In this document: piece after piece, positions 1-64,000 of the stretch | How positions within the stretch are numbered: position 1 is the stretch's first letter | Layout: every line of letters starts with the position of its first letter | Source: Promethearchaeota archaeon | GTDB taxonomy: Archaea; Asgardarchaeota; Lokiarchaeia; Sigyniarchaeales; SOKP01 | NCBI GenBank assembly: GCA_030606485.1 | Contig: JAUWGH010000005.1 | Coordinates: forward strand, 260,129-324,128 | DNA: 64,000 bases | Direction: 5' to 3' | Program-made: the position numbers and the translations under genes | The notes under the pieces: generated by a model | The model's database searches: none | What the model was told of the DNA's origin: nothing | What the model saw: the letters and a program-made list of their open reading frames with translations, nothing else

Positions 1-1
1 A

Positions 2-2875
2 TTTGATGCACGATTTACAAGCGTATTTTCTCCTATGTTAAGGCAAGATTTACAGTTAGTTGCTTCGGTTGCTGAGCATATGCCAAGCCCGTGGAGTGTA
101 TTTTATTATAATACATTAATTCCGAGTTTATTAGTACCCGTAGGAATATATTTCTGTCTTAAAAGAGGAAATGAAGAGGATTTTTTAATTATAATCTATG
201 TTCTCACTCTTTTCTATTTTACAGGCAGCATGATTAGAATTATTTTATTATTTGCTCCTGCAGTAGCTTTAATTGGCTCTTACGGGTTATCGAGTATTTT
301 AAAATTGTTTGGAAGTTTTATTGGTAAAGAAAAAAGTATGATAACTAGACGTAGGAAAAGACAAATAAAAACGACTATTGGAAGTTGGGAATCCTTTGGA
401 GTATATGCCATAGTCGGTTTTTTAATGTTTGCTCAAGTTTCTCACGCAGCAGATATTTCGATTAGTTCATTAGCTTACTCACAAATTACTCCAGGGGGTA
501 ATCTTCATGATTGGGAAGAAAGTATGACTTGGATTAGGACTAATTTACCTCCCGGGACTGTAGTAGTAAGCTGGTGGGATTATGGATATTGGATAACTCC
601 AATTGGTAATGCTACTACTGTTAATGATAATGCAACAATAAACCAAACACGAATAGGTGCCACAGGTATGGCATTTATGCAAACAGATGAACTAGAGAGT
701 GCTAAAATTCTACGTCACTTGAAAGCTGATTATGTTCTCGTATATTTTGGTATGCTATATACAGGCCTTGGCGGCGATGAGGGAAAATGGCCTTGGATGG
801 TTAGAATCTGTAATGATAATTATCAGTCGTATAAAAATTTTGGCTGGGAAGCTTATAATTGGAAAGAAAATAGTGTATTTGATGAATCAGAATATCAAAA
901 TTCAACTACGGGTAAATATAAAGAAAAGTGGCTTCAGAGTCAATTAGTTAGATTAATGTTTGCTGGATTACCAACTAGGCTAGAAGAAGCAGATACAAAT
1001 AAATTAGAATTTAATTACGCGGAGCAAATTGCTGGTAATCCAAGTCGGGGTATTTCCCCACGTGAACTCGACGATGGTAGATTATGGTCTGAACTTATTC
1101 CTTACCACGGTTATTATGACTTCAAAGTGTTTAAACCAATATACTTTTCTGCACAGGGATTAGTAAAATTATTTCGAGTTGATTATACTGCATTAGATTC
1201 CTCAATAGAAATTAACAATCCGAAAGTTTATGATAATGGCTTTGCCAATTTTAAATTAGTAAATACAGGAATTAAAGAGGTAACCTTAGAGAATGTATTC
1301 ATTAAAGGAGATTCTTATGATTTTACTATTGAAGATAATAACAGTCAAATTGAACCAGGAGAGGAAAAACTCGTTTGGATAGATGCCCAAAATGCAGGTT
1401 TTGAATTAAACGATATTGTTGAAATATCAGTTAGCATTGAGGCTGAAGCTCTAGAAAATCAAAAGTATACCTTTGAAAATAGTTCTACTAATATTTTAGT
1501 TGAACCAACTCCTACATATGGAATTAAAATCAATAGAGAAAACAGTATTGCTTTAATTAATGAAGATAATTCTAATGCTAGCTTTTATTTAGAAGTAGAA
1601 AATACAGGCGAAGGAATTCTTAATATAAATTCAACATCCATAAACGGAATTGAATTCAACAAAACCAATTATCAGCTAAATAATTCATTATTAAAATCAG
1701 GATCTAAAATAACAATTTATCTTCCTGAATCTCCAGTCAATAAAACTACATTAGGAGATTCAATGGACAACTTAAGTGATACGATAAGAGTAGGTACATC
1801 TGAAGGAATATTCGATGAAACAATTTTTTCTTATAATAAAAAAGATTACAAAATTTCAATAATCTCTGAAGACCGGGTACTATCTGATGAAACAGAAATC
1901 TTATTTAGTAAAAATCGAACTCAAATTCCTATAGATTTAAATAGCGCTTGTGCCTATGATAATGGAACAATTTTTATTAAAGTAAAAAACACTGGAACTA
2001 AAGTAATAGGATTAGACTCTGTATATATAGATGGAGTATCTAAAGACTTTATATCAGTTGACGATGATAATCTTCTCTCCATAGATGAGATCAAAGATCT
2101 AATAATTGATTACCCGGATATTGAGAATAATGAAGAAATTGAAATAATTATCGCAACATCTGGTTTGGATGGATATATCGTAGCTACAGACGTTGGTTAT
2201 TTATATCCAATTAGTGATTCTGCAAATTTGGCATTTGTATCAAAGTCTGATCTTAACATTACCCATGTATGGGCTAATGAAACAATTGAGATTGCAATTA
2301 AGAATACAGGAAATGCAACGATAAAACTAGATGATGTGATAATAAATGGGACGGAAATCATATCTATTGATAATATAATTTTTAATTATAACGATAAGAC
2401 ATTGGATCTCCAAGAGATTGCAATATTCTCTTTCAGCTCGACTCAATTTAAAATAAATCAATCAAATGTAGTAGAAATAAATATAACTACTGAATCTGGA
2501 ATCTCAGTAAAACAATCTTTTATAGCCGAGGTTAACCCAACATGGAATCCGGACAAATACAATATTGACATTTTAAATACATCCTCAGCAGATTATAGTG
2601 AAGTTCTATTAACACTCAATCTTAAAAATATAGGTGAAGACAATCTAATAATTGATGCAGTGTATGTAAATAACACATACATCTCGTGGAGTACTATAAC
2701 AATTGTAGATAATGTAGATCTAACTATTGAAACAGACGAGGAAATAACACTAACAATTACATTAACAGATCTTGTATCATTAATTGGACCTATTAATCCT
2801 AATGATACTCTTGAGATATTAGTTAGAACTGAAGAAGGAACCGAGGATACTCGCGTAATTACAGTTGTGGCTTAA
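2..2875 (+). CDS. aglB: Oligosaccharyltransferase AglB/STT3, 5'-partial, with long C-terminal beta-repeat tail
   Basis: Catalytic subunit of archaeal N-glycosylation, which moves a lipid-linked glycan onto Asn in N-X-S/T sequons on the outer membrane face. The frame is open to the window edge, so the first transmembrane helices lie outside. Visible are an SVAEH stretch (STT3 external-loop motif), about four hydrophobic segments, and WWDYGYW at roughly residues 180-186 counted from the first internal Met (position 35), followed by a DN-containing stretch. After the usual soluble domain, about 550 residues remain made of about five units that share an N-T/I-G core and a following V/I-x-I/V-N/D-G step, resembling CARDB-like beta sandwiches. 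This tail is much longer than in ordinary AglB. It carries many N-X-S/T sequons and may itself be glycosylated (inference). It ends in TAA with 166 nt to uvrB. The STT3 call is firm; the repeat-family name is tentative. Confidence 0.9.
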   Translation, partial: FDARFTSVFSPMLRQDLQLVASVAEHMPSPWSVFYYNTLIPSLLVPVGIYFCLKRGNEEDFLIIIYVLTLFYFTGSMIRIILLFAPAVALIGSYGLSSILKLFGSFIGKEKSMITRRRKRQIKTTIGSWESFGVYAIVGFLMFAQVSHAADISISSLAYSQITPGGNLHDWEESMTWIRTNLPPGTVVVSWWDYGYWITPIGNATTVNDNATINQTRIGATGMAFMQTDELESAKILRHLKADYVLVYFGMLYTGLGGDEGKWPWMVRICNDNYQSYKNFGWEAYNWKENSVFDESEYQNSTTGKYKEKWLQSQLVRLMFAGLPTRLEEADTNKLEFNYAEQIAGNPSRGISPRELDDGRLWSELIPYHGYYDFKVFKPIYFSAQGLVKLFRVDYTALDSSIEINNPKVYDNGFANFKLVNTGIKEVTLENVFIKGDSYDFTIEDNNSQIEPGEEKLVWIDAQNAGFELNDIVEISVSIEAEALENQKYTFENSSTNILVEPTPTYGIKINRENSIALINEDNSNASFYLEVENTGEGILNINSTSINGIEFNKTNYQLNNSLLKSGSKITIYLPESPVNKTTLGDSMDNLSDTIRVGTSEGIFDETIFSYNKKDYKISIISEDRVLSDETEILFSKNRTQIPIDLNSACAYDNGTIFIKVKNTGTKVIGLDSVYIDGVSKDFISVDDDNLLSIDEIKDLIIDYPDIENNEEIEIIIATSGLDGYIVATDVGYLYPISDSANLAFVSKSDLNITHVWANETIEIAIKNTGNATIKLDDVIINGTEIISIDNIIFNYNDKTLDLQEIAIFSFSSTQFKINQSNVVEINITTESGISVKQSFIAEVNPTWNPDKYNIDILNTSSADYSEVLLTLNLKNIGEDNLIIDAVYVNNTYISWSTITIVDNVDLTIETDEEITLTITLTDLVSLIGPINPNDTLEILVRTEEGTEDTRVITVVA

Positions 2876-3041
2876 TAGCTTCAAAACTCTTATTTTTATA
2901 ATTACCATTTATTCCTTTATATTTTAAACAGTAAAAATCTTAAGAAATTAAGAATTATTAATTTTTACGATAAATCACTGCTTATTAATTATTAATAATG
3001 TTTTTTTCATAAATAGAAGTAGCAATATGTGAGTTTATATC

Positions 3042-5030
3042 TTGAAATTTGAATTAAAAAGTGAATATTCACCCACTGGAGACCAGCCCACTGCAATTAA
3101 TGCCTTAGTTGAGGGAATTAAAAGAGGAAATCATTTTCAAACCCTTTTAGGTGCTACGGGTACTGGCAAGAGTTTCACAGTAGCTAACGTTATACAAGAA
3201 ATTCAATTACCAACACTTGTAATGGCACCGAATAAAACATTGGCCGCACAATTATACAATGAGTTAAAAGAGTTATTCCCTAATAATGCAGTACGTTATT
3301 TCGTGTCATATTATGATTATTACCAGCCTGAGGCTTTCGTTCCAGTTAGTGGGTTATATATAGAAAAGGATTTTAGCGTTAATGAAGAAATCAAAAGACA
3401 TCGATTGGCGACAGCTCATGCACTTAGAACAAGGATGGATGTAATAGTTGTTGCCACGGTTTCTTGTATTTATGGAATGGGCCGACCGGAGGACTGGGAA
3501 GATGCTTCCATCGTTCTGGAAGTGGGAGAAGAAATTAAAAGGAGAAATATTCTCAGAAAGCTCATTGAAATGGGATATGAACGCAAAGATATGGAATTTA
3601 AAAGAGCTACTGTTAGAGCCAAGGGTGATATTATTGACATATATCCAGCTTATTTAGAAACGGCTCTAAGAATATCTCTATTCGGTGATGAGATTGAATC
3701 AATTGAAGAAATTCACCCTGTCTCTGTCAACACAATAAATAAATTAACTAATTGTAGAATATTTCCAGCGAGTGAATTTGTAATTCCGGAGGAAAATAAA
3801 ATCACCGCAATTGATAAAATTGAAAAAGAGATGCAAGAAAGGGTTACATATTTTAAAAAAGAAAAAAAATATGCGGAGGCACAAAGAATTGAATCTCGGA
3901 CAAAATTTGACCTTGAAATGTTAAGAGAAATGGGATTTTGTAAAGCAATTGAAAATTATTCAAGATATTTGGATAATAGGGAACCTGGGATCCCTCCAAG
4001 GACGATTATTGATTATTTCCCTAAAAAATTTTTGATGATTGTAGATGAATCACACATAACCGTTCCTCAGCTACATGGAATGTTTAGAGGCGACCTATCC
4101 CGGAAGAGAAACCTAATTGATTATGGCTTTAGACTCCCAAGTGCTTATGACAATAGACCTTTGAAATTTGACGAATGGGAACATAAGATCAATAAAGTTA
4201 TTTTTATGAGTGCTACTCCAATGGATTATGAAATAGAGAAATCAAATGGTAAAGTAGCTGAACAAATCATAAGACCTACGGGTCTTGTGGACCCCCGCGT
4301 TGAAGTAAGATCAACTAAAAACCAGATTGATGATCTTTTAGGAGAAATTAGAGAAGTAATTAAAAATAATGAACGTGTTTTAGTTACTACTCTAACGAAA
4401 AGAATGTCAGAAGATATTGCAGATTATTATAATGAATTAGGTCTTAAAATAACTTACCTGCATTCAGAGATAGACACCGTAGAAAGGTTTGAAATACTCC
4501 GTAACTTAAGAGAGGGTGTTTTTGATGTTATAGTTGGTATTAATTTATTAAGAGAGGGGTTAGATTTACCAGAAGTATCTCTCGTTGCAATTCTTGATGC
4601 AGATAAGGAAGGATTTCTTAGAAACACTCGTTCATTGATTCAAACAATTGGAAGAGCCTCTAGAAATATAAATGGAAGGGCTATTTTATACGCTGATAAA
4701 ATAACACGATCAATAAAAGCTGCTATAGACGAGACTAATCGTCGAAGGAAAAAACAGATTGATTTCAATAAAAAAAATAATATTACTCCCAAAACCATTC
4801 ACAAGAAAATTTTGGACTCTCTGGCTGAAGTACAAGAACTGAAAGAAAAAGAATCTAAAAAATTAAGATTTAAAATTGAAGAAAGAATTGAAGCATCTAT
4901 AAATACAAAGGATTTATCAAGATATCTTGAAAGTGAGATGTATCGTGCAGCTCAGGATTTAAGGTTTGAAGATGCAGCATACTTAAGAGATCAAATCAAA
5001 GACTTAAAACTTAATAAGAATATCAAATAA
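3042..5030 (+). CDS. uvrB: Excinuclease ABC subunit B
   Basis: DNA damage-verifying helicase of nucleotide excision repair; it is loaded by UvrA and then recruits UvrC. Length (662 aa) is normal for UvrB. Walker A is GATGTGKS near residue 39, the beta-hairpin motif YYDYYQPEAF follows near residue 93, the DExH-type box reads DESH, and a UVR domain closes the C terminus (about residues 620-655). The start is TTG, chosen because the protein begins at the normal UvrB N terminus (FELKSEYSPTGDQP). A TATA-like stretch lies about 30 nt upstream and no good Shine-Dalgarno is seen. uvrA follows after 14 nt, so the two form an operon. UvrABC in archaea is generally taken to be of bacterial origin; base composition here matches the neighbours, so any transfer is old. 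Confidence 0.97.
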   Translation: MKFELKSEYSPTGDQPTAINALVEGIKRGNHFQTLLGATGTGKSFTVANVIQEIQLPTLVMAPNKTLAAQLYNELKELFPNNAVRYFVSYYDYYQPEAFVPVSGLYIEKDFSVNEEIKRHRLATAHALRTRMDVIVVATVSCIYGMGRPEDWEDASIVLEVGEEIKRRNILRKLIEMGYERKDMEFKRATVRAKGDIIDIYPAYLETALRISLFGDEIESIEEIHPVSVNTINKLTNCRIFPASEFVIPEENKITAIDKIEKEMQERVTYFKKEKKYAEAQRIESRTKFDLEMLREMGFCKAIENYSRYLDNREPGIPPRTIIDYFPKKFLMIVDESHITVPQLHGMFRGDLSRKRNLIDYGFRLPSAYDNRPLKFDEWEHKINKVIFMSATPMDYEIEKSNGKVAEQIIRPTGLVDPRVEVRSTKNQIDDLLGEIREVIKNNERVLVTTLTKRMSEDIADYYNELGLKITYLHSEIDTVERFEILRNLREGVFDVIVGINLLREGLDLPEVSLVAILDADKEGFLRNTRSLIQTIGRASRNINGRAILYADKITRSIKAAIDETNRRRKKQIDFNKKNNITPKTIHKKILDSLAEVQELKEKESKKLRFKIEERIEASINTKDLSRYLESEMYRAAQDLRFEDAAYLRDQIKDLKLNKNIK

Positions 5031-5033
5031 ATT

Positions 5034-5040
5034 AGGTGAT
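5034..5040 (+). promoter_or_regulatory. Shine-Dalgarno for uvrA (AGGTGAT)
   Basis: AGGTGAT ends 4 nt before the ATG at 5045. It matches the complement of the archaeal 16S 3' end and fixes the uvrA start. The same GGTGAT core recurs before other genes in the window. Confidence 0.75.
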
Positions 5041-5044
5041 GTAA

Positions 5045-7933
5045 ATGATAAATACTATGATTCATGTAAAAGGAGCTCGTCAGAACAATCTCAAAAATAT
5101 AGATGTAAAGATACCTCATAATAAATTAATTGTAATTACGGGAGTTTCTGGGAGTGGAAAATCAAGTTTAGCAATGGATACTATTTTTGCAGAAGGCCAA
5201 AGACGTTTTTTAAAATCATTATCAAGTTATGCGAGACAATTTCTGGGTGAATTAGAAAAGCCAGATGTCGATTCCATTGAAGGGCTCAGCCCCTCTATCG
5301 CAATTGAGCAAAAAGCGATATCAAGAAATCCAAGAAGTACGGTGGGGACAGTAACTGAAATTTATGATCATTTAAGAGTTCTTTATGCAAATATCGGTAT
5401 TGCTCATTGTCCAAATTGTGGAAGAGAAATATCACCTCAAACTGCTACTGAGATAGTGTCTCAAATAATTAAGCAACATAAAAAGGACTCAAAAATTATT
5501 ATCAAATCCCCTGTTGTAAGAGCAAGAAAAGGGTTATACCAAGATTTATTAGAAAAATTAAAGCGTCAGGGTTATGCAAGAGTTGAAATTGATGGTATTC
5601 AATATTCACTTTCTGAAGAAATTATCCTTGATAAATATAAAAAACATAATATTGATATAATTGTTGATAGGTTAGTAATTTCGGATGATATTAGAAAAAG
5701 ATTATCGGATTCAGTTGAGACTTCACTAAAACTTGGAGAAGGAATAGTTAAAATAGAAACTTTAGGTGAGGATGGCAGCACAGAACAAACATTATCTGAA
5801 CATTATGCGTGTATTGAATGTGGATTATCCTTTTCCGATTTAAAGCCGCGAATGTTTTCCTTTAATACGCCTCATGGCTCTTGCCAGAAGTGCAATGGAT
5901 TAGGAAGTGCTTTACAATTCCTTCCAAGTTTAATTATTGGAAAAGATTTAACAAAAACATTGGAAGAAAGCAATATCAGAAAAATTTCAGGATTTAAGAG
6001 TACAAATGGTTATTCTTGGCAAATTTTAAAGCAAGTCTTAAAACATTATAAAGCAGAGACGAAGACTCCGATTAAAGATCTTGATCCTGAATTGTTAGAA
6101 AAAATATTATATGGTACAGGATATGATGAAATACAATTTGATTTAAGAAAAGAAGAATATGATAGTAGATTTAATAAAAGAGAGAAAAATGATAATACAA
6201 GTTATCAATGGAGATTTAAAAGAGCCTTTGAAGGATTAATTCCATTATTATATCGAAGATATGTCGAAACTACTTCTAAGGAGCAACGAGTTTCTTATAG
6301 TCACTTTATGATCGAAGTGATATGTCCAAAATGTAAAGGACAGCGATTAAATCCTTTTAGTCTATCAGTATTAATAGGAGGAAAAAACATTACGGAAATT
6401 TGTGATTTGGCTGTCAAAGACACATTTAAATTCTTAAATAAATTGAAATTAACAGAAATTGAGAAAAAAATCTCTAAAGATGTTTTAAAAGAGACTAAAG
6501 ATAGATTATCGTTTTTGATTAATGTTGGTTTGGATTACATTTCATTAAATAGAAAAGCTCAGACGCTATCAGTTGGAGAAAGCGAAAGAATAAGACTAGC
6601 AACACAATTGGGTTCTAATCTTGTTGGTGTTACTTATGTACTTGATGAACCAACTATAGGGCTTCATACTCGAGACATTAAAAAATTAATTAATATGTTA
6701 AAGAAACTAAGAGATTTAGGGAATACAGTTATAGTTGTTGAACATGATGAGAGTATTATAAGGAATGCGGACCATATAATCGACTTAGGACCATTCGCAG
6801 GAGAAAATGGGGGCTATTTAGTTGCAGAGGGACCATTACAGGCAATAATTTCCAATGAAAAATCAATTACGGGAAAATATCTAAATGGTCAACTAACAAT
6901 TCCTCTTCCCGTTTCAAGAAGGAAACTAAATAATAAATTTTTAAGAATAAAAGGTGCTCGAGAGAATAATTTAAAGAACATTGATCTAAAAATACCCTTA
7001 GGAGTTATTGTTTGTGTCACTGGTGTTTCAGGAGCCGGAAAAACGAGTCTTTTTGTAGATTGCCTTTATAAAGGTCTTAAAAAAATAATGGGTTCTGAAG
7101 ACAGATTTTATAAAGTTGGAGATTTTGATGATATTTTTGGCTTTCAAAATATTGATAAAATCATTAATATTGATCAGAGTCCTATAGGGCGAACTCCACG
7201 TTCAATTCCAGCAACTTACACAAAAGCATTAGATTATATTAGAGAAATATACGCAAATTTACCAGAAGCAAAAGAAAGAGGGTATCTAAAAGGACGTTTC
7301 TCTTTTAATGTAAAAGGAGGTCGTTGTGGAAAATGTCAAGGCACTGGTTATATTCTCAAAGAGATGTTATTTCTTCCTGATGTATATATAAGGTGTGATG
7401 TATGTAAAGGGAAAAGATTTAATGATGAAACTTTAGACATAAAATTTAAAGGATATTCTATTGCAGACGTCTTAAAGATGTCATTCAGTAAAGCTTACAG
7501 AGTTTTTAAAAATATCCCGAATCTAAAAAGAACAATCAAAACAGTTATAGATGTAGGTCTAGGTTATCTAGAATTAGGACAATCATCTACAACTTTAAGT
7601 GGGGGTGAAGCACAACGATTAAAAATTGCCAGAGAACTAAGAAAGGTTAGTACAGGAAACACGCTATATCTACTTGATGAACCAACAACTGGATTACACT
7701 TTGATGATGTTAAAAAATTAATAAATGTACTTCAAAAATTAACTGATAAAGGAAATACTGTTATAATTATTGAACATAATATGGAAATCATTAAATCAAC
7801 TGATTATATTATTGATTTAGGGCCAGAAGGAGGAGAAAAAGGAGGAGAAATAGTCGTTCAAGGCACACCAGAAGAGATTATTAGAAATAAGGATTCATAT
7901 ACGGGAAAATTTTTAAAGAAATATTTGCAATAA
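5045..7933 (+). CDS. uvrA: Excinuclease ABC subunit A
   Basis: Damage-sensing ABC ATPase dimer that hands lesions to UvrB. Two ABC modules are complete: Walker A GVSGSGKSS near residue 34 and GVSGAGKTS near residue 660. Zinc-binding cysteine groups are present: CPNCG near 119, CIECG/CQKCNG near 258-283, and CGKCQGTG...CDVCKG near 762-788. The second signature is canonical (LSGGEAQRL). The first reads LSVGESERI at residues 508-516, where UvrA normally has LSGGEAQRI, so the first invariant Gly is Val510. The first nucleotide site may therefore be weakened. 962 aa is slightly above the usual 940. It follows uvrB by 14 nt with a good Shine-Dalgarno. Confidence 0.97.
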   Translation: MINTMIHVKGARQNNLKNIDVKIPHNKLIVITGVSGSGKSSLAMDTIFAEGQRRFLKSLSSYARQFLGELEKPDVDSIEGLSPSIAIEQKAISRNPRSTVGTVTEIYDHLRVLYANIGIAHCPNCGREISPQTATEIVSQIIKQHKKDSKIIIKSPVVRARKGLYQDLLEKLKRQGYARVEIDGIQYSLSEEIILDKYKKHNIDIIVDRLVISDDIRKRLSDSVETSLKLGEGIVKIETLGEDGSTEQTLSEHYACIECGLSFSDLKPRMFSFNTPHGSCQKCNGLGSALQFLPSLIIGKDLTKTLEESNIRKISGFKSTNGYSWQILKQVLKHYKAETKTPIKDLDPELLEKILYGTGYDEIQFDLRKEEYDSRFNKREKNDNTSYQWRFKRAFEGLIPLLYRRYVETTSKEQRVSYSHFMIEVICPKCKGQRLNPFSLSVLIGGKNITEICDLAVKDTFKFLNKLKLTEIEKKISKDVLKETKDRLSFLINVGLDYISLNRKAQTLSVGESERIRLATQLGSNLVGVTYVLDEPTIGLHTRDIKKLINMLKKLRDLGNTVIVVEHDESIIRNADHIIDLGPFAGENGGYLVAEGPLQAIISNEKSITGKYLNGQLTIPLPVSRRKLNNKFLRIKGARENNLKNIDLKIPLGVIVCVTGVSGAGKTSLFVDCLYKGLKKIMGSEDRFYKVGDFDDIFGFQNIDKIINIDQSPIGRTPRSIPATYTKALDYIREIYANLPEAKERGYLKGRFSFNVKGGRCGKCQGTGYILKEMLFLPDVYIRCDVCKGKRFNDETLDIKFKGYSIADVLKMSFSKAYRVFKNIPNLKRTIKTVIDVGLGYLELGQSSTTLSGGEAQRLKIARELRKVSTGNTLYLLDEPTTGLHFDDVKKLINVLQKLTDKGNTVIIIEHNMEIIKSTDYIIDLGPEGGEKGGEIVVQGTPEEIIRNKDSYTGKFLKKYLQ

Positions 7934-7935
7934 TG

Positions 7936-7962
7936 ATTTTTCTAATTCTTTTTAGTTTTTCA
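7936..7962 (+). terminator. T-rich transcription stop after uvrA
   Basis: Three short runs of 4-5 T within about 27 nt directly after the uvrA stop codon fit an archaeal intrinsic oligo-T terminator. Position only; there is no clear hairpin. Confidence 0.35.
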
Positions 7963-8050
7963 TATCTTATTTGTAATGATAATTAATATAAGATTTTTTT
8001 TAATATTATAAATTAAGAAGTTTAATAGATATGAAGTGGGATTTTTAATA

Positions 8051-9850
8051 ATGCAATCTATCAAGGAAAATAAAAAACCTAGGGAATTAATAGCCTCAAT
8101 ACTCGGTCACATTGACCATGGAAAGACAAGCTTATTAGATTATGTGAGAGGGACGGTAGTTCAAAAAAGAGAAGCAGCGGGAATTACACAGCATATCGGA
8201 GCTAGTTATTTCCCAGTAGAAGCGATTAAAAACTTTTGTGGAGATAAATTTGCAAAATTGGACATTTTCCTCCCTGGTATTTTAATTGTGGATACTCCAG
8301 GGCACGCAGCATTTATGAACTTGAGGAAAAGGGGAGGAGCAGTTGCAGATATCGCAATTTTAGTAATTGATATAATGGATGGACCAATGCCAATTACTTG
8401 GGAATCTGTAAATATACTCCGAGAAAAAAAGGTCCCTTTTATTATCGCAGCAAATAAAATAGACAGAATTCCAAGTTGGAAACCTAATAAAAATGCTGAC
8501 TTTGTTGAAACCTATAATAAGCAAAGTGAATTTGTTCAAAAAAATTTTGATGAGAAATTATATAAGATTATTGGAGATTTCTTAGAAGAGGGGTTTCCCG
8601 GGTGTGATAGATATGATAAAATAAAAGATTTTACTAAAAGCTTAGCTATTGTGCCCACTAGTGCCATTACTGGGGAGGGGATATCTTCACTGCTTATCGT
8701 ATTATTAGGATTAGCACAACAATTTTTAAAAGATAAATTACTATATTCTGAAGGTCCAGCAAAAGGTGTAGTATTGGAGGTTAAAAAGGAAGCTGGATAC
8801 GGATTTACAATTGATGCTTTAATATATGATGGAATCATTAAAAAAGGGCAAAAAATGGTTGTTGGAGGATTAGAAAAACCAATTGTTACAAAAATACGAG
8901 CCCTTTTTCAACCAAAACCACTTGATGAGATTAGAGATCCTCGTCAAAAATTTGATTCAGTAAATGAAATTCACGCATCTGCTGGAATAAAAATCCTAGC
9001 ATCAGATTTAGAAGGTACTGTTGCAGGAGCTCCACTTTATGTAATCGAAAATGAATCGAAAGAAGAAGAAATTTATAAAATAGTTGAAGAAGAAGTTAAT
9101 AGTATAAGAATACAGACAGATAAGGCAGGGATCGTTCTAAAAGCGGATACTTTAGGATCTTTAGAGGCATTAGAGAAACATTTATCCGAAAATGGTATTA
9201 ATATTAGTAGGGCTGATGTAGGTCCAATAAAAAAAGCCGATATATTGAGTGCAGTTGTAGTGAGAGATTTTGATTTATATTCGTCCGTTGTTCTTGGCTT
9301 TAATGTAAATATCTTAGATGAAGCAAAAGAAATGGCATACGATGAAAATGTAAGAATTTTTACCAATGATGTCATTTATAGATTGACAGAGGATTATATT
9401 GAATATAAGGAAACTCGAAAAGCAGAAGATACTGCAAAAGAATTAGGTGAATTGGTCTTACCGGGAAAGCTTCAAATGATGCCGGAATTTATCTTTAGAA
9501 ACTCAAATCCTGCTGTTTTTGGAGTTAGGGTAATTGGAGGTGATCTGGTTTCCAAAGTTCCTATAATCAAAAATAATGGGAAATACATAGGGCGTATAAA
9601 TAAAGTTCAAGATAAAGGACAAAATATTCAAAAAGCAACTAAAGATATGCAGGTAGCAGTTTCAATGAAAGGTGTTGAAATTGGTAGAGATCTTGAAAAA
9701 GATGAGATTCTATATATAAATGTTCCTGAATCTCATGTAAGACAATTAATTGGAAAATTTCTGGATGAATTAACCTCAGAACAAAAAGATATTTTACGAG
9801 AATATATTGTCTTAATGCGAAAAGAAAAAAACCCTTGGTGGGGCATGTAG
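8051..9850 (+). CDS. infB: Translation initiation factor aIF5B
   Basis: GTPase that promotes ribosomal subunit joining and initiator tRNA positioning. The protein opens directly with the G domain: GHIDHGKTS at about residues 19-27, DTPGHAAF near 84, NKID near 134, then the EF-Tu-like domain II, the Rossmann-like domain III and the C-terminal tRNA-binding barrel. About 599 aa is normal for the archaeal factor, which lacks the long eukaryotic N-terminal extension. I prefer ATG 8051 because a purine-rich AAGTGGGA lies about 11 nt upstream; an in-frame GTG at 8036 would add five residues. No intein is present. cca begins 25 nt downstream and is probably cotranscribed. Confidence 0.96.
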   Translation: MQSIKENKKPRELIASILGHIDHGKTSLLDYVRGTVVQKREAAGITQHIGASYFPVEAIKNFCGDKFAKLDIFLPGILIVDTPGHAAFMNLRKRGGAVADIAILVIDIMDGPMPITWESVNILREKKVPFIIAANKIDRIPSWKPNKNADFVETYNKQSEFVQKNFDEKLYKIIGDFLEEGFPGCDRYDKIKDFTKSLAIVPTSAITGEGISSLLIVLLGLAQQFLKDKLLYSEGPAKGVVLEVKKEAGYGFTIDALIYDGIIKKGQKMVVGGLEKPIVTKIRALFQPKPLDEIRDPRQKFDSVNEIHASAGIKILASDLEGTVAGAPLYVIENESKEEEIYKIVEEEVNSIRIQTDKAGIVLKADTLGSLEALEKHLSENGINISRADVGPIKKADILSAVVVRDFDLYSSVVLGFNVNILDEAKEMAYDENVRIFTNDVIYRLTEDYIEYKETRKAEDTAKELGELVLPGKLQMMPEFIFRNSNPAVFGVRVIGGDLVSKVPIIKNNGKYIGRINKVQDKGQNIQKATKDMQVAVSMKGVEIGRDLEKDEILYINVPESHVRQLIGKFLDELTSEQKDILREYIVLMRKEKNPWWGM

Positions 9851-9875
9851 GAATTAGTTATAAAAGGCGGATCAC

Positions 9876-11330
9876 ATGACTCAATTTGATGACATATTTA
9901 AAGGTGCTCTCAATGAAATTCTTCCTACAAAGCAAGAAATAGAAAAGCATAAAGAAATTATTGATTTTTTGACCAAATTACTAACACAAAAGGCAAAAGA
10001 ATTGGGAATTACCTTTAAATTTATTGAGCCTCAAGGTTCAACAGGAATTAAACAAACTCAATTGAGAAACACATCTGATATTGATTTGTTTATTGGAATG
10101 GATTTTAAATCGTTTATGGAAGAAAAAATAAGTAAAACTAAATTAAAACAAAAATTGAAAAGTAAATTTAGAGAACTCTGTGAAACTTGGATAATTAAAG
10201 CTATAGAAAAGCACGATTTTAAGAATATTATATTACTTTATGCAGAACATCCTTATGTCTCTGCGGAATATATTGATTCAGAAGGAATAACTGAAATTGA
10301 TATTGTTCTCTGCTTTGCTTTATCTAAGGAATACTTATTGGAAAATGGTCCAATAACGGCTGTTGATAGAACTCCTTGGCATACTCGATTTGTTAGAGAT
10401 AATTTAACTAAGGAACAAAAGAATGAAGTAAGATTATTAAAACAATTTTTTAAATGCTGTTATTCCTATGGAGATAAAAGTCCTGTTGGAAGGATAGGGT
10501 TCATAGGATACAGTTCAGAATTATTAATTTATCATTTCAGAAATTTATTAAATTTATTTGAGTATTTTGATGAATTGGAATATCAATCCATCGATTTTTT
10601 TAGTAGAAATACTAAAGAATTAAAAAAAAAGCCTCGATTTATTAATGATTTTCTAATTATAATTGATCCCACAGACAAAAACAGAAATGTAGCAGCTGCA
10701 ATATCAAAAAAAGCATATTATTATTGTAAAGATAAAGTTAAGCAATTTTTAAAAGATCCAGACATTTCATATTTTCAAATTAAATCCTTACCAATTGTTG
10801 ATTTTAATTTGGTAAAGAAAGAAGCGATATTTGACCATCTTTTTTTAATTGAATTCAAAAATGAAAATTTAGAGGTTCATTATACAGAATTACGAGATAA
10901 ATTATATTCTTTTGGAGAAAAGGTAAAAAGTAGTGGCGAAATAGAAAAATCTAAAGACCCTAGATTTGGAAAAATTACTTTTGAAGTTTATTTCGAAACT
11001 GATAAAAGTTTTTATGCAATCTCATTTTTTTGCGAAAATCCAAAAATTTCAGAGAAATTTCTTAGGCGTGGTCCACCAGTTAAGGAAAAATTACATGCGA
11101 AGCAATTTAAAAAGAAAAACCCTAATTATCTTCTAAAAGAAAACTTTCTTTATATAGAAGAGAAGCGAAGATTCATTAAATTTTTAGACTTTTTAAATGA
11201 TATTTCAATAAATAAAGCACCGAAAGAATTTGATATAATTAACGTTTCAAATTGTTATCATGCAAAGACTGATGTTGGAAAGAGATGTGTTTATGTTCTA
11301 AAGGAAATGGTACTTCCTTACATCAAATAA
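9876..11330 (+). CDS. cca: Archaeal (class I) CCA-adding tRNA nucleotidyltransferase
   Basis: Adds or repairs the 3' CCA of tRNAs without a nucleic acid template. The nucleotidyltransferase signature is clear: GS at residues 54-55 followed by the two catalytic aspartates in SDIDLF (D68 and D70), with a third acidic residue in TEIDIVLC near 142. The helical central domain and the tRNA-binding tail follow. Length (484 aa) is close to, slightly above, the usual 440-460 aa of archaeal class I enzymes. The start ATG is preceded by GGCGGA. It sits 25 nt after aIF5B, which makes a translation-related pair. Confidence 0.93.
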   Translation: MTQFDDIFKGALNEILPTKQEIEKHKEIIDFLTKLLTQKAKELGITFKFIEPQGSTGIKQTQLRNTSDIDLFIGMDFKSFMEEKISKTKLKQKLKSKFRELCETWIIKAIEKHDFKNIILLYAEHPYVSAEYIDSEGITEIDIVLCFALSKEYLLENGPITAVDRTPWHTRFVRDNLTKEQKNEVRLLKQFFKCCYSYGDKSPVGRIGFIGYSSELLIYHFRNLLNLFEYFDELEYQSIDFFSRNTKELKKKPRFINDFLIIIDPTDKNRNVAAAISKKAYYYCKDKVKQFLKDPDISYFQIKSLPIVDFNLVKKEAIFDHLFLIEFKNENLEVHYTELRDKLYSFGEKVKSSGEIEKSKDPRFGKITFEVYFETDKSFYAISFFCENPKISEKFLRRGPPVKEKLHAKQFKKKNPNYLLKENFLYIEEKRRFIKFLDFLNDISINKAPKEFDIINVSNCYHAKTDVGKRCVYVLKEMVLPYIK

Positions 11331-11510
11331 TTAATTTAACTTGTTTTTTCTAAAGTTTTTACCTAACTAATATTTAAGAAATATTTTTTTGAATTCTTAC
11401 TTGGTAATCAATTTACATGGATTTTACCTACAAATTATAAATTGTTTAAATATCATATCTAAATAATTTTTACTTTAATTTTTTAATTGTTATTTTGGAA
11501 TACTCGCGTT

Positions 11511-11520
11511 GATATAAAAG
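11511..11520 (+). promoter_or_regulatory. TATA-like box upstream of the EF-2 gene
   Basis: GATATAAAAG lies about 110 nt before the EF-2 start. A second A/T element around 11579-11590 (ATTTAAAAAT) lies nearer and is an alternative. The 298-nt gap 11331-11628 otherwise shows only A/T-rich DNA and no RNA gene. Confidence 0.35.
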
Positions 11521-11628
11521 TATAGCATTATTTGAGTGTTCTTATTTTTAAAAATCGCAAAATTTTTATTTTTCTTCATATTTAAAAATGTAATTAGATG
11601 AACGAATAAATAAGTTGAAAAAATTACA

Positions 11629-13872
11629 ATGGTAAAAGTAAAAAATCCCGAAGAAATCCGGAGTCTAGTGATTAGCGGACCTTATGAGAAGAAAAGGATC
11701 TTCTCAATTGTTGCGCATATCGACCATGGGAAAACAACAACTACAGATTATCTTTTAGAAAGAGCGGGGCTTATGCGAGAAGAAGATGCAGGTCTACTCC
11801 TTGCGACCGACTCGGATGAAGAAGAACAAGAAAGGGGTATTACGATATTTACAAGCGTTGTATTACTTGCTTTTACTGATTCAAGAACCTCAGACGATGA
11901 GGAACCTTATATATTTATGATTAATGACACTCCTGGACATATTTCATTTACTGGTGAAGTATCACGTGCATTAAGGGCTTCAGATGGTTGTATAATCTTG
12001 GTAGATGCCTTGGAAGGAGTAATGACTCAAACTGAAACGAATATTAGATTAAGCGTTGGAGAAGAATTATGTAAGCCCGTTTTATTCATTAATAAAGTTG
12101 ACAGATTAATTAACGAATTAAAACTCAGTCCCAAGCAGGTTTATGAGAGAATAGATAAGATTCAAAATGAGGTTAATGAATTAATAAAAAAGATCGCCCC
12201 GAAAGGAATTGATTGGAGAGTTTCATTTCCAAATAATAGTGTTGCAATTGGTTCCGCGAAGGATGGTTGGGGCTTCACCCTTGCAATTCTTAATGAAAAA
12301 AATATTAAACCAACCTTTGTTTTTGAGAAATATAACGAAGGAGATATTGCATATTTGAGAAAGAATCTCAGATTAGATGAGGCTCTATTAAGAATGGTTG
12401 TAGATCATCTTCCAGATCCATTAACAGCATCAAAATATCGAATTCCAAAAATCTGGTCTGAAGGTGATTTAGATTCAGAACTAGGCCAAGCATTATTAAA
12501 TTGTGATCCAAATGGGCCGTTATATGGAATGATAACGAAAATATTTATTGATCCTAAGTCTTTTCGTGCAACTTTAATAGGTAGAGTATTTTCTGGGACG
12601 CTAAATGCTTCAGATTCAATATATTTATTAGGCAAAAAAGAAAAAGTACGGATAAAACGTTTAGGTGTTATGGAAATAACCGATATTTTAGATACTGGAA
12701 AAATCCCCGCAGGTAATCTTTTCGCAATATATGGTTTTATTTGTCCTACTGGAGAAACTTTCGTTGCAGCAAATATGGCACCAGCTAAGGGGGAATATTT
12801 CCCATCATTTGAGCAAATTAAATATGCTTGTGAACCTGTAGTATCACGAAGTATAAAACCAAAGGATCATCAAGATTTAGCAAAATTAGGAGAGGTTGTG
12901 CAAAAATGGTTAATGGCTGATACTACTGCCGAATTTAGATTAGATGAAGAATCTGGCGAATATATATTGTCTGGTATTGACCCTCTTCAGATAGATATTT
13001 TAACAAAACGTATTAATAAACAAGTACCAATTGAAGTTGGAGATCCGATTATTGTATATCGTGAGAAAATCGAAAAGTCAACCTCCAACGTTCATACAAA
13101 ATCTGCAAATGTTCACAACAAATTTCTTATGCATATTGAATCTCTTGATGATACTTCCTTAGAACTAATCATGTCGGGGAGAATTGGACAATATATGCCT
13201 GAGAAAGAGAGAGCAAAAATTCTTAGAGAAGAGGCTGGTTGGGATACAAAAGAAGCTAGAAGGATTGTAGATATATATAAAGGAAATGTTCTAATCAATG
13301 GAACGATGGGATTGCAAAGATTTAACAGAGTTAAATCTTATTTAGTTGCGGCGTTTCGCGATTGGACTCAAAGTTGCGTTTTAGCTAAAGAACCTGCTTT
13401 AGGTTTAAAAATAATTTTTACTGATATGGTTATTCACGAGGATCCAAGGCATACTCAATATAATCAAATAGCTGGGATGGTTTTTTCAGGTTTTTCCTTA
13501 GCATTTCTAAAAGGTGATCCACAAATGTATGAACCTATTCAGAGGGTCGATATTAAAACTCCCGCAGGGACGGAATCGGGTATCATTTCGATTTTAAACC
13601 AACATCGAGGAAAAGTTGTGAATGTTAGTTCTGATGCCGATTATGTGACAGTTCATGGTGAAATTCCTGCTTCGGAAACGCTAGGAATTGATGACGATTT
13701 TAGAGGTGCTACACAAGGTCGTGCCTTTTTTGGTTATGAATTTAAAGCGTTTGAAAGAGTTCCAACTAAAATGCAGGAAGAATTAATCTTGGATATTAGA
13801 AAGAGAAAAGGTATGAAGGTTGAATTACCGAATCCTAAGCCATGGGAACGTTTTATCTACAAACGAACTTAA
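11629..13872 (+). CDS. Elongation factor 2 family GTPase, paralogue with altered diphthamide loop
   Basis: Ribosomal translocase family. The G domain looks active: AHIDHGKTT at residues 29-37, RGITI 69-73, DTPGH 100-104, NKVD 155-158. Domains II-V follow in order and total length (747 aa) is normal for archaeal EF-2. At the tip of domain IV canonical EF-2 reads HEDxxHRGGGQI or HRGPAQI. Here it reads HEDPRHTQYNQI. The His that would become diphthamide (H608) is kept but the invariant Arg-Gly neighbours are gone. Several Asgard archaea are reported to carry a second EF-2 (aEF-2p) with such loss, so this is probably that paralogue rather than the main translocase (inference). It is a lone gene with a long leader and a T-rich tail. 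Confidence 0.9.
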   Translation: MVKVKNPEEIRSLVISGPYEKKRIFSIVAHIDHGKTTTTDYLLERAGLMREEDAGLLLATDSDEEEQERGITIFTSVVLLAFTDSRTSDDEEPYIFMINDTPGHISFTGEVSRALRASDGCIILVDALEGVMTQTETNIRLSVGEELCKPVLFINKVDRLINELKLSPKQVYERIDKIQNEVNELIKKIAPKGIDWRVSFPNNSVAIGSAKDGWGFTLAILNEKNIKPTFVFEKYNEGDIAYLRKNLRLDEALLRMVVDHLPDPLTASKYRIPKIWSEGDLDSELGQALLNCDPNGPLYGMITKIFIDPKSFRATLIGRVFSGTLNASDSIYLLGKKEKVRIKRLGVMEITDILDTGKIPAGNLFAIYGFICPTGETFVAANMAPAKGEYFPSFEQIKYACEPVVSRSIKPKDHQDLAKLGEVVQKWLMADTTAEFRLDEESGEYILSGIDPLQIDILTKRINKQVPIEVGDPIIVYREKIEKSTSNVHTKSANVHNKFLMHIESLDDTSLELIMSGRIGQYMPEKERAKILREEAGWDTKEARRIVDIYKGNVLINGTMGLQRFNRVKSYLVAAFRDWTQSCVLAKEPALGLKIIFTDMVIHEDPRHTQYNQIAGMVFSGFSLAFLKGDPQMYEPIQRVDIKTPAGTESGIISILNQHRGKVVNVSSDADYVTVHGEIPASETLGIDDDFRGATQGRAFFGYEFKAFERVPTKMQEELILDIRKRKGMKVELPNPKPWERFIYKRT

Positions 13873-13898
13873 TTTTTTTATCATTTTTTAATTTATCT
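13873..13898 (+). terminator. T-rich transcription stop after EF-2
   Basis: Two T6 runs separated by four bases lie immediately after the EF-2 stop codon, as expected for archaeal oligo-T termination. Confidence 0.4.
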
Positions 13899-14091
13899 TA
13901 TTTCTAAATTCCAGTAATTTATCAAAATTTGACCGATTAATATAAATTATTCCTATTGATTACTTATTTATAAGGATTTTACTATTTTTCATTCTCAATA
14001 AGGAAAATTTCAATAGGAAAATAAATTTAAAATTATATTATTCAAAATATAGATTAATTCTCTATTAAATAAAAATAAAGGTAATAAAGAT

Positions 14092-14988
14092 ATGCAAGAT
14101 GGCGAACGAGAAGAGGAAATTGATGAGAAAATTGACAAATCTGAAAATGAGGAAGATCAAAATATAGCTCTTGAAACTTATATGAAAGAAATGGATATGC
14201 TTTCTGAGGATTTTTCAGATTTAAGTGATTTCGATATTGAAGAATTACAGGATATTAAAGAAGCCATTGAAGAAGTTAGGAGAGGAAAAATGAAAGAAGA
14301 AATCTCAGAAGATCAAACAGAGGAAGCAGCAGTCTCTGAGGAAATATCCATTGAAGATTCAGAGTTAATAGCATATTTAGATGAAAGAGAACAATTATCC
14401 CAAGACTTTACAGATATTCAAGAACTTGATTTAGATGAATTAAGGGACATGAAAGAGGCAATAGCAACGATAAAAAGTGAGACTGAAAATATAGAATCTA
14501 TAGAGAAATCAGAACATCCTATTTCAGAAGGATTAGAACAAAAAATACGATTAGAATTAGAAAAAAGGAAAGAAATTCAAAAAAAGAAGGAAGTAACAGT
14601 TGAGGATTTTCAAAACTATATTAAAGATAAACGTGAAAAAATTTGGTATCATTCTTTATATCATCTGGTGTTCGGGACGGAAGATCACAGTGCCTTAAAA
14701 GAAGGATTATATGATATCTTAAAGGAGACTACAAGTAGAAGCCCATTTGATGATATACCTCAACAACAATTTTATTTTGGGTTAGGTTATCTCCTTAGAT
14801 TAAAATTACATGATAAAGATATTATAAGATATAAAGGAGGAAAATTCAAAATAAATGTTAATGTAGATACTTTAAAGAGAATTTTAGAAGAAAATGGAGA
14901 ACCTATAAGCCGACGCCCAATTATACCAAAAGATGAACAAGATAAAATGATCTCAGATTTTTTAAAAGATGATTTTGAAGATATTTAA
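14092..14988 (+). CDS. Acidic protein of unknown function with internal duplication
   Basis: I do not recognise the family. Residues 1-150 are very rich in Glu and Asp and predicted helical. Two stretches repeat one pattern: residues 25-65 (ending DIEELQDIKEAIEEV) and 90-129 (ending DLDELRDMKEAIATI), a duplication of a helical unit of about 40 residues. A charged helical linker (150-180) leads to a folded-looking domain of about 110 residues containing WYHSLYHLVFG and GLGYLLRLKL, which may be winged-helix or another small alpha/beta fold. There is no signal peptide, membrane helix or metal motif. The EngB-like GTPase gene starts 48 nt downstream on the same strand, so the two may be cotranscribed. 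Confidence 0.75.
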   Translation: MQDGEREEEIDEKIDKSENEEDQNIALETYMKEMDMLSEDFSDLSDFDIEELQDIKEAIEEVRRGKMKEEISEDQTEEAAVSEEISIEDSELIAYLDEREQLSQDFTDIQELDLDELRDMKEAIATIKSETENIESIEKSEHPISEGLEQKIRLELEKRKEIQKKKEVTVEDFQNYIKDKREKIWYHSLYHLVFGTEDHSALKEGLYDILKETTSRSPFDDIPQQQFYFGLGYLLRLKLHDKDIIRYKGGKFKINVNVDTLKRILEENGEPISRRPIIPKDEQDKMISDFLKDDFEDI

Positions 14989-15036
14989 TTAAAAATCTAA
15001 TTAATAAAACAAACACTTTTTATGTGAAAATAATTT

Positions 15037-15687
15037 ATGACTTCTGAGGAACAATTAAAGCCTGTTTTGATAATTATTGGAAATTCTAATGTTGGGAAGA
15101 CTAGTATCACACGTTATTTAGTTAGTAATCCCAAAAAATTTAAGGGGAAAACTGGAAAAATCCCCGGCACTACTTTATTATTAAAAAAAATTCAAGACCC
15201 CTTGATGCCCTTTGATATTTTGGATTTACCAGGTTTCGGGTTTATGAAGAGGTCGAGTAGAAGAAGAACAGAACATATAAAGAAAATGATTATAATCCAT
15301 ATAGAAAAACATTTTAAAGAATTCTTTTTAGGAATAGTTGTAGTAAATGCCCTCAGGATTAGGGATGAGTTGGAAAAGTGGTTTTATAAAAGTGAGGAGA
15401 CCATACCACTTACATTTGAATTCATTAATTTATTCAAAGAATTCAATACACCAGTATTAGTTGTATTAAATAAAATTGATAAATTAAATTTAATTGATAG
15501 AAAAAAAATAGAAACATTCTTTTTTGATAGTGCTACAAAATTTGGTCTAAAACTAGTAAAATTTAATGAGTTTAAAGGTTTTGATAGTAGTGCTTTTCCA
15601 GTTCTTATGACTTCTGCTCTTAAAAAAATTGGCATTAAAGAATTGAAAGAAATAGTTGAGTCTCAGTTTAAAAAAATAACTCCATAA
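15037..15687 (+). CDS. EngB/YihA-family GTPase
   Basis: Small P-loop GTPase of the TrmE-Era-EngA-EngB group. Bacterial members help assemble the large ribosomal subunit; the archaeal role is less clear. Visible motifs are G1 GNSNVGKTS (residues 15-23), a G2 Thr in PGTT, G3 DLPG (63-66), G4 NKID (145-148) and a TSA stretch (G5) near residue 192. The length of 216 aa is typical of EngB. A basic stretch after G3 (RSSRRR) fits RNA contact. The gene follows the acidic unknown gene on the same strand and converges with TYW1. Confidence 0.85.
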   Translation: MTSEEQLKPVLIIIGNSNVGKTSITRYLVSNPKKFKGKTGKIPGTTLLLKKIQDPLMPFDILDLPGFGFMKRSSRRRTEHIKKMIIIHIEKHFKEFFLGIVVVNALRIRDELEKWFYKSEETIPLTFEFINLFKEFNTPVLVVLNKIDKLNLIDRKKIETFFFDSATKFGLKLVKFNEFKGFDSSAFPVLMTSALKKIGIKELKEIVESQFKKITP

Positions 15688-15787
15688 TAGTCGTGATAAT
15701 AAGTCTTTTGTTTGAAAAAATCATTTAATTAGAAATAAGTAAAATTTCATTTATTTGATCAACCAATTGATCACAAGTAAAAGTAAA

Positions 15788-17068
15788 TTAATTACTTATT
15801 TCTAATTTTTTTTTATCCCAATTAACTCCAAGAAGTACATCTCGACTTCTCTCGTTCTTATATAGAATAGGGAAATTTCCTAAATTACTTATTTTTTCTG
15901 CGAATTCTTTTATATCTTCAAATTCTGGGAAATAGAAATCTAGATCTTCAGAAGATTTTAGGCGTTCTTTAATTAATAATGCTTTAGCTTGAAGTGTAAA
16001 TCCTTTAATATCTAAGAAGTTAGGTTTTGCCCGTTTTATTATGTCTAAATATTCTTTAACAAATATTTCCTTTAGATTTAAATTTTTAACTGCAGTTATT
16101 CGGATAACTGTTCTACATGATAATGAGCCTAATAAATCCATAGTCTTCATTAATTTTTCCCAGCTATTTTTAAGCATAGGTCTGCAAATTTTTTTATAAG
16201 TTTTTTCATTAGAGGCTGATAGAGAAATATATAATTGAGAAGGAAAATACTCTATTGATTCGATTCTCTCAGGGAATGTGCCATTTGAAACAATAAAAGT
16301 CGTCATTTTTCGCTTTTTAAATTCTGCAACAAAATCAGAGAGTAAAGGATATAAAAAAGGTTCCCCATCAAGTGATATTGCCGCATGTTTTGGTTTCATT
16401 GATTCTTCATGAACCTTTTCAATTTCTCTTAAAGTCGTGATATTTTTATTTACTAAAGGTTCAATATCCACGTCAGACTTTATTTGTCTTTTGATGCTTT
16501 TCTTTATAAAATAATGGTTAATATCACCCTCAATATAATCCAAAAACCCCATATTTTTTAGAAATACTATAGCCCGATCTATTTTGGTTTTACTGGCATC
16601 TATTATTCTTGATATTGATTGAATTGATTCAGATTTATTATTTTTCAATATATATTTCAGAATTTTAATTATAATATGATAATTATCAATGTATCTCTTT
16701 AATGGTAAATGATTTTGAATAAGATTTTTTTGATGTCGAATCATTTCATTAACCAATTGCTTGGGTTCATCTGGTACAACATTAAAGGTAGCACCCAATG
16801 AACTCTGAAGATCTCGCCAACAAAATACACATTGATGATTACAAAAAGGAACAGATGGCGTATTTTGCAGACATAAATTACTTTTTACACCAAAAATACC
16901 TTTATAACAATTTTGATTATCTCTTCCGGTCATTAACCGCTGTTCTAACCAGTGACATGGTTTTATCGCCGAATGTTTATTTTTCCCAACAATACGATAA
17001 TTAGATTTTAGGTAATCTTGTATAAATTGCTCCGTTATTTCATTTTTCCACTTTTTTTCTGTGCTCAT
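15788..17068 (-). CDS. taw1: tRNA 4-demethylwyosine synthase (TYW1/Taw1) with an inserted domain
   Basis: Radical SAM enzyme that builds the tricyclic base at position 37 of tRNA-Phe from N1-methylguanosine and pyruvate. All six cluster cysteines are present: C38, C54 and C66 for the second [4Fe-4S] cluster, and C76-x3-C80-x2-C83 for the SAM cluster within the family signature CVFCWR. The later motif KHAAISLDGEP is also conserved. Between the N-terminal cluster region and that motif, ordinary archaeal TYW1 has only about 20 residues. Here about 105 residues intervene (around 120-225). They read like a winged helix, with helices around ILKYIL, ISRIIDASKTKIDRAI and a wing near GFLDYIEGDINHYF. 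It is transcribed against its neighbours. Confidence 0.9.
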   Translation of the reverse strand: MSTEKKWKNEITEQFIQDYLKSNYRIVGKNKHSAIKPCHWLEQRLMTGRDNQNCYKGIFGVKSNLCLQNTPSVPFCNHQCVFCWRDLQSSLGATFNVVPDEPKQLVNEMIRHQKNLIQNHLPLKRYIDNYHIIIKILKYILKNNKSESIQSISRIIDASKTKIDRAIVFLKNMGFLDYIEGDINHYFIKKSIKRQIKSDVDIEPLVNKNITTLREIEKVHEESMKPKHAAISLDGEPFLYPLLSDFVAEFKKRKMTTFIVSNGTFPERIESIEYFPSQLYISLSASNEKTYKKICRPMLKNSWEKLMKTMDLLGSLSCRTVIRITAVKNLNLKEIFVKEYLDIIKRAKPNFLDIKGFTLQAKALLIKERLKSSEDLDFYFPEFEDIKEFAEKISNLGNFPILYKNERSRDVLLGVNWDKKKLEISN

Positions 17069-17165
17069 CTAATTTAATTTAAGTATTTTAATTAATATAA
17101 ATTAAGTATTTTAGAGGAAAAAATGAATATTTAATACTAGCCTTAAAATTAAAATCTAATCAAAT

Positions 17166-17170
17166 GTGAT
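17166..17170 (+). promoter_or_regulatory. Shine-Dalgarno-like GTGAT before the nucleoside phosphorylase
   Basis: GTGAT four nt before ATG 17175 matches the 16S tail complement. Its GTG could also be read as a start three codons upstream. I treat it as the ribosome binding site. Confidence 0.5.
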
Positions 17171-17174
17171 TATA

Positions 17175-18050
17175 ATGGTTGAAAAAATCAAATCCGGCTT
17201 ACTTAATCTGGGATTAAAATTCATCTCTATTGAAGAGAAATTATTCCGAATGTTTTTGGAGACTTCACCAACTAAGGTTAATGAAATTGTTATTTTACCC
17301 GCAGTAAAGCTTGTAATGGAAAAAGTCGTTAAAAGATTAAAAAATAAAATAAAACATGGAAATGTCTATAATGGTAAATTAGGTGACATAGAAGTCAGTG
17401 TAATTCAGAGTTTAGTTGGCACACCCTATATTGCTGAAAAATTGGAGTGTTTAAAATTTACAAAATGTAAGGTGATTATTCGAACAGATTTTTGTGGTGG
17501 GTTAAATATTCCTAGCCGATCAATTGAGCCGGGAGAAATAATAATTCCTGAGAGTGCGTTCTGCGGAGATGGTGTGTCCCCCTATTATATTCTGAAATAT
17601 TATGAAGAACTTAAGAATTTAGAATTTATAAAAAATCCTATTGAAGGAATAAGTAAAATTAAAGCAGGAAACGAGAGGATATATAAAATATCTCCATCAA
17701 ATGAGCTGAATGAAATTTTATTAAATACTGCTAGAAGTTTATATTCAAATAAGATATTAACCGGACCAATCTGGACTACCGGTGCTTTATTTTTGGAAAC
17801 GGAAGATGTTGCAAAATCCTGGATAAAAGAGGGGATAATTGGAGTTGATATGGAAAGCTCTTTATTGTTTTTACTGGGTCAATTATTTAATATTAAAACG
17901 GCTTCTGTAATCTCAGTCTCAGATGTAGTAGGACATGAAAAATATGATATATTTAAATCAAATTATATACATCCAGAAATATTCACTGGAATCGATAGGA
18001 CTATTGAGATTGTAATTAATTCTTTAAAAAAAATCAAAAATATTCTTTAA
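17175..18050 (+). CDS. Nucleoside phosphorylase (PNP/UDP family 1)
   Basis: Phosphorolysis of purine or pyrimidine nucleosides in salvage. The family fold shows in the central strand and loop IIRTDFCGGLN near residues 100-110, where uridine/purine phosphorylases have R-x-G-(S/T)-x-G. The nucleoside-binding motif GVDMESS appears near residue 220, with the expected Met-Glu that contacts ribose. It ends with the typical SVISVSDVVG strand/loop. The G-T/S-C/S-G loop is changed to D-F-C-G-G, so substrate choice cannot be read. About 291 aa is at the long end for the family. A monocistronic location between divergent TYW1 and convergent HTH genes gives no context. Confidence 0.8.
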   Translation: MVEKIKSGLLNLGLKFISIEEKLFRMFLETSPTKVNEIVILPAVKLVMEKVVKRLKNKIKHGNVYNGKLGDIEVSVIQSLVGTPYIAEKLECLKFTKCKVIIRTDFCGGLNIPSRSIEPGEIIIPESAFCGDGVSPYYILKYYEELKNLEFIKNPIEGISKIKAGNERIYKISPSNELNEILLNTARSLYSNKILTGPIWTTGALFLETEDVAKSWIKEGIIGVDMESSLLFLLGQLFNIKTASVISVSDVVGHEKYDIFKSNYIHPEIFTGIDRTIEIVINSLKKIKNIL

Positions 18051-18074
18051 TTTAAACTAAAATTTAAAAAAAAT

Positions 18075-18929
18075 TTAAGCTTCAATAAATTTTGGCTCTT
18101 GAAAATTTTGATTATATTGTTTTAAAAGATTTAAGTTTACATTATATATATTTTTCCCCTTCCCTTCCACCGACTTGAGGAGATCGAAATTTAACAAGCG
18201 TTTAATATGATATTGAATTGTCCCATGGAAAACTTCTAAATCATTAGCAATTGCAGTAATTTTTTTAGAAGGTTCTTGGATAAAGGCTTTTAGAATCGCA
18301 GGTATTAAATTATTCTGGAATAATATTACTAAAACTTCGTATTCTTCAGGAAAGTCCTTTAGAAAGTAATATAATGTTTTTCCAAATTTTCTTGATCTTA
18401 CAATTTCAAATTTTTCAAGAACAATCAAATATTTTATAAAAGGATTTCTTGTAATTTTGAGTTCTGATTCTATCTTTTTACTTCTACCATGAATACCTGG
18501 ATTAGATTCTATAAATTTAATAATTTCTTGATATTTTGGATTATTCAAAATCTCTTCTTTTGTTCTTCTCTCATTAGTCACAATCCATTTTTTCTGTTCT
18601 AATGACCGAATCGCTAAAAATAATTCTTCCTTACTATAGCCCCTTGAATATGATAATTTTGCAATACAATCTGCATATAGCTTTTCTACCAATGGAGGTA
18701 AAGTCTCAACTCTTTCAACAGAGATTTTTGAATCAAATTTTTTTAATTTCAATGTTTTTTTGGCAATCTTTAGAACATCCTTCTCAATTTGAGATAATTC
18801 TTCAAAATCAGAAATCTTTTCAATAATATCAACTTTTTCTTTAATTATTTGAACTCTATTAGTTGATTTTTCTTCTATTTCTGATTTTTCTTTATCTCTT
18901 CTTTCTTGTAACGACATTTTTTTCACCAT
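18075..18929 (-). CDS. Winged-helix transcriptional regulator (two wHTH units)
   Basis: Probably a cytoplasmic DNA-binding protein. Residues 1-60 are a charged helical segment. Two winged-helix-like units follow. The first is around residues 140-190, with helices in GIHGRSKKIESELKITRN and a wing ending in LYYFL. The second is around 205-270, with ITAIANDLEVFHGTIQYHIK as helix-turn-helix and a wing ending GKGKNIYNV. Tandem wHTH proteins of this kind are common in archaea. The start may instead be ATG 18917, which has GGTGA just upstream. It lies 14 nt downstream of the zinc-ribbon membrane protein gene and is likely cotranscribed with it. Target unknown. Confidence 0.75.
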   Translation of the reverse strand: MVKKMSLQERRDKEKSEIEEKSTNRVQIIKEKVDIIEKISDFEELSQIEKDVLKIAKKTLKLKKFDSKISVERVETLPPLVEKLYADCIAKLSYSRGYSKEELFLAIRSLEQKKWIVTNERRTKEEILNNPKYQEIIKFIESNPGIHGRSKKIESELKITRNPFIKYLIVLEKFEIVRSRKFGKTLYYFLKDFPEEYEVLVILFQNNLIPAILKAFIQEPSKKITAIANDLEVFHGTIQYHIKRLLNFDLLKSVEGKGKNIYNVNLNLLKQYNQNFQEPKFIEA

Positions 18930-18943
18930 ATTCTTATGAAAAT

Positions 18944-20683
18944 CTAAGTTGCTTCCTCTAAAAATCTCAAGTATGTCTCTTGTTCGCTAACGGGCATATA
19001 TCTCAACTGTTCAATGATTTGTTGTAGATATTTAGGATTTAAATTTAACTTTTTAACTCGTAAAATCAGTTTCTCTGATAATTCTCGATTAAGTTCAAAT
19101 AGTTCATTAAGATATTTTTCCTGTTCCTCTTCTGTTAAATACACAAATTCTTTCAAAATTTCTTTTTTATCTTTCTCTGGAATATTCAAATCAAGTATTT
19201 TCCTTCGAATTTTTTCTGATAAAACATTAAAGATCTTTAAAAAATATCTTTCAACAATCTCTCTATCAGATTCCTTAGAAATAGGTAATAATGAATCGTG
19301 TAATTTTAATTTTAATGGTTGTTTTTTGAATTTTTTCTCGATTTTCCCATCCATCTTCCTTTGTTTCTTGGCTTCCTTTTCTAATTGCTTTTCTGATCTT
19401 TTTTCAATAGGTTTCTTTACTGTCTCAAAGAAAGGAATTTCCTCTAATCTTTTATCCTTTTTTTGAGCTTCACTTTCAATATCCTTTTTCTCTTCTATTG
19501 GAAAAGGTTTTAAAGGTGGTTCTTTTTTAGCGGCTAAAGGAACCGAGATATATTTTTGATCTTTTCCTTTTTCATCGCTTTTTATTTCATAAGGTGATTT
19601 TGGAGGTTTTTGCCGATAAGTTGATGGTTGTATAGGCATTAATTCTTCGGAAATTGATAATTTTCGAGAAGGATCATAAAAAATTCTATCTGGTCGTCCT
19701 TTTTGAGCTAAAATTATTATCGTAATTGCTTTTAGCAAAATAAAAACTCCAGAGGCATAAAAAAAGCATCCAATAATCCCTGCAACGAGAAATGACCCGG
19801 CGTCATTTTCCTCAAAAACTTTCTTGGATGATATTGTAGGAGATCTCTTCTTGTCAATAGAAACACCTATTATTGATAATATCAACGAAACAAAACCAAA
19901 AATTAAAAGACTAAAAAAACGGAAATTGGAAGGAATTAAAATACTTGAAACAGCCATATATGCAAAAGATGCAAATCCTAAAATTATAATTGATGCACCC
20001 GCATAACTTGATATTGAATTTAACGAGTCTTTTATTAACAATCCCCAGTCATAGCCTTGAAATTCTTGATTCTTCTCATCTTGTGAAATGTAAATTATTA
20101 ATAGAATACCTTTTATTAACAATACAACTCCTGCACCATATACTATGCATCCTAAAATTCCCAAAGCAATAGCTGAAACACTAACTTTATTATATTCTCC
20201 CTTCTTAATTAAAGGTGCTAGATAATTTTTATCAAAATGCGCAATTCTAAGCCCAAAAATAAAGAGTGCTACTGATTCAAAAATTATAATTAAAAATTGA
20301 AGATCATTTCCAATCCAATTTAATTGAAATATTCTTAGTAAAGAAAGTATAGAAACAATGATTAAGATAATGTAAGATAATTTATTGATATCTTGAATTA
20401 CATTATTAATATTAACCATTCCCCGTTGTGAGATCTTTCGTTCTTTTGGTTTCCGAGGGACTGGCTCTTTTATTTCTTTAAGCTCCTTTTTTTCTTTAAC
20501 CTTTAAATCTTTTTCTTTTAATTCACGGAATTTAACTCCCTCTAAAAGAAACTTGTATCCACAATTTTCACAAAAAATTTGGATTCCTTTCTCGATTCTT
20601 TTAACTAATTCTTTGGGAAATTGATGGCCACATTCCCGACAAAAGTATTTTGAACTTTTAACATTTTTTTGTTCATCATTCAT
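18944..20683 (-). CDS. Zinc-ribbon multi-pass membrane protein, function unknown
   Basis: I do not recognise a named family. The N terminus holds a zinc ribbon: CREC at residues 15-18 and CENC at 38-41. A basic linker follows, then about seven hydrophobic segments (roughly residues 100-335). Segments with G-I-L-G-C-I-V-Y-G-A-G-V and G-I-I-G-C-F-F-Y-A-S-G-V resemble each other, so the membrane part may be duplicated. The final 230 residues are soluble, first Pro/Lys/Glu-rich and then helical. A clear GAGAGGA precedes the ATG. The neighbouring gene (20750-21295) carries the same kind of zinc ribbon. Ribbon plus membrane region suggests a membrane-tethered binding protein (inference). Confidence 0.75.
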   Translation of the reverse strand: MNDEQKNVKSSKYFCRECGHQFPKELVKRIEKGIQIFCENCGYKFLLEGVKFRELKEKDLKVKEKKELKEIKEPVPRKPKERKISQRGMVNINNVIQDINKLSYIILIIVSILSLLRIFQLNWIGNDLQFLIIIFESVALFIFGLRIAHFDKNYLAPLIKKGEYNKVSVSAIALGILGCIVYGAGVVLLIKGILLIIYISQDEKNQEFQGYDWGLLIKDSLNSISSYAGASIIILGFASFAYMAVSSILIPSNFRFFSLLIFGFVSLILSIIGVSIDKKRSPTISSKKVFEENDAGSFLVAGIIGCFFYASGVFILLKAITIIILAQKGRPDRIFYDPSRKLSISEELMPIQPSTYRQKPPKSPYEIKSDEKGKDQKYISVPLAAKKEPPLKPFPIEEKKDIESEAQKKDKRLEEIPFFETVKKPIEKRSEKQLEKEAKKQRKMDGKIEKKFKKQPLKLKLHDSLLPISKESDREIVERYFLKIFNVLSEKIRRKILDLNIPEKDKKEILKEFVYLTEEEQEKYLNELFELNRELSEKLILRVKKLNLNPKYLQQIIEQLRYMPVSEQETYLRFLEEAT

Positions 20684-20749
20684 TTCTAATATTCCTCTCT
20701 GAGTTATATTTTAATAACAAATAATAAAAAAATATTTTGGAAATTTTTT

Positions 20750-21295
20750 TTAAGTATATGATTCTGTTATTGATTGATTTATTGGTTGTATATCTAATTT
20801 ATTTAGCATATCTATTCTGAAGCATTGTCCGCAATGAATACAAAAAGTCATACCATTTGAATCCAAATGTTCGTGCATTTTATCAGTAAATTTCATTCCA
20901 CACTCAGTACAGTAGCAATATTCAAGATCTTGTTCATTTTTTAATGATTTATCAATCATTCTTGGTAATTCTACAACGGACTTTTGAGAATTCTCTCTTT
21001 TATCGGTTATTTTATCTGTCAAGGGAACTTTATGGTCTCCTGAATTTAATATTTTATCTATTAAATCAACTATTTTATTTATAACAAATTTAAAACCCTT
21101 AAAAATTCCCTTTAATATGTAGAAAATCCCCAAGCAAAGATATTTTATCAAATAATAGACCCCAATACACACAATCACTATAACACTGACAGCAAATGCT
21201 ATTATTAAGCTAGTAAAAATGATCTGTTCAACCATACTTAGCCCGTTAAACCAATTAGTCCAACCAATTATTATATCTAATATCATTTTCCTCAT
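20750..21295 (-). CDS. Small membrane protein with C-terminal zinc ribbon
   Basis: 181 aa, unknown. Two hydrophobic helices occupy roughly residues 20-50 and 50-75, followed by an amphipathic helix with repeated Lys-Gly/Val-Phe. A charged linker then leads to a zinc ribbon: CTEC near residue 129 and CIHC near 148, each followed by G-x-x/C-F. The ribbon spacing matches that of the next gene's N-terminal ribbon (CxxCGxxF, about 20 residues, FCxxCGxxF), so the two ribbons are probably homologous. It lies 66 nt upstream of that gene on the same strand. Confidence 0.7.
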   Translation of the reverse strand: MRKMILDIIIGWTNWFNGLSMVEQIIFTSLIIAFAVSVIVIVCIGVYYLIKYLCLGIFYILKGIFKGFKFVINKIVDLIDKILNSGDHKVPLTDKITDKRENSQKSVVELPRMIDKSLKNEQDLEYCYCTECGMKFTDKMHEHLDSNGMTFCIHCGQCFRIDMLNKLDIQPINQSITESYT

Positions 21296-21334
21296 TTTTT
21301 TATTTTTTTTTCTTGATTAGAATATTAGATAAAT

Positions 21335-21424
21335 AATATTTAATTGATTTTTAGACCAATTGTTATCAGAATATTTAATTGATTTTTGAATTATTTAAGC
21401 GAAGAATTATTCAAGCGAAGAATC
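21335..21424. repeat. Two small direct repeats downstream of the DUF2085-like gene
   Basis: An 18-bp word starting AATATTTAATTG occurs at 21335-21352 and 21370-21387. Next to it AAGCGAAGAAT is repeated in tandem around 21397-21407 and 21413-21423, the second copy covering the last codons of the gene. These look like local slippage products. Confidence 0.7.
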
Positions 21425-22447
21425 TTTCAGTTGATCAATGGATCTTTTATATTCTTTTAATTCTTTTTTATAACCGACATAATAAATTAAGAAGAATATA
21501 GAAAAGTATATTATTATAATAATAGACATTAACATTAGATAATCTCTAGTGAAAGCTAATAAATAAAGAGATATCCCTAAAATAAAGCCGGTCAGTAATC
21601 TAAGATTTGTATTAGATTTTCGATATCTCAATTTTTGAGTTCCCCAATCAATTAATGGAATAATTGGAAGTAAAATACATAAAAAGAAAGCAAGTTCCTG
21701 ATTGAATGGAAGTTTGGTAATATTTTCATACAAATAAACCATAAATGATGAAAAAACAAGTGAAACAATCATTCCACTACATCTGGAACAGAAATATACA
21801 TTCGTACGTCCAAATTTTATTTTAAATGTATGATCAATTTCTAAATATGAATGATGAGTTAATAACACATTATAAATTTCTCTCTCAGTCGAAGAAAATA
21901 ACATGTCAATTATGAAGATAAGAATTGGAACTAAAAATACAGCCGATATAATTATCTCCATAAATAATTTAAAACCAACATTTAATAAAATAAATTCTAA
22001 CTCGAGGTCAGAATTAAGCGCAGTAAAAAATACGGATAAAATTAATATAATAAAGGAGGAAATAATGAAAAAAAGAAAATTGTTAAAAATTTTAGTTGTC
22101 CCTTTTTGATATTTTAGTGGTTTATATTCATATATCCCAAATAATATTCCCATTACTCCTACAAGAAATACCCATTCAAAATAAATTGTATGCTCCGGAA
22201 AAAAGCTTAGTTGATATAAAAACTCTCCCAAAAAACCACTAATAAAACCAATTTTCCATCCAAAAAGGTTTGAAAAAATTGCGAAAATAAACAATGATAA
22301 ATTAAATTGAATAAAAAAGGTTTGATTCTCAATAAAAGGTCTGGATATAGAATTAAAATTAATAGAACAGTAATAATAAATAATTATAAAAACAAATACT
22401 CTAAACAAAAATAAAAAAATTGCTCTTAAATTATTTAAAAGTTTCAT
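21407..22447 (-). CDS. Multi-pass membrane protein with DUF2085-like C-terminal half
   Basis: 346 aa with about ten hydrophobic segments. The N-terminal half (residues 1-190) has about six helices of no recognised family. The second half contains HHSYLEIDHTFKIKFGRTNV followed by CSRCSGMIV, which resembles the cysteine-pair motif of DUF2085 membrane proteins (CxRCxGx). Function is unknown; the Cys pair and His residues could bind metal. The ATG lies inside the end of the upstream gene (17-nt overlap), so the two are translationally coupled. Confidence 0.7.
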   Translation of the reverse strand: MKLLNNLRAIFLFLFRVFVFIIIYYYCSINFNSISRPFIENQTFFIQFNLSLFIFAIFSNLFGWKIGFISGFLGEFLYQLSFFPEHTIYFEWVFLVGVMGILFGIYEYKPLKYQKGTTKIFNNFLFFIISSFIILILSVFFTALNSDLELEFILLNVGFKLFMEIIISAVFLVPILIFIIDMLFSSTEREIYNVLLTHHSYLEIDHTFKIKFGRTNVYFCSRCSGMIVSLVFSSFMVYLYENITKLPFNQELAFFLCILLPIIPLIDWGTQKLRYRKSNTNLRLLTGFILGISLYLLAFTRDYLMLMSIIIIIYFSIFFLIYYVGYKKELKEYKRSIDQLKDSSLE

Positions 22448-23117
22448 CTAAATCTCTATTTAGGTTTAGTTTTGTTTGCTCAAAACCTTTTCTTAAAACT
22501 TTAAGGATTAAATTTTTAGCTGTAGGGACAGTTAATATTGAGGAATCCCCCTCTACTATTTTAATACATTGATTAGTAAATTCTAATTGTTCAAAAAGAG
22601 ATTTATAAGCCGTCTCTCGATCCTTGAATGCAAATCTTACCAAATCATCATAATTCTGAACATTTCCTGTTATTTTTAACATCTCTACTGCTCCTCTAAC
22701 TTGAGCAATATAAGCCTTTTTATTGATTTCTTTCAATTTAGAGTAATTTTTATGATTCTTTTTGCATTGTAGATCTGTCTGATCTCCCGATAAATAAATT
22801 GGAAAACTCTCCTCGATTATTTTGTTAAAATATTCTGGAGTATTTCCATTTAAAATCAAGAGTTTAGCTGAATTTAAAGTAATTTCAATTTGTTTTAAAG
22901 TTCCTTTTTTTAATTCATAGTTGGACCAATATTTATAAAAAATTTGGATAAATGGTTTAGTAATAAAATTAAATATTCCCATATTTAGCTCTTTATTAAT
23001 TAAATTTTTCCCTCTACGAATTGCATCTTCCATTTGTGCAATCATTCGATGTTTAATGATCTTGTAATTTCTTTCAATGCTTTCTATGCTTGGTTCAGAA
23101 TTAATCAAAATATTCAA
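22431..23117 (-). CDS. Hypothetical helical protein
   Basis: 228 aa, not recognised. Mostly charged amphipathic helix with no signal peptide, and one short hydrophobic stretch (FNFITKPFIQIFYKYW, near residue 50). Predicted TTG start preceded by a weak AGGA. The last codons overlap the start of the DUF2085-like membrane gene by 17 nt. It is the first gene of a leftward run reaching 18075. It starts back to back with the pseudo-GTPase/solenoid gene, across a 139-nt divergent promoter region. Confidence 0.65.
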   Translation of the reverse strand: MNILINSEPSIESIERNYKIIKHRMIAQMEDAIRRGKNLINKELNMGIFNFITKPFIQIFYKYWSNYELKKGTLKQIEITLNSAKLLILNGNTPEYFNKIIEESFPIYLSGDQTDLQCKKNHKNYSKLKEINKKAYIAQVRGAVEMLKITGNVQNYDDLVRFAFKDRETAYKSLFEQLEFTNQCIKIVEGDSSILTVPTAKNLILKVLRKGFEQTKLNLNRDLDETFK

Positions 23118-23235
23118 TCCTCGAATTAAAAAATAAAATATATGATTAAATTTAAAAATTTAGAAATCAAAAAAAGTATTAAAGGTATTGAAGATCTCAT
23201 AATATTTTTCTACTTGTTAATATTGCTCAGATAAT

Positions 23236-23242
23236 AGGTGAT
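23236..23242 (+). promoter_or_regulatory. Shine-Dalgarno AGGTGAT before the pseudo-GTPase/solenoid gene
   Basis: AGGTGAT lies 14 nt before ATG 23257. The sequence match is excellent but the spacing is longer than usual. No other in-frame start lies closer. Confidence 0.5.
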
Positions 23243-23256
23243 AAAAAATTCGATAT

Positions 23257-26200
23257 ATGTTCCGCGTTCTTGTCCTAGGTAAACCAGAAAGTTCAATACC
23301 ATATATAATGAATACGGGTGTCGAAGACGGAGAAGACCAGGAAGATATTTATGAGTGTTATAAAGAAATTAAAGTTTTTGATAATATATGTAATTTAGAA
23401 ATTGATGTTGTTGCAAAACTTACAGCGGATTTTGATGAAATTATTCCTAATGTTGATGGAATAATTTATTTTCTTAACCCGATGGAAAAAAGGGAGTGGG
23501 ATTTATTTGAACTTTTATCAGAAATTATTTCAGATGTAAGAAGAGGCATCCCCATAATTATTTTTTTTAATAGTCCTGGTCGAATTATATCAATCCCTTC
23601 TAATATCTTGTTAGAAGGAGTTTGGAAAAATTATCCCACGTATGAAAGTTTTATTAATTTACCCCCAAATCAATTTTACAAGGTGCTTAGTACACTTACA
23701 GAATCAATGATTACAAGTAAAATACCAATCAATGTGGAAAATGCTTGGATGCGGCTTTCTATTTTTATATCTCAAGCAAATACTTTTTATCAAGAAGGTA
23801 AATATTATGAATCTGCAAGAGCTACAGAGTGTGCATCCAGAGTTGCAAATATATATAATATGGATGATTTCTTTATATACGGGGAGCAAGCATCTTTCTT
23901 ATATTCAAAAGCATATAGATATTTAGAGGCGTCAGATGTTCTACAAGAGATTGATAAAGAGAAAAATCTCTTATTTAAAAGATATTACGTTGATAATATG
24001 ATTGCATATGGAAATCGACTTTTTAATAAAAATAATTTCGATGAAGCTGCAAAACAATATGAAACTGCTGGAAATTGGGCTTCTCTAGAATTAGAGGATA
24101 AAGAAATTATTCAACAAGCGTATAAATATGCCATTCATTCATGGATTTCAGCAACGAAAGTCGAAAATGCCTTTATTATTTGCCAAAAAATGAATAGGAT
24201 AGATAAAAAAGATATATTGCATGAAATAACTGATAAAATTAATGCGTCTATAGACTATTTAATCTCGGTAAATAAGTTAATTACTGCAAGAGAACAATTA
24301 TACTTATCAACAAATATGTATCAAAAAGAAGGGTTGTTCGAAGATCTTAAGAAAATTGCAAAAAAACTTGCAGAAGTATTAATCCTAATCTTTAAAGATA
24401 AAATTAAAAAAAATGATATTTATAGTGCTAAAGAGACATATGATGAGATTGTGAATATTTGGAATACATTTATTGTTGAAAGAGTTAATTTAGATAATCA
24501 ATTAGAAAAAATAATACGTTCATTTGCAGAAGTTCTTAATTTCAATATGGTTAGTCTTTTAATTAATGAATTAAATTCTTTAGATTTGAAGAAAAAATTG
24601 ACGGAATTCGTTTCTGAAGTTGAAGATAGTGATAGAGCACGGAAAAAAAAGGAACAAGAAGAATTTATTGAACATGGAGTTGAAATCCTAAAGGAATATA
24701 TTAAAGCAGAAAAAAATATCTTTTTAAATACTAGTAAAGAAGCAATTGATTTAGCAAATCATCATGTTTCTAAAGGAAAAATAATCCAAGGAGCTAGTAT
24801 ATTAATAGAGCAATCTCAATTGTTAAAGCATCTTGGAGAAGATGATTTATCTGATGATGTTAATATGCAAGCTTTAAATATTTTAATTGAGGGTAATTTT
24901 TTACCCGAATTTATTTATCATTCTAAGTTTTTAAAAAGAATCACAAAGAAAAGATATTTCCAAGGAAAATTACTTCAAATTATCAATTCAATAGAGTCAA
25001 TTTATAATAAGGACGGATATTCAAAAATTGAGAATTATATTGATAAATTACTAAGAATATATAGGTCTCTAATGATTTATGAGGGTTCAACAAAATTTTC
25101 TGAATTTTGTATCGAATTAATAAAAAAATACGCATTAAAAATAATTGAAAATAACGAAAACATAAAAGGCATAAAATCATCGCTTGCTCTAATCCAACAG
25201 GCATTATATATCTCATCATCATATTTGGATAATAAAATAATAAATTTTGACGAGATATATAAAAAAATAGCTGAAACTTATATTCTTTTAGAAGATTTAA
25301 GTCTTGCAAATACTTACAATCAAAGAATTGAGAATAAAAGATATTCAAAAATCATTAGCAAAAAAATCCATAAACTAGAATCAAAAAGAAGTGCATTAAA
25401 AGCTGAAAAAGCTGAAAAAGCAGTTAAAGGAGAGCTCTTAAAAGAAAAATTATCAATATTAAAACAAAAAGCTAAAGAAGCTTTAAGTGAACTTGAGGGG
25501 CAATTCAAATCGAGAAAAGGATTAAAAAGAACATATTTTCAAACACCTCTTATGTTACTTAATAAGAGAGAATATGAAGATTCAATTGCTGCTTATAAAG
25601 ATGTTGCTATTAGATTAACGAAAATTAACCAATATAATTTAAGTGCTATATCCATCGCAGTTGCATGTTTAATTTTATTAAAAGAAAATCAATTTGAAAA
25701 AATTCCAATTTTTATAAATTCTATTAGAAAAGAATTGAAAGACTATGCAAAAATACTATTCGAAACATTTCCTGTGAAAATTATTGAATATATTATAGAA
25801 ATGAGGAAATATGAAGATGAAAAAAGAGTTAAAGAAGCTATTGGTTTCATGAAAACTCTCCCACTCTTCGAAATAGAAAAATTAGTATTAAGTTTATATC
25901 TAGGAGAAGATATTGATATAGCAGCTCCAGAAATGAAAGTAGAAAGAAAAATAATAGAAATTCCTGAGGGAAAAATTAGACAACCTTCTATTCAAGAGGG
26001 AAAAGAGATAAAAGCTGGTATTATACGTAAAGAAAAAGCAGAAATAGTCAAAAAGAAGATTCTATTAGAACAAAATTTAGCAAAGTTAAAACAAAAACAA
26101 ATAGATTTAAGAAGAACCGTAAAAGAAGTCCTTAAAAAAAGAAGTGCTTTAAGAAGAAGATACTATAATGAGATCTTAGATTTATTAAATAAAAACGATT

Positions 26201-26532
26201 TTAGAGAAGCGGCAAACAAGTATCTCCACGTTGCTACAATACTGATTAAACGAAAAGATTTTGAAAATGCAAGTTTTATTATACTCTTATGGGGACTATG
26301 CTTATTTAAAACAGACCAATCTCTTCAATCAATCAAAACAAAATTGGATGAAATTCTTGATACATTAGGAATTTCGAAAGAGTTATTAAAAGATACATTC
26401 TATAATCTAATGCTATCTTTTTTAATTGAAGCAAATTTAGCAGGAGAAAATGAGTTATATGAATTGGGTAAAAAAATATTGAGTAGAGATGTCCTACCTC
26501 TATTTGATGAGGAAATTATTCTCATTTCTTAG
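23257..26532 (+). CDS. Large alpha-solenoid protein with degenerate GTPase-like N-terminal domain
   Basis: 1091 aa. Residues 1-165 alternate strands and helices like a Ras-type G domain: FRVLVLG as strand 1, then GIIYFLNP and GIPIIIFFNSPG as later strands. The P-loop lysine, the DxxG motif and NKxD are absent (the G4 position reads FFNSPG), so nucleotide binding is unlikely. Residues 170-700 are paired amphipathic helices with TPR-like features (A-x-x-Y-x-x-A patterns). The C-terminal third holds a duplicated helical unit, at about residues 727-815 and 935-1020, separated by a flexible linker. No membrane helix. It resembles an adaptor or scaffold; a link to vesicle-coat-like or GTPase machinery is inference only. 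I do not recognise an orthologue. Confidence 0.8.
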   Translation: MFRVLVLGKPESSIPYIMNTGVEDGEDQEDIYECYKEIKVFDNICNLEIDVVAKLTADFDEIIPNVDGIIYFLNPMEKREWDLFELLSEIISDVRRGIPIIIFFNSPGRIISIPSNILLEGVWKNYPTYESFINLPPNQFYKVLSTLTESMITSKIPINVENAWMRLSIFISQANTFYQEGKYYESARATECASRVANIYNMDDFFIYGEQASFLYSKAYRYLEASDVLQEIDKEKNLLFKRYYVDNMIAYGNRLFNKNNFDEAAKQYETAGNWASLELEDKEIIQQAYKYAIHSWISATKVENAFIICQKMNRIDKKDILHEITDKINASIDYLISVNKLITAREQLYLSTNMYQKEGLFEDLKKIAKKLAEVLILIFKDKIKKNDIYSAKETYDEIVNIWNTFIVERVNLDNQLEKIIRSFAEVLNFNMVSLLINELNSLDLKKKLTEFVSEVEDSDRARKKKEQEEFIEHGVEILKEYIKAEKNIFLNTSKEAIDLANHHVSKGKIIQGASILIEQSQLLKHLGEDDLSDDVNMQALNILIEGNFLPEFIYHSKFLKRITKKRYFQGKLLQIINSIESIYNKDGYSKIENYIDKLLRIYRSLMIYEGSTKFSEFCIELIKKYALKIIENNENIKGIKSSLALIQQALYISSSYLDNKIINFDEIYKKIAETYILLEDLSLANTYNQRIENKRYSKIISKKIHKLESKRSALKAEKAEKAVKGELLKEKLSILKQKAKEALSELEGQFKSRKGLKRTYFQTPLMLLNKREYEDSIAAYKDVAIRLTKINQYNLSAISIAVACLILLKENQFEKIPIFINSIRKELKDYAKILFETFPVKIIEYIIEMRKYEDEKRVKEAIGFMKTLPLFEIEKLVLSLYLGEDIDIAAPEMKVERKIIEIPEGKIRQPSIQEGKEIKAGIIRKEKAEIVKKKILLEQNLAKLKQKQIDLRRTVKEVLKKRSALRRRYYNEILDLLNKNDFREAANKYLHVATILIKRKDFENASFIILLWGLCLFKTDQSLQSIKTKLDEILDTLGISKELLKDTFYNLMLSFLIEANLAGENELYELGKKILSRDVLPLFDEEIILIS

Positions 26533-26570
26533 GTTATAGATAATAATATCTAATTAATGTGTAAGACTGC

Positions 26571-27533
26571 TCAACTTTTTGAATTTAATACCGAAAATGC
26601 AAATTTGAGCAGGTCCTTGCATCTCATACGCAAAGTAACTTCGGTAATGTTAGATAAGTCTGCAATCTCTTTTTGAGTGCGAGGCTCATTATATTTCTTT
26701 GCTCCAAGGTAGATAGCTGCACATGATATTCCTTTAGGATCTTTTCCAGCAATTCTAAATCCATTCTTTTTAGCCCTTTCAATTATATCAATTGCATAAT
26801 TCCTTACTTTCATGGATAAATGTAGGTCTTCAATGAATTTATCTACATATCGCTCAGGATCGAAATATTGAACTTTTAAATTTAATTTAGGCAGTACTTC
26901 CATAAATATGAGACGATAAGCTTTCACAACCTTTTTCTTGGGCAATTGTGCAATTTTTACAATTTCATCAATCGTTCTAGGAATCCCATGAACACGAAGC
27001 GCTGCAAAAATTGAAGCAGTAAGTAATGTATCTATACTACGGCCCATAGTAAGCTTTTCTTTAACGGTGTAGGTGTAGATCCTAAGACTGTCCTCTGCTA
27101 CTGTGTCTGGAATGCCTAATACTTTTTGGAGTCTTTGTAAATTAGGCAATGCTATCCATAAATTTCTTTCAAAGCTAGTAGTAAGAGAACGATGTATTTT
27201 AGCAAGTCTATTAAACTGTGATTTGTATTTAGGCGTTAATAATATGCCTCGTGCATCTCTCTGACCTTTTATGACTGTACGTGGGCCAATGGGACTATAA
27301 ACTGGTTCATTCTTCTTACGTTTTCTTACTTCTTCTTGAGTAAACGCTCTTCGAGGAGAATCATCAAAAATTTGATAATACACACATCCACAGTTTAAAC
27401 ACACAACATAACCATTCTCCTCAATTAATTTAACTGAATCGCAACAAGGTTCTTCGTCCTGGCTAAAATATTGGTCATTTTGCTTGAAATCTTTTTTACT
27501 CATAGAAATATTAAATTTTATTGGGGGTTTCAC
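26571..27533 (-). CDS. tfb: Transcription initiation factor TFB with incomplete zinc ribbon
   Basis: TFIIB homologue that bridges TBP and RNA polymerase at archaeal promoters. An N-terminal ribbon/B-reader region (PRRAFT near residue 60) leads to two cyclin-fold repeats (about 115-205 and 212-305) and the recognition helix in the second (ITEVTLRMRCKDLL). In the ribbon the first CxxC pair is replaced by adjacent C30-C31, while C45 and C48 are normal, so a standard four-Cys site needs an unusual ligand. The GTG start at 27533 is kept because a TATA-like box lies about 24 nt upstream; ATG 27503 is an in-frame alternative. Asgard genomes often have several TFBs, and this may be a specialised one. 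Confidence 0.95.
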   Translation of the reverse strand: MKPPIKFNISMSKKDFKQNDQYFSQDEEPCCDSVKLIEENGYVVCLNCGCVYYQIFDDSPRRAFTQEEVRKRKKNEPVYSPIGPRTVIKGQRDARGILLTPKYKSQFNRLAKIHRSLTTSFERNLWIALPNLQRLQKVLGIPDTVAEDSLRIYTYTVKEKLTMGRSIDTLLTASIFAALRVHGIPRTIDEIVKIAQLPKKKVVKAYRLIFMEVLPKLNLKVQYFDPERYVDKFIEDLHLSMKVRNYAIDIIERAKKNGFRIAGKDPKGISCAAIYLGAKKYNEPRTQKEIADLSNITEVTLRMRCKDLLKFAFSVLNSKS

Positions 27534-27550
27534 TAGAAATAAAATGAGAG

Positions 27551-27564
27551 TTTAAATATTTATA
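27551..27564 (-). promoter_or_regulatory. TATA-like box for tfb
   Basis: On the minus strand this reads TATAAATATTTAAA, centred about 24 nt before the GTG start. That spacing predicts transcription starting at or next to the start codon (leaderless mRNA). Confidence 0.45.
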
Positions 27565-27825
27565 ATTTTAGAAAAAAATGTTAATAATTTACTTAAAAAA
27601 CTAATTATAAAAATAATTTTATGTTTAATCTTTTATCTTTAATCCCAAGAACTTCTTTTTTTACTGATCAATTGTCTCAATTATTATTAATATCTTTTAA
27701 AGAGTGATTAAAATATATTAATATCATTATATAATATAATCAGAAAAAATTTAGTTTTAAAATTAGTATAAAAATTAAATAACATTAAAAAAATATTAAA
27801 AATATTAAAAAAATGATTGTATATT

Positions 27826-29055
27826 ATGAGTAAAGTGTCCAAAGAGTCTATTGCACCATTTTTAAAATATTTTGATAAAAAATTTCTTAATCTCAAAGAA
27901 ATTAAAACAATTGGGGATTTAGCAAAATTACCAATATTTGCGTATAAATTTTTCACTAAAAATGATACAAAAATCATTTCAAAACTATTTGACATTAATG
28001 TTATTGAAGATTTAAGTAAATTAGATAAAGAAAAACCATTTGACCAATTCTTTTCTCTTGATGCCACCGAAGATCCAATTAAACAAGCTAAAATCGTTGA
28101 AAAAATGAGAAAACAAATTGATATACTTACTGCAAAAATCCCTAACCTTGATATAAAATTAAAGAAAGGGATAATAATAAGTGATGTTATTGTTCGAGTA
28201 GCGAAAAAGAAAGAACCGATTAAGAAGAAAGAAACTAAAATTATTTGCGTGGGACTAGAAAATGCAGGTAAGACGGCTATATTGAGTAGATTTGGAGGAC
28301 GTTTAGGAATCCAAGAATTAAGTAAATTAAAACCTACAAAAAAAGTGAAGAGAAGAGTAGTAGAGACGAAAGATCTCACCCTTCTCATATGGGATTTCGG
28401 AGGCCAGGAAATATATCGAAAGATGTATTTAAAAGAACCCGAGAAATATTTTTTCCAAACACAACTTGTATTATATGTGATAGATGTACAAGACCCGGAT
28501 AAATTTGACGAATCTTTTGAATATTTCTCCCAAATTTTAGAAATATTTAAGATTTTTGAGGAAAAACCGTATTTTTTGATTTTCATTCATAAAAGCGACC
28601 CGGATTTACGCGAAACTCCTGAATTTCAATTAAATGTTGGTATAGCCAAGGTAGGGATAAATGATCTATTTAAAGAGCGATATATGGAGTATGAAGTTTT
28701 TACAAGTTCAATTTACGATCTTATTAGTTCAGAACCAAAATTTGCAAGATTTCTCAAAGACGTACTAAGAGACCAACAATCTTTAACAAATCCAACCTTA
28801 GAAAAGGTAGAAGGTCTTGGGAAAATACTGGACAGCACTCTAACCGCAGTTATTCGGCTCTCTGAAAATGTAATGGTTGAATTTGATGGAATATATAAGA
28901 GATTTGAAACTCTAGAAAATCAATTCAAGGCGGGTTTGTCAGCTCCACCACCAGAACAACCCAAAGCCACCGAAACTGATTCCCAAAGTACTCGAACGAC
29001 AGTATTAAATGAATTAAAGGAATTATTTCAAAAAAGAAAGAAAGTAAATTATTAA
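27826..29055 (+). CDS. Arf-like small GTPase with helical N-terminal and coiled C-terminal extensions
   Basis: Eukaryote-like small GTPase. The G domain occupies about residues 135-310: P-loop GLENAGKT (143-150), switch II WDFGGQE (189-195) and HKSD (255-258) in place of NKxD. WDxGGQE with GLxNAGKT is the Arf/Sar/Rag-side pattern. The N-terminal 120 residues contain two similar helix-hairpin segments (TIGDLAKL and VIEDLSKL), resembling small HhH domains. The C-terminal 80 residues hold a short coiled coil and a Pro/Gln/Thr-rich linker. There is no lipidation signal at either end. ATG 27826 is preferred over an in-frame TTG at 27817. It probably acts as a molecular switch; partners may include the Roadblock and longin-like proteins of this window (inference). 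Confidence 0.88.
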   Translation: MSKVSKESIAPFLKYFDKKFLNLKEIKTIGDLAKLPIFAYKFFTKNDTKIISKLFDINVIEDLSKLDKEKPFDQFFSLDATEDPIKQAKIVEKMRKQIDILTAKIPNLDIKLKKGIIISDVIVRVAKKKEPIKKKETKIICVGLENAGKTAILSRFGGRLGIQELSKLKPTKKVKRRVVETKDLTLLIWDFGGQEIYRKMYLKEPEKYFFQTQLVLYVIDVQDPDKFDESFEYFSQILEIFKIFEEKPYFLIFIHKSDPDLRETPEFQLNVGIAKVGINDLFKERYMEYEVFTSSIYDLISSEPKFARFLKDVLRDQQSLTNPTLEKVEGLGKILDSTLTAVIRLSENVMVEFDGIYKRFETLENQFKAGLSAPPPEQPKATETDSQSTRTTVLNELKELFQKRKKVNY

Positions 29056-29182
29056 TTCTTAATCTTCTTTTTCAAAATACAAATATTTTATTATTCAAGA
29101 AATTTTTTTTATTTTATTTTGAATCATTTTTTAATTGTATAAAAATAATAGGTATTTATCTAAAAATTAAGGTTATCAGAAC

Positions 29183-30583
29183 GTGTCTAATAGTATTAAT
29201 TTAAAAAATATTCGAAATCAAATTCAGGAAGAAAACGCTCTATTCATAACTAATGATTTACAAGAATTTTTACGAATTCCAAGTTATTCTTTAAATTCAA
29301 ATGGGATTGAGCAAGCAAAAAAATTCATCATTAATTATATTTCTGAGTTTTGTGAAGAGATAAATATTTTTGAGCATAAAATTAATCCTACTATTTTTAC
29401 TGAAGTAAAGGGAAATCGTCCTGAAAAACTTTTAATCTTTATGATGTATGACACGCAACCAGTAAGTAAGGAAAAGGATTGGATATCACCCCCCTTTCGA
29501 GCCGAAATTTCAAAATTAAATCCTCCTTTAAAAAAATTAGGTGACTGTATAATTGCGCGAGGCGCATACAATTCGAAGACATCTTTAATGGCATTTCTAA
29601 ACGTTGTAAAAATATTAAAAAGAGAAAATATATTGCCAATTTCATTAATACTGGTATTCGATGGAGAAGAAGAGATTGGTTCTCCCACATTTCGTGAATT
29701 TCTGAATCAAAATAAAGAAAACCTAAAGCAATGTATTGATTGTTATTACCCTTCTGCAAAACAAAATTTAGATAAGACACCAGTGATTAAAATGGGATAT
29801 AAAGGTATTATTTCTTTATCAATAAAGGCTTATTCAGAAAATGAGGAACCCCACTCTGCGTTTAGTAATATAATTGCAAATCCAGCGAGGGACTTGAATA
29901 TATTTCTAAATAAATTATATGATGAGACAGGTTTTAAAATTAAAGTATTAGCTGAACCTTATAGGTATAGCAACTCAGAGAAGGTTATTTTTGAAAATCT
30001 AATTAAAAAAATCAATGTGGATGATATTATTAATAAAGCGGGTATAAGTCAAATTATTGATACTGATATCAAATCAACTTTTTTAAAATATCTTTTTCAG
30101 CCTACTTTTAATATTTCCTCGTTAAAATCCGGATATTTAGAAACTGGTTATAAAAATATGGTCGCTAATTCTGCATTGGCAAATATCGATATTAGATGGG
30201 CCCATAATATATCCCCTGAACAGATTTTTAACGAAATTAAGAAGAAATTACAAAATTTTATTAAAAAATCAGCTTCAAAATTCGATTTAAAATACAATAT
30301 GGGGTATTCAGGTTCTCGAGTTCCATTAGATTCCATAATTAGCAAAACATTTTTAAAGACTTGTAAAGATATGAATTTGGAACCTGATATCTGGCCTTTA
30401 AGCCCCGCAGCAGCCCCTTTAAGTATTATAAAATCTAAATTTAATTTGAATTTTATTGCAGGAGGTTTAGGAATAGGTGGTTTTGCTCATACTTCGAATG
30501 AGTTCATTCAGGTTTCTTCAATTTTAAATTCTAGAATATTTAATTTGAATTTTCTCAATAATTATAATAGATTATTGAAGTAA
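29183..30583 (+). CDS. M20-family peptidase homologue lacking several metal ligands
   Basis: Overall fold and order match M20 di-zinc peptidases/deacylases (ArgE, DapE, carnosinase type): catalytic-domain strands, a lid domain starting near residue 205 (PHSAFSNI) and return to the catalytic domain with GGFAHTSNEFI. Key ligands differ. The HxD motif reads MYD (Met88 for His, D90 kept). The bridging Asp in GAxDxKG is Asn130 (GAYNSKT). The Asp after the GEEE motif appears to be Ala. The catalytic Glu pair (GEEE, E162-E163) and the final His are kept. It is therefore probably not a standard di-zinc hydrolase, perhaps a mono-metal enzyme or a binding protein. GTG start at 29183. A full-length frame argues against simple decay. 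Confidence 0.85.
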   Translation: MSNSINLKNIRNQIQEENALFITNDLQEFLRIPSYSLNSNGIEQAKKFIINYISEFCEEINIFEHKINPTIFTEVKGNRPEKLLIFMMYDTQPVSKEKDWISPPFRAEISKLNPPLKKLGDCIIARGAYNSKTSLMAFLNVVKILKRENILPISLILVFDGEEEIGSPTFREFLNQNKENLKQCIDCYYPSAKQNLDKTPVIKMGYKGIISLSIKAYSENEEPHSAFSNIIANPARDLNIFLNKLYDETGFKIKVLAEPYRYSNSEKVIFENLIKKINVDDIINKAGISQIIDTDIKSTFLKYLFQPTFNISSLKSGYLETGYKNMVANSALANIDIRWAHNISPEQIFNEIKKKLQNFIKKSASKFDLKYNMGYSGSRVPLDSIISKTFLKTCKDMNLEPDIWPLSPAAAPLSIIKSKFNLNFIAGGLGIGGFAHTSNEFIQVSSILNSRIFNLNFLNNYNRLLK

Positions 30584-30598
30584 ATATTGGGAGAAAAT

Positions 30599-31138
30599 TT
30601 ATTTATAAAAAATTATTTCTTCTTCACAAACGTCCTTTTCAACATTATTATCTAAAAAATTAATTTCTACGCGTTTAATCGTTTCACCAAGCATTTCTTT
30701 CAAAGCCTTTTCAAAATATCCTTTATTTACTCTGCAAAAGGCTTTCCCGGGCTTTAATCTCTTTCGTATTTTATAGGAATCTCGAAGGAAGCATTTATTT
30801 TCGATAATAAACCTAATTTTTTCCTCATCTTCTTCTATATCTTTGATTTGAACAGAATAGAATTGTTTCAATTCTCCAAGTAGAAGTTCAAAGGATTCCA
30901 GTATACCAAATACTTCCTTGTTATATTTCTCTTTTAATCTTTTTGCAATTGTCAATCCTGGAACTGTTCCGACTTGGTATAATAAACTAAGAAGAGCGTT
31001 GCGCCCGAATACATCATACATTTTAAAAATTAAGGATTCAGTAATAATTTCATATCCTCTTAAAACGTTTAATTTTACTCCATTGTTTCTAATTTTTTCA
31101 TTAGTTTTTTCAATTTCAAATTTAGAAATTAAATTCAA
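30599..31138 (-). CDS. V4R-like domain protein
   Basis: 179 aa. The pattern is that of the 4-vinyl-reductase (V4R) domain: an N-terminal helix with GRNALLSLLYQVGTVPGLTI, a middle part with strands around VQIKDIEE, then a PGKAFCRVNKGYFEKALKEM helix and a final E-x-x-C strand region. V4R domains bind small hydrophobic ligands and are structurally related to the Bet3 subunit of TRAPP tethering complexes. Archaeal versions are often regulatory. The assignment rests on pattern only; no cofactor motif is visible. It lies 130 nt downstream of the HAD phosphatase on the same strand, possibly in one transcript. Confidence 0.5.
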   Translation of the reverse strand: MNLISKFEIEKTNEKIRNNGVKLNVLRGYEIITESLIFKMYDVFGRNALLSLLYQVGTVPGLTIAKRLKEKYNKEVFGILESFELLLGELKQFYSVQIKDIEEDEEKIRFIIENKCFLRDSYKIRKRLKPGKAFCRVNKGYFEKALKEMLGETIKRVEINFLDNNVEKDVCEEEIIFYK

Positions 31139-31268
31139 TTATCCCCAACCCGATTAAATCATAATTATTTTTATAATTATTACTGTTACCTTTAACTATA
31201 TAAAAACTATCATTATCGGAGATTTCCGTATCATTTCCAATATTTTTTTTAAAGAAAAAAATTAGAAA

Positions 31269-32105
31269 TTAGAGCTTTTTATTAATAAATATTTCGTTCA
31301 ATGTATTGATTACAATATCTGGAGTACTCAGTTCGCCGCTAATGTTTTTCAACATTTCTTCGTTAGTCACTCCAGTAAGGACTAAAATCGTTTTTAACTG
31401 TGCTCGATTACCAGCAACAATATCCGTATTTAATCTATCACCTACAAATACTGCTTTATCCGGAGACGTATCATACTTCTCTAATATCAACTCAATTCCC
31501 GTAATCTGGGGTTTTCCAAAGATATCTAAAGGCTTATGACCTGTCGCGATCTCAACTGCCTTAACCATAACTCCAGCTCCAGGTAAGATTCCCTGTTTTG
31601 TTGGAAGTGTAGCATCTGAATTGGTTGCATAAAATTTTGCTCCGTAATTCAATATACATTTTTGAGCAATACTCACTTTTTCATAAGTTAAATGTCTATC
31701 TAAACCAACAACTACAAAATCAATCTCATCTGAGAGAGAATTATCAGTAAAAACATTATGTCCTTGAGCTTCTAACTCTAGTTTAAGCCCAATTTCACCT
31801 ACAATGAAAATATTTGAATTAGGTTTTATTTGAGACAATTTTTGAGCAGTAATATAAGCACTTGTATAAATATCTTCTCTCATGGTTTGAATTCCAAAGT
31901 TTTTAAGTTTTTTAACATACATATCCCGTGTGGCTGTGGAATTATTTGTATTAAAAACTACATCAATACCTTTATTACGTAGAATCTTTATGATTAAATT
32001 TGAATGGTTTATCAAGACATCTCCTCGATAAATGACTCCATCTAAATCAAAAATAAATAAAGCAATATCATTTAATTCTTCAATAATATCTAAATCTTCA
32101 AACAT
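31269..32105 (-). CDS. HAD-superfamily phosphatase, class IIA (NagD/PGP-like)
   Basis: Hydrolyses a small phosphorylated metabolite in the cytoplasm; NagD-like members act on sugar phosphates, phosphoglycolate or nucleotides. Motif I is FDLDGVIYRG near residue 20, motif II NTNNST near residue 51, a cap follows, and FGKP with GDRLNTDIVAG gives motifs III/IV. I choose ATG 32105, which overlaps the stop of the upstream polyprenol-kinase-like gene as TAATG, rather than an in-frame upstream start at 32138. This overlap implies translational coupling, so the phosphatase may act in the same lipid-phosphate pathway (inference). Confidence 0.88.
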   Translation of the reverse strand: MFEDLDIIEELNDIALFIFDLDGVIYRGDVLINHSNLIIKILRNKGIDVVFNTNNSTATRDMYVKKLKNFGIQTMREDIYTSAYITAQKLSQIKPNSNIFIVGEIGLKLELEAQGHNVFTDNSLSDEIDFVVVGLDRHLTYEKVSIAQKCILNYGAKFYATNSDATLPTKQGILPGAGVMVKAVEIATGHKPLDIFGKPQITGIELILEKYDTSPDKAVFVGDRLNTDIVAGNRAQLKTILVLTGVTNEEMLKNISGELSTPDIVINTLNEIFINKKL

Positions 32106-33202
32106 TAAGCCCACTCCGGGTAAAACATTGCATACCACTCATTAAATTGCCCAAAAATATCTGCAACAGGTGCCTGAATTTGATAACCAAAAATTACAAC
32201 TATTAAGTACAAGATGATGCCAGCTAATAATGGATATAATAAATTATCAGATATCTTTAGTAAATTGGGCGTAAATATATCAAAAATACCAAAAATTAGA
32301 GTTAATATAATTGCTAATTCCCAGCCAACGAAGAAGTAAGAAGTAATAAATGTTATTATGGAGCCACCTATAGTTCCCTCCCACGATTTTTCAGATTCCC
32401 ATTTTATCTTATGCTTCCCAATCTTTTTACCAATTATAGAGGCAAATGTATCGCCAAAACATAGGAGACAGAGTATTCCAAATGTACAAGCAATTGGTAG
32501 AAAAATAGATGCCATAAAAATACCAAATATGAAGTAATAATAGTGCCCAACGTTGTGTTGTTCTGAAGGTCTTAAACTTTTGATAAATAACCGATAAAAT
32601 GGGATACCCATATTTGGACTTAACCTAAAAAATTCTAAAATTATCGCAAAAGGTACACCAATCATAAAAAATACCATTACACTGATATCAACTAGGGTTG
32701 GTGAGATATATTTTGGTGTAATTATGTAATCAAAACCTGGCCAAAATGGATTTATCTTGCAAAATTCTGCAAAACCTGGAATATTTTCTAATAGAGTAAT
32801 AGTTATTGTGTTAAAAATGAAAACTTCTAATAAAACCCCTCCAAAAAAGAAGAAATGAAAAAATTTTCTTATATACTCATGTGTATTGGCTCTTAATTCT
32901 TGAAATTCCTTGTCGATTTCGATTATTTCTTGTTGTCTATGAAGGAATTTAATATTTATCAAATTATAAAGACCAAAATAACCAAGTATTATCCCCATAC
33001 CTAACCATATTGCAAAACCTGCTGGAAATTTGTAATCTACATTTAAGAAAAAGGTAAAAACTATAATAATATAGAGCCCTAATAGTATTCTGCAATAAAA
33101 TTTTGCGTTTTTATCAAGTGAATATTTTATAATTTTTACTTGAAAGTAAATTAAAAGAGCAATAAATGGTAAAATTATGAATAAATCAATTAATGAAGCC
33201 AT
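32105..33202 (-). CDS. Dolichol/phytol kinase-like (CTP-dependent polyprenol kinase) membrane protein
   Basis: About nine to ten transmembrane segments. The diagnostic motif sits in the C-terminal half: FGDTFASIIGKKIG followed by KSWEGTIGGS. This G-D-x-x-A-S-x-x-G and K-S-x-E-G-T pair characterises the CdsA/Sec59/VTE5 group of CTP-using lipid kinases and cytidylyltransferases. Phosphorylating a polyprenol would feed the lipid carrier of the AglB glycosylation system at the start of the window (inference). Archaeal CDP-archaeol synthase is related but has a different motif, so I favour the kinase branch. The stop overlaps the start of the HAD phosphatase. A 12-bp direct repeat surrounds the start codon. 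Confidence 0.75.
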   Translation of the reverse strand: MASLIDLFIILPFIALLIYFQVKIIKYSLDKNAKFYCRILLGLYIIIVFTFFLNVDYKFPAGFAIWLGMGIILGYFGLYNLINIKFLHRQQEIIEIDKEFQELRANTHEYIRKFFHFFFFGGVLLEVFIFNTITITLLENIPGFAEFCKINPFWPGFDYIITPKYISPTLVDISVMVFFMIGVPFAIILEFFRLSPNMGIPFYRLFIKSLRPSEQHNVGHYYYFIFGIFMASIFLPIACTFGILCLLCFGDTFASIIGKKIGKHKIKWESEKSWEGTIGGSIITFITSYFFVGWELAIILTLIFGIFDIFTPNLLKISDNLLYPLLAGIILYLIVVIFGYQIQAPVADIFGQFNEWYAMFYPEWA

Positions 33203-33222
33203 TGATCATTGAAGCCATTGAT
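33195..33222. repeat. 12-bp direct repeat over the polyprenol-kinase start
   Basis: GAAGCCATTGAT occurs at 33195-33206 and again at 33211-33222, with four bases between. The second copy creates an extra out-of-frame ATG upstream of the real start. It looks like a small local duplication. Confidence 0.8.
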
Positions 33223-33404
33223 TTATAAAAAATCTTTTGTAATTGTTAGTATTATTGACTAATTCACTCATCTAAGTTATTAATAATAATAAAAATGTCT
33301 TTTTGACAAAATTTTTAAATACTTTTAAGTTTAAATAAAATCACTAAAAAATATGCTATAGAGATTCTTACACAAAAATAAGATCTTAAAATTAAAAAAA
33401 GTTT

Positions 33405-34262
33405 ATGATTATGAAAAAGAAATGGTACAAAGGAAAGGTATTTGTAATAACTGGAGCAAGTGGAGACATTGGTAGTGAGGTCTGCCGTCTTTTTGCACCA
33501 TTAGGAATGCGAATTTATTTGTTAGATCTACCAGGTCCAGCGCTTGATGAATTAGTGAAAGAAATAAAAGAACTAGGAGCTGAGTATGTGGAAGCATTTG
33601 CATTTGATGTTACAAATCGTGAGCAGATAGAATCGGTTATAAAAAGTATTGGTGAAAAGGAAAAGTATATAGATATTTTATATAATAATGCTGGAATTGG
33701 TAATATTTGTTCAATAACAAATGGTGGAACATTTAAAGAATATCGAAGAATAATGTCCGTAAATGTTGATGGTATCTGGCTCGTTCTTCAAGCAGCATTT
33801 CCATATATCGGGCGTCCTTCTCCAACTGAGGAGTTTCCTGAGAGACGGAAGGGACAACTAATTTTCACATCAAGCTCAGCTGGAAAAACAGGTATTCCTA
33901 ATATGGCAGCATACTCAATGAGCAAACACGCAATCGTTGGAATGGCAGATTCAATTCGATTAGAATTTAAAATGCAAAATCATAATATTCAAGTAATCAC
34001 TATTTGTCCCGCGCCGGCGAGTACGAAGTTTTGGGACCAATCTCCAGAATTGAAAGAGTGGGTCGAAAAATATCAAAAACAAGGTCTTTTATACAAATAT
34101 GTTGAAACTAAAGATATTGCAAAATGTGTTCTAAAGGCATCACGTAAATATAAGAGAGAGGTGTTTGTACCTCGTTGGTGGTGGTTATTGTCTTTCCTGC
34201 AAGTGATAAGTCATCGACTTGTAGGAAATCTATTAATTAAAATCGAAAAAAGCAAAAAATGA
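33405..34262 (+). CDS. Short-chain dehydrogenase/reductase (SDR)
   Basis: NAD(P)-dependent oxidoreductase of the classical SDR family. The cofactor motif TGASGDIG lies near residue 15, NNAGIG near residue 93, the catalytic Ser in FTSSSAGKTG near residue 152 and the YSMSK catalytic pair near residue 169. D40 after strand 2 (LLDLPG) suggests NAD rather than NADP preference. The C terminus has a hydrophobic tail (WWWLLSFLQVISHRLVG) that may touch the membrane, as in SDRs acting on lipids or sterol-like substrates. Substrate unknown. The start is ATG 33405, with ATG 33411 possible. Isolated gene. Confidence 0.9.
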   Translation: MIMKKKWYKGKVFVITGASGDIGSEVCRLFAPLGMRIYLLDLPGPALDELVKEIKELGAEYVEAFAFDVTNREQIESVIKSIGEKEKYIDILYNNAGIGNICSITNGGTFKEYRRIMSVNVDGIWLVLQAAFPYIGRPSPTEEFPERRKGQLIFTSSSAGKTGIPNMAAYSMSKHAIVGMADSIRLEFKMQNHNIQVITICPAPASTKFWDQSPELKEWVEKYQKQGLLYKYVETKDIAKCVLKASRKYKREVFVPRWWWLLSFLQVISHRLVGNLLIKIEKSKK

Positions 34263-34385
34263 TTTACCTAAAAGTTAAAACTTTATTTTTACATTTTCTA
34301 AAAATTACTTTTTGAAATAATCATTTTGTTGACAAAAATATTAAATAAAAGATATACAAAAAAGATATATACAAATTAATTTTAA

Positions 34386-36038
34386 ATGAGAATAATGAAT
34401 AAAGATTCCATCAAGTACTGGCTAAGAAAAACATTTATAAGAGACATAAACTTGCCAAAGAATTCATTTATTTATTTATTGCTCTCTTTTTTTGCAATTA
34501 TAATAATCACCGAAGTTCTTCTATTCAAATATGTTGTGTTAACTGGGGAGGAATTTGCTTTAGATCTTGAGAGAATCACTATATTAATTGTGGTCTCTCT
34601 CAGTTTTCTTGCTTCTGGTTGTCTTGTTGATAAAATAAAGAATAAAACAAGGTTTTATAATATAACCTTACTAATTTGCATAATAGGACTGTTCTTAACT
34701 AATTTTACTGGAACCATTTTTGATTATATTGGTTTATTTATTATACTTCTTTCATTACCACAACTGGTCGTACTATGGTTTACAACATTAATTCATGAAA
34801 CAAATATCCTTAATAGAGGAAGAATAACGGCTTTCCTGATAATATCATGTTCCATTTTAGGTTTGATTGGAATTGCTTTTATATTCTTTGAGTTCCTTTA
34901 TCCCTATCTTTTCATTGTAGAAACTGTTCTTTTAATCATTATTGCCTTATATTCAAGATCTTATAAGTACATAGAAACTGAAGAAAGACTCATATCTGAT
35001 GAAAAATATATGAAAATTATTTTTGAGAAACATTTTTTTCGATATTCTTCAAGTTTTACTGTATTAAGTTTTATTTTAGGTGATTTACTCGCACGTTATG
35101 GTTTTGACTTGGATATCATAGCATTCTCAATCACTTCTTTTTTTTATTTACTGGCGGCTGGCTGGTTTTTAGATAACATTGGTCGAAAATATGCAATTGT
35201 CTTGGGAATTTTAGTTACTTCATTTTTCCTTATATCCTATGGTTCATTTGTTGAAGCAGAAGTAATATATGGCATACCAAAAAAAATCTATCTCTCAATA
35301 CATTATGGCTTCTCAATTACACCCCTTTTGCTTGCCATTTTTACAGTGTCCGGAGATTTTTCAACAGAAAGAGGGAACTTAAAATATAGAGGGCGAATTA
35401 ATGGACTTCTAATATCTTTAATGTTCATTGGCATTGTCATTGGATATGTTTTTAGTAAATGGATAAATGGATTATATAACGCCAACCCCGATTTGAATCT
35501 GATAATACCTGAGTTCCCTGACCGGATAAATTCATTTCTTCTAGTTATTCTTCTCGTTTGGATGATGGGAATGAAAGAATTCTTAGTCTCTAAAGAACTT
35601 CAATGGGCTTCCACTATTAAAAATCTTTATTTATTCAACTATGATGGCATTTGTCTTTATTTTCATAACTTAGAAAAGGATGAAAAATCCAAAATAAAAA
35701 TTGAAAAATTTGAATTGGACGAAGATCTAATTTCTGGCGGTCTTACTGGAGTAATCACCATAATCTCTGAAATAACAAAGAGTAAAAAACAACTTAGAAA
35801 AATTGAAAAAGAAGGAGTAAATCTATTTTTTTCTTATGGAAAATATCATATCGCCGCTTTAATCTCAAGCATGGATTTACCAATTTTACTGAAAAAACTC
35901 GATGATTTTTCAAAAGAATTTGAACAAAAATTTGAGAAAGAACTGAAAAATTTTAAAGGACATATTAATCCTTTTAATCCAACTAACTATCTTGTAAAAA
36001 AATATTTTGTCCAAAAATATTCAGTTTTTATGGAATAA
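34386..36038 (+). CDS. MFS-type membrane protein with C-terminal longin/Roadblock-like domain
   Basis: About twelve transmembrane segments fill residues 25-400 with MFS character, including the loop motif LDNIGRKYAIVLG after the seventh or eighth helix. Residues 405-550 are soluble and cytoplasmic by the positive-inside pattern. They read as strand-strand-helix-strands-helices: LYLFNYDGICLYF, then LDEDLISGGLTGVITIISEI, then GVNLFFSYGKYHIAALIS, then a long helix. The same layout and the E/D-x-x-I-S/Y-G-L core occur at the C terminus of the 7TM protein at 55366. It resembles longin/Roadblock domains, which in Asgards and eukaryotes act on small GTPases. Transported substrate, if any, is unknown. 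Confidence 0.78.
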   Translation: MRIMNKDSIKYWLRKTFIRDINLPKNSFIYLLLSFFAIIIITEVLLFKYVVLTGEEFALDLERITILIVVSLSFLASGCLVDKIKNKTRFYNITLLICIIGLFLTNFTGTIFDYIGLFIILLSLPQLVVLWFTTLIHETNILNRGRITAFLIISCSILGLIGIAFIFFEFLYPYLFIVETVLLIIIALYSRSYKYIETEERLISDEKYMKIIFEKHFFRYSSSFTVLSFILGDLLARYGFDLDIIAFSITSFFYLLAAGWFLDNIGRKYAIVLGILVTSFFLISYGSFVEAEVIYGIPKKIYLSIHYGFSITPLLLAIFTVSGDFSTERGNLKYRGRINGLLISLMFIGIVIGYVFSKWINGLYNANPDLNLIIPEFPDRINSFLLVILLVWMMGMKEFLVSKELQWASTIKNLYLFNYDGICLYFHNLEKDEKSKIKIEKFELDEDLISGGLTGVITIISEITKSKKQLRKIEKEGVNLFFSYGKYHIAALISSMDLPILLKKLDDFSKEFEQKFEKELKNFKGHINPFNPTNYLVKKYFVQKYSVFME

Positions 36039-36054
36039 CTCTTACATCACTTAC

Positions 36055-37173
36055 TTAAATCATCCACTTTCCTTCTTCATAGATTAGTTTATCATCAGCA
36101 AAGATTTGAGAACCAGGAATTCGCATATCTTTTAAGATATCCCAGTGCAAAGCACACATATTTTTCGAACCTGTTTGCTTAAATCCCAATCCAATCGCAC
36201 AATGCAATGTGCCTCCTATCTTCTCATCAAAGAGTATATTTTTAGTAAATTGTGTTATTCCATAATTAGTTCCTACTGCGAATTCTCCTAATCTTCTAGC
36301 ATTCTCAATATCAAGTAATTCATTAAGCAATTCTTCTCCCTTATCAGCAGTAGCGCGCACTACATCTCCATCTTTAAATTCAAAATAGATATTTTCAATC
36401 TCATTTCCAGCATAAATCCCGGGAAAAGTAAAACGGATGTGCCCATTTACAGAATCTTCTACTGGACCCGTAAAAACCTCCCCATCAGGTAAATTAAGGC
36501 GCCCACAACAATTTATCCATGTTCTTCCCTTAACTGATAGAGTTAAATCGGTATCCTCGCCAATTACATGTATTTCCTCAACTTTATTCAAATAATCCAC
36601 GATTTTCTCTTGTTCCTTCTCTACTTTTCTCCACTCCTCAACCGGGTTTTCTTTGTCTAATAATAATGCTTTTTCTACAAATTCTGAATATGAAAATAAA
36701 TCCATATTTGCCTCTTGAGCATAAGCATGACATGGAAATGGAATTAAAGTCCACTTCAACTCCCCTTTTGCTACTCTAGACTCAAAAATATCTCTTAATT
36801 CTTTTCTTGCTGGTGCTCCTTTATATGTCGCAATCAATTTTGGATCAATAGTACTCAATTTACGGGTATTATAATCTGAACGTATTACAATGAAACCATC
36901 AAATTCTTTCCTTACCAATCTTTCAAGATTATCTACATATAACAACTGCTCCTCAGAAGCATATTTTAAGAAAAGTTCTTGAGCACCTTCAAGTTCTACC
37001 TCAAGCATTGGATGAGCCCCCGCCTTAACAACCTCCATATAAATCGCACGTAAGAGCTCTTCTGCATTACTTGGCCCCATTATAATAATTCTCTGACCTT
37101 TTTCCACCTCTAATGAATACTCGATAACCAATTTGGCCAATTTTTCATGTAAAGGATTAATCATATTTTCCAA
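36055..37173 (-). CDS. M29-family aminopeptidase (AmpS/PepS type)
   Basis: Metal-dependent aminopeptidase of cytoplasmic peptide turnover. Length (372 aa) and layout match M29. The N-terminal substrate domain contains GQRIIIMGPSNAEELLRAIY. The C-terminal catalytic half carries the metal residues: Glu in GEVFTGPVEDS near residue 230, Glu in RLGEFAVGTN near 300, His in GTLHCAIG near 328 and His/Asp in ALHWDIL near 348. All ligands appear intact. It ends 16 nt from the convergent MFS gene. Peptidase-family genes elsewhere in the window (M20, M24) lack ligands, so this is the one clearly competent peptidase here. Confidence 0.92.
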   Translation of the reverse strand: MENMINPLHEKLAKLVIEYSLEVEKGQRIIIMGPSNAEELLRAIYMEVVKAGAHPMLEVELEGAQELFLKYASEEQLLYVDNLERLVRKEFDGFIVIRSDYNTRKLSTIDPKLIATYKGAPARKELRDIFESRVAKGELKWTLIPFPCHAYAQEANMDLFSYSEFVEKALLLDKENPVEEWRKVEKEQEKIVDYLNKVEEIHVIGEDTDLTLSVKGRTWINCCGRLNLPDGEVFTGPVEDSVNGHIRFTFPGIYAGNEIENIYFEFKDGDVVRATADKGEELLNELLDIENARRLGEFAVGTNYGITQFTKNILFDEKIGGTLHCAIGLGFKQTGSKNMCALHWDILKDMRIPGSQIFADDKLIYEEGKWMI

Positions 37174-37232
37174 TAAAGATAAATGATTCTTATAGTTACT
37201 TATCTTAAGTTCTTAACAGAATATGTAATTTT

Positions 37233-37841
37233 TCAAGGAGGAATTTGGACTCTACTTTCATAATCTCTTTTGATTATGCTTGCAAGTCCAGATCGTAGAG
37301 TGAGAATACTCGTATCTATTCTTTCTGAACCTTTAAAAAGTGTAGGACATTGTGGATTATTTTTGTGTTTTTCCATGTGATTTTCAAAAATAAAATTTTG
37401 TTCTCTTTCCGAAGCAAATATAATATCTAAAAGTGCGCTAAGTTCATATTCTTGAATTGTATCTTTAAATATATCCCTTAAAATTTTGTTATACTTGAGA
37501 AAGAAGGAAGAAATAAAATAGTCAATTACAAGATTTGAGTTATTACTAGGAAAATGCGTTTTAATTAAATGTAACATATATCTACTCCTAATCTTTTGCG
37601 CTCTAATCCATTCAAGAGCAAAATCTAAAAGAGTTTTATCTTTCTTTAAATATTTACTATAATAATTAATTATTTCTACATTACTTTCTTGAGAAGGTCC
37701 TACTGATTGATTATCAACTAACCATTGTGCAATTATTTTAACTTTATTTTTTTCTGTACTCTTTAAAATGTTTTCAGTAACCCGATAATTATCCAAAAAT
37801 CTCTCTCTGTTAATTTTATAAAGATCATTCATTTTTTCCAT
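37233..37841 (-). CDS. Hypothetical all-helical protein
   Basis: 202 aa, not recognised. Predicted almost entirely alpha-helical, with a helix pattern somewhat like HEAT or ARM repeats (FALEWIRAQKIRSRYMLHLI). A Cys occurs once, and there is no signal peptide or membrane segment. The C terminus ends in a short Arg/Pro tail. ATG 37841 and ATG 37832 are both possible; GAGAAG lies just upstream. It follows the 347-aa unknown gene by 13 nt and is surely cotranscribed with it. Confidence 0.65.
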   Translation of the reverse strand: MEKMNDLYKINRERFLDNYRVTENILKSTEKNKVKIIAQWLVDNQSVGPSQESNVEIINYYSKYLKKDKTLLDFALEWIRAQKIRSRYMLHLIKTHFPSNNSNLVIDYFISSFFLKYNKILRDIFKDTIQEYELSALLDIIFASEREQNFIFENHMEKHKNNPQCPTLFKGSERIDTSILTLRSGLASIIKRDYESRVQIPP

Positions 37842-37854
37842 TTTTTAACTTCTC

Positions 37855-38898
37855 TTAATCTTTTTTATCAAGAATTTCTTGAATTTTTTCAAGTTCGATG
37901 TTTGAAGTCGCTGCCCAATTTTTTAAGATAAAATGTGGATTAATAATTTTTATAAAATTTTCAAAAGAAATATTTCCATCCAACATTTTTCTTAAATTCT
38001 TCTTATAAAAGGATCTATTTTTTACATGTTCGGATTCATCTTCCATTGGAATTAAAATCACGCCATAACTCTTTTTAATATCATCATCTTCAGAATATTC
38101 TTCTAAATAGAGCACCTTTTTATCTTTTGCCCCTAATTCGATTTGTCTTATGTTGGAATTCACATTTACCATCTCAAAAATATCCAGTGTAATGTTTGTC
38201 ATCTTTTCATAGTATTCTGTTAAAATAACCATAACATAATAGGATGGAATATCTTCCAAATGTTCCCTTCTTAACGGATCATCTTTACTAAATGTATAAA
38301 TGTTCAATTCCTTTATACTCAAATCCCGAGATCTCTTTCTTTCTATAACACCAACACAATAATACTTTAATTGCTCTTTCCAATATATTTTTCGTGTGGA
38401 ACCAAGAGAATATTCAATTAAATTAATACCACGCTCTAACTCTTTTTCTAATAATTGTTGAACTTTAATTTCCGAATCTACTACTTGTCGATACATAGAT
38501 CTTACTTGAAGCAAACTAGGATGAATGTAATTCATCATTTTTTTGTAAATAAAATTAATATCTTCAGTATAGGGAGAAGCAATAATTGCAAAAAGATTTG
38601 TAACCCCTTTATCCGTAATAATTGAGGAGTTAAGGTTAAACATTGATTGAATAATCGAAGTGTCTTCAGTATCTTGCGTTTTAAAAGATAGTGTGGATTC
38701 TATAAATTTAATTACCCAATTAAAAGATCTTGAATATGCCTTAGTTAAAAAAACTGGTCCAAAAAATTTTAATGGAAGTACCATTAACTCTTGTTTTTTT
38801 AACTCAGTAAGTTCTTTAGAGAATTTAATATTTTCATAAATTATATTATTCTCATCTGCAAAGAATAAACCGAGAATGAAATCATTTAATTCGTGCAA
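37855..38898 (-). CDS. Hypothetical protein, possible signalling partner of the Roadblock gene
   Basis: 347 aa, not recognised. The N-terminal 150 residues are mixed strand/helix with a hydrophobic core (LMVLPLKFFGPVFLTKAY). A helical stretch rich in Glu/Gln follows (150-170), and then an alpha/beta part with SYYVMVILTEYYEKM and YGVILIPMEDE strands. No catalytic motif or membrane helix stands out. TTG start. It lies 180 nt downstream of the Roadblock/LC7 gene on the same strand and 13 nt upstream of the 202-aa helical gene. Confidence 0.65.
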   Translation of the reverse strand: MHELNDFILGLFFADENNIIYENIKFSKELTELKKQELMVLPLKFFGPVFLTKAYSRSFNWVIKFIESTLSFKTQDTEDTSIIQSMFNLNSSIITDKGVTNLFAIIASPYTEDINFIYKKMMNYIHPSLLQVRSMYRQVVDSEIKVQQLLEKELERGINLIEYSLGSTRKIYWKEQLKYYCVGVIERKRSRDLSIKELNIYTFSKDDPLRREHLEDIPSYYVMVILTEYYEKMTNITLDIFEMVNVNSNIRQIELGAKDKKVLYLEEYSEDDDIKKSYGVILIPMEDESEHVKNRSFYKKNLRKMLDGNISFENFIKIINPHFILKNWAATSNIELEKIQEILDKKD

Positions 38899-39078
38899 AA
38901 TACTTTAAGTTTTTACTTTTCTATAAACTCATAATAAAATTATTGATTTTTATTTGTTTACTCCAAAATCTATATATAGTCAATATAAAATTATTCAAAA
39001 CTAAAAGAAGTAGGTATATTAAAAATTCAAGGAGAAGAATATTAGTTTACATAATAAGTGGATTTTTCTAAGAGAAAT

Positions 39079-39444
39079 TTAAATTAATAGGGCAATCTTC
39101 TGAGCAGATCGTTTACAATCTAACATTATTAGTCCGAGTTTCACATCAACCGTTGTTGAGACCGTTAGAACGGCGTTTTCCCCACAGTACATAACTAATA
39201 AAATGCCATTTGTCCCCCTTACAAGGATATGTTCAAGGATACCCTTGTTTAACTCCATTGCGGCACGCTCGCCAAGTGAAATAATAGCTGCCGTCATTGC
39301 GGCTATGCGTGTTTCATCAATCCCTGCCTCTAAAGCCGAAGCGATTGGAAGTCCCTCCGCACTAACGATAGCTGCAGCTTTAATCTCAGGAATGGATGAA
39401 AGCAATTGTCTCAGAATAGAATCTAATGTTTCGATACTGTCCAT
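39079..39444 (-). CDS. Roadblock/LC7 domain protein
   Basis: Single-domain Roadblock protein (121 aa), the fold of MglB, Ragulator/LAMTOR subunits and dynein light chain LC7. Typical features are the helix IETLDSILRQLLSSIPEIKA, the strand turn AAIVSAEGLPIASAL, the long helix AAMTAAIISLGERAAMEL, then strands EHILVRGTNGILLVMYCGEN and a final helix. The family forms dimers and commonly serves as a platform or activating protein for small GTPases, in Asgards and eukaryotes especially Rag/Arf-like ones. The obvious candidate partner is the Arf-like GTPase at 27826, but distance makes this inference. It is divergent from rpo7. Confidence 0.93.
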   Translation of the reverse strand: MDSIETLDSILRQLLSSIPEIKAAAIVSAEGLPIASALEAGIDETRIAAMTAAIISLGERAAMELNKGILEHILVRGTNGILLVMYCGENAVLTVSTTVDVKLGLIMLDCKRSAQKIALLI

Positions 39445-39701
39445 ATTTCAATCTTGATTTTTTTTGGTATATATTGAAATTAAGAGTATTAATGTGAGTA
39501 TTCTTTTAATATATAATTGTTTTATTATTTTAAAAATATATTTTTTTGTTATTAAACTAATAACAAAATTTAGATGTGTTATAGTAGGTGTGGGGATTAA
39601 GTTTTACATTGCAATCTTATAAGTAATTATTTTGTAAAATGATTATTTTGCATGTATGATTTCTCTAATATAATAAAATATTTATTTTATTGTGCTTTAA
39701 G

Positions 39702-39711
39702 CTTATAAAAT
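39702..39711 (+). promoter_or_regulatory. TATA-like box for rpo7
   Basis: CTTATAAAAT is centred about 22 nt before the rpo7 ATG and no Shine-Dalgarno follows, so a leaderless transcript is likely. The 283-nt divergent region 39445-39727 holds nothing else I can name. Confidence 0.5.
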
Positions 39712-39727
39712 AAGAGAAAATAAAAAC

Positions 39728-40360
39728 ATGTTTAAGCTCATAACGCTTGAATCAACCTTGGAAATCCCGCCCTTTCTTTACTCGCAAGATAAAAAGATTT
39801 CAGCAAGAATAATTCTCAGCGATGATTATGAAGGCACGGTTACCAAAGAATTTGGTTTTATCATTGCAGTTGTTGATGTATTAGACGTTGGGTTAGGAAT
39901 GGTTATCCCTAGTTCAGCTAATACATTTCATAAAGTAAGTTTTAGAATATTAACATTTAGGCCTTCAATCTCGGAGGTTGTGCGAGGTGCATGCGTTGAG
40001 ATTGTGGATTTTGGTGCATTTATTCGGCTTGGTCCTTTAGATGCGCTTGTGCATGTAAGTCAGATATGTGATGATTATATTGTGTATGAAGAAAGTGCGT
40101 ATAGATTTTTAGGGAAAGAGACCGGAAAGATCTTAGAGGTAAATGATATAGTGCGCGCACGTATAATAGCCGTCTCTTTAGGTGGTGGTCGCACAGCAAA
40201 ATTGGGATTAACAATGAGACAACCATTTTTAGGTAAAGACGATTGGATTGAGCGAGATCTTGCAGAATATTATAAAGATGCGGAGGAGACGGAGGCTCCC
40301 GAAGAAGAGGCGGAGAAAATGGAGAAGAAACCAGCATCCAAAAAGAAAAAAAAGAAATAA
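39728..40360 (+). CDS. rpo7: RNA polymerase subunit Rpo7 (RpoE')
   Basis: Archaeal homologue of Rpb7, which with Rpo4 forms the stalk of RNA polymerase. The N-terminal tip domain (residues 1-80) contains the familiar GFIIAVVDVLDVGLGMVIP. The C-terminal S1-type OB domain spans about 82-170 (VRGACVEIVDFGAFIRLGPL, DALVHVSQI). The tail beyond 180 is acidic and then Lys-rich. 210 aa is slightly longer than usual because of that tail. First gene of the conserved rpo7-spt4-dephospho-CoA kinase-S24e-S27ae run. Confidence 0.97.
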   Translation: MFKLITLESTLEIPPFLYSQDKKISARIILSDDYEGTVTKEFGFIIAVVDVLDVGLGMVIPSSANTFHKVSFRILTFRPSISEVVRGACVEIVDFGAFIRLGPLDALVHVSQICDDYIVYEESAYRFLGKETGKILEVNDIVRARIIAVSLGGGRTAKLGLTMRQPFLGKDDWIERDLAEYYKDAEETEAPEEEAEKMEKKPASKKKKKK

Positions 40361-40410
40361 ATTGATAAATTTATATTAACTATATTAAAAATTGAGTTGA
40401 TTGCTAAAAA

Positions 40411-40608
40411 ATGGTATCTGATGAGAAGGCGTGTAAAAACTGCCATTTAATTACCAGAAAAGATAAATCAATGTGTCCAAAATGTAAAACTCACACACTT
40501 AGCGATGATTTTTCGGGTGAAGTAATTATTTTAGATCCTCCTAATTCAAAAATTGCTCGTTACATGAATATCAACATAAAGGGAAAGTACGCTCTTCGCG
40601 TAAGATAG
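40411..40608 (+). CDS. spt4: Transcription elongation factor Spt4 (RpoE'')
   Basis: Small zinc protein that pairs with Spt5 to close the polymerase clamp and raise processivity. Cysteine pairs C8-x2-C11 (CKNC) and C22-x2-C25 (CPKC) form the zinc site. The rest (DFSGEVIILDPPNSKIARYM) matches the Spt4 core, including the conserved D-P-x-x-S-x-I-A segment. Length of 65 aa is normal. It lies 50 nt after rpo7, the standard archaeal neighbour order. Confidence 0.96.
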   Translation: MVSDEKACKNCHLITRKDKSMCPKCKTHTLSDDFSGEVIILDPPNSKIARYMNINIKGKYALRVR

Positions 40609-40731
40609 GTATAGTATCCCTCCTGCACTCAATTCCACTTTTTGGCAAACTTCTGAAGACTTTACAGATTTGGTTTTTCATGCCTTATTTTTCTTAAAGA
40701 TTTATTTTTAATTAAAGTCATATTTATAATA

Positions 40732-41322
40732 ATGAAAGATCTTCGGCTCCCTCTAAATCAACGTAGAAGATTCACACAACCCTTAGGTAAATTAATATCG
40801 GGAAGACGGGAGGATACAATTGCAGAGGTTGTTTCATTTTTTAAGCAAGAGAGGGAGTTAAATGAAGGATTGGATTATAAGATTTATTGTGTAGGGGATA
40901 TTGTCACTCAAGATTTTTTGGAAAATGCATATTTGAGGGAAATGATAAAGATTTGTATTATTGATGAAAAGACTAAAAGACAAAGAATTGATACCCCTTT
41001 CAAGGAATTTTTTGAGCAGATAATTGAATTAAAAAATCCCACGGGAACAATTTCTAAGGATATGTGGTCAAAATTAAAGGAGTTAATCGAAAATAATCGA
41101 AGAGTATTAGTAAAAATTGTTGATGGAGAAGAGGATTTATTAGTAATCCCATTAATTTCCGGATTTTCACTTTCTGAAAGTATTAAATCCTATGTTTTTT
41201 ATGGACAACCTCCTGTTACAGATTCCGAAAAACCTATTCCTGAAGGTCTGGTTATGCTTGAGGTGACTAAACAAATTCAGAGAATAGTAACTGAGCTTAC
41301 CAAGCTAATGGAAAAATATTAA
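40732..41322 (+). CDS. GTP-dependent dephospho-CoA kinase (DUF359)
   Basis: Last step of archaeal coenzyme A synthesis, using GTP instead of ATP. The DUF359 landmarks are present: an N-terminal R-x-P-L-G-x-L-I-like stretch (TQPLGKLISG), the CVGDIVT segment near residue 52, VDGEEDLLVIPLI near 132-144 and the final YGQP motif near 162, followed by the usual G-L-V strand. 196 aa is normal. Its place between spt4 and rps24e is the usual archaeal one. Its stop overlaps the stop of a small antisense gene in a shared TTAA. Confidence 0.93.
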   Translation: MKDLRLPLNQRRRFTQPLGKLISGRREDTIAEVVSFFKQERELNEGLDYKIYCVGDIVTQDFLENAYLREMIKICIIDEKTKRQRIDTPFKEFFEQIIELKNPTGTISKDMWSKLKELIENNRRVLVKIVDGEEDLLVIPLISGFSLSESIKSYVFYGQPPVTDSEKPIPEGLVMLEVTKQIQRIVTELTKLMEKY

Positions 41323-41579
41323 GAGAGGAGTGATTCTTCCCGAATTAAAGACTCTAATTCTTGTTTCTTCCATCTGTATATACGAAATACATATTTTATG
41401 GTTATTTCAATTCCAATTAAATAAGGAATCACTATACCCAGGATAAATAGAAGCATCCATCCTCCAGTTAATATATTTTTAATATTCAAGAAAAAGATAA
41501 AAAGTAATATAAAGATGATGATTTCACAAATAATAAAAATTATCAACTTCTTTAGATTTTTTTTATAAATATATTTCAT
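41319..41579 (-). CDS. Small two-helix membrane protein
   Basis: 86 aa, unknown. Two strong hydrophobic segments (LIIFIICEIIIFILLFIFFL and GWMLLFILGIVIPYLIGIEI), a basic N terminus and a charged helical tail (RWKKQELESLIREES). It is antisense to the conserved rpo7-S27ae run, filling the gap between dephospho-CoA kinase and rps24e, and shares a palindromic TTAA stop with the former. The membrane pattern and lack of any alternative gene make it probably real. Confidence 0.55.
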   Translation of the reverse strand: MKYIYKKNLKKLIIFIICEIIIFILLFIFFLNIKNILTGGWMLLFILGIVIPYLIGIEITIKYVFRIYRWKKQELESLIREESLLS

Positions 41580-41655
41580 AGACCAAAAATGTTTTATTTT
41601 ATTCTTTATTTTAACTAATATTAATAGAGTAGATAAAAAGATTTAGATTTTAGAT

Positions 41656-42030
41656 ATGGTTCTCGGTATTGAAATAATTGAAGAAAAGAAAAATGAGCTT
41701 GTCAATCGACTTGAATTAAAATTCAAATTAGATAATAAAGGAAAAGGAACTCCAAACCGTATAGATTTCAAAAAGGAGATCGCGGCTCAAAAAACAGTAG
41801 ATGAAAATTTAACGATTATTAGGAATATAAAAACTCATTTTGGGACGTCTTCAATATCTGGGCTTGCTCATATTTATGAGGATATAGAGACTTTAAAATT
41901 TTTTGAGCCATTTCATATTAGAGTTAGAAATATTGAAAAGGAGAAGAGAGAAGCTGTTTATTTTGCCAAAAAAAAAGGTGAGCCATACAAAAATTTATTT
42001 GATTCAACATCAGTAAAGAAAAAAAAGTAA
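41656..42030 (+). CDS. rps24e: Ribosomal protein S24e
   Basis: Small-subunit ribosomal protein. The family core is plain: N-R-L-E-L-K-F, then GKGTPNRIDFKKEIAAQK (the usual T-P-S/N-R-x-E-V/I stretch), NLTIIRNIKTHFGTSS and GLAHIYED (counterpart of G-x-A-x-I-Y-D). The tail is basic. 124 aa is normal. It is followed after 30 nt by S27ae, as in most archaea. Confidence 0.96.
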   Translation: MVLGIEIIEEKKNELVNRLELKFKLDNKGKGTPNRIDFKKEIAAQKTVDENLTIIRNIKTHFGTSSISGLAHIYEDIETLKFFEPFHIRVRNIEKEKREAVYFAKKKGEPYKNLFDSTSVKKKK

Positions 42031-42060
42031 ATTATATATTTGAAAAGATCGTGAGAAATT

Positions 42061-42279
42061 ATGTCAAAATTTTATGAAGTCGATGGTTCGGAATTACGCC
42101 ACACACATCGTACTTGTCCAAAATGTGGTCCTGGCTTTTTCCTTGCCAATCATTACGATCGATTCCACTGCGGAAAGTGCGGATATACCATATTTAAAAG
42201 AAAGGGAAAAAAAGGTATGGCAGTTCTTCCAGCTAGAGGAGGGAGACGCGCTCCACGACAAAGAAAGAAAGCAGCATAA
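42061..42279 (+). CDS. rps27ae: Ribosomal protein S27ae
   Basis: Small-subunit zinc ribosomal protein, the archaeal counterpart of the eukaryotic ubiquitin-S27a tail. CPKCG near residue 19 and CGKCG near 37 form the zinc ribbon, with CPKCGPGFFLANHYDRFHCG as the recognisable core. A basic tail rich in Lys/Arg follows (about 72 aa in total, slightly long). GTGAG lies a few bases before the ATG. It precedes kae1 closely, as in other archaea. Confidence 0.96.
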   Translation: MSKFYEVDGSELRHTHRTCPKCGPGFFLANHYDRFHCGKCGYTIFKRKGKKGMAVLPARGGRRAPRQRKKAA

Positions 42280-42319
42280 ATTTTTTTGATTTTGTTTTTA
42301 CTTCTTTTGTGATTTTTTG

Positions 42320-43333
42320 GTGAAATTAAAAAGGAAAATTTGTTTAGGCATTGAATGTACAGCCCATACATTCGGTGTTAGTATTTTAGACTTTGATGGG
42401 AATGTGCTTAGTATTGTAAATGATACGTATATTCCAGAAACCGGTGGCTTGCATCCTCGAGAGGTCAGAGAACATCATCTTGAATGTTTTGATAAAACTA
42501 TTATAATGGCAATTACACAAGCAAATCTTTCAATAAAGGATATTAATTTAATTGCTTTTAGTCAAGGACCCGGTCTTGGTCCTGTTTTGAGAGTAGGTGC
42601 TCTTATCGTTCGATTTCTGAGTCAAAAGTTAAAAATCCCTCTAGTTGGGGTTAATCATTGTATTGGGCATATAGAAATCGGAAGACTCAAATGTGGGGTA
42701 AAAGATCCATTAACCTTATACGTATCTGGGGGGAATACTATTATTAGTGCATTCGAATCAGAGAGATATCAAATATTTGGGGAAACATTAGATATTGCTG
42801 TAGGTAATTTTATTGATTCATTTGCTCGAGATGCAGGATTACAACATCCAGGTGGTCCCAAGATTGAGAAACTTGCCCAGAAGTCTAAGAAATATATTCC
42901 ATTGCCATATGTTGTAAAAGGTATGGATTTATCTTTTACAGGATTATATACAGCTGCAAAAAACCTATTTAAATCAAAAGATTACAATAGGAAATATAAT
43001 TTAAGTGATATTGCTTACTCCTTGCAGGAAACTGCCTTTGCAATGCTCACGGAGGTAACTGAGAGAGCATTAGCGCATACTAATAAAACGGAGGTTTTAT
43101 TGACAGGAGGGGTCGCGGCAAATAAGAGATTACAAGAAATGATTGCATATATAAGTAATGAGCACAATGCTAAATATAAAGTTGTACCCCTGAAATATGC
43201 GGGAGATAATGGTGCTATGATTGGTTGGACAGGTATATTAAAATATAAAGAGGTTGGAGCAGATGATATTGAAGATACTATGATCAATCCTAAATGGAGA
43301 ATGGATAATGTAGAAATACCTTGGAGGAGTTAA
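42320..43333 (+). CDS. kae1: Kae1, KEOPS tRNA threonylcarbamoyltransferase subunit
   Basis: Transfers threonylcarbamoyl from TC-AMP to A37 of ANN-decoding tRNAs (t6A) within the KEOPS complex. The ASKHA fold shows IECTAHTFGVSI near residue 10. The metal motif is HCIGHIEIG near residue 114, and a phosphate-binding YVSGGNT follows near 136. The late Gly-rich loop LLTGGVAANKR lies near 255 and DNGAMIG near 295. I choose GTG 42320 over TTG 42317 since GTGAT at 42309-42313 is well placed. bud32 starts 3 nt downstream, reproducing as separate genes the kae1-bud32 pair that is fused in several other archaea. Confidence 0.96.
   Translation: MKLKRKICLGIECTAHTFGVSILDFDGNVLSIVNDTYIPETGGLHPREVREHHLECFDKTIIMAITQANLSIKDINLIAFSQGPGLGPVLRVGALIVRFLSQKLKIPLVGVNHCIGHIEIGRLKCGVKDPLTLYVSGGNTIISAFESERYQIFGETLDIAVGNFIDSFARDAGLQHPGGPKIEKLAQKSKKYIPLPYVVKGMDLSFTGLYTAAKNLFKSKDYNRKYNLSDIAYSLQETAFAMLTEVTERALAHTNKTEVLLTGGVAANKRLQEMIAYISNEHNAKYKVVPLKYAGDNGAMIGWTGILKYKEVGADDIEDTMINPKWRMDNVEIPWRS
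43323..43329 (+). promoter_or_regulatory. Shine-Dalgarno GGAGGAG for bud32
   Basis: GGAGGAG inside the last codons of kae1 lies 6 nt before ATG 43336. It decides that start over the in-frame TTG at 43321. Confidence 0.8.
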
Positions 43334-43335
43334 AT

Positions 43336-44007
43336 ATGAATTATAATCCAGTAATCGATCTTGGTCGAATTATATATAAAGGTGCGGAAGCGACCCTTTA
43401 TAAAGGTAAGTGGTTTGATAAGGAGATTTTGGTGAAACATCGTATCCCTAAAAAGTATCGGATAGAAGAATTAGATAAAAAATTAAGGCGAACTCGAACA
43501 ATTATAGAGGGAAAAATGCTTATTTCTATAAAGAAATGTAATGTTCCGGTCCCCCAAGTATTTGAAGTGGATCTTAATAATAATTGGATTATTATGAAGT
43601 ATATTAAAGGTCAAAAACTTAAAGATCTTATAGGAAAAATCGATAAATCTAAGAGAAAATGGTATTTTGAGCAAATTGGGAAATATATTGCATTTATGCA
43701 TAAAAATGATTTTATCCATGGAGATCTTACAACATCTAATATCATTATTACAAAAAATAAAAAAATTTTCTTTGTTGATTTTGGACTTTCGACGAAATCT
43801 ACAAAAACCGAAGACAAAAGCGTGGACCTACATTTAATTAAAAGGGTTTTATTAAGCACACACGGGCAATACTTCGAAGAATGTTTTGAAAGTTTAATAA
43901 ATGGCTATAAATTAGAATATGGAAGTCAATCAGATGAAATTATTGATCGAATAGAAACCATTGAAGCTAGGGGAAGGTATATTGAAAAAAATAAACGAAA
44001 AAACTAA
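43336..44007 (+). CDS. bud32: Bud32 kinase/ATPase, KEOPS subunit
   Basis: Small atypical protein kinase fold that acts as an ATPase switch in KEOPS during t6A synthesis. Residues 15-25 (IYKGAEATLYKG) form the reduced Gly-rich loop, VKHRIPKKYR carries the ATP-contact Lys near residue 35, IHGDLTTSNI is the catalytic loop near 130 and VDFGLS the DFG motif near 149. About 223 aa is normal. Directly after kae1 with a strong Shine-Dalgarno and thus coexpressed. Pcc1 and Cgi121 are not in this window. Confidence 0.95.
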   Translation: MNYNPVIDLGRIIYKGAEATLYKGKWFDKEILVKHRIPKKYRIEELDKKLRRTRTIIEGKMLISIKKCNVPVPQVFEVDLNNNWIIMKYIKGQKLKDLIGKIDKSKRKWYFEQIGKYIAFMHKNDFIHGDLTTSNIIITKNKKIFFVDFGLSTKSTKTEDKSVDLHLIKRVLLSTHGQYFEECFESLINGYKLEYGSQSDEIIDRIETIEARGRYIEKNKRKN

Positions 44008-44314
44008 ACTTAAAGGAAATAAATGGATTACTCATTTTTGGCACACAAAATTTTTAAAATCATGAAATAATTATGTTTAAAGCGAAAATCTATTATTTCC
44101 TTTCTAAATTGAGAATAGATTTAAATATAAGTTTGTTTTATATATCATTATTAATCCAACATAAATTTAATACAAGGATTAATACAAATATAATATATTT
44201 AAGGGTCTATTGCATTTAATCGAGGATTTAGTTTAATATCTAATTATATAAATTAATATTTCTAAATATAAATGATTAATTGAATAAATATAAAATACTT
44301 AGGAAACTTAAAAA
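44008..44314. other. 307-nt intergenic region, no gene seen
   Basis: Between bud32 and the RHH gene. Very A/T-rich, with stop codons in all frames. It contains two copies of GGATTAATACAA/AAGGATT-like words near 44176-44187 and a TATA-like box near its right end. A site for the RHH regulator may lie here, but no clear palindrome can be singled out. Confidence 0.5.
44287..44297 (+). promoter_or_regulatory. TATA-like box for the RHH gene
   Basis: AAATATAAAAT centred about 23 nt before ATG 44315, consistent with a leaderless or nearly leaderless start. Confidence 0.4.
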
Positions 44315-44512
44315 ATGGATAGTAAAAAAGAAAAAAAAAGACACATGCGCAATATAACTATTAATATACCTGATATTTATGATAAAAATCTTTTAAAGCT
44401 TCAAAAACTTGGAATGATACCAAGTAGATCAGAAGGCGTAAGGCTTGCTATTAGAAATTTTCTTCAAAACGAATACAAAAACCTTAAGATACTAGGCTAC
44501 TACGAAGAATAA
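44315..44512 (+). CDS. Ribbon-helix-helix (CopG-type) DNA-binding protein
   Basis: 65 aa. After a basic start, residues 12-20 (RNITINIPD) form the DNA-contacting beta strand, and two helices follow: KNLLKLQKLG and RSEGVRLAIRNFL, separated by the M-I-P-S turn. This is the normal RHH layout; such proteins bind operators as dimers. The I-P-S-R-S-E-G-V-R sequence resembles archaeal CopG/NikR N-terminal domains. No toxin gene follows, so an antitoxin role is unlikely. It stands 108 nt before the cofactor genes and might control them (inference). Confidence 0.85.
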   Translation: MDSKKEKKRHMRNITINIPDIYDKNLLKLQKLGMIPSRSEGVRLAIRNFLQNEYKNLKILGYYEE

Positions 44513-44620
44513 AATTTTTTTCTCTTTATTAAAATGAATGTCTTATTAGAAAAAGACATAATACTTTATATTTATAAAAATTATAATTATCTAGTTTAAA
44601 TTCTTTTATGATCTAGAATC

Positions 44621-45691
44621 TTGAAAGTAATTGGAATAGACCCTGGGAGTAAAAGCTGGGATTTTTTTGGTTTAGATAATAATTCAATTTTTTTAGATAC
44701 TTCAATATTAACTAAAAATTTAATGGAAGACCCAGATAAATTTTTTGAAGTAATAGATGGAGTAAAACCTTTCGATTTAATGGTCGCTCCAAGTGGATTT
44801 GGCCTACCATTAAAAAAGGTTCAAGATTTAACAGAAATGGATATGTTTCAGATCTTATTAAAGTTTAAACGAGATAAAGAAAAAAAAATAGTAGGATTAG
44901 GAGAGATTTTAAGAAGAATCAAGGTTGAAAATTATCCAAGTGTAATTGTCCCAAGCGTTAAACATTTACCAACAGTGCCAACATATAAAAAAGTCAATAA
45001 AATAGATCTGGGAACGGCTGATAAAGTCTGCACGGCTGTTGTTGGTATTCGGGATCAAATTGAGAGTTATAATATCACAGCAGAAAAAACAAATTTTATT
45101 CTTATTGAAATCGGATTTGGTTTTACAGCTGTTTTAGCTATTGAAAATGGACAAATTATTGATGGCATTGGTGGTTCAAATATCATGGGAATACATGCTT
45201 GTGGAAGTGTTGATGGAGAATTAGCTTATCTAATTGGGGAAATCAAAAAAAAGCATTATTATCAAGGCGGTGTAGCTTCAATTGCTGGCTATGCGAATTT
45301 AAGTCTTCAAGAAGTTGTTCAGTTAGCTAAAAAGGATGCTCAATCCAAATTAGCGATAAACGCATTTATGGATAGTATTAAAAAAGCAACCTTTGCAATA
45401 ACTTCTGCATTTTCTGATAAGAATAAGATTAAAGATATCTTATTAGCGGGAAGAGGGATTGATTTAGAGGTTATTAAAGATGATCTTAAAAATACTTTGC
45501 ACAAGATTGCAAATGTAAGAGAAATGAAAACCTATAGTCAGATTGCTAAGCGTTCAGCTCAAGGTGCAGCATTTATTGCGGATGGCCTTCTTGGCGGAAA
45601 ATTTAAACCAATAATTGACAATTTAAAATTAAAAGATTCATCAGGCTCTGTTTTGGATCATATCTATATACCATATGAAAGAAAGGCATAA
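44621..45691 (+). CDS. DUF1464 family protein (ASKHA-fold, pterin gene neighbourhood)
   Basis: Member of the archaeal DUF1464 family. The N terminus GIDPGSKSWDFFGL is an ASKHA-type phosphate-1 motif like those of sugar and acetate kinases. A second one, IEIGFGFTAVLAIENG, lies near residue 165 and an adenosine-type loop LLAGRGIDLEV near residue 285. An ATP-dependent reaction on a small molecule is therefore likely, but the substrate is not known. TTG start. A flavoprotein gene follows after 5 nt and a dihydropteroate-synthase-like gene overlaps that one, so I infer a role in methanopterin-type cofactor synthesis. Confidence 0.82.
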   Translation: MKVIGIDPGSKSWDFFGLDNNSIFLDTSILTKNLMEDPDKFFEVIDGVKPFDLMVAPSGFGLPLKKVQDLTEMDMFQILLKFKRDKEKKIVGLGEILRRIKVENYPSVIVPSVKHLPTVPTYKKVNKIDLGTADKVCTAVVGIRDQIESYNITAEKTNFILIEIGFGFTAVLAIENGQIIDGIGGSNIMGIHACGSVDGELAYLIGEIKKKHYYQGGVASIAGYANLSLQEVVQLAKKDAQSKLAINAFMDSIKKATFAITSAFSDKNKIKDILLAGRGIDLEVIKDDLKNTLHKIANVREMKTYSQIAKRSAQGAAFIADGLLGGKFKPIIDNLKLKDSSGSVLDHIYIPYERKA

Positions 45692-45696
45692 AAGCC

Positions 45697-46263
45697 ATGG
45701 ATAAGGAGAAAAGAAGTAAAATTATATGGGGAATAACAGGTTCTGGCTATTTAATTAAAGAATCAATTGATTTAATGAAGGAACTACAAAAAAAATATTC
45801 AATCGATTTTACGGTAATACTCTCGACTCAAGGAGTAGTGGTTGCAAAGTGGTATCGCCAATGGTTATATTTAAAAGAAACCATTCAAAAAGTTCAAGTT
45901 GAGAAAACTCCAAATAATCCATTTCTTGCGGGACCTCTACAGACCGGTGAATATAAAATGTTAATTGTGTGCCCTTTAAGTGCTAATTCAGCAGCAAAGA
46001 TTGCTTATGGTATAGCTGACACGCTTATAACGAATTGCGTTGCACAAACAATTAAAGGTGGTGTTCCAGTTTATTTAAATCCTTCTGACCAAGAAGATAA
46101 ACCAATTGAGACTTATAGACCAAGTGGAGAAAAACTTATATTAAAGATTCGAGAAGTCGAGTTAGAAAACATTGAAAGATTAAAAAAGATGGATGGAATT
46201 ACACTTTTTTCTGATTTGAATGAAATAAAAAGAATAATTCTTGCACAAATAGAAAGTGATTAA
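45697..46263 (+). CDS. Flavoprotein of the dihydromethanopterin-reductase/archaeoflavoprotein group
   Basis: 188 aa single-domain FMN-binding flavoprotein fold. WGITGSGYLIKESIDLM forms the first strand/loop/helix. Later elements are LSTQGVVVAKWY, then LIVCPLSANSAAKIAYGIADTLITN, the conserved flavin-contact segment of this group, and VPVYLNPSD. Relatives include AfpA-type archaeoflavoproteins and the dihydromethanopterin reductase DmrX/DmrB. Between DUF1464 and a dihydropteroate-synthase-like gene the second option, reduction of a dihydropterin to the tetrahydro form, is attractive (inference). The next gene's GTG start overlaps its end by 8 nt. Confidence 0.8.
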   Translation: MDKEKRSKIIWGITGSGYLIKESIDLMKELQKKYSIDFTVILSTQGVVVAKWYRQWLYLKETIQKVQVEKTPNNPFLAGPLQTGEYKMLIVCPLSANSAAKIAYGIADTLITNCVAQTIKGGVPVYLNPSDQEDKPIETYRPSGEKLILKIREVELENIERLKKMDGITLFSDLNEIKRIILAQIESD

Positions 46264-47836
46264 TATAAACATTTTAATAATTACTGGAATACAAAGTCTT
46301 CAAACTGCACAAAGAATTGCAAATGAAACAAAGAATCATTTTATAGATGTTCTTAAAGCTCCTATCTCCGTATCTGCATTTTTAACCGAAGATTTAACAA
46401 ACCAACTTCTTTTAGAAGAAAAATTAAATCAATATGATATTGTTCTTTTACCAGGTTTTATTCAATGGGATGCAAGTAATTTAGAAAAAAAATTTTCAAT
46501 TCCTATTCGTAAAGGTCCGAGATTTTTATCAGATTTACACTCAATCTTAAAAAAAGTAGAAGATTTAAATCTATCTAATACAATTCCTGCTTGTGATTTG
46601 TTAAAATTTTCAGGTGAAGATCAATATGAAGAAATAGTAAAAAATAGAATAGAATTTGCTCGAAAATCGATCTCTACTCATACTTTTATCATTAATGATA
46701 AATTTCCTGATAAAATTATCGGAAGAGACTTACCTCCTTTAATTATTGCCGAGATTATAAATGCACCACAAAAGAATTTTAAGCAATTAGATAGAAAAAT
46801 AGAGCATTATATTTCTTCAGGAGCTGATGTGATTGATCTCGGGTGCACATCGAATAAACCGAATCCTTCAAGACTTCAAGAAATTATTGAGTACATTAAA
46901 AGCAAATACAATATTCTATTAAGTGCAGATACTCTAAATTCAGAAGAAATTAACGCTGCTATTGATGTAGATATCGACTTAATATTGAGTTTAGATTATG
47001 GAAATTATGAGAATCACTTAGATGCACCTAAAAAGCTGCCTTTTGTAATTCTTCCAACTGATACAACAAAGGCAATAATGCCAAAGATACCAGAAGTTAG
47101 AATTGAACGTTTATTTGCTTTAACAGAAATTTTAAAGAAGAAAGGATTTCAAAAACTCATTTTGGATCCTCTTTTAGAAACACCAATTAATCCGGGATTT
47201 ATAAACTCTATTAGTGCATATTCGTTATATAATAAGAAAGTTAAAGAAGAGAAATATAAAGAATTAGAATTTCCCTTATTTTTTGGAATTTCTAATGTTG
47301 TTGAGTTAATGGATATAGATTCTATAGGAATTAACGGGCTTTTAGCATGTATTGCCGCAGAGCTTGATATTGGTGTAATTTTTACGGTTGAACATAGTGC
47401 AAAATTATTTAACGGAGTTAATGAATTGAAGAAGGGAATTAAATTAGCATATTTATCTAAATATAAAAAAATGCCTCCTATTAATCAAGGAATACAAATT
47501 TTTAGTGCAAAAAGTAAAAATAAAGTTGAGTTGCCACAAATAAATAGAAATCAAGCAGTAATATTAAAAGATTCAGATGATTACTATCAACCTGATTCGA
47601 ATGGTTATTTTAAAATTTATACAAACCAATATACAAATGAAATATACGTGCTTCATATTTCAAATGGTCATAATCTTTTAAATACAATAGTTGGCAAGAA
47701 TGCTGAAGATATAAGTAAAAAAATCATAAAGTTAAATCTCACTGCTGATAAATTTCATATTAATTATTTAGGGCGAGAGTTGAAGAAAGCAGAAATTTGC
47801 TTAAAATCAGGTAAATATTATATCCAAGATGAGTAA
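46256..47836 (+). CDS. Dihydropteroate-synthase-related protein (methanopterin pathway)
   Basis: Three-part protein: an N-terminal domain of about 150 residues (DUF6513 type, starting ILIITGIQSLQTAQRI), a pterin-binding TIM barrel (about 155-400) and a C-terminal domain of about 110 residues (DUF4346 type, HISNGHNLLNTIVGKNAEDI). In the barrel, GADVIDLGCTS and LSADTLNSEEINAA match dihydropteroate-synthase loops for the pterin ring. Methanogens have the same composite protein for joining the pterin to the arylamine in methanopterin synthesis. GTG start, overlapping the flavoprotein gene by 8 nt. It ends the rightward trio and converges with cofH. Confidence 0.85.
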   Translation: MININILIITGIQSLQTAQRIANETKNHFIDVLKAPISVSAFLTEDLTNQLLLEEKLNQYDIVLLPGFIQWDASNLEKKFSIPIRKGPRFLSDLHSILKKVEDLNLSNTIPACDLLKFSGEDQYEEIVKNRIEFARKSISTHTFIINDKFPDKIIGRDLPPLIIAEIINAPQKNFKQLDRKIEHYISSGADVIDLGCTSNKPNPSRLQEIIEYIKSKYNILLSADTLNSEEINAAIDVDIDLILSLDYGNYENHLDAPKKLPFVILPTDTTKAIMPKIPEVRIERLFALTEILKKKGFQKLILDPLLETPINPGFINSISAYSLYNKKVKEEKYKELEFPLFFGISNVVELMDIDSIGINGLLACIAAELDIGVIFTVEHSAKLFNGVNELKKGIKLAYLSKYKKMPPINQGIQIFSAKSKNKVELPQINRNQAVILKDSDDYYQPDSNGYFKIYTNQYTNEIYVLHISNGHNLLNTIVGKNAEDISKKIIKLNLTADKFHINYLGRELKKAEICLKSGKYYIQDE

Positions 47837-48018
47837 TTCGTTATTTTTTTTATATGGGAAAAACTCTTCATACTCCAATTTTCTTTTGCTTAGTTAAATT
47901 AAGGAATATTAAAATTAAACAAAGTGTTTTATTGCTGATACCTAAATCTAATTTTATATTTAAATTTTCTCAGAAAAATCTGATAAATTATACATTCAAG
48001 ACAATTAATCGAAAGAAA
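47837..48018. other. Convergent intergenic region between the pterin and F0 gene sets
   Basis: About 180 nt between the dihydropteroate-synthase-like gene and cofH. T-rich stretches near 47841-47852 suit termination on the plus strand. A short open frame crosses it but runs into cofH and looks random. Confidence 0.4.
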
Positions 48019-49143
48019 TCAATAATATTTTATTATATTATAAACAGTATCTCTTTGAGCTGGACGTTTTCCAGCGGATTTAATTATATTGATGATTTCC
48101 TCAGGTTTTAAATATTCACCATAATGGGCTCCTGCGCTTCTAGAAATATTTTCTTCCAATAACGTTCCAGAAAAATCATTTACACCATAATTTAATGAAA
48201 TTTGAGCAAATCTTGGCCCCAGTTTAACCCAAGAACATTGAATATTATCAATATTATTATTTAAAAATATTCTTGCAACACAAAACAACTTTAAATCGTC
48301 CATACCATAAGTTGGTTTTAACGGATATTGCCTAATTTTTGAAAGCATTGGATTTTCTTTAACATATGGCAAAAGAACAAATTCTGTTATTCCACTAGTC
48401 TCTTTTTGAATGTTTCTTATTATTTCTAAATGTATCATTCTATCTTCTAAGCTTTCTATATGACCATACATTATTGTAGATGTTGTTGGAATTTCTAATT
48501 TATGTGCGGTAGAAATAATTTCAATCCATTGCTCTGTGGTTATTTTTTTAGGGCATATAATTTTTCTTATTTCATCATTTAATATTTCTGCTGCAGTCCC
48601 TGGTATTGAGTCCAAACCAGCTTTTTTTAATTCTTTCAGCGTATCTTCGAGAGTTAAACCATTTAATTGTGTCATATAAAAAATTTCTTGTGGTGAAAAA
48701 GCATGTGCATGAATCTCAGGGGCGGTACTTTTTACCACTTTTAAAATATCTAAATAAAATTGAAAGTCAACTTTTGGATTTAACCCTCCTTGAATGCATA
48801 CTTCTGTACAATTTTTATCTTTTGCTTCAAGAATTTTTTCTTTAATTTCTTCAAGTGATAATAGATAAGCTTCTTTATGATTTTTTGATACATTAAATGA
48901 ACAGAATTTACAGCTACTAGTACATATATTTGTGAAATTAATGTTCCGGTTAATTACGAAAGTTACAATATTTTCTTTTTTCAGAGAACATAGATAATTT
49001 GCAACTAATTGTAGCGCTAAAAAATCATTTCCGGAACATTTTAATAACTCTAGTCCTTCAATCTTGGTTATTTCCTTGGAATTTAATGCTTTATCGAGAA
49101 TCCTTTCAATTTTTGAATTAGATAATTGGTTTAACTCTACCAT
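48019..49143 (-). CDS. cofH: F0 synthase subunit CofH
   Basis: Radical SAM enzyme that couples a tyrosine-derived radical to 5-amino-6-ribitylaminouracil, the first half of F0 formation in coenzyme F420 synthesis. SAM cluster cysteines are in CTSSCKFCSF near residue 72. CofH family signatures follow: EVCIQGGLNPKVDFQFY near 116, HAHAFSPQEI near 142, and GLDSIPGTAAEIL near 170. The GTAAEI and QGGL-N-P motifs separate it from MqnC and CofG. 374 aa is normal. It lies 14 nt after cofG and is last in the four-gene operon. Confidence 0.95.
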   Translation of the reverse strand: MVELNQLSNSKIERILDKALNSKEITKIEGLELLKCSGNDFLALQLVANYLCSLKKENIVTFVINRNINFTNICTSSCKFCSFNVSKNHKEAYLLSLEEIKEKILEAKDKNCTEVCIQGGLNPKVDFQFYLDILKVVKSTAPEIHAHAFSPQEIFYMTQLNGLTLEDTLKELKKAGLDSIPGTAAEILNDEIRKIICPKKITTEQWIEIISTAHKLEIPTTSTIMYGHIESLEDRMIHLEIIRNIQKETSGITEFVLLPYVKENPMLSKIRQYPLKPTYGMDDLKLFCVARIFLNNNIDNIQCSWVKLGPRFAQISLNYGVNDFSGTLLEENISRSAGAHYGEYLKPEEIINIIKSAGKRPAQRDTVYNIIKYY

Positions 49144-49157
49144 GATTGAATTGATAA

Positions 49158-50264
49158 TTATGAGATATTATTACAATAAAACTCCATCACATTATTAATT
49201 TGTGAGGACATGAAATTTTTTTTTCTAATAAATTTATCATAGATTGGTAGTCTCTCTTTCAACTCGAACCCTTCAGCTTTACAAATCTTTTTTAAATGTT
49301 CAATTTCTGGCCATGTTTTATAAGGATTTATTTCGTCTCTTGTAAATGGAGAAATACCTCCAAAATCATCTATTCCAACTTTTAAAAATTGTTTTTCATA
49401 ACCAGTAATTAAGTTTGGTGGAATCTGAATTTTTATCGAATTCTCTACTATGATTTTGGCAATTCCAGCTGTCTTGATAATATTTCCTATTGCAATTGGT
49501 GTTTTAGGATTATATCTTATATTCGGTTTTGAGATAAAATTTTGTATTATTATTTCTTGGATGTGTTCATATTCATCATTCAATTCCTTTATAAGAAATA
49601 AATCCTTTATCCGATCAATCATACTTTCCCCTATACCTAAAAGTAAACCAGTTGTAAAAGGTATTCTTAATTTCCCGGCATTTTTAATAAATTCAATCCT
49701 TTTATCTGGTCTTTTACCGGGACTTTCTTCATGAACATTACCTTTTTTAAATAACCTAGGTTGGGAACTTTCAAGCATAAGGCCCATACTCGCGTTATAA
49801 TCTTTTATTTGTTCTAATTTATCATAACTAAGATATCCTACATTCGTGTGGGGTAAAAATTCTTTAGATAATAATAATTTGCAAATATATAACAGATAAT
49901 CGAAAAATTGTTTAAATCCTCTGGATTTTAATCTTTTTTTAACTATTTGGAATTGATCTGGATGTTCTCCAGACATTATTAAAGCTTCCTTACAATTAAG
50001 TTGATGTGCTTTGGCCATTAACTTTTTAATTTTTTTTAAATCAAACAGTGTAATAATTTCATTTTGAGTTTTCATTCTATGATTGAAGTAGCAATAAGAG
50101 CAATTATTTATGCAATAATTTGATAATGGGATGGTGAAATTTTTTGAAAATGTTATAATATCTCTTTCATCATGTGGCAACTCATTTTTAATTTCTCTTA
50201 CTTTTTTTCTTATTTCTCTTAGAGATAATTTTGCTAATCCATTTATTGCCTCTATAAAATTCAC
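49158..50264 (-). CDS. cofG: F0 synthase subunit CofG
   Basis: Radical SAM 7,8-didemethyl-8-hydroxy-5-deazariboflavin synthase, which closes the deazaflavin ring on the CofH product. SAM cluster in CINNCSYCYF near residue 53. Further CofG markers are ALIMSGEHP near 97, PHTNVGYLSYDKL near 137, GLMLESSQPRL near 160 and GLLLGIGES near 206, with the late KVGIDDFGGISPFTRDEINP. The match is full length (368 aa). Start ATG 50264, two nt after the arfC stop. Confidence 0.95.
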   Translation of the reverse strand: MNFIEAINGLAKLSLREIRKKVREIKNELPHDERDIITFSKNFTIPLSNYCINNCSYCYFNHRMKTQNEIITLFDLKKIKKLMAKAHQLNCKEALIMSGEHPDQFQIVKKRLKSRGFKQFFDYLLYICKLLLSKEFLPHTNVGYLSYDKLEQIKDYNASMGLMLESSQPRLFKKGNVHEESPGKRPDKRIEFIKNAGKLRIPFTTGLLLGIGESMIDRIKDLFLIKELNDEYEHIQEIIIQNFISKPNIRYNPKTPIAIGNIIKTAGIAKIIVENSIKIQIPPNLITGYEKQFLKVGIDDFGGISPFTRDEINPYKTWPEIEHLKKICKAEGFELKERLPIYDKFIRKKNFMSSQINNVMEFYCNNIS

Positions 50265-50266
50265 AC

Positions 50267-50926
50267 CTACGCTTTTAAATAATGAAGTACTACATAATTA
50301 TCTCTTTTCAAAACGTTTTGCAGGTTGAATTTAAAACCTTCAACTATTCGCTTTACTCCTAGACCATCAACGAGTGAAACAGCGTTTTTCCCTCCAACTA
50401 TTATAGGAGCAATGAAAATTCTAATCTCGTCAACTAAACAATTTTTTATCATACTCCAATTGAGAGATCCTCCTCCTTCGAGTAAAATTTTTTTAATCCC
50501 ATGCTTGTATAATTCTTCCATTAATTTTTTTAAATTAACCTGTTTTCCAGAACCTGTGTTGATAAATCTAATATTTCTCAGTTTAGCCTTTTCCATTTTT
50601 GGTTTTAGAGCATGATCTGTTATTGCGATTATTGTGGGATAAGTCTCTAGTTTATAACTTAATACTTTTGAAGTTAAAGGAATAGAAAAGGAACTATCAA
50701 CAATAACCCGAATTAATTTTGTTGGTTCGTAAAATTTTATGTGTAATTTTGGATCATCTTTTAAGATCGTATTTTTTCCAACCATTATTGCATCATATTC
50801 GGTCCTAAGTTTATGAACTAGTTTCCAATCCTCTCCATCAGAAAATTCAGTATCACCAGTATATGTGGCAATTTTTCCATCAATACTCATAGCACAACTC
50901 AATAAAACATATGGTTTATTTTTCAA
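50267..50926 (-). CDS. arfC: Diaminohydroxyphosphoribosylaminopyrimidine reductase (ArfC/RIB7 type)
   Basis: Reduces the ribose of 2,5-diamino-6-(ribosylamino)-pyrimidinone phosphate to ribityl, the reduction-first route to riboflavin and F420 in archaea and fungi. RibD C-terminal fold: LSCAMSIDGKIAT near residue 10, AIMVGKNTILKDDP near 46 (NADPH/ substrate loop), LIRVIVDSS near 71 and ILLEGGGSLNWSM near 145. There is no N-terminal deaminase domain, as expected. It sits between an amidohydrolase (11-nt overlap) and cofG (2-nt gap), directly linking precursor supply to F0 synthesis. Confidence 0.93.
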   Translation of the reverse strand: MKNKPYVLLSCAMSIDGKIATYTGDTEFSDGEDWKLVHKLRTEYDAIMVGKNTILKDDPKLHIKFYEPTKLIRVIVDSSFSIPLTSKVLSYKLETYPTIIAITDHALKPKMEKAKLRNIRFINTGSGKQVNLKKLMEELYKHGIKKILLEGGGSLNWSMIKNCLVDEIRIFIAPIIVGGKNAVSLVDGLGVKRIVEGFKFNLQNVLKRDNYVVLHYLKA

Positions 50927-52064
50927 AAACTACTCTCCCTTTAATATATACTTTCTTAATATTAAAACTAGTCGTTCTATGAACAGTTAAATCTAATAAA
51001 TTTTTATGGTTTATTGTAAAGAAGTTTGAATCCTTAAGATTTATTAAAAAAAAATCAGCAAATTTTCCTACTGAAATTGATCCTATCTCTTTATCTAATC
51101 TAAAATTTTTTGCAGCGTTAATAGTTACCATTTTTAGTAAATCTCTCGATTTTAAGACGTAATTAGGATTCCTTATTTTTGAAACCTTATATAAATATCT
51201 CATTTCTTCAAATAAGTCTGGTCTAATTGCCATTATATTATCAGTACCAATAGAAATTTCTAATTTCATATCTAACATTTCTTTTAATGGAGGTATTCCC
51301 ATCCCAAAATAACCATTACTTTGAGGGCAAATAACAATTTTTTTATTATGTTTTTTTATTTTTAATAAGTCTTGTTTATTAAAATGTGTCCCATGAATGA
51401 ATACATCAATAAAATCTTCAGATAAAATGTTTTCGAGTATAATATTCTCCCTTTTAACCTCAGATATATGAGTTGCAATAATTTTATTAGTATGTGGTTT
51501 TTTATTTAAAATATTTTTAATGGTATCTCCATCAATTTTTGAACTTGATGGAAAACCAATACCATCTGCGATGTTATAAATATCAAATACATCATCATTT
51601 TCATGCTGTCGACCTAATATCTTGAATTTAATTGGGGAATCTTTTAATGCCTTTTTTAATAATTTAATGCCTTTAATTCCAAATTCTCGAAAATCGATAA
51701 AAAATGTTATTCCATTAGATAACATTTCATTAACTGCTTCTCTAATACCTTTAATTATAAAATTTTCATCAGTATCTCTTAATAATTTGTATTTTAGACT
51801 ATTAGGACCACTTACAACATCTTTAATTGGTTTATTTAAACCAAATTCTTTCCCAATACTGTCTGCAATATGAATATGACTGTTTATAAAGCCAGGAAGT
51901 AAAATTGTCTTACCTTTTCCTAAAGGATTTTTATTATTGATTTTCTCTGATTCATTAATTCCTTTAATTATGCCATTTTTTGATATTTCGATAATAACAT
52001 TCTTTTTTAAATCTAAATCTTCACCAACTAAACAAAAATCAGAAAATATCTTTTTACTTACCAT
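50916..52064 (-). CDS. Amidohydrolase-superfamily deaminase in the F420 operon
   Basis: Metal-dependent hydrolase of the cytosine/guanine/atrazine deaminase branch. Metal ligands are complete: HIH in NSHIHIAD near residue 64, a His in ATHISEVKRE near 196, HGTHF near 222, and Asp in SIGTDN near 278. A small beta-sandwich is made by both ends. The deaminase-type T-H-x-x-E pattern suggests attack on an amino-pyrimidine or purine. First gene of the operon with arfC, cofG and cofH, overlapping arfC by 11 nt. Two roles fit: deamination of the ArfC product, a step with no assigned archaeal enzyme that I know of, or of 5'-deoxyadenosine released by CofG/CofH (as DadD does). Confidence 0.85.
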   Translation of the reverse strand: MVSKKIFSDFCLVGEDLDLKKNVIIEISKNGIIKGINESEKINNKNPLGKGKTILLPGFINSHIHIADSIGKEFGLNKPIKDVVSGPNSLKYKLLRDTDENFIIKGIREAVNEMLSNGITFFIDFREFGIKGIKLLKKALKDSPIKFKILGRQHENDDVFDIYNIADGIGFPSSSKIDGDTIKNILNKKPHTNKIIATHISEVKRENIILENILSEDFIDVFIHGTHFNKQDLLKIKKHNKKIVICPQSNGYFGMGIPPLKEMLDMKLEISIGTDNIMAIRPDLFEEMRYLYKVSKIRNPNYVLKSRDLLKMVTINAAKNFRLDKEIGSISVGKFADFFLINLKDSNFFTINHKNLLDLTVHRTTSFNIKKVYIKGRVVFEK

Positions 52065-52123
52065 ATTTAATGTTATTAAATTATTTTTAATTATAAATAT
52101 TTAAAAGGAAAATAAAAAATTAA

Positions 52124-53098
52124 GTGATAATTATTTCTAATGAATTTCGAAAAGATTTACAAGATTCCTATTCTCCTTTAGACGTAGCTATTGATAAAGT
52201 TGGTATAATTGGACTCAGAAAAAAAATAGATATAGTAAAAGGCAATTACAAATACTCATTCTACCCAAAGATATCAGCTTTAATTAGTCTCCCGGCAAAA
52301 CAGAGAGGTATTCATATGAGTAGAACTTCTGAAACAATTGAAGAAGTAATTAATGAAGTTATTTTTAAGCCCACTCCAACTATAGAAGTAGTCGCTGATC
52401 GGATTATAAAAAAATTATTAAAAAAGCATAAATACACTTTAAAAGTTCATGTGGAGCTTGAGGGCGATATTGTTATTCAAGTAAGAGAGACTGAGAAAAA
52501 TAATGTCCAAAAATCTTATTATATAAAAACTGTAGCTAATGGAATAAAACAAGATAATGGAGAAGTTAGGTATAAATATTTCATTGGAGTTAGCGCGGTT
52601 GGTCTTAATGTATGTCCCTGTAGTATGGAGATGAGTAGAGAATTTGTAGAAGATTTTATTAAAGCAAGAAGAGATATTAAGATTTCAGAAATTGATTTAA
52701 AAAAGTTACTGAACATTCTTCCTGTTTCATCACACAATCAAAGAGCGAAAGGAACAATTACGGTTGAGATTGATGATGTAGATATAAACTCTATAGATAT
52801 AATTGATTTGATAAATATAATTGAAAACTCTATGAGTGGTAAGATAAGTTCTGTCTTAAAACGACCTGAAGAAGCGGAATTGGTTCGAGTCGCTCATCTT
52901 AAACCTTTGTTTGCAGAAGATGCCGTAAGAGAAATGGCTAAAAATTTTATTAAAAAAGATTTTATAAATTTAAAGGATAAGTTTAGTGTAAAATTTGAAA
53001 TTACTAGTTTTGAAAGCATTCACTCCTATGATGTTTTTGCTGAACTGAATACAACAATAGGAGAATTAAAAAAAATCATTAAAGATATAAAAAATTAG
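52124..53098 (+). CDS. mptA: GTP cyclohydrolase MptA (GTP cyclohydrolase I type B/FolE2 family)
   Basis: First enzyme of methanopterin-type pterin synthesis, converting GTP to 7,8-dihydroneopterin 2',3'-cyclic phosphate with Fe(II). Family markers include ISALISLPAKQRGIHMSR near residues 50-67, which carries the H-M-S-R catalytic stretch, GLNVCPC near 163-169 and the late SHNQRAKGTI near 205. 324 aa is normal. GTG start with no closer in-frame alternative. It is divergent from the amidohydrolase gene (59-nt gap), so one control region may serve both pterin and deazaflavin branches. Confidence 0.94.
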   Translation: MIIISNEFRKDLQDSYSPLDVAIDKVGIIGLRKKIDIVKGNYKYSFYPKISALISLPAKQRGIHMSRTSETIEEVINEVIFKPTPTIEVVADRIIKKLLKKHKYTLKVHVELEGDIVIQVRETEKNNVQKSYYIKTVANGIKQDNGEVRYKYFIGVSAVGLNVCPCSMEMSREFVEDFIKARRDIKISEIDLKKLLNILPVSSHNQRAKGTITVEIDDVDINSIDIIDLINIIENSMSGKISSVLKRPEEAELVRVAHLKPLFAEDAVREMAKNFIKKDFINLKDKFSVKFEITSFESIHSYDVFAELNTTIGELKKIIKDIKN

Positions 53099-53131
53099 GG
53101 TCATTATTAAAAAATTAAAAAAAATTAATGT

Positions 53132-54082
53132 TTATTTAAATTCATAAAAATATCTACCATGCTTCTCTTTAAATGCTTCTGCTACTTCATCAATTTCGGG
53201 TTGGATGAATTCATACCCATCTTTTAACGCTTCATATGTAACAGGAATGTTTCCTAATACTTCACCATCTACTTGACAAATGAAGGGTTCATCTTCAGGA
53301 TTTAACATCTCTATTCTAACTTTCTTACTCTCAAACTCATATATATCAGGGCGCGGAATGTGCGAGGCTGAATACATCCTTTTGAAATTTCTTAATAGAA
53401 CTAGTTTACTAAGATTACAAACATTGATATAGAATAGACCATCATTAACCCGAGCCTTTGCACACATATACATCCCTCCTCCATAGGATGGACCGTTTCC
53501 AACTGCAATAAGGGTAGATTCACCTTCATATTTATCATTATCCATTATAACTTTGATTTCTCTGTTTTTCCAACGAATAAGTGTCTTTAACACAGCAATT
53601 ACATAATTCTTTTTTTTACTTTCATTAGCTCGCCTTGCAGCTTCAGCATCAAATCCCTGACTTCCGATTCCTATAAAGTAACGTTTAACTCCCTCATCAG
53701 TAATTGCCAAACCGATATCGGATTTTCCAGTATGGCCTTCAGCAATTATTTCACATGCTCTTTTTATATCTGGTGGGATTCCTATTGCTCCAGGAATATC
53801 ATTTCCACTTCCCATAGGAATAAATCCGCATAAAGATCCTGTATTAGAAGTAATGACACCGTTGAAGACTTCATTACATGTTCCATCACCGCCTGCACCT
53901 ATAACGCGGTAGCCATCTTTTGCCAATTGTGTAGCCAATTCTATCGCGTGTCCAGCATATTCAGATTCAAATAATTTATATGAAACACCTAAATCATCGA
54001 GATATCGGCAAGCTTGATCAATATCTGCTTTTGATTTTCCACCCGCGCTAATTGGATTGTAAATTATTCCGTGGTCTGTCAT
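53132..54082 (-). CDS. Diacylglycerol/lipid kinase family protein (DagK-like)
   Basis: Soluble lipid or sphingoid-like kinase of the DAGK_cat family. Motifs: YNPISAGGKS near residue 7 (phosphate contact), GAGGDGTCNEVFNGV near 60 with the hallmark GGDGT, and FIPMGSGNDIPGAIG near 88. The C-terminal beta-sandwich contains the usual Q-V-D-G-E (ICQVDGEVLG). The substrate in an archaeon, presumably an archaeol-type or glycerol lipid, is unknown. ATG 54082 is chosen because GTGAT lies 5 nt upstream; an in-frame TTG at 54106 is less likely. Confidence 0.9.
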   Translation of the reverse strand: MTDHGIIYNPISAGGKSKADIDQACRYLDDLGVSYKLFESEYAGHAIELATQLAKDGYRVIGAGGDGTCNEVFNGVITSNTGSLCGFIPMGSGNDIPGAIGIPPDIKRACEIIAEGHTGKSDIGLAITDEGVKRYFIGIGSQGFDAEAARRANESKKKNYVIAVLKTLIRWKNREIKVIMDNDKYEGESTLIAVGNGPSYGGGMYMCAKARVNDGLFYINVCNLSKLVLLRNFKRMYSASHIPRPDIYEFESKKVRIEMLNPEDEPFICQVDGEVLGNIPVTYEALKDGYEFIQPEIDEVAEAFKEKHGRYFYEFK

Positions 54083-54194
54083 TTTTATCACTTTTTTATT
54101 TATCAATAATAAAAAAAAAATCTTAACAAATCATTTATTTATTAAATATGAGATTAAGCTATATAATAGTTTTATTCAAGTGGTGTAAGTTAAT

Positions 54195-55244
54195 ATGACA
54201 TCTATTGCTATTGAAGGGGATTTCATTGAAACTAAAAAAAAGGGTTTGATCTTTGATGTTAAAGGGTTGCTTCATCCTAAAGATAAAATTATTTGCTTTT
54301 TGAGATATTATCCCGATTCAAATGGAGATAGAATAAGAAATGATACAAGATATTCAAAAATTTATGATTTAGAACAGAGATATGAATTTTTGAGAAAAAA
54401 TTATCCTGATTTCATTTTTTATTCTAATCAAACAGATATGGAATTACAAGGAGTAAACATTAAAGAAATTAAACAGATTTACAAACCTAAAAATTGCTAT
54501 AAGAACTTAAAAAAAGCTGATAATTTATCGCAGAATCAACAAAAAGCTCTCAATTTTTGTGATATACTCATAAATAATACACAAATAACTAATGATAACA
54601 TTGGCATCACTGGTTCCATTATGGTTGGGCTAGATGGGGAGAATTCCGATATAGATGTGGTTATATATGAAACTGATATCAGTAAAAGGATACAAGAAGA
54701 ATTGAAAAAAATTTATTTAAATGAAAAGATTCCAGTTCGAAAATATAACTTAGAAGAATTCAAAAAGCATTACGAATTTAGAGCGGGCAGTTCTGGCATT
54801 TCTTTTGAAAATTTTATGAGAAGCGAAAAGCATAAATTACACCAAGGTAAATTTCAAGAAACTGATTTCTTTATTAGATACATTAAGAGTCCTCAAGATT
54901 GGCCGGGAAAATTTTCTGATTACCTTTATAAAAATTATGGCAGAATAAAACTCAAAGCTGAAATTTTGGATTCTTCTGATTCAATTTTTACACCTTGTTC
55001 CTATAAAATTAAGCCTTTAAGATTATTAGAATTGGTACCCTTTTCGAATGAAATTGAATTAAGCCAAATTCATGAAATATGTTCATTTAGAGGTCGCTTT
55101 TGTGAGCAAGCTATAGATCAAGAGAAGGTATATATAGAGGGAAAACTCGAGAAAGTATTATCTAAGAAGAAAAATGAATATTTTCGAATCATTTTAGGTG
55201 AATATAAGGAAGATAAAATGATGTATTGCAATAACACAAATTAA
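54195..55244 (+). CDS. Predicted nucleotidyltransferase (COG2413-like)
   Basis: Archaeal protein with a polymerase-beta-type nucleotidyltransferase core. GSIMVGLDGENSDIDVVIY near residues 136-155 contains the GS and the D-x-D catalytic aspartates. The N-terminal 100 residues form a separate domain with beta strands (DKIICFLRYYPD), and the C terminus (residues 235-345) carries small-barrel-like strands. The substrate is unknown. GTGGTG lies 11 nt before the ATG and a TATA-like TATATAATA about 30 nt before. Divergent from the lipid kinase gene. Confidence 0.78.
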   Translation: MTSIAIEGDFIETKKKGLIFDVKGLLHPKDKIICFLRYYPDSNGDRIRNDTRYSKIYDLEQRYEFLRKNYPDFIFYSNQTDMELQGVNIKEIKQIYKPKNCYKNLKKADNLSQNQQKALNFCDILINNTQITNDNIGITGSIMVGLDGENSDIDVVIYETDISKRIQEELKKIYLNEKIPVRKYNLEEFKKHYEFRAGSSGISFENFMRSEKHKLHQGKFQETDFFIRYIKSPQDWPGKFSDYLYKNYGRIKLKAEILDSSDSIFTPCSYKIKPLRLLELVPFSNEIELSQIHEICSFRGRFCEQAIDQEKVYIEGKLEKVLSKKKNEYFRIILGEYKEDKMMYCNNTN

Positions 55245-55365
55245 CTTTTTTTAATTCTTATTAAAATTTATATTTACTATTGTTAATATATAATAGAAAG
55301 AAAAAGACATTTTGTAAGTATTGAAAATTATACAATTATAAATTTATGGTCCATTGAAGTATAGT

Positions 55366-56424
55366 ATGGCACTAAATTACTCGCCAGAATTTTATTGGTA
55401 TCTCATAGGTGCAATATTTTGCTTAATAGCCACTATCATAATTGTATGGAATATCTTTTCAAAAAAAAATAAGACCCACTTTTACTATTTTTTTTCAATA
55501 TTAAGTATTTCCATTTTCTACTTTTTTACAAGTTTCTCATTCCTGTTTTTAAGTATAGATTTATATCGAGCGAGTTGTTTCGCAGCTACAATTAGTACAA
55601 TCTTTTTATTTTTATTTATCGACTTTACATCTCGTGAATCAGTAAGTCCTATTAATATAGCATTAATAAGTCTTTTAAGTGGGATGGTATTTATCTTAGT
55701 TTGGCAAGAGAATTCCATTATATTCTATGACGGATTCGGATATCCATCTATTAAAACATCGGGAATATTTACGGTTGTTGGAAATTTAGTTTTATTGTTA
55801 AATGTGTTGTTCTATCTTTATTGGGCTTTAAGAATTTCAATAAAAGCACCCAAAAAGTTAAGAAAATCATCATTAATCTTTTTATGTGGTACGCTACTTT
55901 TATTAAGTGGTTTTTTTATTTGGAGTGCTAAATATCTATTAATGGCTCCAATTGGTATATTTTTTACTGGGACAGGTATGTTGGTTTCAATAATTTCATG
56001 GGTAAAAGAACCAAAAATCCTTTATATATTACCATTTAAAGCCTATAGATTAATCGTTCTTCACGGGAAATCGGGTGTTCCATTGTTTAATTACAATTGG
56101 GTGGAATATAAAGTGGATGAAGCTATTTACTCAGGCCTTCTACATGCACTAAATAATGCAATACAAATCCTAAAAAGGGGCTCAATAAAACATATTTTAT
56201 TAACAGAAGGAGTTTTAATTATTAAAAAATCGGAAAATGTTTTAGTTGGATTAATTGCTGATAAAACATCAAAATTTTTGACTAATTGTATCAATAATTT
56301 CACAGATTCATTTGAAAAAAAATATAATTCAGTTTTAAGTGATTGGAACCATCAAACTGATCAATTTACTTCAGCAAAGGAATTAATTGAAAGACATTTT
56401 GCAAATGTTCCATCTCACTTATAG
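55366..56424 (+). CDS. 7TM membrane protein with C-terminal longin/Roadblock-like domain
   Basis: About seven transmembrane helices (residues 10-215) in the manner of the 7TM sensor region found at the N terminus of some histidine kinases. A cytoplasmic domain of about 135 residues follows: strand YRLIVLHGKSGVPLFNY, helix DEAIYSGLLHALNNAIQIL, strands IKHILLTEGVLIIKKSEN and VLVGLIAD, then a long helix. The order, the S-G-L core and the E-G-V/N-L strand match the tail of the MFS protein at 34386. No kinase or HAMP domain is present. ATG 55366 preferred; TTG 55354 is in frame. Probably a membrane receptor or GTPase docking protein (inference). Confidence 0.75.
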   Translation: MALNYSPEFYWYLIGAIFCLIATIIIVWNIFSKKNKTHFYYFFSILSISIFYFFTSFSFLFLSIDLYRASCFAATISTIFLFLFIDFTSRESVSPINIALISLLSGMVFILVWQENSIIFYDGFGYPSIKTSGIFTVVGNLVLLLNVLFYLYWALRISIKAPKKLRKSSLIFLCGTLLLLSGFFIWSAKYLLMAPIGIFFTGTGMLVSIISWVKEPKILYILPFKAYRLIVLHGKSGVPLFNYNWVEYKVDEAIYSGLLHALNNAIQILKRGSIKHILLTEGVLIIKKSENVLVGLIADKTSKFLTNCINNFTDSFEKKYNSVLSDWNHQTDQFTSAKELIERHFANVPSHL

Positions 56425-56561
56425 TGTTGATTACCTTCGTAAAAATTCAATTCGAATACATCTTCATTCTTTTATGAAAAGATTTTAGAATTTTGTAGAA
56501 TATTAACTAAAAAGGTTCATTATAATTTTTAATAATATTCTTACAAAAAGGTGTTTAAAAA

Positions 56562-57407
56562 ATGAATTTTGAGACTATTAAATTTGAATTACAAGAGGAT
56601 GGAATTGGTATTTTAACACTAAATAGACCAGATAATCTAAATGCTATAAATTTTCAAATGGTGGAAGATTTACACAAGTTATATGACCATCTTATGATAA
56701 ATCTTGATTGTCGTGTTGTTATATTAAAAGCAGCAGGTAGGGTATTTTGTGCAGGTTCGGATTTAAAAGATGGAAACATTTTAAGGTCTAAAAGAAAACC
56801 AGAACAATATAAGAGATTTTATTATTTAGACGTCCCTGAAGTGATCAAGGGAAAGATGTATTACCAATGGCGCATAACTCAAATAGTTGTTAAAATGAGA
56901 AAAATAACTCAACCAATCATCGCAATAATTCATGGACCAGCATCAGGCGGTGGATTTGCATTTACTATGGCATGTGATATTCGAATTGCAAGTGAAGGCG
57001 CAAGATTTAATAACGCTGCTATCAAATTGGGACTCTCTGGTGGGGATGTTGCGACTAGTTATTTCCTTCCACGACTTATTGGAATGTCAAGAGCCGCAGA
57101 AATATTGTATACAGGAAGAACAATAGATGCCAAAGAAGCTGAAAAAATTGGCTATATTCTTAAGTTAGTAGAGGAGGGTAAATTATTAGATGCTGCACTT
57201 GAATTAGCAAAAGACCTATTAAGAAAAAGTCCATTAGGATTACGAATGACAAAACAAGTACTCAATTTAACTCTTGATTCGCCTAGTTTGGAAACAATGC
57301 TCCAATTAGAGAATAGCAGTCAAATTGTATGTTTCTCTTCAAAAGACCTTAATGAAGGTGCTACCGCTTTTCTCGAAAAACGAGAGCCAAAATATCCATT
57401 GCGCTAA
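56562..57407 (+). CDS. Enoyl-CoA hydratase/isomerase (crotonase family)
   Basis: Acyl-CoA metabolism, probably hydration or isomerisation of enoyl-CoA in fatty-acid or amino-acid breakdown. Crotonase fold landmarks: GILTLNRPDNLNAI near residue 16, the oxyanion loop FCAGSDLKDG near 65-74, and HGPASGGGFAFTMACDIRIA near 125-144. AAIKLGLSGGDVATSYFLPR follows at the catalytic helix. The usual hydratase Glu at E-x-x-L-G is replaced around I-K-L-G-L-S-G-G-D, as in isomerase or CoA-hydrolase-like members, so reaction type is open. Monocistronic. Confidence 0.9.
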   Translation: MNFETIKFELQEDGIGILTLNRPDNLNAINFQMVEDLHKLYDHLMINLDCRVVILKAAGRVFCAGSDLKDGNILRSKRKPEQYKRFYYLDVPEVIKGKMYYQWRITQIVVKMRKITQPIIAIIHGPASGGGFAFTMACDIRIASEGARFNNAAIKLGLSGGDVATSYFLPRLIGMSRAAEILYTGRTIDAKEAEKIGYILKLVEEGKLLDAALELAKDLLRKSPLGLRMTKQVLNLTLDSPSLETMLQLENSSQIVCFSSKDLNEGATAFLEKREPKYPLR

Positions 57408-57616
57408 AAAGAATTAAATCATCTAATTTTCCATCCTTTTTTTTCAATAGGAAGTATATCTAAAAAATTTAAAATTGATTTTAATTATAGAATATTAATT
57501 AAATCTTCTAAAATTAATAGTGAAAAATAAATATACTATTAAAATGATTAAATTATTTATACTTTCTTTTTTTAAAGGTAGTAATTAGAAATAGTAAGTA
57601 ATAGTGGAAAAAAAAA
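57408..57616. other. Convergent intergenic region
   Basis: About 209 nt of A/T-rich DNA between converging crotonase and M24 genes, with several T/A runs suited to termination on both strands. No gene seen. Confidence 0.4.
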
Positions 57617-58816
57617 TTAAATATAATCAACTTCAAAAGGTGTTTTAGGTAGGACTTCTGCACCTTTACTTGTAACAAGGGTAGGAGATTCTAATCGCAA
57701 TCCTCCAATCTTTGGATTATTAAATACAATAGCGGCTATTTCAACCATTCCTTCTTCAAATACCATGTGACCCCATTCTTTACCAAAAGTTACAATCGGC
57801 CAACTTTCATTTCCGATACATCCTATACCATGCCCCATCGCGAAGAATAGATCTTTTTCATGTCCTGAAGCTTTAGCTACTTTATTCACTTCTTCATAGC
57901 ATTCACCAAATGTTTTCCCTGGGACCCAATTATCTATAAGTGCATAGCATAGTTGTTCGTACAAATCGTTGAAAGCTTTTAATTCTGGAGGACATTTCCC
58001 AAGAACATAATTATGGCTTAAATCCCCAAGATAACAACCGTACTCTGAATGGAGGTCGACTAATAAAGATTCACCTTCCATAACTAGCTTATTAGTAGCT
58101 GGAGTGCATCCACCCCAAATATAACTCGCTCGGTATCCTGAGCCAATCTCTTCACCTCCAGTGAAGGTCCATTCAAAATTACTCCCCGCTTTTCTCATTG
58201 CAAGAGTTCCAATTCCAGCAATCTCATTTTCTGTAAAAACTTTCTCCGAAGGACGTTCAATTAATGCTTTCTTAACGGCCTCTTGCCCCACATCTGTGAT
58301 CTCACTTGCTTTCCGCAACATTGCGATCTCTTCGGGTTCCTTAATAAACTGGATTCGCTCAGTTTTATCATTAAAATCCACAAATTCACATCCTGGAAAT
58401 GCTTTCTTTAGGAGTTGTGCCTCTCCGTACTGAAGCATTCCCCCACTAATACAAATATCTTGACCAAGCTCAACACCAATTCTGGGGGGCCTACCTTTTG
58501 GGTTATATACTCCTGCCTTTTTAGCAGCAGTTTTAATTTTCTTTTCTAAGTAGAAACCCTTCATGGGTCCAATTCCCTCTACTTTCAACTGACCTTCAGC
58601 TTTACATCGCTCTACATCCAGGAGTACTGTAAAGAGAATTGGCTCCCCAGCTCCCTCTTTAGGTAGAAATATCGCACTACGCCATGGGACGAATGCTCCA
58701 GTAAGATATGTTATGGACTTTACACGTGTGAGCACGCAAAAATCGAGATTAAGCTCATTCATAGCATTTAGATACTTCTTTATGTGTCCCTTCCAATTAA
58801 TTTTGATTTCACTCAT
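57617..58816 (-). CDS. M24-family (creatinase/prolidase-like) protein with one altered metal ligand
   Basis: Two-domain pita-bread fold protein, 399 aa. The N-terminal creatinase-type domain (1-150) is followed by the catalytic domain. Of the five metal ligands of M24 aminopeptidases, D254 (LVDLHSEYG), D265 (GDLSH), H329 (MGHGIG) and E376 (LRLESP) are in place. The Glu expected in GMxxxxEP falls at Ala362 (GMVEIAAIV). That loss suggests a single-metal or metal-free hydrolase, as in creatinase, rather than an Xaa-Pro peptidase. Substrate unknown. It faces the crotonase and is divergent from a glycosyltransferase gene. Confidence 0.88.
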   Translation of the reverse strand: MSEIKINWKGHIKKYLNAMNELNLDFCVLTRVKSITYLTGAFVPWRSAIFLPKEGAGEPILFTVLLDVERCKAEGQLKVEGIGPMKGFYLEKKIKTAAKKAGVYNPKGRPPRIGVELGQDICISGGMLQYGEAQLLKKAFPGCEFVDFNDKTERIQFIKEPEEIAMLRKASEITDVGQEAVKKALIERPSEKVFTENEIAGIGTLAMRKAGSNFEWTFTGGEEIGSGYRASYIWGGCTPATNKLVMEGESLLVDLHSEYGCYLGDLSHNYVLGKCPPELKAFNDLYEQLCYALIDNWVPGKTFGECYEEVNKVAKASGHEKDLFFAMGHGIGCIGNESWPIVTFGKEWGHMVFEEGMVEIAAIVFNNPKIGGLRLESPTLVTSKGAEVLPKTPFEVDYI

Positions 58817-58935
58817 TTTAAAACAACTCTATAAATATTAGTTTAACTCTTATTAATATAAAGTTTTATACAAATTTTTTACCCTTCTAGATTGATACAG
58901 TTAAATAATAAAGGATTTTTAAGATTAGTTTAAAA

Positions 58936-59853
58936 ATGAAACTGAAACTTGCCACTAGGGTTTTAAATGAAGAATATTTCATTAACACCTTTCTAGAATA
59001 TTACGTGAGTCTAGGAGTAGATGAGATTCATATTTTTGATTGTAGTTCTTATGATAATACCTTAAATATTATTAGCGCTTGGCAAAGTAAGCATAAAGGT
59101 ATAATTCTCGCTCTTTCTGATAAGCGGTTTAGACACACAAGTTATATTAATGCATCAAATTTCTGTAATTATATATTAGAATACGCAATCAATAATCAAA
59201 TACAATCGGACGAAGATAGTTGGTGGATTTTTGCCGATATTGATGAATTTATTCGGGCTCCTAACGATAAGAATCTAAAAAAGTTCTTAAAAGAGTGTCA
59301 TAACGATTTAATTAGAACAGTCTTTATTGATTGGCAACCTCCGCCTGAACTGATAAATCAAAATTTAGAATTAAATTATATATTAAGAAATGTTCGACTA
59401 GGAAGATATAAAGGTTATATCCAAAAACTTTATGGGGATCCATTTTATAAAGATTATATCATCAATTTCACTCCTCACAATATAAAAACCTATGAAAAAA
59501 TAAAAACAATCGCTGGATTTCATAGATTTATTTTAAAAAATCAAATTTTTTTACCTCCAAATGAATTCCTTATTGTAGATCACCTTCGAACGGTTCCATT
59601 TCATATTTCTAAAAAAAGAATTAATAAACGTTTAAAACTACTCCAAGATGAGCAAGATGATTGGCTTTTAGAACATTTTCTTCAATTAAAAAACCGATTT
59701 GAAGATTATGAACGTTTTTATAAGAATAGTAAATTGTATGCTTTTGAAGATCTCAAAGAAATCTTGAAAAAAATCCAAGAATATGATAATCAAGAGAGTT
59801 ATTTCAATAATGTGATTGTAAAAGAAAATATTCTAAAAACAAAGTTGATATAA
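58936..59853 (+). CDS. Glycosyltransferase family 2-like (GT-A, Glyco_tranf_2_4 type)
   Basis: GT-A fold enzyme that handles nucleotide sugars. The N terminus KLATRVLNEEYFINTFLEYY with LGVDEIHIFDCSSYDNTLNI is the hallmark of the DUF23/Glyco_tranf_2_4 group. WWIFADIDEFI near residue 95 contains the metal-binding D-x-D. No membrane segment. C-terminal 90 residues are charged and helical. Acceptor unknown; it could build glycans for the AglB pathway or cell-surface polymers. Monocistronic, with an A/T-rich 119-nt region upstream. Confidence 0.85.
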   Translation: MKLKLATRVLNEEYFINTFLEYYVSLGVDEIHIFDCSSYDNTLNIISAWQSKHKGIILALSDKRFRHTSYINASNFCNYILEYAINNQIQSDEDSWWIFADIDEFIRAPNDKNLKKFLKECHNDLIRTVFIDWQPPPELINQNLELNYILRNVRLGRYKGYIQKLYGDPFYKDYIINFTPHNIKTYEKIKTIAGFHRFILKNQIFLPPNEFLIVDHLRTVPFHISKKRINKRLKLLQDEQDDWLLEHFLQLKNRFEDYERFYKNSKLYAFEDLKEILKKIQEYDNQESYFNNVIVKENILKTKLI

Positions 59854-59966
59854 ATTCTCTTATTTAATTTAAACATAAATTTTATAAAAATAAAATCAAA
59901 AAATCTAAGCAATAAAAGAAATTTTATTTTATTTATTCAGATAAATTTCAAAATTATGTGAGTTTA

Positions 59967-62180
59967 ATGGAGTTTATTGAATTTAATGGTGAAAGAATTG
60001 AAGTAAAGGATGGAAAATTGGATCTATCTGCTAAAGGTATTAAAAATATTTTGGATATTGAGCCATTATATACACTAACAAGATTAAAGGTGCTTGACCT
60101 TAGATTTAATCGAATTTCGGATATTTCCGGATTAGAGATGTTTACGAATTTAGAACAGTTGTATTTAAGCGGAAATGAAATCTCTGAGATTAAAGGTCTT
60201 AAAACGCTTCTTAATTTAAAAATACTGAATTTATCCTCGAATAAGATTTCCCAAATTAGTGGTTTAGATACTCTTCTTAATTTAGAAAATCTAAATTTAA
60301 ATAGAAATCAAATTTCCGAGATTAAGGGGCTTAAATCACCTAAAAAATTAGAACATCTCTCTCTTAGTAATAATCAAATTTCTAAAATTGTTGGATTTGA
60401 AACATTAATTCAATTAAAAACTTTAAATCTTGCTTCTAATCAAATTACTGAGATTGAAGGACTTGAGAGATTCATTAAATTAGAAGAATTGGATCTTAAT
60501 TCTAATAAAATTTCAGAAATTAAAGGGCTTGAAACATTAATTAATCTCAAAAAATTATATCTATGGGGTAATCAAATTTCCGAGGTTAAAAGGATTGAGA
60601 GTCTCACTAATTTAGAAGATATAGATCTAAGTTCCAATAAAATTACTGAGATAATAGGTATATATGCTATTAAAAATTTGAAAAAATTAACTCTACACGA
60701 TAATCAAATTTCTAAATTTAAGGGCCTTAACTGGCTTTTAAATTTAGAAGAACTTGATCTTAGCTCCAATGAAATTTCTGAAATAAAAGGGTTAATATCA
60801 CTTAAAAATATGAAAAAATTAATTCTTTATAACAATCAAATCGCCGAGATTAAAGGATTCGAGGAACTAATTAATTTGAAAGAATTGGATCTAAGTTCAA
60901 ATCAAATTACCGAAATTAAAGGGATTGAATCACTCCTGAATTTGCAAATATTAAATTTAAATAATAATAAAATTAAGGATATTAAGGGATTGGAACTACT
61001 TACGAATTTGTGGAGGCTTGAATTTAAATCAAATCAAATCTCAGAAATTAAGTGTTTAAGCACCCTTATTAATCTAGAGGTATTAGATCTAGATTTCAAT
61101 CAAATTAAAGAAATTAAAAAGCTCGAGTCTTGTAATAGAATAAGATATTTTAGTATTTTAGGAAATGAAATTTCCGAAATTAAGGGGTTTGAAGTCCTCA
61201 CCAACTTAGATTATCTAAATTTAAGAGAAAATCAAATTTTTGAGATTTCTGGGCTCGAATCCCTCTCAAAATTAAAAAAACTATACCTTGGTGATAATCA
61301 AATTTCTGAAATAAAAGGACTTGAATCTCTTACGGAATTATGGATATTAGATCTTAAATATAATCAAATTTCAGAGATTAAAGGTCTAGAAACACTCAAG
61401 AAATTAGAGAATCTCAATCTTAGAAATAATAGAATTATTGATATCAGAGGGTTTGAAAATCTTGAAAATTTAAGAGAATTGACATTATCTAATAATAATA
61501 TATCTCTAAATACATTAGAATCTTTAGGGGGATTAGATAATATGGGATATGCTAATAACCCCCAAAAATTTGTGGAACTTTGTCAATTAAAATTAAGACG
61601 AAAAAAGATAAGGGAGTTAGTGGAAGTAAAAAAAGAGGTTATTATTTACAAAGGAGAGGAAATTGAAGTAAATGAAAAGAAATTAGATTTATCTAATAGA
61701 GGTATCCATGATATAACGGAGATTAAAGGACTTGAAAAACTTACAAAATTAATATTTTTGCGTCTAGATGGAAATGAAATTTCGGAGATTAAAGGACTTG
61801 AGACTTTTACTAATTTAAAGTATTTAAGACTGGATAAGAATAAAATTTCCGAAATAAAAGGGTTAGAAAATCTCATCAATTTGAACTGGCTCTTTTTAGA
61901 TAATAACCAGATTTCAGAGATTAAAGGTCTAGAAACACTCATAAATTTACAAAAATTAGAACTTAGTTATAATCAAATTGCGGAAATTAAAGAATTAGAC
62001 CCTCTTATAAATCTAGAAAATCTAAATTTGACTTCTAATCGAATTACTGAAATTAAAGGGCTAGATACACTTAAAAATCTTATCTTGCTATATCTTAAGA
62101 ATAATAATATTGATGACTATCAAATTAATAAGTTTAAAAAGAAATCAGTTGAGCGAAGAAATTTCTATTTTCGGATATAA
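59967..62180 (+). CDS. Leucine-rich repeat protein (SDS22-like, 26 repeats)
   Basis: 737 aa made almost wholly of 22-residue LRRs of consensus N-x-I-S-E-I-K-G-L-x-x-L-x-N-L-x-x-L-x-L. There are 21 full repeats in the first block and 5 in the second. Each block opens with a similar beta-type cap (GERIEVKDGKLDLSAKGI and GEEIEVNEKKLDLSNRGI), and a 60-residue helical linker separates them (about residues 510-565). The C terminus ends in a basic cap. No signal peptide or membrane segment, so it is a cytoplasmic interaction scaffold. Start ATG 59967 follows GTGAG; GTG 59958 is in frame. No partner is evident from neighbours. Confidence 0.93.
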   Translation: MEFIEFNGERIEVKDGKLDLSAKGIKNILDIEPLYTLTRLKVLDLRFNRISDISGLEMFTNLEQLYLSGNEISEIKGLKTLLNLKILNLSSNKISQISGLDTLLNLENLNLNRNQISEIKGLKSPKKLEHLSLSNNQISKIVGFETLIQLKTLNLASNQITEIEGLERFIKLEELDLNSNKISEIKGLETLINLKKLYLWGNQISEVKRIESLTNLEDIDLSSNKITEIIGIYAIKNLKKLTLHDNQISKFKGLNWLLNLEELDLSSNEISEIKGLISLKNMKKLILYNNQIAEIKGFEELINLKELDLSSNQITEIKGIESLLNLQILNLNNNKIKDIKGLELLTNLWRLEFKSNQISEIKCLSTLINLEVLDLDFNQIKEIKKLESCNRIRYFSILGNEISEIKGFEVLTNLDYLNLRENQIFEISGLESLSKLKKLYLGDNQISEIKGLESLTELWILDLKYNQISEIKGLETLKKLENLNLRNNRIIDIRGFENLENLRELTLSNNNISLNTLESLGGLDNMGYANNPQKFVELCQLKLRRKKIRELVEVKKEVIIYKGEEIEVNEKKLDLSNRGIHDITEIKGLEKLTKLIFLRLDGNEISEIKGLETFTNLKYLRLDKNKISEIKGLENLINLNWLFLDNNQISEIKGLETLINLQKLELSYNQIAEIKELDPLINLENLNLTSNRITEIKGLDTLKNLILLYLKNNNIDDYQINKFKKKSVERRNFYFRI
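60102..61487 (+). repeat. 21 x 66-bp coding repeat array
   Basis: Successive 66-bp units encode the first LRR block. DNA identity between units is partial, with recurring AATCAAATTTCNGAGATTAA words, so recombination between units is possible. No intervening spacers. Confidence 0.85.
61767..62096 (+). repeat. 5 x 66-bp coding repeat array
   Basis: Second LRR block of the same gene, with the same unit length and consensus as the first block after a non-repeat linker and a second cap. Confidence 0.85.
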
Positions 62181-62302
62181 GCTTAAAATTATTATATTTC
62201 TTTAATAAATGGTTAATTAATTATTGTAGATATCATCTAAAATAAATCTGATTGCCAATTAAATAATAAAAATTAAAAACTTCCAACTAGTCTAATATTT
62301 AA

Positions 62303-63607
62303 ATGAAATCTTTTAACGTTGATCTGCATATCCATAGCCCTCATTCTATTTCAGTTTCGAAAAATCTGAATTTAGATACAATGGTGGAAACTTGTAAAAA
62401 AAAAGGATTAGATATTATTGGTACTGGAGATATTCTCCAACCAACTTGGTTAAAATATATGGAAAATAACCTTCTAAAAGAGAAAGATGGAATTTTTTTA
62501 TATAAAAATGTTAATTTTATTTTGCAGACAGAGATAGAAGATAAGGAGAATATTCATGAGGTTGTTTTACTTCCAGATTTTGAAGCTGTCAGAGAACTTC
62601 AAAAAAAATTAAAGCCCTTTTCGAAAAATCTTATGAATGAATGGGGTGGTCGTCCTAGAGTTAATTTAAGTCCTCCTGAACTAGTTTATGAAGTTGATGC
62701 TGTCGGAGGTTTAATTGGCCCTGCTCATGCTTTCACGCCATTTAAAGCGATTTTCAGGCAAAATAAGTATTCTACCTTAAAAGAATGTTATCAAGATTCT
62801 CTAAAAAAAGTATCATTTTTAGAATTGGGATTATCTGCAGATACTTATATCGCAGATCGAATGAAATGTCTTAAAGATATAAGCTTTCTGAGCAATAGCG
62901 ATGCTCATTCGGAAGGTCCAACCTCACTTGGGAGAGAATTTAATAGATTTGAAATTGAAAAGCCAAATTTCGAAGAAATTGGTCTTGCCCTAAAGCGACA
63001 AAGTGGTCGTAAAATTATTCTAAATGTTGGATTAGATCCAAGATTGGGAAAATATTACAATATGTTTTGTAATAAGTGTAGAAGAAGGATAATTTTTAAA
63101 CTTGGAAAAAGTAATTCTTTTGGTTTTTTGAGTAATTATAAAATAGATGCCAATTTTATTACATATCTCGTAAGTGATCCAATAACAGCAAGGAAAAATT
63201 ATCAAAAAGAAGTCGATAAAGGAAAAGTAATTTGCCAGGCATGTAAAAGTGAATTTAAAAAAAATTATAAGATAAAATTAGGTGTATTTGAACGAATTGA
63301 AATGATTTCAGACTATGAGCAGCCAAAACATCCATCTTATCGACCACCCTATATTGACATAATACCTTTAGTAGAGATCATAAGAAAAGTACAAAATATT
63401 AAAAGCTCAAAATCTAAAACTGTATTGAAAATTTATAATGATTTAATAAATAAGCTAGGGGTTGAGTTTTCAATCTTAATCGATTTACCTATTAAAAAGA
63501 TAAGCGAAGTCAATAATGAAATAGCGATTGTAATTGACTCTTTTAGAAAAGGGAATATTGAAGTATTAACTGGAGGAGGCGGAGTATTCGGTGAAATTAA
63601 AATCTAA
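62303..63607 (+). CDS. Endonuclease Q (EndoQ), deaminated-base repair nuclease
   Basis: PHP-domain endonuclease that nicks DNA 5' to deaminated bases such as uracil and hypoxanthine. PHP metal motifs: DLHIHSPHS near residue 7, GTGDILQPTW near 40, a Glu in QTEIED near 76, GPAHAFTPF near 136 and SNSDAHS near 197. The EndoQ signature RVNLSPPELV lies near 114. A zinc module follows (CNKC near 256 and CQAC near 312), then the C-terminal region with YRPPYIDIIPL. 434 aa is typical of EndoQ. With uvrAB it adds to the repair gene content of this window. Confidence 0.9.
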   Translation: MKSFNVDLHIHSPHSISVSKNLNLDTMVETCKKKGLDIIGTGDILQPTWLKYMENNLLKEKDGIFLYKNVNFILQTEIEDKENIHEVVLLPDFEAVRELQKKLKPFSKNLMNEWGGRPRVNLSPPELVYEVDAVGGLIGPAHAFTPFKAIFRQNKYSTLKECYQDSLKKVSFLELGLSADTYIADRMKCLKDISFLSNSDAHSEGPTSLGREFNRFEIEKPNFEEIGLALKRQSGRKIILNVGLDPRLGKYYNMFCNKCRRRIIFKLGKSNSFGFLSNYKIDANFITYLVSDPITARKNYQKEVDKGKVICQACKSEFKKNYKIKLGVFERIEMISDYEQPKHPSYRPPYIDIIPLVEIIRKVQNIKSSKSKTVLKIYNDLINKLGVEFSILIDLPIKKISEVNNEIAIVIDSFRKGNIEVLTGGGGVFGEIKI

Positions 63608-63629
63608 ACGGATAAATCTTTAAAAATGT

Positions 63630-63872
63630 CTACATTAGGAATTCTAAATTTAAGTCAATTAGAGCTCCACAATCACAAGTAAGCCACTCAAAAATTTTTA
63701 ATGACACAGTTAATAATTCTATAGAGCTTCTTTTAAAAGTATTTGTAAAGGATCTCTGATAACCACAATTTGCACATGATAAAAGAGCACGAACTGTTAT
63801 TTTATCATCATCAACTTGTTCCTTTATCGGTTCCTTTGAATGCTCGTTTCTGTTTATATAAGTATTCTCCAT
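63630..63872 (-). CDS. Small zinc-ribbon-like protein
   Basis: About 80 aa, unknown. A hydrophilic N-terminal tail (about 22 residues) is followed by LLSCANCGYQRSF, a helical middle and LTCDCGALIDLN, giving a C-x2-C plus C-x-C set able to bind one zinc ion. ATG 63872 is preferred because GAGGTTGAG, close to the Shine-Dalgarno consensus, lies just upstream; ATG 63899 is in frame. It converges with EndoQ (22-nt gap). Confidence 0.6.
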   Translation of the reverse strand: MENTYINRNEHSKEPIKEQVDDDKITVRALLSCANCGYQRSFTNTFKRSSIELLTVSLKIFEWLTCDCGALIDLNLEFLM

Positions 63873-63899
63873 GTTGAAAAAACTCAACCTCATTAACAT

Positions 63900-64000
63900 T
63901 TATATAAATTTATATTTTTAAATATATCTAACACGTAAATGACATAACTTTGTCTAAAAAAGTATAAAATATCTTAATTTTATAGGGCAAAAACAAACAT
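63900..64000. other. A/T-rich end of window
   Basis: About 100 nt of A/T-rich DNA upstream of the small zinc-ribbon gene, with TATA-like words on the minus strand. No gene can be called before the edge. Confidence 0.4.

Follow-up and report, generated by a model that had tools for sequence, protein, structure and literature searches.

Canonical, diphthamide-modified aEF-2 is represented by the structures 5h7j, 8hl1, 6q2d and 6u45. The window (the whole 64,000-nucleotide stretch that we analysed) carries an EF-2 gene whose product shares with them the five domains, the G motifs, both loop histidines and the fold. It differs from them in reading HTQYNQ instead of HRGPAQ, in the absence of dph genes and in its score against TIGR00490 (620 bits, E 4.9e-186), which is below the equivalog cut-off of 738.45. 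This places the window protein in the broader EF-2 family, outside the curated TIGR00490 equivalog. The main EF-2 of Asgard archaea lacking dph genes was reportedly described by Narrowe et al. in 2018. According to an excerpt of PMC10307638, which cites Narrowe et al. 2018, a second EF-2 paralogue that lacks key residues is encoded by many of the archaea in which the diphthamide genes are absent. The window gene has the same setting (Asgard, no dph, second EF-2) and, going by that excerpt, fits as the other, main copy in an already published dph-lacking setting. Among such main EF-2s, the window genus reads DPRHTQYNQ and many relatives DPAHTG; nothing essential differs. The aEF-2p resembles the window protein in being an Asgard member of the EF-2 family without the Arg-Gly context. 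However, it has lost the histidines and the loop, both of which the window protein retains.

The closest described intron system is the BHB intron of crenarchaeal cbf5 mRNA, which is cut between the second and third bulge nucleotide (PMC2738675, excerpt). The available part of PMC4810243 (2016) describes archaeal pre-mRNA introns as confined to Cbf5. The putative introns reported below for EF-2 genes of Asgard relatives share with cbf5, as far as the excerpt describes it, the BHB geometry, the cut positions and a protein-coding host. Unlike the cbf5 intron, they are 29-33 nt long, lie at several sites, all in GTPase motifs, and are very patchy. The window gene has none and is uninterrupted. 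The coordinates are collected in Table 1.

Table 1. Window EF-2 gene and the positions homologous to intron sites of its relatives (a slash marks the junction between two nucleotides)
Feature	Position in window	Strand	Basis, remarks or carriers
EF-2 gene, 747 aa, predicted main diphthamide-free translocase	11629..13872	+	ORF, profiles, fold
G1 motif AHIDHGKT	11713..11736	+	uninterrupted in window gene
Relatives' G1 intron site (homologue)	11718/11719		L187, L190
Relatives' G1 intron site (homologue)	11731/11732		L192, L212, L213
G2/switch I TDSDEEEQERGIT	11806..11844	+	uninterrupted in window gene
Relatives' G2 intron site (homologue)	11811/11812		L060, L184
Relatives' G2 intron site (homologue)	11817/11818		nine genes
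G3 motif DTPGH	11926..11940	+	uninterrupted in window gene
Relatives' G3 introns (paralogue or canonical EF-2)	just after DTPGH, slightly different places		L066-L068; L161, L171, L215
NKVD motif	12091-12102	+	intact in window gene
Rewritten diphthamide loop HEDPRHTQYNQI, codons 603-614	13435..13470	+	alignment reading
His603 of loop	13435-13437	+	His603-Glu-Asp = 13435-13443
His608 of loop	13450-13452	+	HTQYNQI = 13450-13470
Thr609	13453-13455	+	Arg in canonical EF-2

The window protein exceeded the Pfam cut-offs for GTP_EFTU, EFG_III, EFG_IV and EFG_C; D2 (domain II) scored below its cut-off. With this sub-threshold domain II counted, it has the G domain motifs and domains II-V of an aEF-2 translocase. 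The G domain, described as intact in an earlier note on this DNA, does contain AHIDHGKT, DTPGH and NKVD. An AF2 model built from 23 sequences reached a pLDDT of 82.6 and a pTM of 0.71. In this model the loop lies between the strand 593-601 and the helix 611-628, with a confidence of 85-89 per ten residues; switch I is poorly defined (residues 57-75 below 50). The best Foldseek matches were the archaeal EF-2s 6u44, 6u43 and 6u45, with TM scores of 0.75-0.79.

The earlier note had placed a rewritten loop, HTQYNQI after HED, at 13425-13480. The loop is real, and 13435-13470 falls inside that span. The same HTQYNQI is present in the closest named relatives of the window protein, the Lokiarchaeal MAGs L008, L009 and L020, which are 96-98% identical to it. 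Each genome contributed one row per type to the loop reading, giving 84 rows of the window type, 59 of the paralogue type and 24 canonical ones. Three of the canonical rows are solved structures and one has no letters at the loop. The alignment leaves out 17 loci (fragments or duplicates), any row shorter than 500 residues and the named loci L008-L033 lacking a genome handle. His603, Asp605 and His608 were each present in 84/84 window-type rows. Residue 609 was Thr in 83 rows, Ile in one and Arg in 0/84; Gly610 was present in 41/84, and residue 611 was Tyr or Phe in 71/84. All 23 readable canonical rows carried His608, Arg609 and Gly610. The window protein has the modifiable tip-loop histidine of a diphthamide EF-2 (His608) and HTQ in place of the His-Arg-Gly context, so the note was right that the histidine is kept and its Arg-Gly context lost. 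To its canonical forms, HRGGGQI and HRGPAQI, a detail can be added: HRGPAQ was read in the three solved archaeal EF-2s and in Asgard relatives, which otherwise read HRGAGQ or, in one gene, HRGANQ. Because the HTQYNQI loop is common to three relatives and the 84/84 pattern runs through the clade, it is neither chance nor a sequence error. Both histidines and Asp605 are invariant while the Arg-Gly context is altered clade-wide, which suggests that the tip is constrained even without modification. The record L011 (WJJB01000174.1) encodes a window-type Asgard EF-2 that is 64% identical to the window protein; its title, Bathyarchaeota, is probably wrong.

A search for dph genes elsewhere in the genome had been proposed as a check. 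The genome of the window (13 contigs, rated 100% complete) gave no match to the profiles PF01866 (Dph1/2, E<=10), TIGR00522 (Dph5, E<=10) or PF01902 (Dph6, E<=1); it lacks Dph2, Dph5 and Dph6. Four archaeal control genomes exceeded the cut-off for each of the three profiles. Across the phylum, Dph2 was found in 21 of 227 genomes and an EF-2 match at E<=1e-30 in 217. A window-type match (E<=1e-180) was present in 166 genomes, a count made by reading the result tables, and Dph2 in 0/166 of them. Of the 21 genomes with Dph2, 20 had an HRG-loop canonical EF-2; in the remaining one, G165 (12% contamination), the search found no EF-2. The loops of canonical-type genes read HRG in 22/22, 20 of them from Dph2-positive genomes and two from G044 and G050, which are incomplete genomes without a Dph2 match. 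Dph2 and the HRG-loop EF-2 occur in families f8, f19 and f20, outside f15/f16, which we take to be Hodarchaeales. This differs from the statement, in the excerpt of PMC10307638, that among Asgards only Hodarchaeales kept dph genes.

The second canonical EF-2 that the note had suggested seeking is present only as a second EF-2: a gene on another contig (G000:C1:438332-440494), 34% identical to the window protein, which has lost both histidines and the loop. NISSKEEDSSISEL stands in place of the diphthamide loop, and domain IV scored 19.9 bits against a Pfam cut-off of 24. Across paralogue-type rows, His608 was kept in 1/59, His603 in 1/59 and Arg609 in 8/59. Some rows resemble a decayed canonical loop (L123 MRDPSQIIPM, L126 ERDPLQIIPM, L124 HRSPSNIVPM). 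The two genes stand adjacent and in opposite directions in G226:C137 (L129, L168), whereas in the genome of the window they are on different contigs.

The note had held that the window gene would be the main translocase if a complete genome had no other EF-2. Its own genome has two. However, the window type is the sole EF-2 at E<=1e-20 in seven Lokiarchaeia rated 92-99% complete (G105, G111, G114, G135, G136, G155 and G156). G112 and G113 are likewise near-complete and lacked the paralogue in the first search; the re-search at this threshold covered the other seven. Since it is their only EF-2, the window type is the probable main translocase, and ribosomal translocation by the window protein itself is inferred from these genomes. 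Taken together, the loop clade, the absence of dph genes, the exclusivity with Dph2 and the sole-EF-2 genomes point to a main EF-2 that has lost the Arg-Gly context, in a Lokiarchaeon without diphthamide, with the C1 gene as the aEF-2p. We put the probability of this reading at roughly 0.85; the TIGR00490 score below the cut-off and the five paralogue-only Lokiarchaeia described below count against it. The aEF-2p label that the note had given to the window gene does not hold, since the window type keeps both histidines (84/84) and is the sole EF-2 in seven relatives; the true paralogue is C1.

A tree of 65 chosen rows gave the window type as one clade (SH-aLRT 100) and the paralogue as another (96). 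The paralogue joined the canonical Asgard EF-2s (SH-aLRT 96), except for the G001 fragment, which stood at an open fork. This grouping is what one would expect if the real translocase were the C1 gene, as the closer of the two to canonical EF-2, and the window protein a specialised aEF-2p. That reading could also call on the retained Arg609 in 8/59 C1-type loops and on the five Lokiarchaeia in which only the paralogue was found (G097, G125, G128, G129 and G131; G131, rated 100% complete, was re-tested), although their paralogue-only state likely reflects assembly gaps. We consider it improbable: the C1 type has lost each histidine in 58/59 rows, sits on long branches, has in the own copy a domain IV under the Pfam cut-off and is absent from the seven near-complete genomes. 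It is marginally less probable still that both EF-2s translocate, each in its own conditions or with its own pool of ribosomes. The G domain is intact in the two proteins, and most listed Dph2-negative genomes have two matches, but the loss of loop and domain IV in the C1 type and its patchy absence speak against this reading.

In an AU test on 60 rows (five long or short rows dropped), a single clade of window type plus paralogue was not rejected (p-AU 0.101). Because this keeps the alternative clade, we place no weight on the order of duplication. By the free tree, it looks as though the canonical gene gave rise to the loop-less paralogue, with the window type as an ancient lineage of its own that has taken over. 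The C1 gene is best explained as a loop-less, dispensable relative that serves a different ribosomal task. As to this task, recycling or aIF6 release would be a guess. EF-2 releases aIF6 in Sulfolobus (PMC8024482, excerpt), and this release could be divided between EF-2 and the paralogue. An Efl1-like origin of the paralogue received no support: its best PDB matches were archaeal EF-2s, and EFL1 (5anb) scored far lower.

We propose that the window EF-2 would still bind GTP and the ribosome and translocate through domain IV. The Arg-Gly context that Dph enzymes recognise would have been swapped a single time, in the clade's common ancestor, for Thr and a usually aromatic residue 611, and His608 would stay at the tip as a plain, presumably unmodified histidine. 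The tip would enter the decoding site, where unmodified side chains may hold the codon-anticodon helix through loop-RNA contacts; the Tyr or Phe at 611 may fill the space left by diphthamide. This result settles which Lokiarchaeal EF-2 most likely works as the translocase, and a single His-Thr loop clade without diphthamide offers a clean natural experiment on the purpose of the modification. TYW1 beside EF-2, considered as compensation for the lost diphthamide, was rejected: it was near EF-2 in 3/26 loci, all from near relatives of the window.

Among the listed matches, 13 window-type genes had internal stop codons, and all 13 carried 30-nt insertions. For each interrupted gene we listed all 15-59 nt excisions that restore the G1, G2 or G3 motif and took the best BHB score. 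By this test, 17 introns passed, with 1-3 possible excisions each; their 16 host genes comprise 13 of the window type and three canonical ones from f19. The best excisions of all 17 had a perfect 4-bp central helix (wobble allowed) and cuts after the second bulge nucleotide. The inner helix had at least 8 pairs in 16/17 and 4 pairs in L186. A further five introns came from the four paralogue genes L161, L171, L212 and L213 and from the canonical gene L215. The total is 22 putative introns of 29-33 nt in 21 genes, which explain 21 of the 22 interrupted EF-2-family genes. The carriers are L052, L060 and L183-L193 (main EF-2, Lokiarchaeia), L066-L068 and L215 (canonical) and L161, L171, L212 and L213 (paralogue). 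Over the whole set the central helix was 4/4 in 22/22 and the inner helix, with one mismatch allowed, had at least 8 pairs in 21/22; the outer helix was weak in many. A first BHB scan required an outer helix of at least 2 pairs; most G2 introns, whose outer helix is weak, escaped it, and the junction-first test took its place.

In composition-preserving shuffles of 17 introns, the observed score was reached in 0-1 of 2000. The splicing endonuclease family PF01974 was present in 10/10 genomes tested, with two copies in 8. The EF-2 introns of the relatives are computed predictions, and we hold it very probable that they are spliced. The interruptions might instead be stop readthrough, assembly errors, pseudogenes or ribosome hopping, of which phage T4 gene 60 is said to be an example. 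The interrupted paralogue of G149 (L105, L214) would suit such an account, as no BHB excision accounts for its single in-frame TAG. Overall it is very unlikely: the motif-restoring excision has exact BHB geometry in 22/22, shuffling reproduces the score at most once in 2000 (17 introns tested), and the introns lie at five sites, with the one-contig genome G120 among the carriers. A literature search of titles and abstracts found no report of EF-2 introns, most subscription papers and preprints being outside its coverage, and the EF-2 BHB introns look newly recognised.

Seven distinct G2 introns had 93.4% of cells paired, versus 28.6-48.4% when slid, and two pairs showed double changes. In shuffles, the covariation score was reached in 10/500 and the count of double-change pairs in 54/500, so covariation is suggestive only. 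BHB-like motifs by themselves are common: uninterrupted genes totalling 368,612 nt contained 1918, and the window 127 plus 138 (later rule). For this reason, a match counted only if its excision also mended the reading frame. Of the matches in the window, two were judged chance. One (49165-49193, minus strand) falls where two separate radical-SAM-like ORFs, presumably CofG/CofH-like, adjoin; the other, near 52094, falls where another ORF begins.

Placed on a 54-gene tree, the 13 carriers require 12 changes, and the nine at 11817/11818 require nine. The L052 intron matches those of L188 and L193 in 30/30 nt, although identity is 76.6% and 75.5% between the genes and 83-84% between the local exons. 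A pattern of the 11817/11818 intron family gave 9 matches in 227 genomes, all at that EF-2 site, and the reversed control gave 0. These data are consistent with Asgard EF-2 mRNA being a hot spot for BHB introns (29-33 nt; G1, G2 and G3) that the tRNA-splicing endonuclease would remove and that would spread by site-specific transfer rather than by descent. We give this reading even odds, and horizontal spread is a less sure part than splicing. The distribution could come from many losses or from intron transfer into the same site, and helix constraint likewise keeps introns alike. If the introns are spliced, the essential EF-2 would join cbf5 as a BHB-interrupted archaeal protein gene, in the closest archaea to eukaryotes. 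Gene callers and EF-2 marker-gene trees may be cutting or dropping the interrupted genes.

In genome G101, both EF-2 (L192) and the paralogue (L212) carry an intron at the same P-loop HGK site.

Follow-up and report, generated by a model that had tools for sequence, protein, structure and literature searches.

The window, the whole stretch of 64,000 nucleotides of Lokiarchaeon DNA that was analysed, contains the gene P0001, which is predicted to join a polytopic MFS module to a C-terminal longin domain through a short juxtamembrane linker (Table 1). No comparable ORF is present on the strand opposite 34386-36038. An assembly chimera was ruled out, because full-length homologues at 52-94% identity are present in other genomes, including named, independently assembled Lokiarchaeota MAGs.

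Table 1. Features of the MFS-longin locus and of the second family member, numbered from the first nucleotide of the window
Feature	Position	Strand	Evidence
MFS-longin fusion gene P0001, 550 aa	34386..36038	+	ATG start, uninterrupted frame, homologues
MFS module, residues 1-396, twelve membrane segments	34386..35573	+	Pfam, hydropathy, module search
Cytoplasmic loop 2-3, presumed degenerate MFS motif A (G78, D82, K85)	34617..34655	+	
Cytoplasmic loop 4-5, HETNILNRGR	34794..34823	+	
Cytoplasmic loop 8-9, presumed second motif A (GWFLDNIGRK)	35160..35189	+	
Cytoplasmic loop 10-11, GDFSTERGNLKYRGR	35352..35396	+	
Juxtamembrane linker, residues 397-411 (15 residues), conserved E398, E404, W407	35574..35618	+	
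Predicted longin domain, residues 412-541	35619..36008	+	HMM and profile comparisons
Second family member in the window, P0002: 6-7TM module and C-terminal longin (within 55999-56421)	55354..56424	+	longin HMM, E 1.7e-18 and 2.7e-26

Hydropathy averaged over 38 aligned homologues gave twelve membrane segments in P0001, the weakest of them being TM7, and positive charge was found at the N-terminus and in loops 2-3, 4-5, 6-7, 8-9 and 10-11. This distribution fits a protein with both termini inside, and the tail is therefore placed in the cytoplasm, in a topology derived from hydropathy and charge only. The HMM match delimits the soluble C-terminal domain to residues 404-541 of 550. The original prediction of about twelve helices of MFS type followed by a cytoplasmic alpha/beta domain at residues 405-550 was thus borne out with nearly the same borders, and motif A was found in addition. 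The Pfam MFS_1 model covered residues 68-353 of P0001 (E 1.6e-5) at 24.5 bits vs the curated cut-off of 33.4. Five fused relatives exceeded this cut-off (L042, 65.4; L122, 55.2; L183, 44.6; L050, 35.5; and L144, 34.5 bits), three (L008, L016 and L057) matched under it, and three more (L030, L026 and L023) gave no match at E 0.01. MFS transporters also topped the Foldseek list obtained with the weak full-length AlphaFold model of P0001 (pLDDT 44.0).

The signatures of loops 2-3 and 8-9, which we take to be MFS motif A, are well kept among the 38 MFS-longin homologues, a count that leaves out three non-MFS rows (L003, L126 and L184). The gate residues D263, G266 and R267 of loop 8-9 and G353 were each present in 38/38, and loop 2-3 retained G78 in 28, D82 in 33 and K85 in 28. 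For loop 4-5, the corresponding counts were 34 for R144, 34 for G145 and 36 for R146, with the whole HETNILNRGR stretch invariant in nine of nine close homologues, and for loop 10-11 they were 33 for D324 (E in the other five) and 29 for G336.

The tail domain is predicted to be a longin, not a Roadblock domain. Since the AlphaFold models were poor (pLDDT 41.3 for the tail domain and 44.0 for the full-length protein), this fold assignment rests on profiles. A profile of 55 diverse members of the tail family, compared with all PDB sequences, gave 13 matches at E up to 10, headed by TRAPPC1 (E 3.2e-4, spanning the first two strands and the first helix), Trs23 (0.0063) and a fly TRAPP subunit (0.0085), and including BET5 at E 0.42. 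When the 55 members were scanned singly against Pfam at E up to 1, Sybindin was matched by 23 of them (best E 1e-4), the FUZ/MON1-type longin by 11 (best E 7.4e-4) and the INTU/CCZ1-type longin by five (best E 2.3e-3). The tail profile also aligned end to end, over 122 columns, with a profile of GTPase-fused longins (99.6% probability, E 1.1e-23), the latter built from eight other longins, of which five are GTPase fusions. This eight-longin set matched Longin, MON1-type longin and adaptor small chain in Pfam, with one GTPase-fused longin passing the Pfam Longin cut-off (26.8 vs 26.2 bits), and gave 46 PDB matches at E up to 1, among them MON1 and AP sigma chains and also ribosomal eL8. The profile of the full-length MFS-longin alignment had no direct PDB match at E up to 1.

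Roadblock was rejected, the hhalign probability being 0.8% against the Roadblock set of the window itself (four rows only, Neff 1.3), and the Roadblock ORF of the window was absent among the listed matches of the tail-domain HMM. The longin/Roadblock-like fold proposed at first was thereby narrowed: its longin half is backed by the TRAPPC1/Trs23 matches and the likeness to GTPase-fused longins, and its Roadblock half was dropped. A TRAPP subunit proper was rejected as well, with P0001 scoring 14.7 bits vs the Pfam Sybindin cut-off of 25; Sybindin exceeded that cut-off in one of the 21 genomes searched and in none of the 14 control genomes. A longin SNARE was rejected on position, the longin of P0001 being C-terminal and not N-terminal before a SNARE helix and anchor.

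Structure prediction followed by fold search, suggested with the original prediction as a check of the tail, gave weak evidence. The weak domain model (pLDDT 41.3) shows the order E-E-H-E-E-E-H-H after the TM12 helix, which is the longin element order; in the full-length model (pLDDT 44.0), the first two strands lead into two helices, and no more than two other strands can be seen. Foldseek with the domain model ranked a TRAPP chain first (E 1.8e-3, TM 0.35), followed mostly by longin and Roadblock chains. VIA-align placed Mediator first, at a best Z of 3.8, and no longin at the top, a result for which a poor model may be responsible.

Fused homologues proved to be widespread. A search of 58 relatives returned full-length matches at 52-94% identity from many genera, and of seven loci that encode relatives in named Lokiarchaeota MAGs, six are full-length, at 56-94% identity. 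Querying with just the MFS module gave 38 matches, in 26 of 39 genomes, and 31 of the 38 sit in frames of 525-611 residues; the longin fusion is the rule for this MFS module. As the module is found in only 26/39 genomes, its function would be an accessory one. The remaining matches comprise one in which the MFS and longin halves of a fused gene are divided by an in-frame stop codon (L192:998-2680), one whose longin is replaced by a cysteine-rich tail resembling a zinc finger, for which Pfam names MFS_1 only (L191:1676-3142, minus strand), one ordinary MFS protein (L193), one at a contig start with the longin retained (L029), one broken remnant and two near contig ends. Searches for relatives in IMG/VR, and on plasmids by tblastn, returned none. 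We also noticed a longin fragment 92% identical to P0001, away from a contig end and without the MFS part (L040:4974-5276; G003:C421), which is either a broken gene or an assembly fault.

Among 33 non-redundant MFS-longins (the 38 rows minus five near-copies), the linker had the highest mean pairwise identity (0.439), followed by the gate loops (0.407), the longin (0.343), the membrane helices (0.225) and the outer loops (0.187). Within the membrane helices, no position of the MFS-longin alignment has a charged or amide residue in 60% or more of the rows. One might suppose that an ordinary carrier has picked up the tail by accident, or bears it passively, given the patchy occurrence of the carrier (26/39 genomes) and the copy split by a stop codon; however, many genera retain the fusion, with the linker and the spacing fixed, and conservation is higher in the longin than in the membrane core. 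Because of this conservation pattern, we consider an accident highly improbable.

Conserved gate residues together with variable helices fit a conformation-changing protein whose ligand differs by subfamily while its output stays constant, and the MFS-longins would fit a scheme of variable input and conserved output. We give an even chance to the reading that P0001 is an MFS-derived transceptor or receptor that reports its state via the longin to small GTPases. In such a protein, ligand binding or transport would flip the MFS module between two conformations, and the movement of TM12 and of the cytoplasmic loops would reach the longin by way of the linker. Probably paired with a second copy of itself or with a different longin, this domain could then recruit, activate or hold a small GTPase at the membrane. 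P0001 would combine in one chain what a transporter and a Ragulator- or TRAPP-like platform do together.

The strongest rival turns the signal round: P0001 would be a working transporter with the longin as its regulatory or sorting domain, and a GTPase or a fold-back of the longin would open, close, place or remove the carrier. SNARE longin domains regulate their own protein by folding back, the gate motifs of a working MFS are retained in 38/38 homologues, and the cytoplasmic loops and the linker are the most conserved parts, as would be expected for a docking tail. No common substrate-site residues are kept, however, and the linker and longin also occur on proteins whose sequences do not mark them as carriers, namely 7TM proteins and single-pass proteins with ectodomains; an output module would account for this better than a regulator of a carrier. 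We regard the control of the carrier by its tail as rather unlikely.

The linker provides a further link between membrane-attached longins. A tryptophan just before the first longin strand was found in 41/44 polytopic longins, in 11/24 of those with 5-8TM and in 10/22 of those with 1-4TM, vs 5/59 soluble longins; the three polytopic longins without it are of the 13TM kind. In the MFS-longins, E398 was kept in 35/38 (D in three) and E404 in 36/38. The full motif is lacking in P0002 and in many other 7TM longins, and the shared linker is thus a feature of only part of the longin family. In a tree of 79 domains, taken from 89 with matches passing E 1e-12, a group of 46 rows brought together MFS, 7TM and single-pass proteins and one soluble protein with an SH-aLRT of 89, which is not decisive, and the GTPase-fused longins formed a separate starred clade. 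Profile comparison found no homology between the MFS module and the 7TM modules (probabilities of 4.9% and 3.7%), and the two 7TM module sets reached 21.5% against each other. Judged by these sequence comparisons, the simplest account would be that one linker-longin unit was joined to different, unrelated membrane parts.

A longin profile matched in 147 of 148 genomes of the phylum. The source genome alone has 20 longin copies, so that the tail, real as it is on this MFS carrier, has a wider scope than was originally noted, P0001 being one copy of the 20. Nine copies are membrane-attached (an MFS protein, four proteins of 7TM type with P0002 of this window among them, a 13TM protein and three single-pass ones), and the soluble ones comprise two longin-GTPase fusions (L103 and L107) and nine others. 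The three single-pass proteins (L099, L101 and L112) are encoded by frames of 1318-1567 residues and have large ectodomains and one helix, with an additional C-terminal tail after the longin. For five other genomes, 85 longin ORFs were sorted by Kyte-Doolittle peaks and frame length, and not by a trained topology program, into 5 with at least nine helices, 15 with 5-8, 16 with 1-4 helices, 7 GTPase fusions and 42 soluble ones; this census covers 82 of 102 profile matches, the 20 left out having E above about 1e-6, and the longin HMM A3, partly built on membrane-attached longins, may under-count distant soluble ones. Several unrelated membrane proteins bear this tail, and this suggests that they use a common means of relaying surface signals into the cell. 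The broader proposal is a large Asgard receptor family, for which we claim no restriction to Asgard archaea, in which swappable inputs (12TM carriers, 7TM, 13TM and single-pass ectodomains) would feed one GTPase-controlling cytoplasmic longin; next to the histidine-kinase receptors and the GPCRs of eukaryotes, it would stand as a transmembrane signalling architecture of its own, and the connection of nutrient transporters with Rag/Rab GTPases in eukaryotes could have arisen from it. We hold this proposal to be possible, but we put it forward tentatively, as somewhat doubtful in its full extent.

Next in strength among the rivals is a pure assembly role, in which the longin would pair membrane proteins as homo- or heterodimers and have no part in GTPase control. 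Longin and Roadblock domains form dimers, according to the accessible part of PMC10933270, and heterodimers would fit the tandem MFS-longin pairs of G023, G033, G035 and L037 as well as the tandem 7TM-longins at G000:C13, in G097 and in G042; these tandem genes are a hint of longin heterodimers. On the other hand, longins of the same family are fused to GTPases in the source genome, and the nearest solved relatives are longins of GEF complexes, which makes a role in assembly only quite unlikely in our estimate. Returning to a report of P0001 to small GTPases, the kinship with longin-GTPase fusions of the same genome would point, indirectly, to a GTPase role of its longin.

The neighbourhood was compared at eleven MFS-longin loci, and no GTPase gene was found as a conserved neighbour or operon member; a Rab-like gene lies nearby in G010 only. 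In that genome, of another genus, the MFS-longin has a Roadblock gene as its neighbour on one side and, at a distance of about 3.3 kb on the opposite side, the Rab-like gene. The window itself has a GTPase gene at 27817-29055 (Arf match, E 2.1e-22) and a Roadblock gene at 39079, the latter 3 kb from the MFS-longin with three genes between. Since the GTPase gene is some 5 kb upstream of P0001 and separated from it by five other genes, pairing the two is a guess; according to the accessible part of PMC10933270, Asgard gene layout does not show which regulator pairs with which GTPase. In the source genus, the MFS-longin is preceded by a short-chain dehydrogenase gene and followed by an M29-type aminopeptidase-like gene, named by eye. 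The commonest neighbours were LMW phosphatase genes (6/11 loci, four also with a macro-domain gene), as assigned by clustering, with Pfam applied to L036 only. The flanking phosphatase genes are those of L036 (3796-4882 and 8554-9069), L037, L038, L039, L011 and L008, an arrangement kept across genera, and the macro-domain gene flanks the MFS-longin in L036, L037, L011 and L008.

The longin fold handles small GTPase switches in human cells. By profile, the closest solved relatives of the P0001 tail are the TRAPP core longins (TRAPPC1/Bet5 and TRAPPC4/Trs23) and MON1-CCZ1, and a longin-like order of strands and helices appears in the weak domain model (pLDDT 41.3); the known longins are soluble GEF subunits, whereas the longin of P0001 is the tail of a 12TM protein. 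Asgard longin-GTPase fusions belong to the same domain family, but in them the longin is N-terminal and the protein soluble. Such fusions have already been published (accessible parts of PMC10933270 and PMC4917890), and the accessible part of the latter gives the number of longin-like domains in Lokiarchaeum as 41, of which five occur in fusions with Arf-like GTPases. A longin in a membrane-linked protein is shared with the longin SNAREs VAMP7, Ykt6 and Sec22. In these the longin is N-terminal and is followed by the SNARE helix, in contrast to the C-terminal longin after twelve helices in P0001. SNARE longins serve other functions, as stated in the accessible part of PMC10933270.

Two systems resemble P0001 in their proposed way of working. 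In arginine sensing by SLC38A9-Ragulator-Rag, a transporter likewise reports to small GTPases via a Roadblock/longin-type platform. SLC38A9, which signals via an N-terminal tail, is not an MFS protein and relies on separate platform subunits, whereas P0001 would have the platform-type domain in the same chain; the analogy is one of working, not of kinship. The second system is that of the yeast glucose sensors Snf3 and Rgt2, transporter-like proteins whose role is in sensing and not in transport (PMC5890159, accessible part). Both belong to the MFS and have a long C-terminal tail but, unlike P0001, are not known to carry a longin. We found no report of an MFS transporter-longin fusion in the open-licence literature searched, and one may exist elsewhere or stand unremarked in a supplementary table; the accessible parts of PMC10933270, PMC10936438, PMC11291895, PMC7997004, PMC9834061 and PMC4917890 do not describe a longin behind a multi-helix membrane module. 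Asgard genomes are rich in small GTPases and longins. With a longin built into membrane sensors themselves, a signal from outside would have a physical path to a GTPase. It would also become testable whether sensing from transporter to GTPase, of the SLC38A9-Ragulator-Rag kind, goes back to archaea, with the shared juxtamembrane tryptophan and linker serving as a search handle and as residues to mutate.

Several other longin proteins were noticed on the way. The gene at L098:1132-3384 (plus strand) encodes a 13TM protein with a C-terminal longin and without a Pfam match; L052 and L134 are similar, and frames of this kind, of 740-860 aa, recur across the phylum. L110 (G000:C1, near 472056) is a soluble protein of 850 residues that by eye combines a RelA/SpoT-type part, TPR repeats and a longin. 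Finally, L043 of G054 is a repeat-rich protein in a 1138-residue frame that ends in a tryptophan-linker longin like those of the membrane forms, and similar frames of 1112-1154 residues recur many times in that genome.

Follow-up and report, generated by a model that had tools for sequence, protein, structure and literature searches.

The product of the archaeal reductase ArfC contains a 2-amino-4-oxo-pyrimidine ring, as do guanine and isocytosine, and a reductase-first order of steps has been established for MJ0671. In archaeal vitamin B2 and F420 synthesis, deamination between ArfC and lumazine synthase or CofH is among the last steps still to be proven; in a review, the archaeal order is given as reduction followed by deamination (PMC13028884). 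For halophiles, three gaps in the riboflavin pathway have been recorded (PMC8305020, Table 6). As listed in the same table, HVO_2483, which is 34% identical to MJ0699, was predicted by Rodionova et al. (2017) to act between arfC and the phosphatase gap. Given this listing, the statement in the first-pass annotation of the present locus that the archaeal deaminase is unassigned does not wholly hold. Within a limited literature search, no experimental proof of an archaeal enzyme for the deamination step was found. Here, gene order, family, metal ligands, distribution and phylogeny were computed for an Asgard amidohydrolase encoded beside arfC.

Organization of the amidohydrolase-arfC cluster

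The window (the whole stretch of DNA analyzed, 64,000 nucleotides), which derives from an Asgard archaeon belonging to a Lokiarchaeota family, contains a leftward gene cluster on the minus strand. It begins with a gene for an amidohydrolase-superfamily protein of 382 amino acids (50916-52064), the putative 2,5-diamino-6-ribitylamino-4(3H)-pyrimidinone 5'-phosphate deaminase. This is followed by arfC (50267-50926), which has a TTG start and encodes a 2,5-diamino-6-ribosylamino-4(3H)-pyrimidinone 5'-phosphate reductase of 219 amino acids, by cofG (49158-50264), encoding FO synthase subunit 1, and by cofH (48019-49143), the product of which uses 5-amino-6-ribitylaminouracil. In family scans, ArfC scored 189.3 bits against TIGR01508 (cut-off 186.45), CofG 364 bits against TIGR03550 (cut-off 213) and CofH 453 bits against TIGR03551 (cut-off 374). 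The amidohydrolase-arfC-cofG-cofH order noted in the first-pass annotation is therefore borne out by both the open reading frames and the family scans. The overlap of 11 nt described there between the first two genes (50916-50926, minus strand) also agrees with the coordinates: the amidohydrolase stop codon occupies 50918-50916 and the arfC TTG codon 50926-50924, such that the overlap is real provided that arfC begins at its TTG. A putative Shine-Dalgarno-like sequence, AGGGAGAG (50933-50940, minus strand), precedes this codon within the amidohydrolase gene.

The divergent neighbor mptA, encoding a GTP cyclohydrolase (52124-53098, plus strand; 235 bits against TIGR00294, cut-off 220), is included for context only. 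Around the F420 genes, at 45697-47836 and 52124-53098, the window encodes an AfpA-like flavoprotein, a DHPS-like protein (TIGR00284) and MptA, a grouping that suggests that a pterin C1 carrier is made by genes of this region.

Amidohydrolase fold and metal ligands

In a Pfam scan, the 50916-52064 protein matched Amidohydro_1 with 156 bits and contained amidohydrolase domains only; PF00383, the CDA-fold zinc domain, was absent. The best NCBIfam model was PRK07213/NF005552, "chlorohydrolase," with 257 bits, under the cut-off of 294. This cut-off was passed by nine of 180 Asgard genomes (G051, G053, G054, G057 and G118-G122), and the window amidohydrolase grouped with cut-off-passing members in a phylogenetic tree. 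The PRK07213 cut-off misses the majority of members from Sulfolobales and from the Lokiarchaeal family, and chlorohydrolase is probably a misnomer.

The metal ligands are encoded on the minus strand by the codons for H63-x-H65 (51870-51878), H199-x-x-E202 (51459-51470; ligand and catalytic glutamate), H224 (51393-51395) and D275-N276-x-M278 (51231-51242), the last being the family form of a catalytic aspartate motif that is mostly D-G-x-A in DadD-type proteins. Alignments showed H63, H65, H199, H224, D275 and the catalytic E202 to be invariant in 18 Asgard sequences and in 43 of 43 subfamily members, in keeping with the earlier observation that all deaminase metal ligands are present. An AlphaFold model of the protein (pLDDT 88.5) had adenosine/SAH-type deaminases as its nearest structures in the PDB, with AtzA, guanine deaminase and isocytosine deaminase also among them. 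The fold alone therefore does not choose the substrate. Amidohydrolase type was judged from alignments, model and PDB matches. The metal-binding and catalytic residues of the HxH, HxxE, H and D pattern were all found, set in a TIM barrel that carries a beta sandwich, and the window protein is thus a cytosine/guanine-deaminase-like member of the amidohydrolase superfamily. The deaminase reading proposed earlier draws support from the fold common to this protein and the guanine and isocytosine deaminases.

Genetic linkage and co-occurrence with arfC

Lokiarchaeal-family loci share the order mptA <> amidohydrolase-arfC-cofG-cofH, and in more distant Asgard loci (L060-L062 and L064) the amidohydrolase-arfC pair alone is kept. 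The pair was likewise observed in Nitrososphaeria, Bathyarchaeota and one Aenigmatarchaeon (DPANN). Since it recurs in 54 of 98 loci (27 of the 54 without cofG or cofH within 8 kb), and the amidohydrolase lies within 2.5 kb of arfC in 86 of 124 Thermoproteota carriers, the pairing is beyond chance. In two genomes that we take to be Sulfolobales, the amidohydrolase closes a ribB-ribC-ribH-arfA operon that contains no radical-SAM gene, with arfC located elsewhere, and on an Altiarchaeales contig the amidohydrolase overlaps ribB. Together with the Asgard-type pairs, these arrangements identify the common partner as riboflavin synthesis up to 5-amino-6-ribitylaminouracil: the linkage of the amidohydrolase is with arfC and riboflavin synthesis rather than with radical-SAM genes. 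In the haloarchaeal and Methanobacteria loci examined, the gene stood apart from riboflavin genes. No ArfC-amidohydrolase fusion was seen in this analysis.

Nearly all carriers of the amidohydrolase also have ArfC, which was present in 124 of 124 carriers among 298 Thermoproteota genomes and in 88 of 89 carriers among 180 Asgard genomes, 85 of which had neither. A set of 20 additional amidohydrolase-bearing genomes, mostly from other archaea, included 18 with clear ArfC. Fisher tests of the association gave p values near 1e-44 (Thermoproteota) and 1e-42 (Asgard), which are not honest probabilities because the genomes are related. With a member line of 127 bits chosen by the analyst, the amidohydrolase was absent from about 47 of 171 ArfC-bearing Thermoproteota, an upper limit given that about eight of the 47 have a match of 370-430 amino acids at 100-122 bits and are possibly divergent members; six ArfC-bearing Asgard genomes were without it. 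The suggested co-occurrence is therefore close to complete when read from the amidohydrolase to arfC, but some arfC genomes lack the amidohydrolase.

Proposed function

We regard it as highly likely that the window amidohydrolase is the deaminase of 2,5-diamino-6-ribitylamino-4(3H)-pyrimidinone 5'-phosphate, with substrate, step order and metal use inferred. Such an enzyme, a cytosine/guanine-deaminase-type amidohydrolase with a mononuclear metal site, would take the ArfC product and hydrolyze its C2 amino group, yielding 5-amino-6-ribitylaminouracil 5'-phosphate and ammonia. A separate phosphatase would then release 5-amino-6-ribitylaminouracil, which would feed both CofH/CofG (FO/F420) and lumazine synthase (riboflavin). 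Of the claim that the gene is a candidate for a missing F420/riboflavin step, the part concerning deamination is strongly supported by neighborhood, ArfC co-occurrence, phylogeny and fold; dephosphorylation is not explained by the amidohydrolase. For the missing phosphatase step, a possible lead is an HD-domain phosphohydrolase (PF01966 and PF19276), the gene for which lies directly before the amidohydrolase across many haloarchaea and Marine Group IV (for example, at L109:6704-7930 and L113:6744-7973, and at most of the haloarchaeal loci that gave a match).

Coupling to arfC leaves the order of steps unfixed, so the protein might instead be a pathway deaminase that acts on a neighboring intermediate, namely the dephosphorylated ribityl form or, following the order known from bacteria, the ribosyl form that precedes reduction. 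This is improbable, given that ArfC is a reductase of the archaeal/fungal type and acts first.

Separation from DadD-type deaminases

Deamination of the ArfC product was also weighed against salvage, in which a DadD-like deaminase of 5'-deoxyadenosine, SAH or MTA would clear the 5'-deoxyadenosine formed by CofG and CofH. The superfamily and fold are the same, DadD-type relatives are among the top PDB matches, and no DadD-type paralogue was found among the nameable amidohydrolases of the window's own genome (HutI and PyrC by scan, the rest by eye). A strict profile, built from Asgard sequences only, was used to tell family members from DadD and TRZ-ATZ types. Members scored at least 170 bits and were mostly 340-440 amino acids long, whereas DadD and TRZ-ATZ types scored at most 163 bits and were mostly 430-490 amino acids long, with two divergent Asgard rows as exceptions to this separation. 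In a tree calculated by a quick method, the member clade (44 rows) was split from the DadD and TRZ-ATZ types by a branch with an SH-aLRT value of 97. The clade comprised proteins from Asgard archaea, Nitrososphaeria, Bathyarchaeota, Aenigmatarchaeota, halophiles, methanogens, Altiarchaeales, Marine Group IV and Sulfolobales, and the opposite side of the branch held archaeal and bacterial DadD-type proteins. The window amidohydrolase falls within the clade, outside the DadD type, and scored only 86.5 bits on the 5'-deoxyadenosine deaminase model (cut-off 522).

Alignment revealed a set of residues that are conserved in the clade yet different in DadD-type proteins, namely D68, K91, R126, E127, R152, R248, N276, M278 and R363; the window amidohydrolase itself has Q at position 248. 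The differences at D68, R126, E127, R152, N276, M278 and R363 argue against a DadD-like function. The family-specific residues would fit a changed, perhaps anionic substrate, and the basic ones among them may suit a phosphorylated substrate. The family was over the cut-off in 93 of 97 Methanobacteria genomes, and, among the genomes listed, most additionally encode a distinct DadD-type protein of 430-470 amino acids. Finally, the 27 loci with the gene beside arfC and without cofG or cofH, as well as the Sulfolobales rib operons without a radical-SAM gene, speak against a role in the disposal of a radical-SAM by-product. Clade, scores, co-existing paralogues and linkage thus disfavor both 5'-deoxyadenosine salvage, the rival raised in the first-pass annotation, and orthology to DadD, and we consider this function decidedly unlikely.

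Formamide hydrolysis, the ArfB step, would be open to an amidohydrolase that can cleave amides, and the gene adjoins arfA in Sulfolobales. This is very unlikely because the step belongs to the creatininase-family ArfB (PF02633 beside arfA in L253); moreover, the nearest families of the window protein are deaminases with HxH/HxxE/H/D ligands, and for halophiles a different candidate, HVO_1235, has been listed for arfB (PMC8305020). Salvage of pterins or of nucleobases in general, tied to the cluster by shared regulation only, as the mptA and DHPS-like neighbors in the window might suggest, is scarcely credible, given that mptA is not beside the pair in most non-Lokiarchaeal loci and that the distribution of the family tracks ArfC.

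Genomes that carry arfC without the amidohydrolase

The amidohydrolase, our candidate for deamination of the ArfC product, is not the universal archaeal solution, because some arfC genomes lack it. Thermoproteales-like genomes, presumably Pyrobaculum and Thermoproteus, have arfC and no amidohydrolase. A Pyrobaculum-like genome contains an arfB-arfA-arfC-ribB cluster without a deaminase candidate (L253:4845-7549; similar in L257), and its CDA protein is a cytidine deaminase. The Asgard genomes G098-G101 (loci L170-L173) have kept arfC and lost the adjoining amidohydrolase, which is present in their relative G102. Because arfC occurs without the amidohydrolase in Thermoproteales and in certain Asgard genomes, another deaminase must exist.

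Replacement by a CDA-fold enzyme was considered for the arfC-only genomes and rejected: G098-G101 have only one PF00383 protein, like their relatives, and in Thermoproteales and Sulfolobales the CDA protein is a cytidine deaminase. The G569 CDA protein is TadA-like in appearance. The only case that fits such a replacement is the Thermoproteota genome G498, where a RibA-RibD fusion of 589 amino acids (L306:5782-7548), comprising GTP cyclohydrolase II, deaminase and reductase, lies beside cofG and cofH and no member of the amidohydrolase family was found; here the bacterial enzyme has displaced the amidohydrolase. The presence of another, known deaminase in the window's own genome had been named as evidence that would count against the proposal. 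In a Pfam scan, the sole PF00383 match in that genome was a dCMP-deaminase/ComEB-like protein, and no RIB2-type CDA deaminase was found.

Discussion

The deaminase assignment is very probable, and its support now exceeds what one operon could give. Genomic support is much firmer from the arfC-coupled genes of Asgard archaea and Nitrososphaeria and from the rib operon of Sulfolobales than from the genes of haloarchaea and methanogens; the former also supply gene pairs that are easy to clone for a coupled assay. The clade is likely to be the main archaeal solution to the deamination step, in Asgard archaea, Nitrososphaeria, Sulfolobales, Bathyarchaeota, Altiarchaeota, methanogens and halophiles, and the non-homologous counterpart of RIB2/RibD, with lineages such as Thermoproteales using yet another deaminase. 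If so, this step would have arisen in archaea from guanine-deaminase-like amidohydrolases, an origin independent of RIB2/RibD and their CDA fold, and a new name would be needed for many "chlorohydrolase" proteins.

Among known systems, the prediction for HVO_2483/MJ0699 fills the same pathway gap, judging by the pathway order given in the table that lists it. This prediction probably concerns the family of the window amidohydrolase, given that each Haloferax genome yielded one strong clade member in a genus search and that the identities between a Haloferax clade member and Methanobacteria members (32.5-38%) agree with the 34% reported. The arfC- and rib-linked members in Asgard archaea, Nitrososphaeria and Sulfolobales constitute evidence independent of that prediction. 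PRK07213/NF005552 is the best model and matches over the full length, with several Asgard orthologues above its cut-off and the window protein below, but its name gives no real function. DadD-type proteins (PRK07228, PRK06038 and PRK08393) share superfamily, fold and ligands with the window amidohydrolase; however, they belong to another clade, are longer (430-480 amino acids), have other conserved residues and show no arfC linkage. The N-terminal deaminases of RIB2/RibD would perform the same reaction step with the unrelated CDA fold, PF00383, which the window protein does not contain. Guanine deaminase (GuaD) and the isocytosine and 8-oxoguanine deaminases have the same fold as the window protein and likewise act by hydrolysis of the 2-amino group of a 4-oxo pyrimidine, although the window protein, at 92.6 bits, is far under the cut-off of 375 for the guanine deaminase model TIGR02967.

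Follow-up and report, generated by a model that had tools for sequence, protein, structure and literature searches.

Predicted seven-helix and MFS-like membrane proteins of a lokiarchaeial genome share a longin domain and may belong to a modular receptor family

The window, as we call the whole 64,000-nucleotide stretch of Lokiarchaeia DNA analysed here, encodes two predicted membrane proteins that end in the same domain: a seven-helix (7TM) protein and an MFS-like protein (Table 1). The mechanical ORF of the former opens at a TTG codon (55354), upstream of the ATG start given in the table, and the family-wide start motif M-x-L-N-W/Y supports the 352-aa frame as a real ORF. The same window also encodes an Arf/Rag-type GTPase, a roadblock protein, a leucine-rich-repeat protein and a large protein whose N-terminus appears GTPase-like by eye, lacks a P-loop and is followed by helical repeats.

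Table 1. Features of the window and of loci mentioned in the text. Positions are those of the window unless a locus is named; residues are those of the 7TM protein.
Feature	Position	Strand	Basis or remark
7TM-longin protein, 352 aa	55366..56424	+	ATG start at 55366, conserved in family
Seven-helix membrane module, residues 7-214	55384..56007	+	AlphaFold model; positive-inside rule
TM helices, residues 7-33, 36-61, 64-90, 95-112, 134-160, 163-187, 191-214			AlphaFold model
Joint EPKILYILPF between TM7 and longin, residues 215-224	56008..56037	+	conserved residues
Longin domain of 7TM protein, residues 225-349	56038..56412	+	order b-b-a-b-b-b-a-a; profiles and model
DFTSRE, residues 86-91	55621..55638		cytoplasmic end of TM3
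MFS-like membrane protein with longin tail, 550 aa	34386..36038	+	MFS_1 E=1.6e-5, under Pfam cut-off
Longin domain of MFS-like protein	35592..36014	+	profile comparisons
Protein of 1091 aa	23257..26532		Pfam: weak TPR-like matches only
Arf/Rag-type GTPase	27817..29055		130-aa N-terminal extension
Roadblock protein	39079..39444
Leucine-rich-repeat protein, 740 aa	59958..62180
Single-pass longin receptor, 1318 aa (L042)	G000:C10:640925-644878	-
The same receptor with its Rab-like GTPase	L042 6297-10879 = G000:C10:640296-644878	-
Protein of 751 aa, about 13 helices, longin tail	L034 6132-8384 (G000:C8)		no Pfam match
RelA/SpoT, TPR, SLOG (LSDAT) and longin in one protein	L047 7970-10519 (G000:C1)
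7TM-longin-histidine kinase proteins	L115 2081-3979; L116 2271-4154; L195 1162-3042; L196 2855-4414

The predicted topology of the 7TM protein, with the N-terminus outside and the C-terminus in the cytoplasm, follows the positive-inside rule in 28 of 28 family members. The joint that leads from TM7 into the cytoplasmic domain is strongly conserved: E215, P216, K217, L219 and L222 are invariant in all 38 alignment rows, and P223 and F224 are kept in 37 of them. At the cytoplasmic end of TM3, DFTSRE forms an acidic-x-x-x-x-E pattern (E91 in 34 of 37 rows), whose likeness to the D/ERY position of GPCRs is superficial and probably a coincidence. The MFS-like protein matches MFS_1 below threshold (24.5 bits, cut-off 33.4), which points to a divergent MFS fold, and it has 22 full-length orthologues in the fetched related loci (E below 1e-180).

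The earlier note, made from the sequence alone, had proposed that the two proteins carry one cytoplasmic domain on unrelated membrane parts and had staked the proposal on a profile comparison of the two tails. We built the tail families separately, from 30 7TM proteins of related genomes and from 23 MFS proteins including the window's own, and aligned tails and membrane parts apart. The comparison gave significant similarity: hhalign matched the two tail families (30 and 23 rows) over 121 columns with a probability of 99% and E=4.4e-18, and it assigned the membrane parts a probability of 0.3%, so that both halves of the proposal were borne out. The paired motifs described in the tails are also present (DEAIYSGLL and DEDLISGGL; TEGVLII and KEGVNLF). 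An HMM from the 7TM tails alone recovered the MFS tail of the window (2.8e-12) as well as longin-GTPase fusions (2.9e-8), and one from the MFS tails alone recovered the window's 7TM tail at 3.6e-8. The likeness is invisible pairwise, since plain BLASTP of the two tails found no match, and this blank would fit an artefact of low complexity or of generic a/b composition. That reading, to which we give next to no credence, was rejected on the independent profile-profile E-value, on the reciprocal HMM matches, and on the hits of the tail HMMs among 303 ORFs, all of which were already known longin members.

On the evidence of profiles and of a predicted fold, the common domain is a longin. In the AlphaFold model (38 sequences; mean pLDDT 81 over the whole chain, pTM 0.66), residues 226-345 form strands and helices in the longin order b-b-a-b-b-b-a(-a), with pLDDT of about 58-89 over residues 225-345. 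Structural alignment of residues 225-349 matched longins at Z 12-14, with Sec22b at Z 14.3 (2.8 Å, 123 aa) and SRX from the SRb-GTP/SRX complex at Z 12.2 (2.0 Å, 102 aa), and further matches were Fuzzy, VAMP7, Ykt6 and AP-3 sigma. The longin fold is shared with SRX of SRP receptor alpha, TRAPP Bet5/Trs23, Mon1-Ccz1 and Fuzzy-Inturned; the closest structural matches to the 7TM tail include SRX, which partners SRb-GTP, and Fuzzy-Inturned, which partners Rab23. By sequence, a profile of ten home-genome tails searched against the PDB matched AP-4 sigma and TRAPP Trs23 best (E 0.0025-0.0029), then MON1, AP-3 sigma and zeta-COP. GTPase-fused members match Pfam Longin at 1.7e-5 and Fuz_longin at 6.4e-5, and one 7TM family member matches Fuz_longin_1 at 0.016. 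A direct match of the tail to a curated longin family would ease annotation but is no requirement of the fold. Because the 7TM tail by itself matched no longin family in Pfam and gave only chance matches in the PDB sequence search, its identity rests on the predicted fold and on a profile chain through relatives, from the 7TM-tail HMM to the longin-GTPase fusions to Pfam Longin.

The home genome (3.75 Mb, 13 contigs) contains this domain at 21 places at E<=5e-5. Eight of these longins are on membrane proteins of several unrelated kinds. Two are on the 7TM and MFS proteins of the window, two on further 7TM-type proteins with membrane parts that escape the 7TM profile, one on a protein of ~13 helices, and three on giant single-pass proteins (1318-1553 aa) in which a long outside part and one helix precede the longin. 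Beyond these eight, two are fused to small GTPases of Arf/Roc type, and the remainder include small soluble proteins. Many genomes of the family encode ORFs that equal the 13-helix protein in length and match the longin, and one home-genome longin is combined with RelA/SpoT, TPR and SLOG modules (Table 1).

The architecture is widely conserved in Asgard archaea, as judged by profile searches. Among named genomes, Candidatus Lokiarchaeota/Lokiarchaeia MAGs are the nearest, with 86-95% protein identity. The window protein as query matched all 58 relatives, in some cases solely by its longin, and a single relative's genome can have up to about 30 matches. In a wider search, the full-length 7TM-longin profile matched 106 of 195 Asgard genomes across many families, with near-full-length rows in families f1, f2, f4, f6-f8, f11, f15, f21, f23 and f26-f28; the longin profile itself matches 193 of the 195. 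A two-peptide-pattern scan of 84,980 species, which reaches close relatives only and says nothing on absence elsewhere, returned 40 loci, 39 from Lokiarchaeota/Lokiarchaeia and one on a Pacearchaeota-labelled contig. The latter (L177, 3.8 kb), which carries a 7TM-longin gene, is likely mis-binned Asgard DNA. At L118, L119 and L120, 7TM-longin genes stand in tandem pairs, as in expanding receptor families.

In related genomes, this 7TM module precedes a range of predicted outputs: longin, longin-HK, PAS-HK, HK-REC, longin-wHTH and Zn-ribbon. A PAS-histidine kinase takes the place of the longin at L109, L110, L112, L192, L193 and L194 (with an additional C-terminal receiver-like part at L112 and L194), and a zinc-ribbon tail does so at L111 and L113. 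Because close relatives have a histidine kinase in place of the longin or after it, the 7TM module is best described as a swappable sensor. The suggestion that it resembles the 7TM sensor regions of kinases thus held up, the window protein as single query reaching the forms with PAS-histidine kinases at E about 4e-14. A maximum-likelihood tree of only the 7TM part unites kinase forms with zinc-ribbon forms in one supported clade (97/91) next to the longin forms; the longin-kinase forms fall in a separate clade. The tree is midpoint-rooted and so proves no order of appearance for the kinase and longin outputs; that longin forms are far more widespread suggests that the longin output is old.

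The module is distinct from the kinase sensors catalogued as HisKA_7TM (PF16927). The window protein does not match this family, nor does any protein of the home genome, and of 12 7TM family members only one reaches its profile (E 1.5e-4); the true HisKA_7TM kinases of related genomes belong to a different 7TM subfamily. On 7TMR-DISM_7TM (PF07695), the window's 7TM part scores 0.86. The 7TM sensor histidine kinases of both types resemble the window protein in having an N-terminal seven-helix sensor and an exchangeable cytoplasmic output, and differ in that the output here is a longin.

Fold comparison of the 7TM part (residues 1-217) with class C GPCRs gave Z 11.8-13.2 over 201-216 residues (mGlu5: Z 13.2, 209 aa, 3.9 Å), values that helical bundles reach by arrangement alone, and Pfam scans of the 7TM protein returned no GPCR family. 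We note the likeness in fold and make no claim on it. Class C GPCRs share with the 7TM protein the seven helices, the outside N-terminus and, presumably, a GTPase output; identity is 4-14%, however, the longin output is covalently attached here, and the partner would be a Rab/Arf-like GTPase rather than a heterotrimeric G protein. Because alkaline ceramidase 3 (ACER3) is among the top fold matches (Z 14.3), we considered a CREST/PAQR-type hydrolase and rejected it, as the TM part shows no conserved His/Asp/Ser set.

In the 7TM-longin-histidine kinase proteins at L115, L116, L195 and L196, the longin lies between 7TM module and kinase, in the slot that PAS occupies at L109, L110 and L193/L194, and for this reason it may act in relay or sensing and not as a GTPase platform. 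The longin would then be a PAS-like relay, or a cytoplasmic ligand-sensing or dimerisation domain, that gates the 7TM or MFS part or signals to separate partners, for instance histidine kinases, and small GTPases would play no part. Longin, PAS and GAF are placed in one structural superfamily by the review PMC4917890, which fits such a role, as does the lack of GTPase neighbours beyond chance beside 7TM-longin genes (1 found, 4.8 expected at genome density). The closest solved folds and sequence families, however, are longins of SNARE, TRAPP, AP and Fuzzy/Mon1 type, fusions of this domain to small GTPases exist, and most family members end in the longin or in a short extension after it, leaving no kinase to relay to. 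We regard this role as unlikely, though still the strongest competitor to a GTPase-directed one, and the histidine kinase behind the longin in some members implies that the output is not always, or not only, a GTPase.

The proposed link to small GTPases draws on the longin-GTPase fusions of the home genome and on a sister receptor. A Rab-like GTPase gene lies about 57 bp downstream of the gene for the 1318-aa single-pass longin protein, and this adjacency, which also argues against a purely PAS-like function, is kept in 4 of 4 genus orthologues examined, including those of G002, G003 and G004 (L203-L205). Of 19 longin loci in the home genome, which has 57 Roc/Ras-type GTPase matches, 11 have a GTPase gene within 10 kb, where 5.1 would be expected (P 0.004). 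Three distances were compared; at the other two, 1.5 and 5 kb, the proximity was not significant, and the signal is weak. Longin domains in eukaryotes also have non-GTPase roles. As platforms for small GTPases they are described in PMC10933270 and references there. The earlier note had seen in the two proteins a family of membrane receptors with a common GTPase-type output; the shared domain did turn out to link a larger family of membrane proteins, whereas the tail itself is no GTPase and some members carry a histidine kinase.

The breadth of carriers, from 7TM, MFS and 13-TM proteins to giant single-pass ones, would also suit a longin that tags proteins for sorting, for localisation or for membrane remodelling, in the manner of longin SNAREs and of AP and COP subunits, in which case the 7TM and MFS proteins would be cargo, not receptors. 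Sec22b, Ykt6, VAMP7 and AP sigma chains among the fold matches fit this reading, but an invariant linker connects the tail to the 7TM part, in contrast to a loose tag, the kinase outputs of the same 7TM module mark a sensor, and Lokiarchaeum is reported to be without SNARE motifs (PMC4917890). We consider a tag improbable, more so than a PAS-like relay.

On balance, we favour, as a fairly probable reading, that the 7TM-longin protein belongs to a modular family of Asgard membrane receptors and acts through its longin on a small GTPase. A ligand or membrane signal would shift the seven-helix bundle, and the shift would pass through TM7 and the EPKxLYILPF linker to the longin, which, probably dimerised or paired with another longin or a roadblock protein, may recruit one of the cell's many small GTPases or change its nucleotide state. 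The MFS-longin protein, a putative receptor or regulated transporter, would use the same route with a transporter-like input.

No eukaryotic longin that serves as platform or partner of a GTPase is, to our knowledge, attached as a cytoplasmic tail to a 7TM receptor or an MFS protein. None of the papers found, in a search that reached few subscription papers and preprints, describes receptors of the 7TM, MFS or single-pass kind with a longin. In the accessible text of two studies (PMC4917890, PMC10933270), Lokiarchaeum has 41 longin-like domains, five of them fused to Arf-like GTPases, and the latter reports crystallography and structure prediction of Asgard GTPase, roadblock and longin proteins. 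These longins are of the same domain class, and longin-GTPase fusions occur in our home genome too, but the ones described there are soluble or GTPase-fused rather than tails of 7TM, MFS or single-pass proteins; the words 'transmembrane' and 'receptor' are absent from the text of PMC10933270. Asgard Vps28-C/adaptin-appendage/longin proteins with Ig-like and TPR domains, for which small-GTPase activation has been suggested by the authors (PMC10936438), likewise combine longin with other modules, but are ESCRT-associated and neither 7TM nor MFS.

Taken further, a covalently attached longin would let a large class of Asgard transmembrane receptors relay signals from outside to small GTPases of the Ras superfamily, the receptors being kinase-type 7TM sensors in which a GTPase-regulating domain has replaced the kinase. 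Such a prokaryotic route from 7TM sensor to small GTPase would be an analogue, and perhaps a forerunner, of eukaryotic receptor-GTPase signalling; on this idea we stand evenly divided. Asgard genomes encode dozens of small GTPases and longin or roadblock proteins. If longins hang from sensors, a signal received at the cell surface could plausibly act upstream of these GTPases, and two-component and GTPase signalling would draw on common sensor modules. The long-standing question of what Asgard small GTPases did before internal membranes would then become directly testable.
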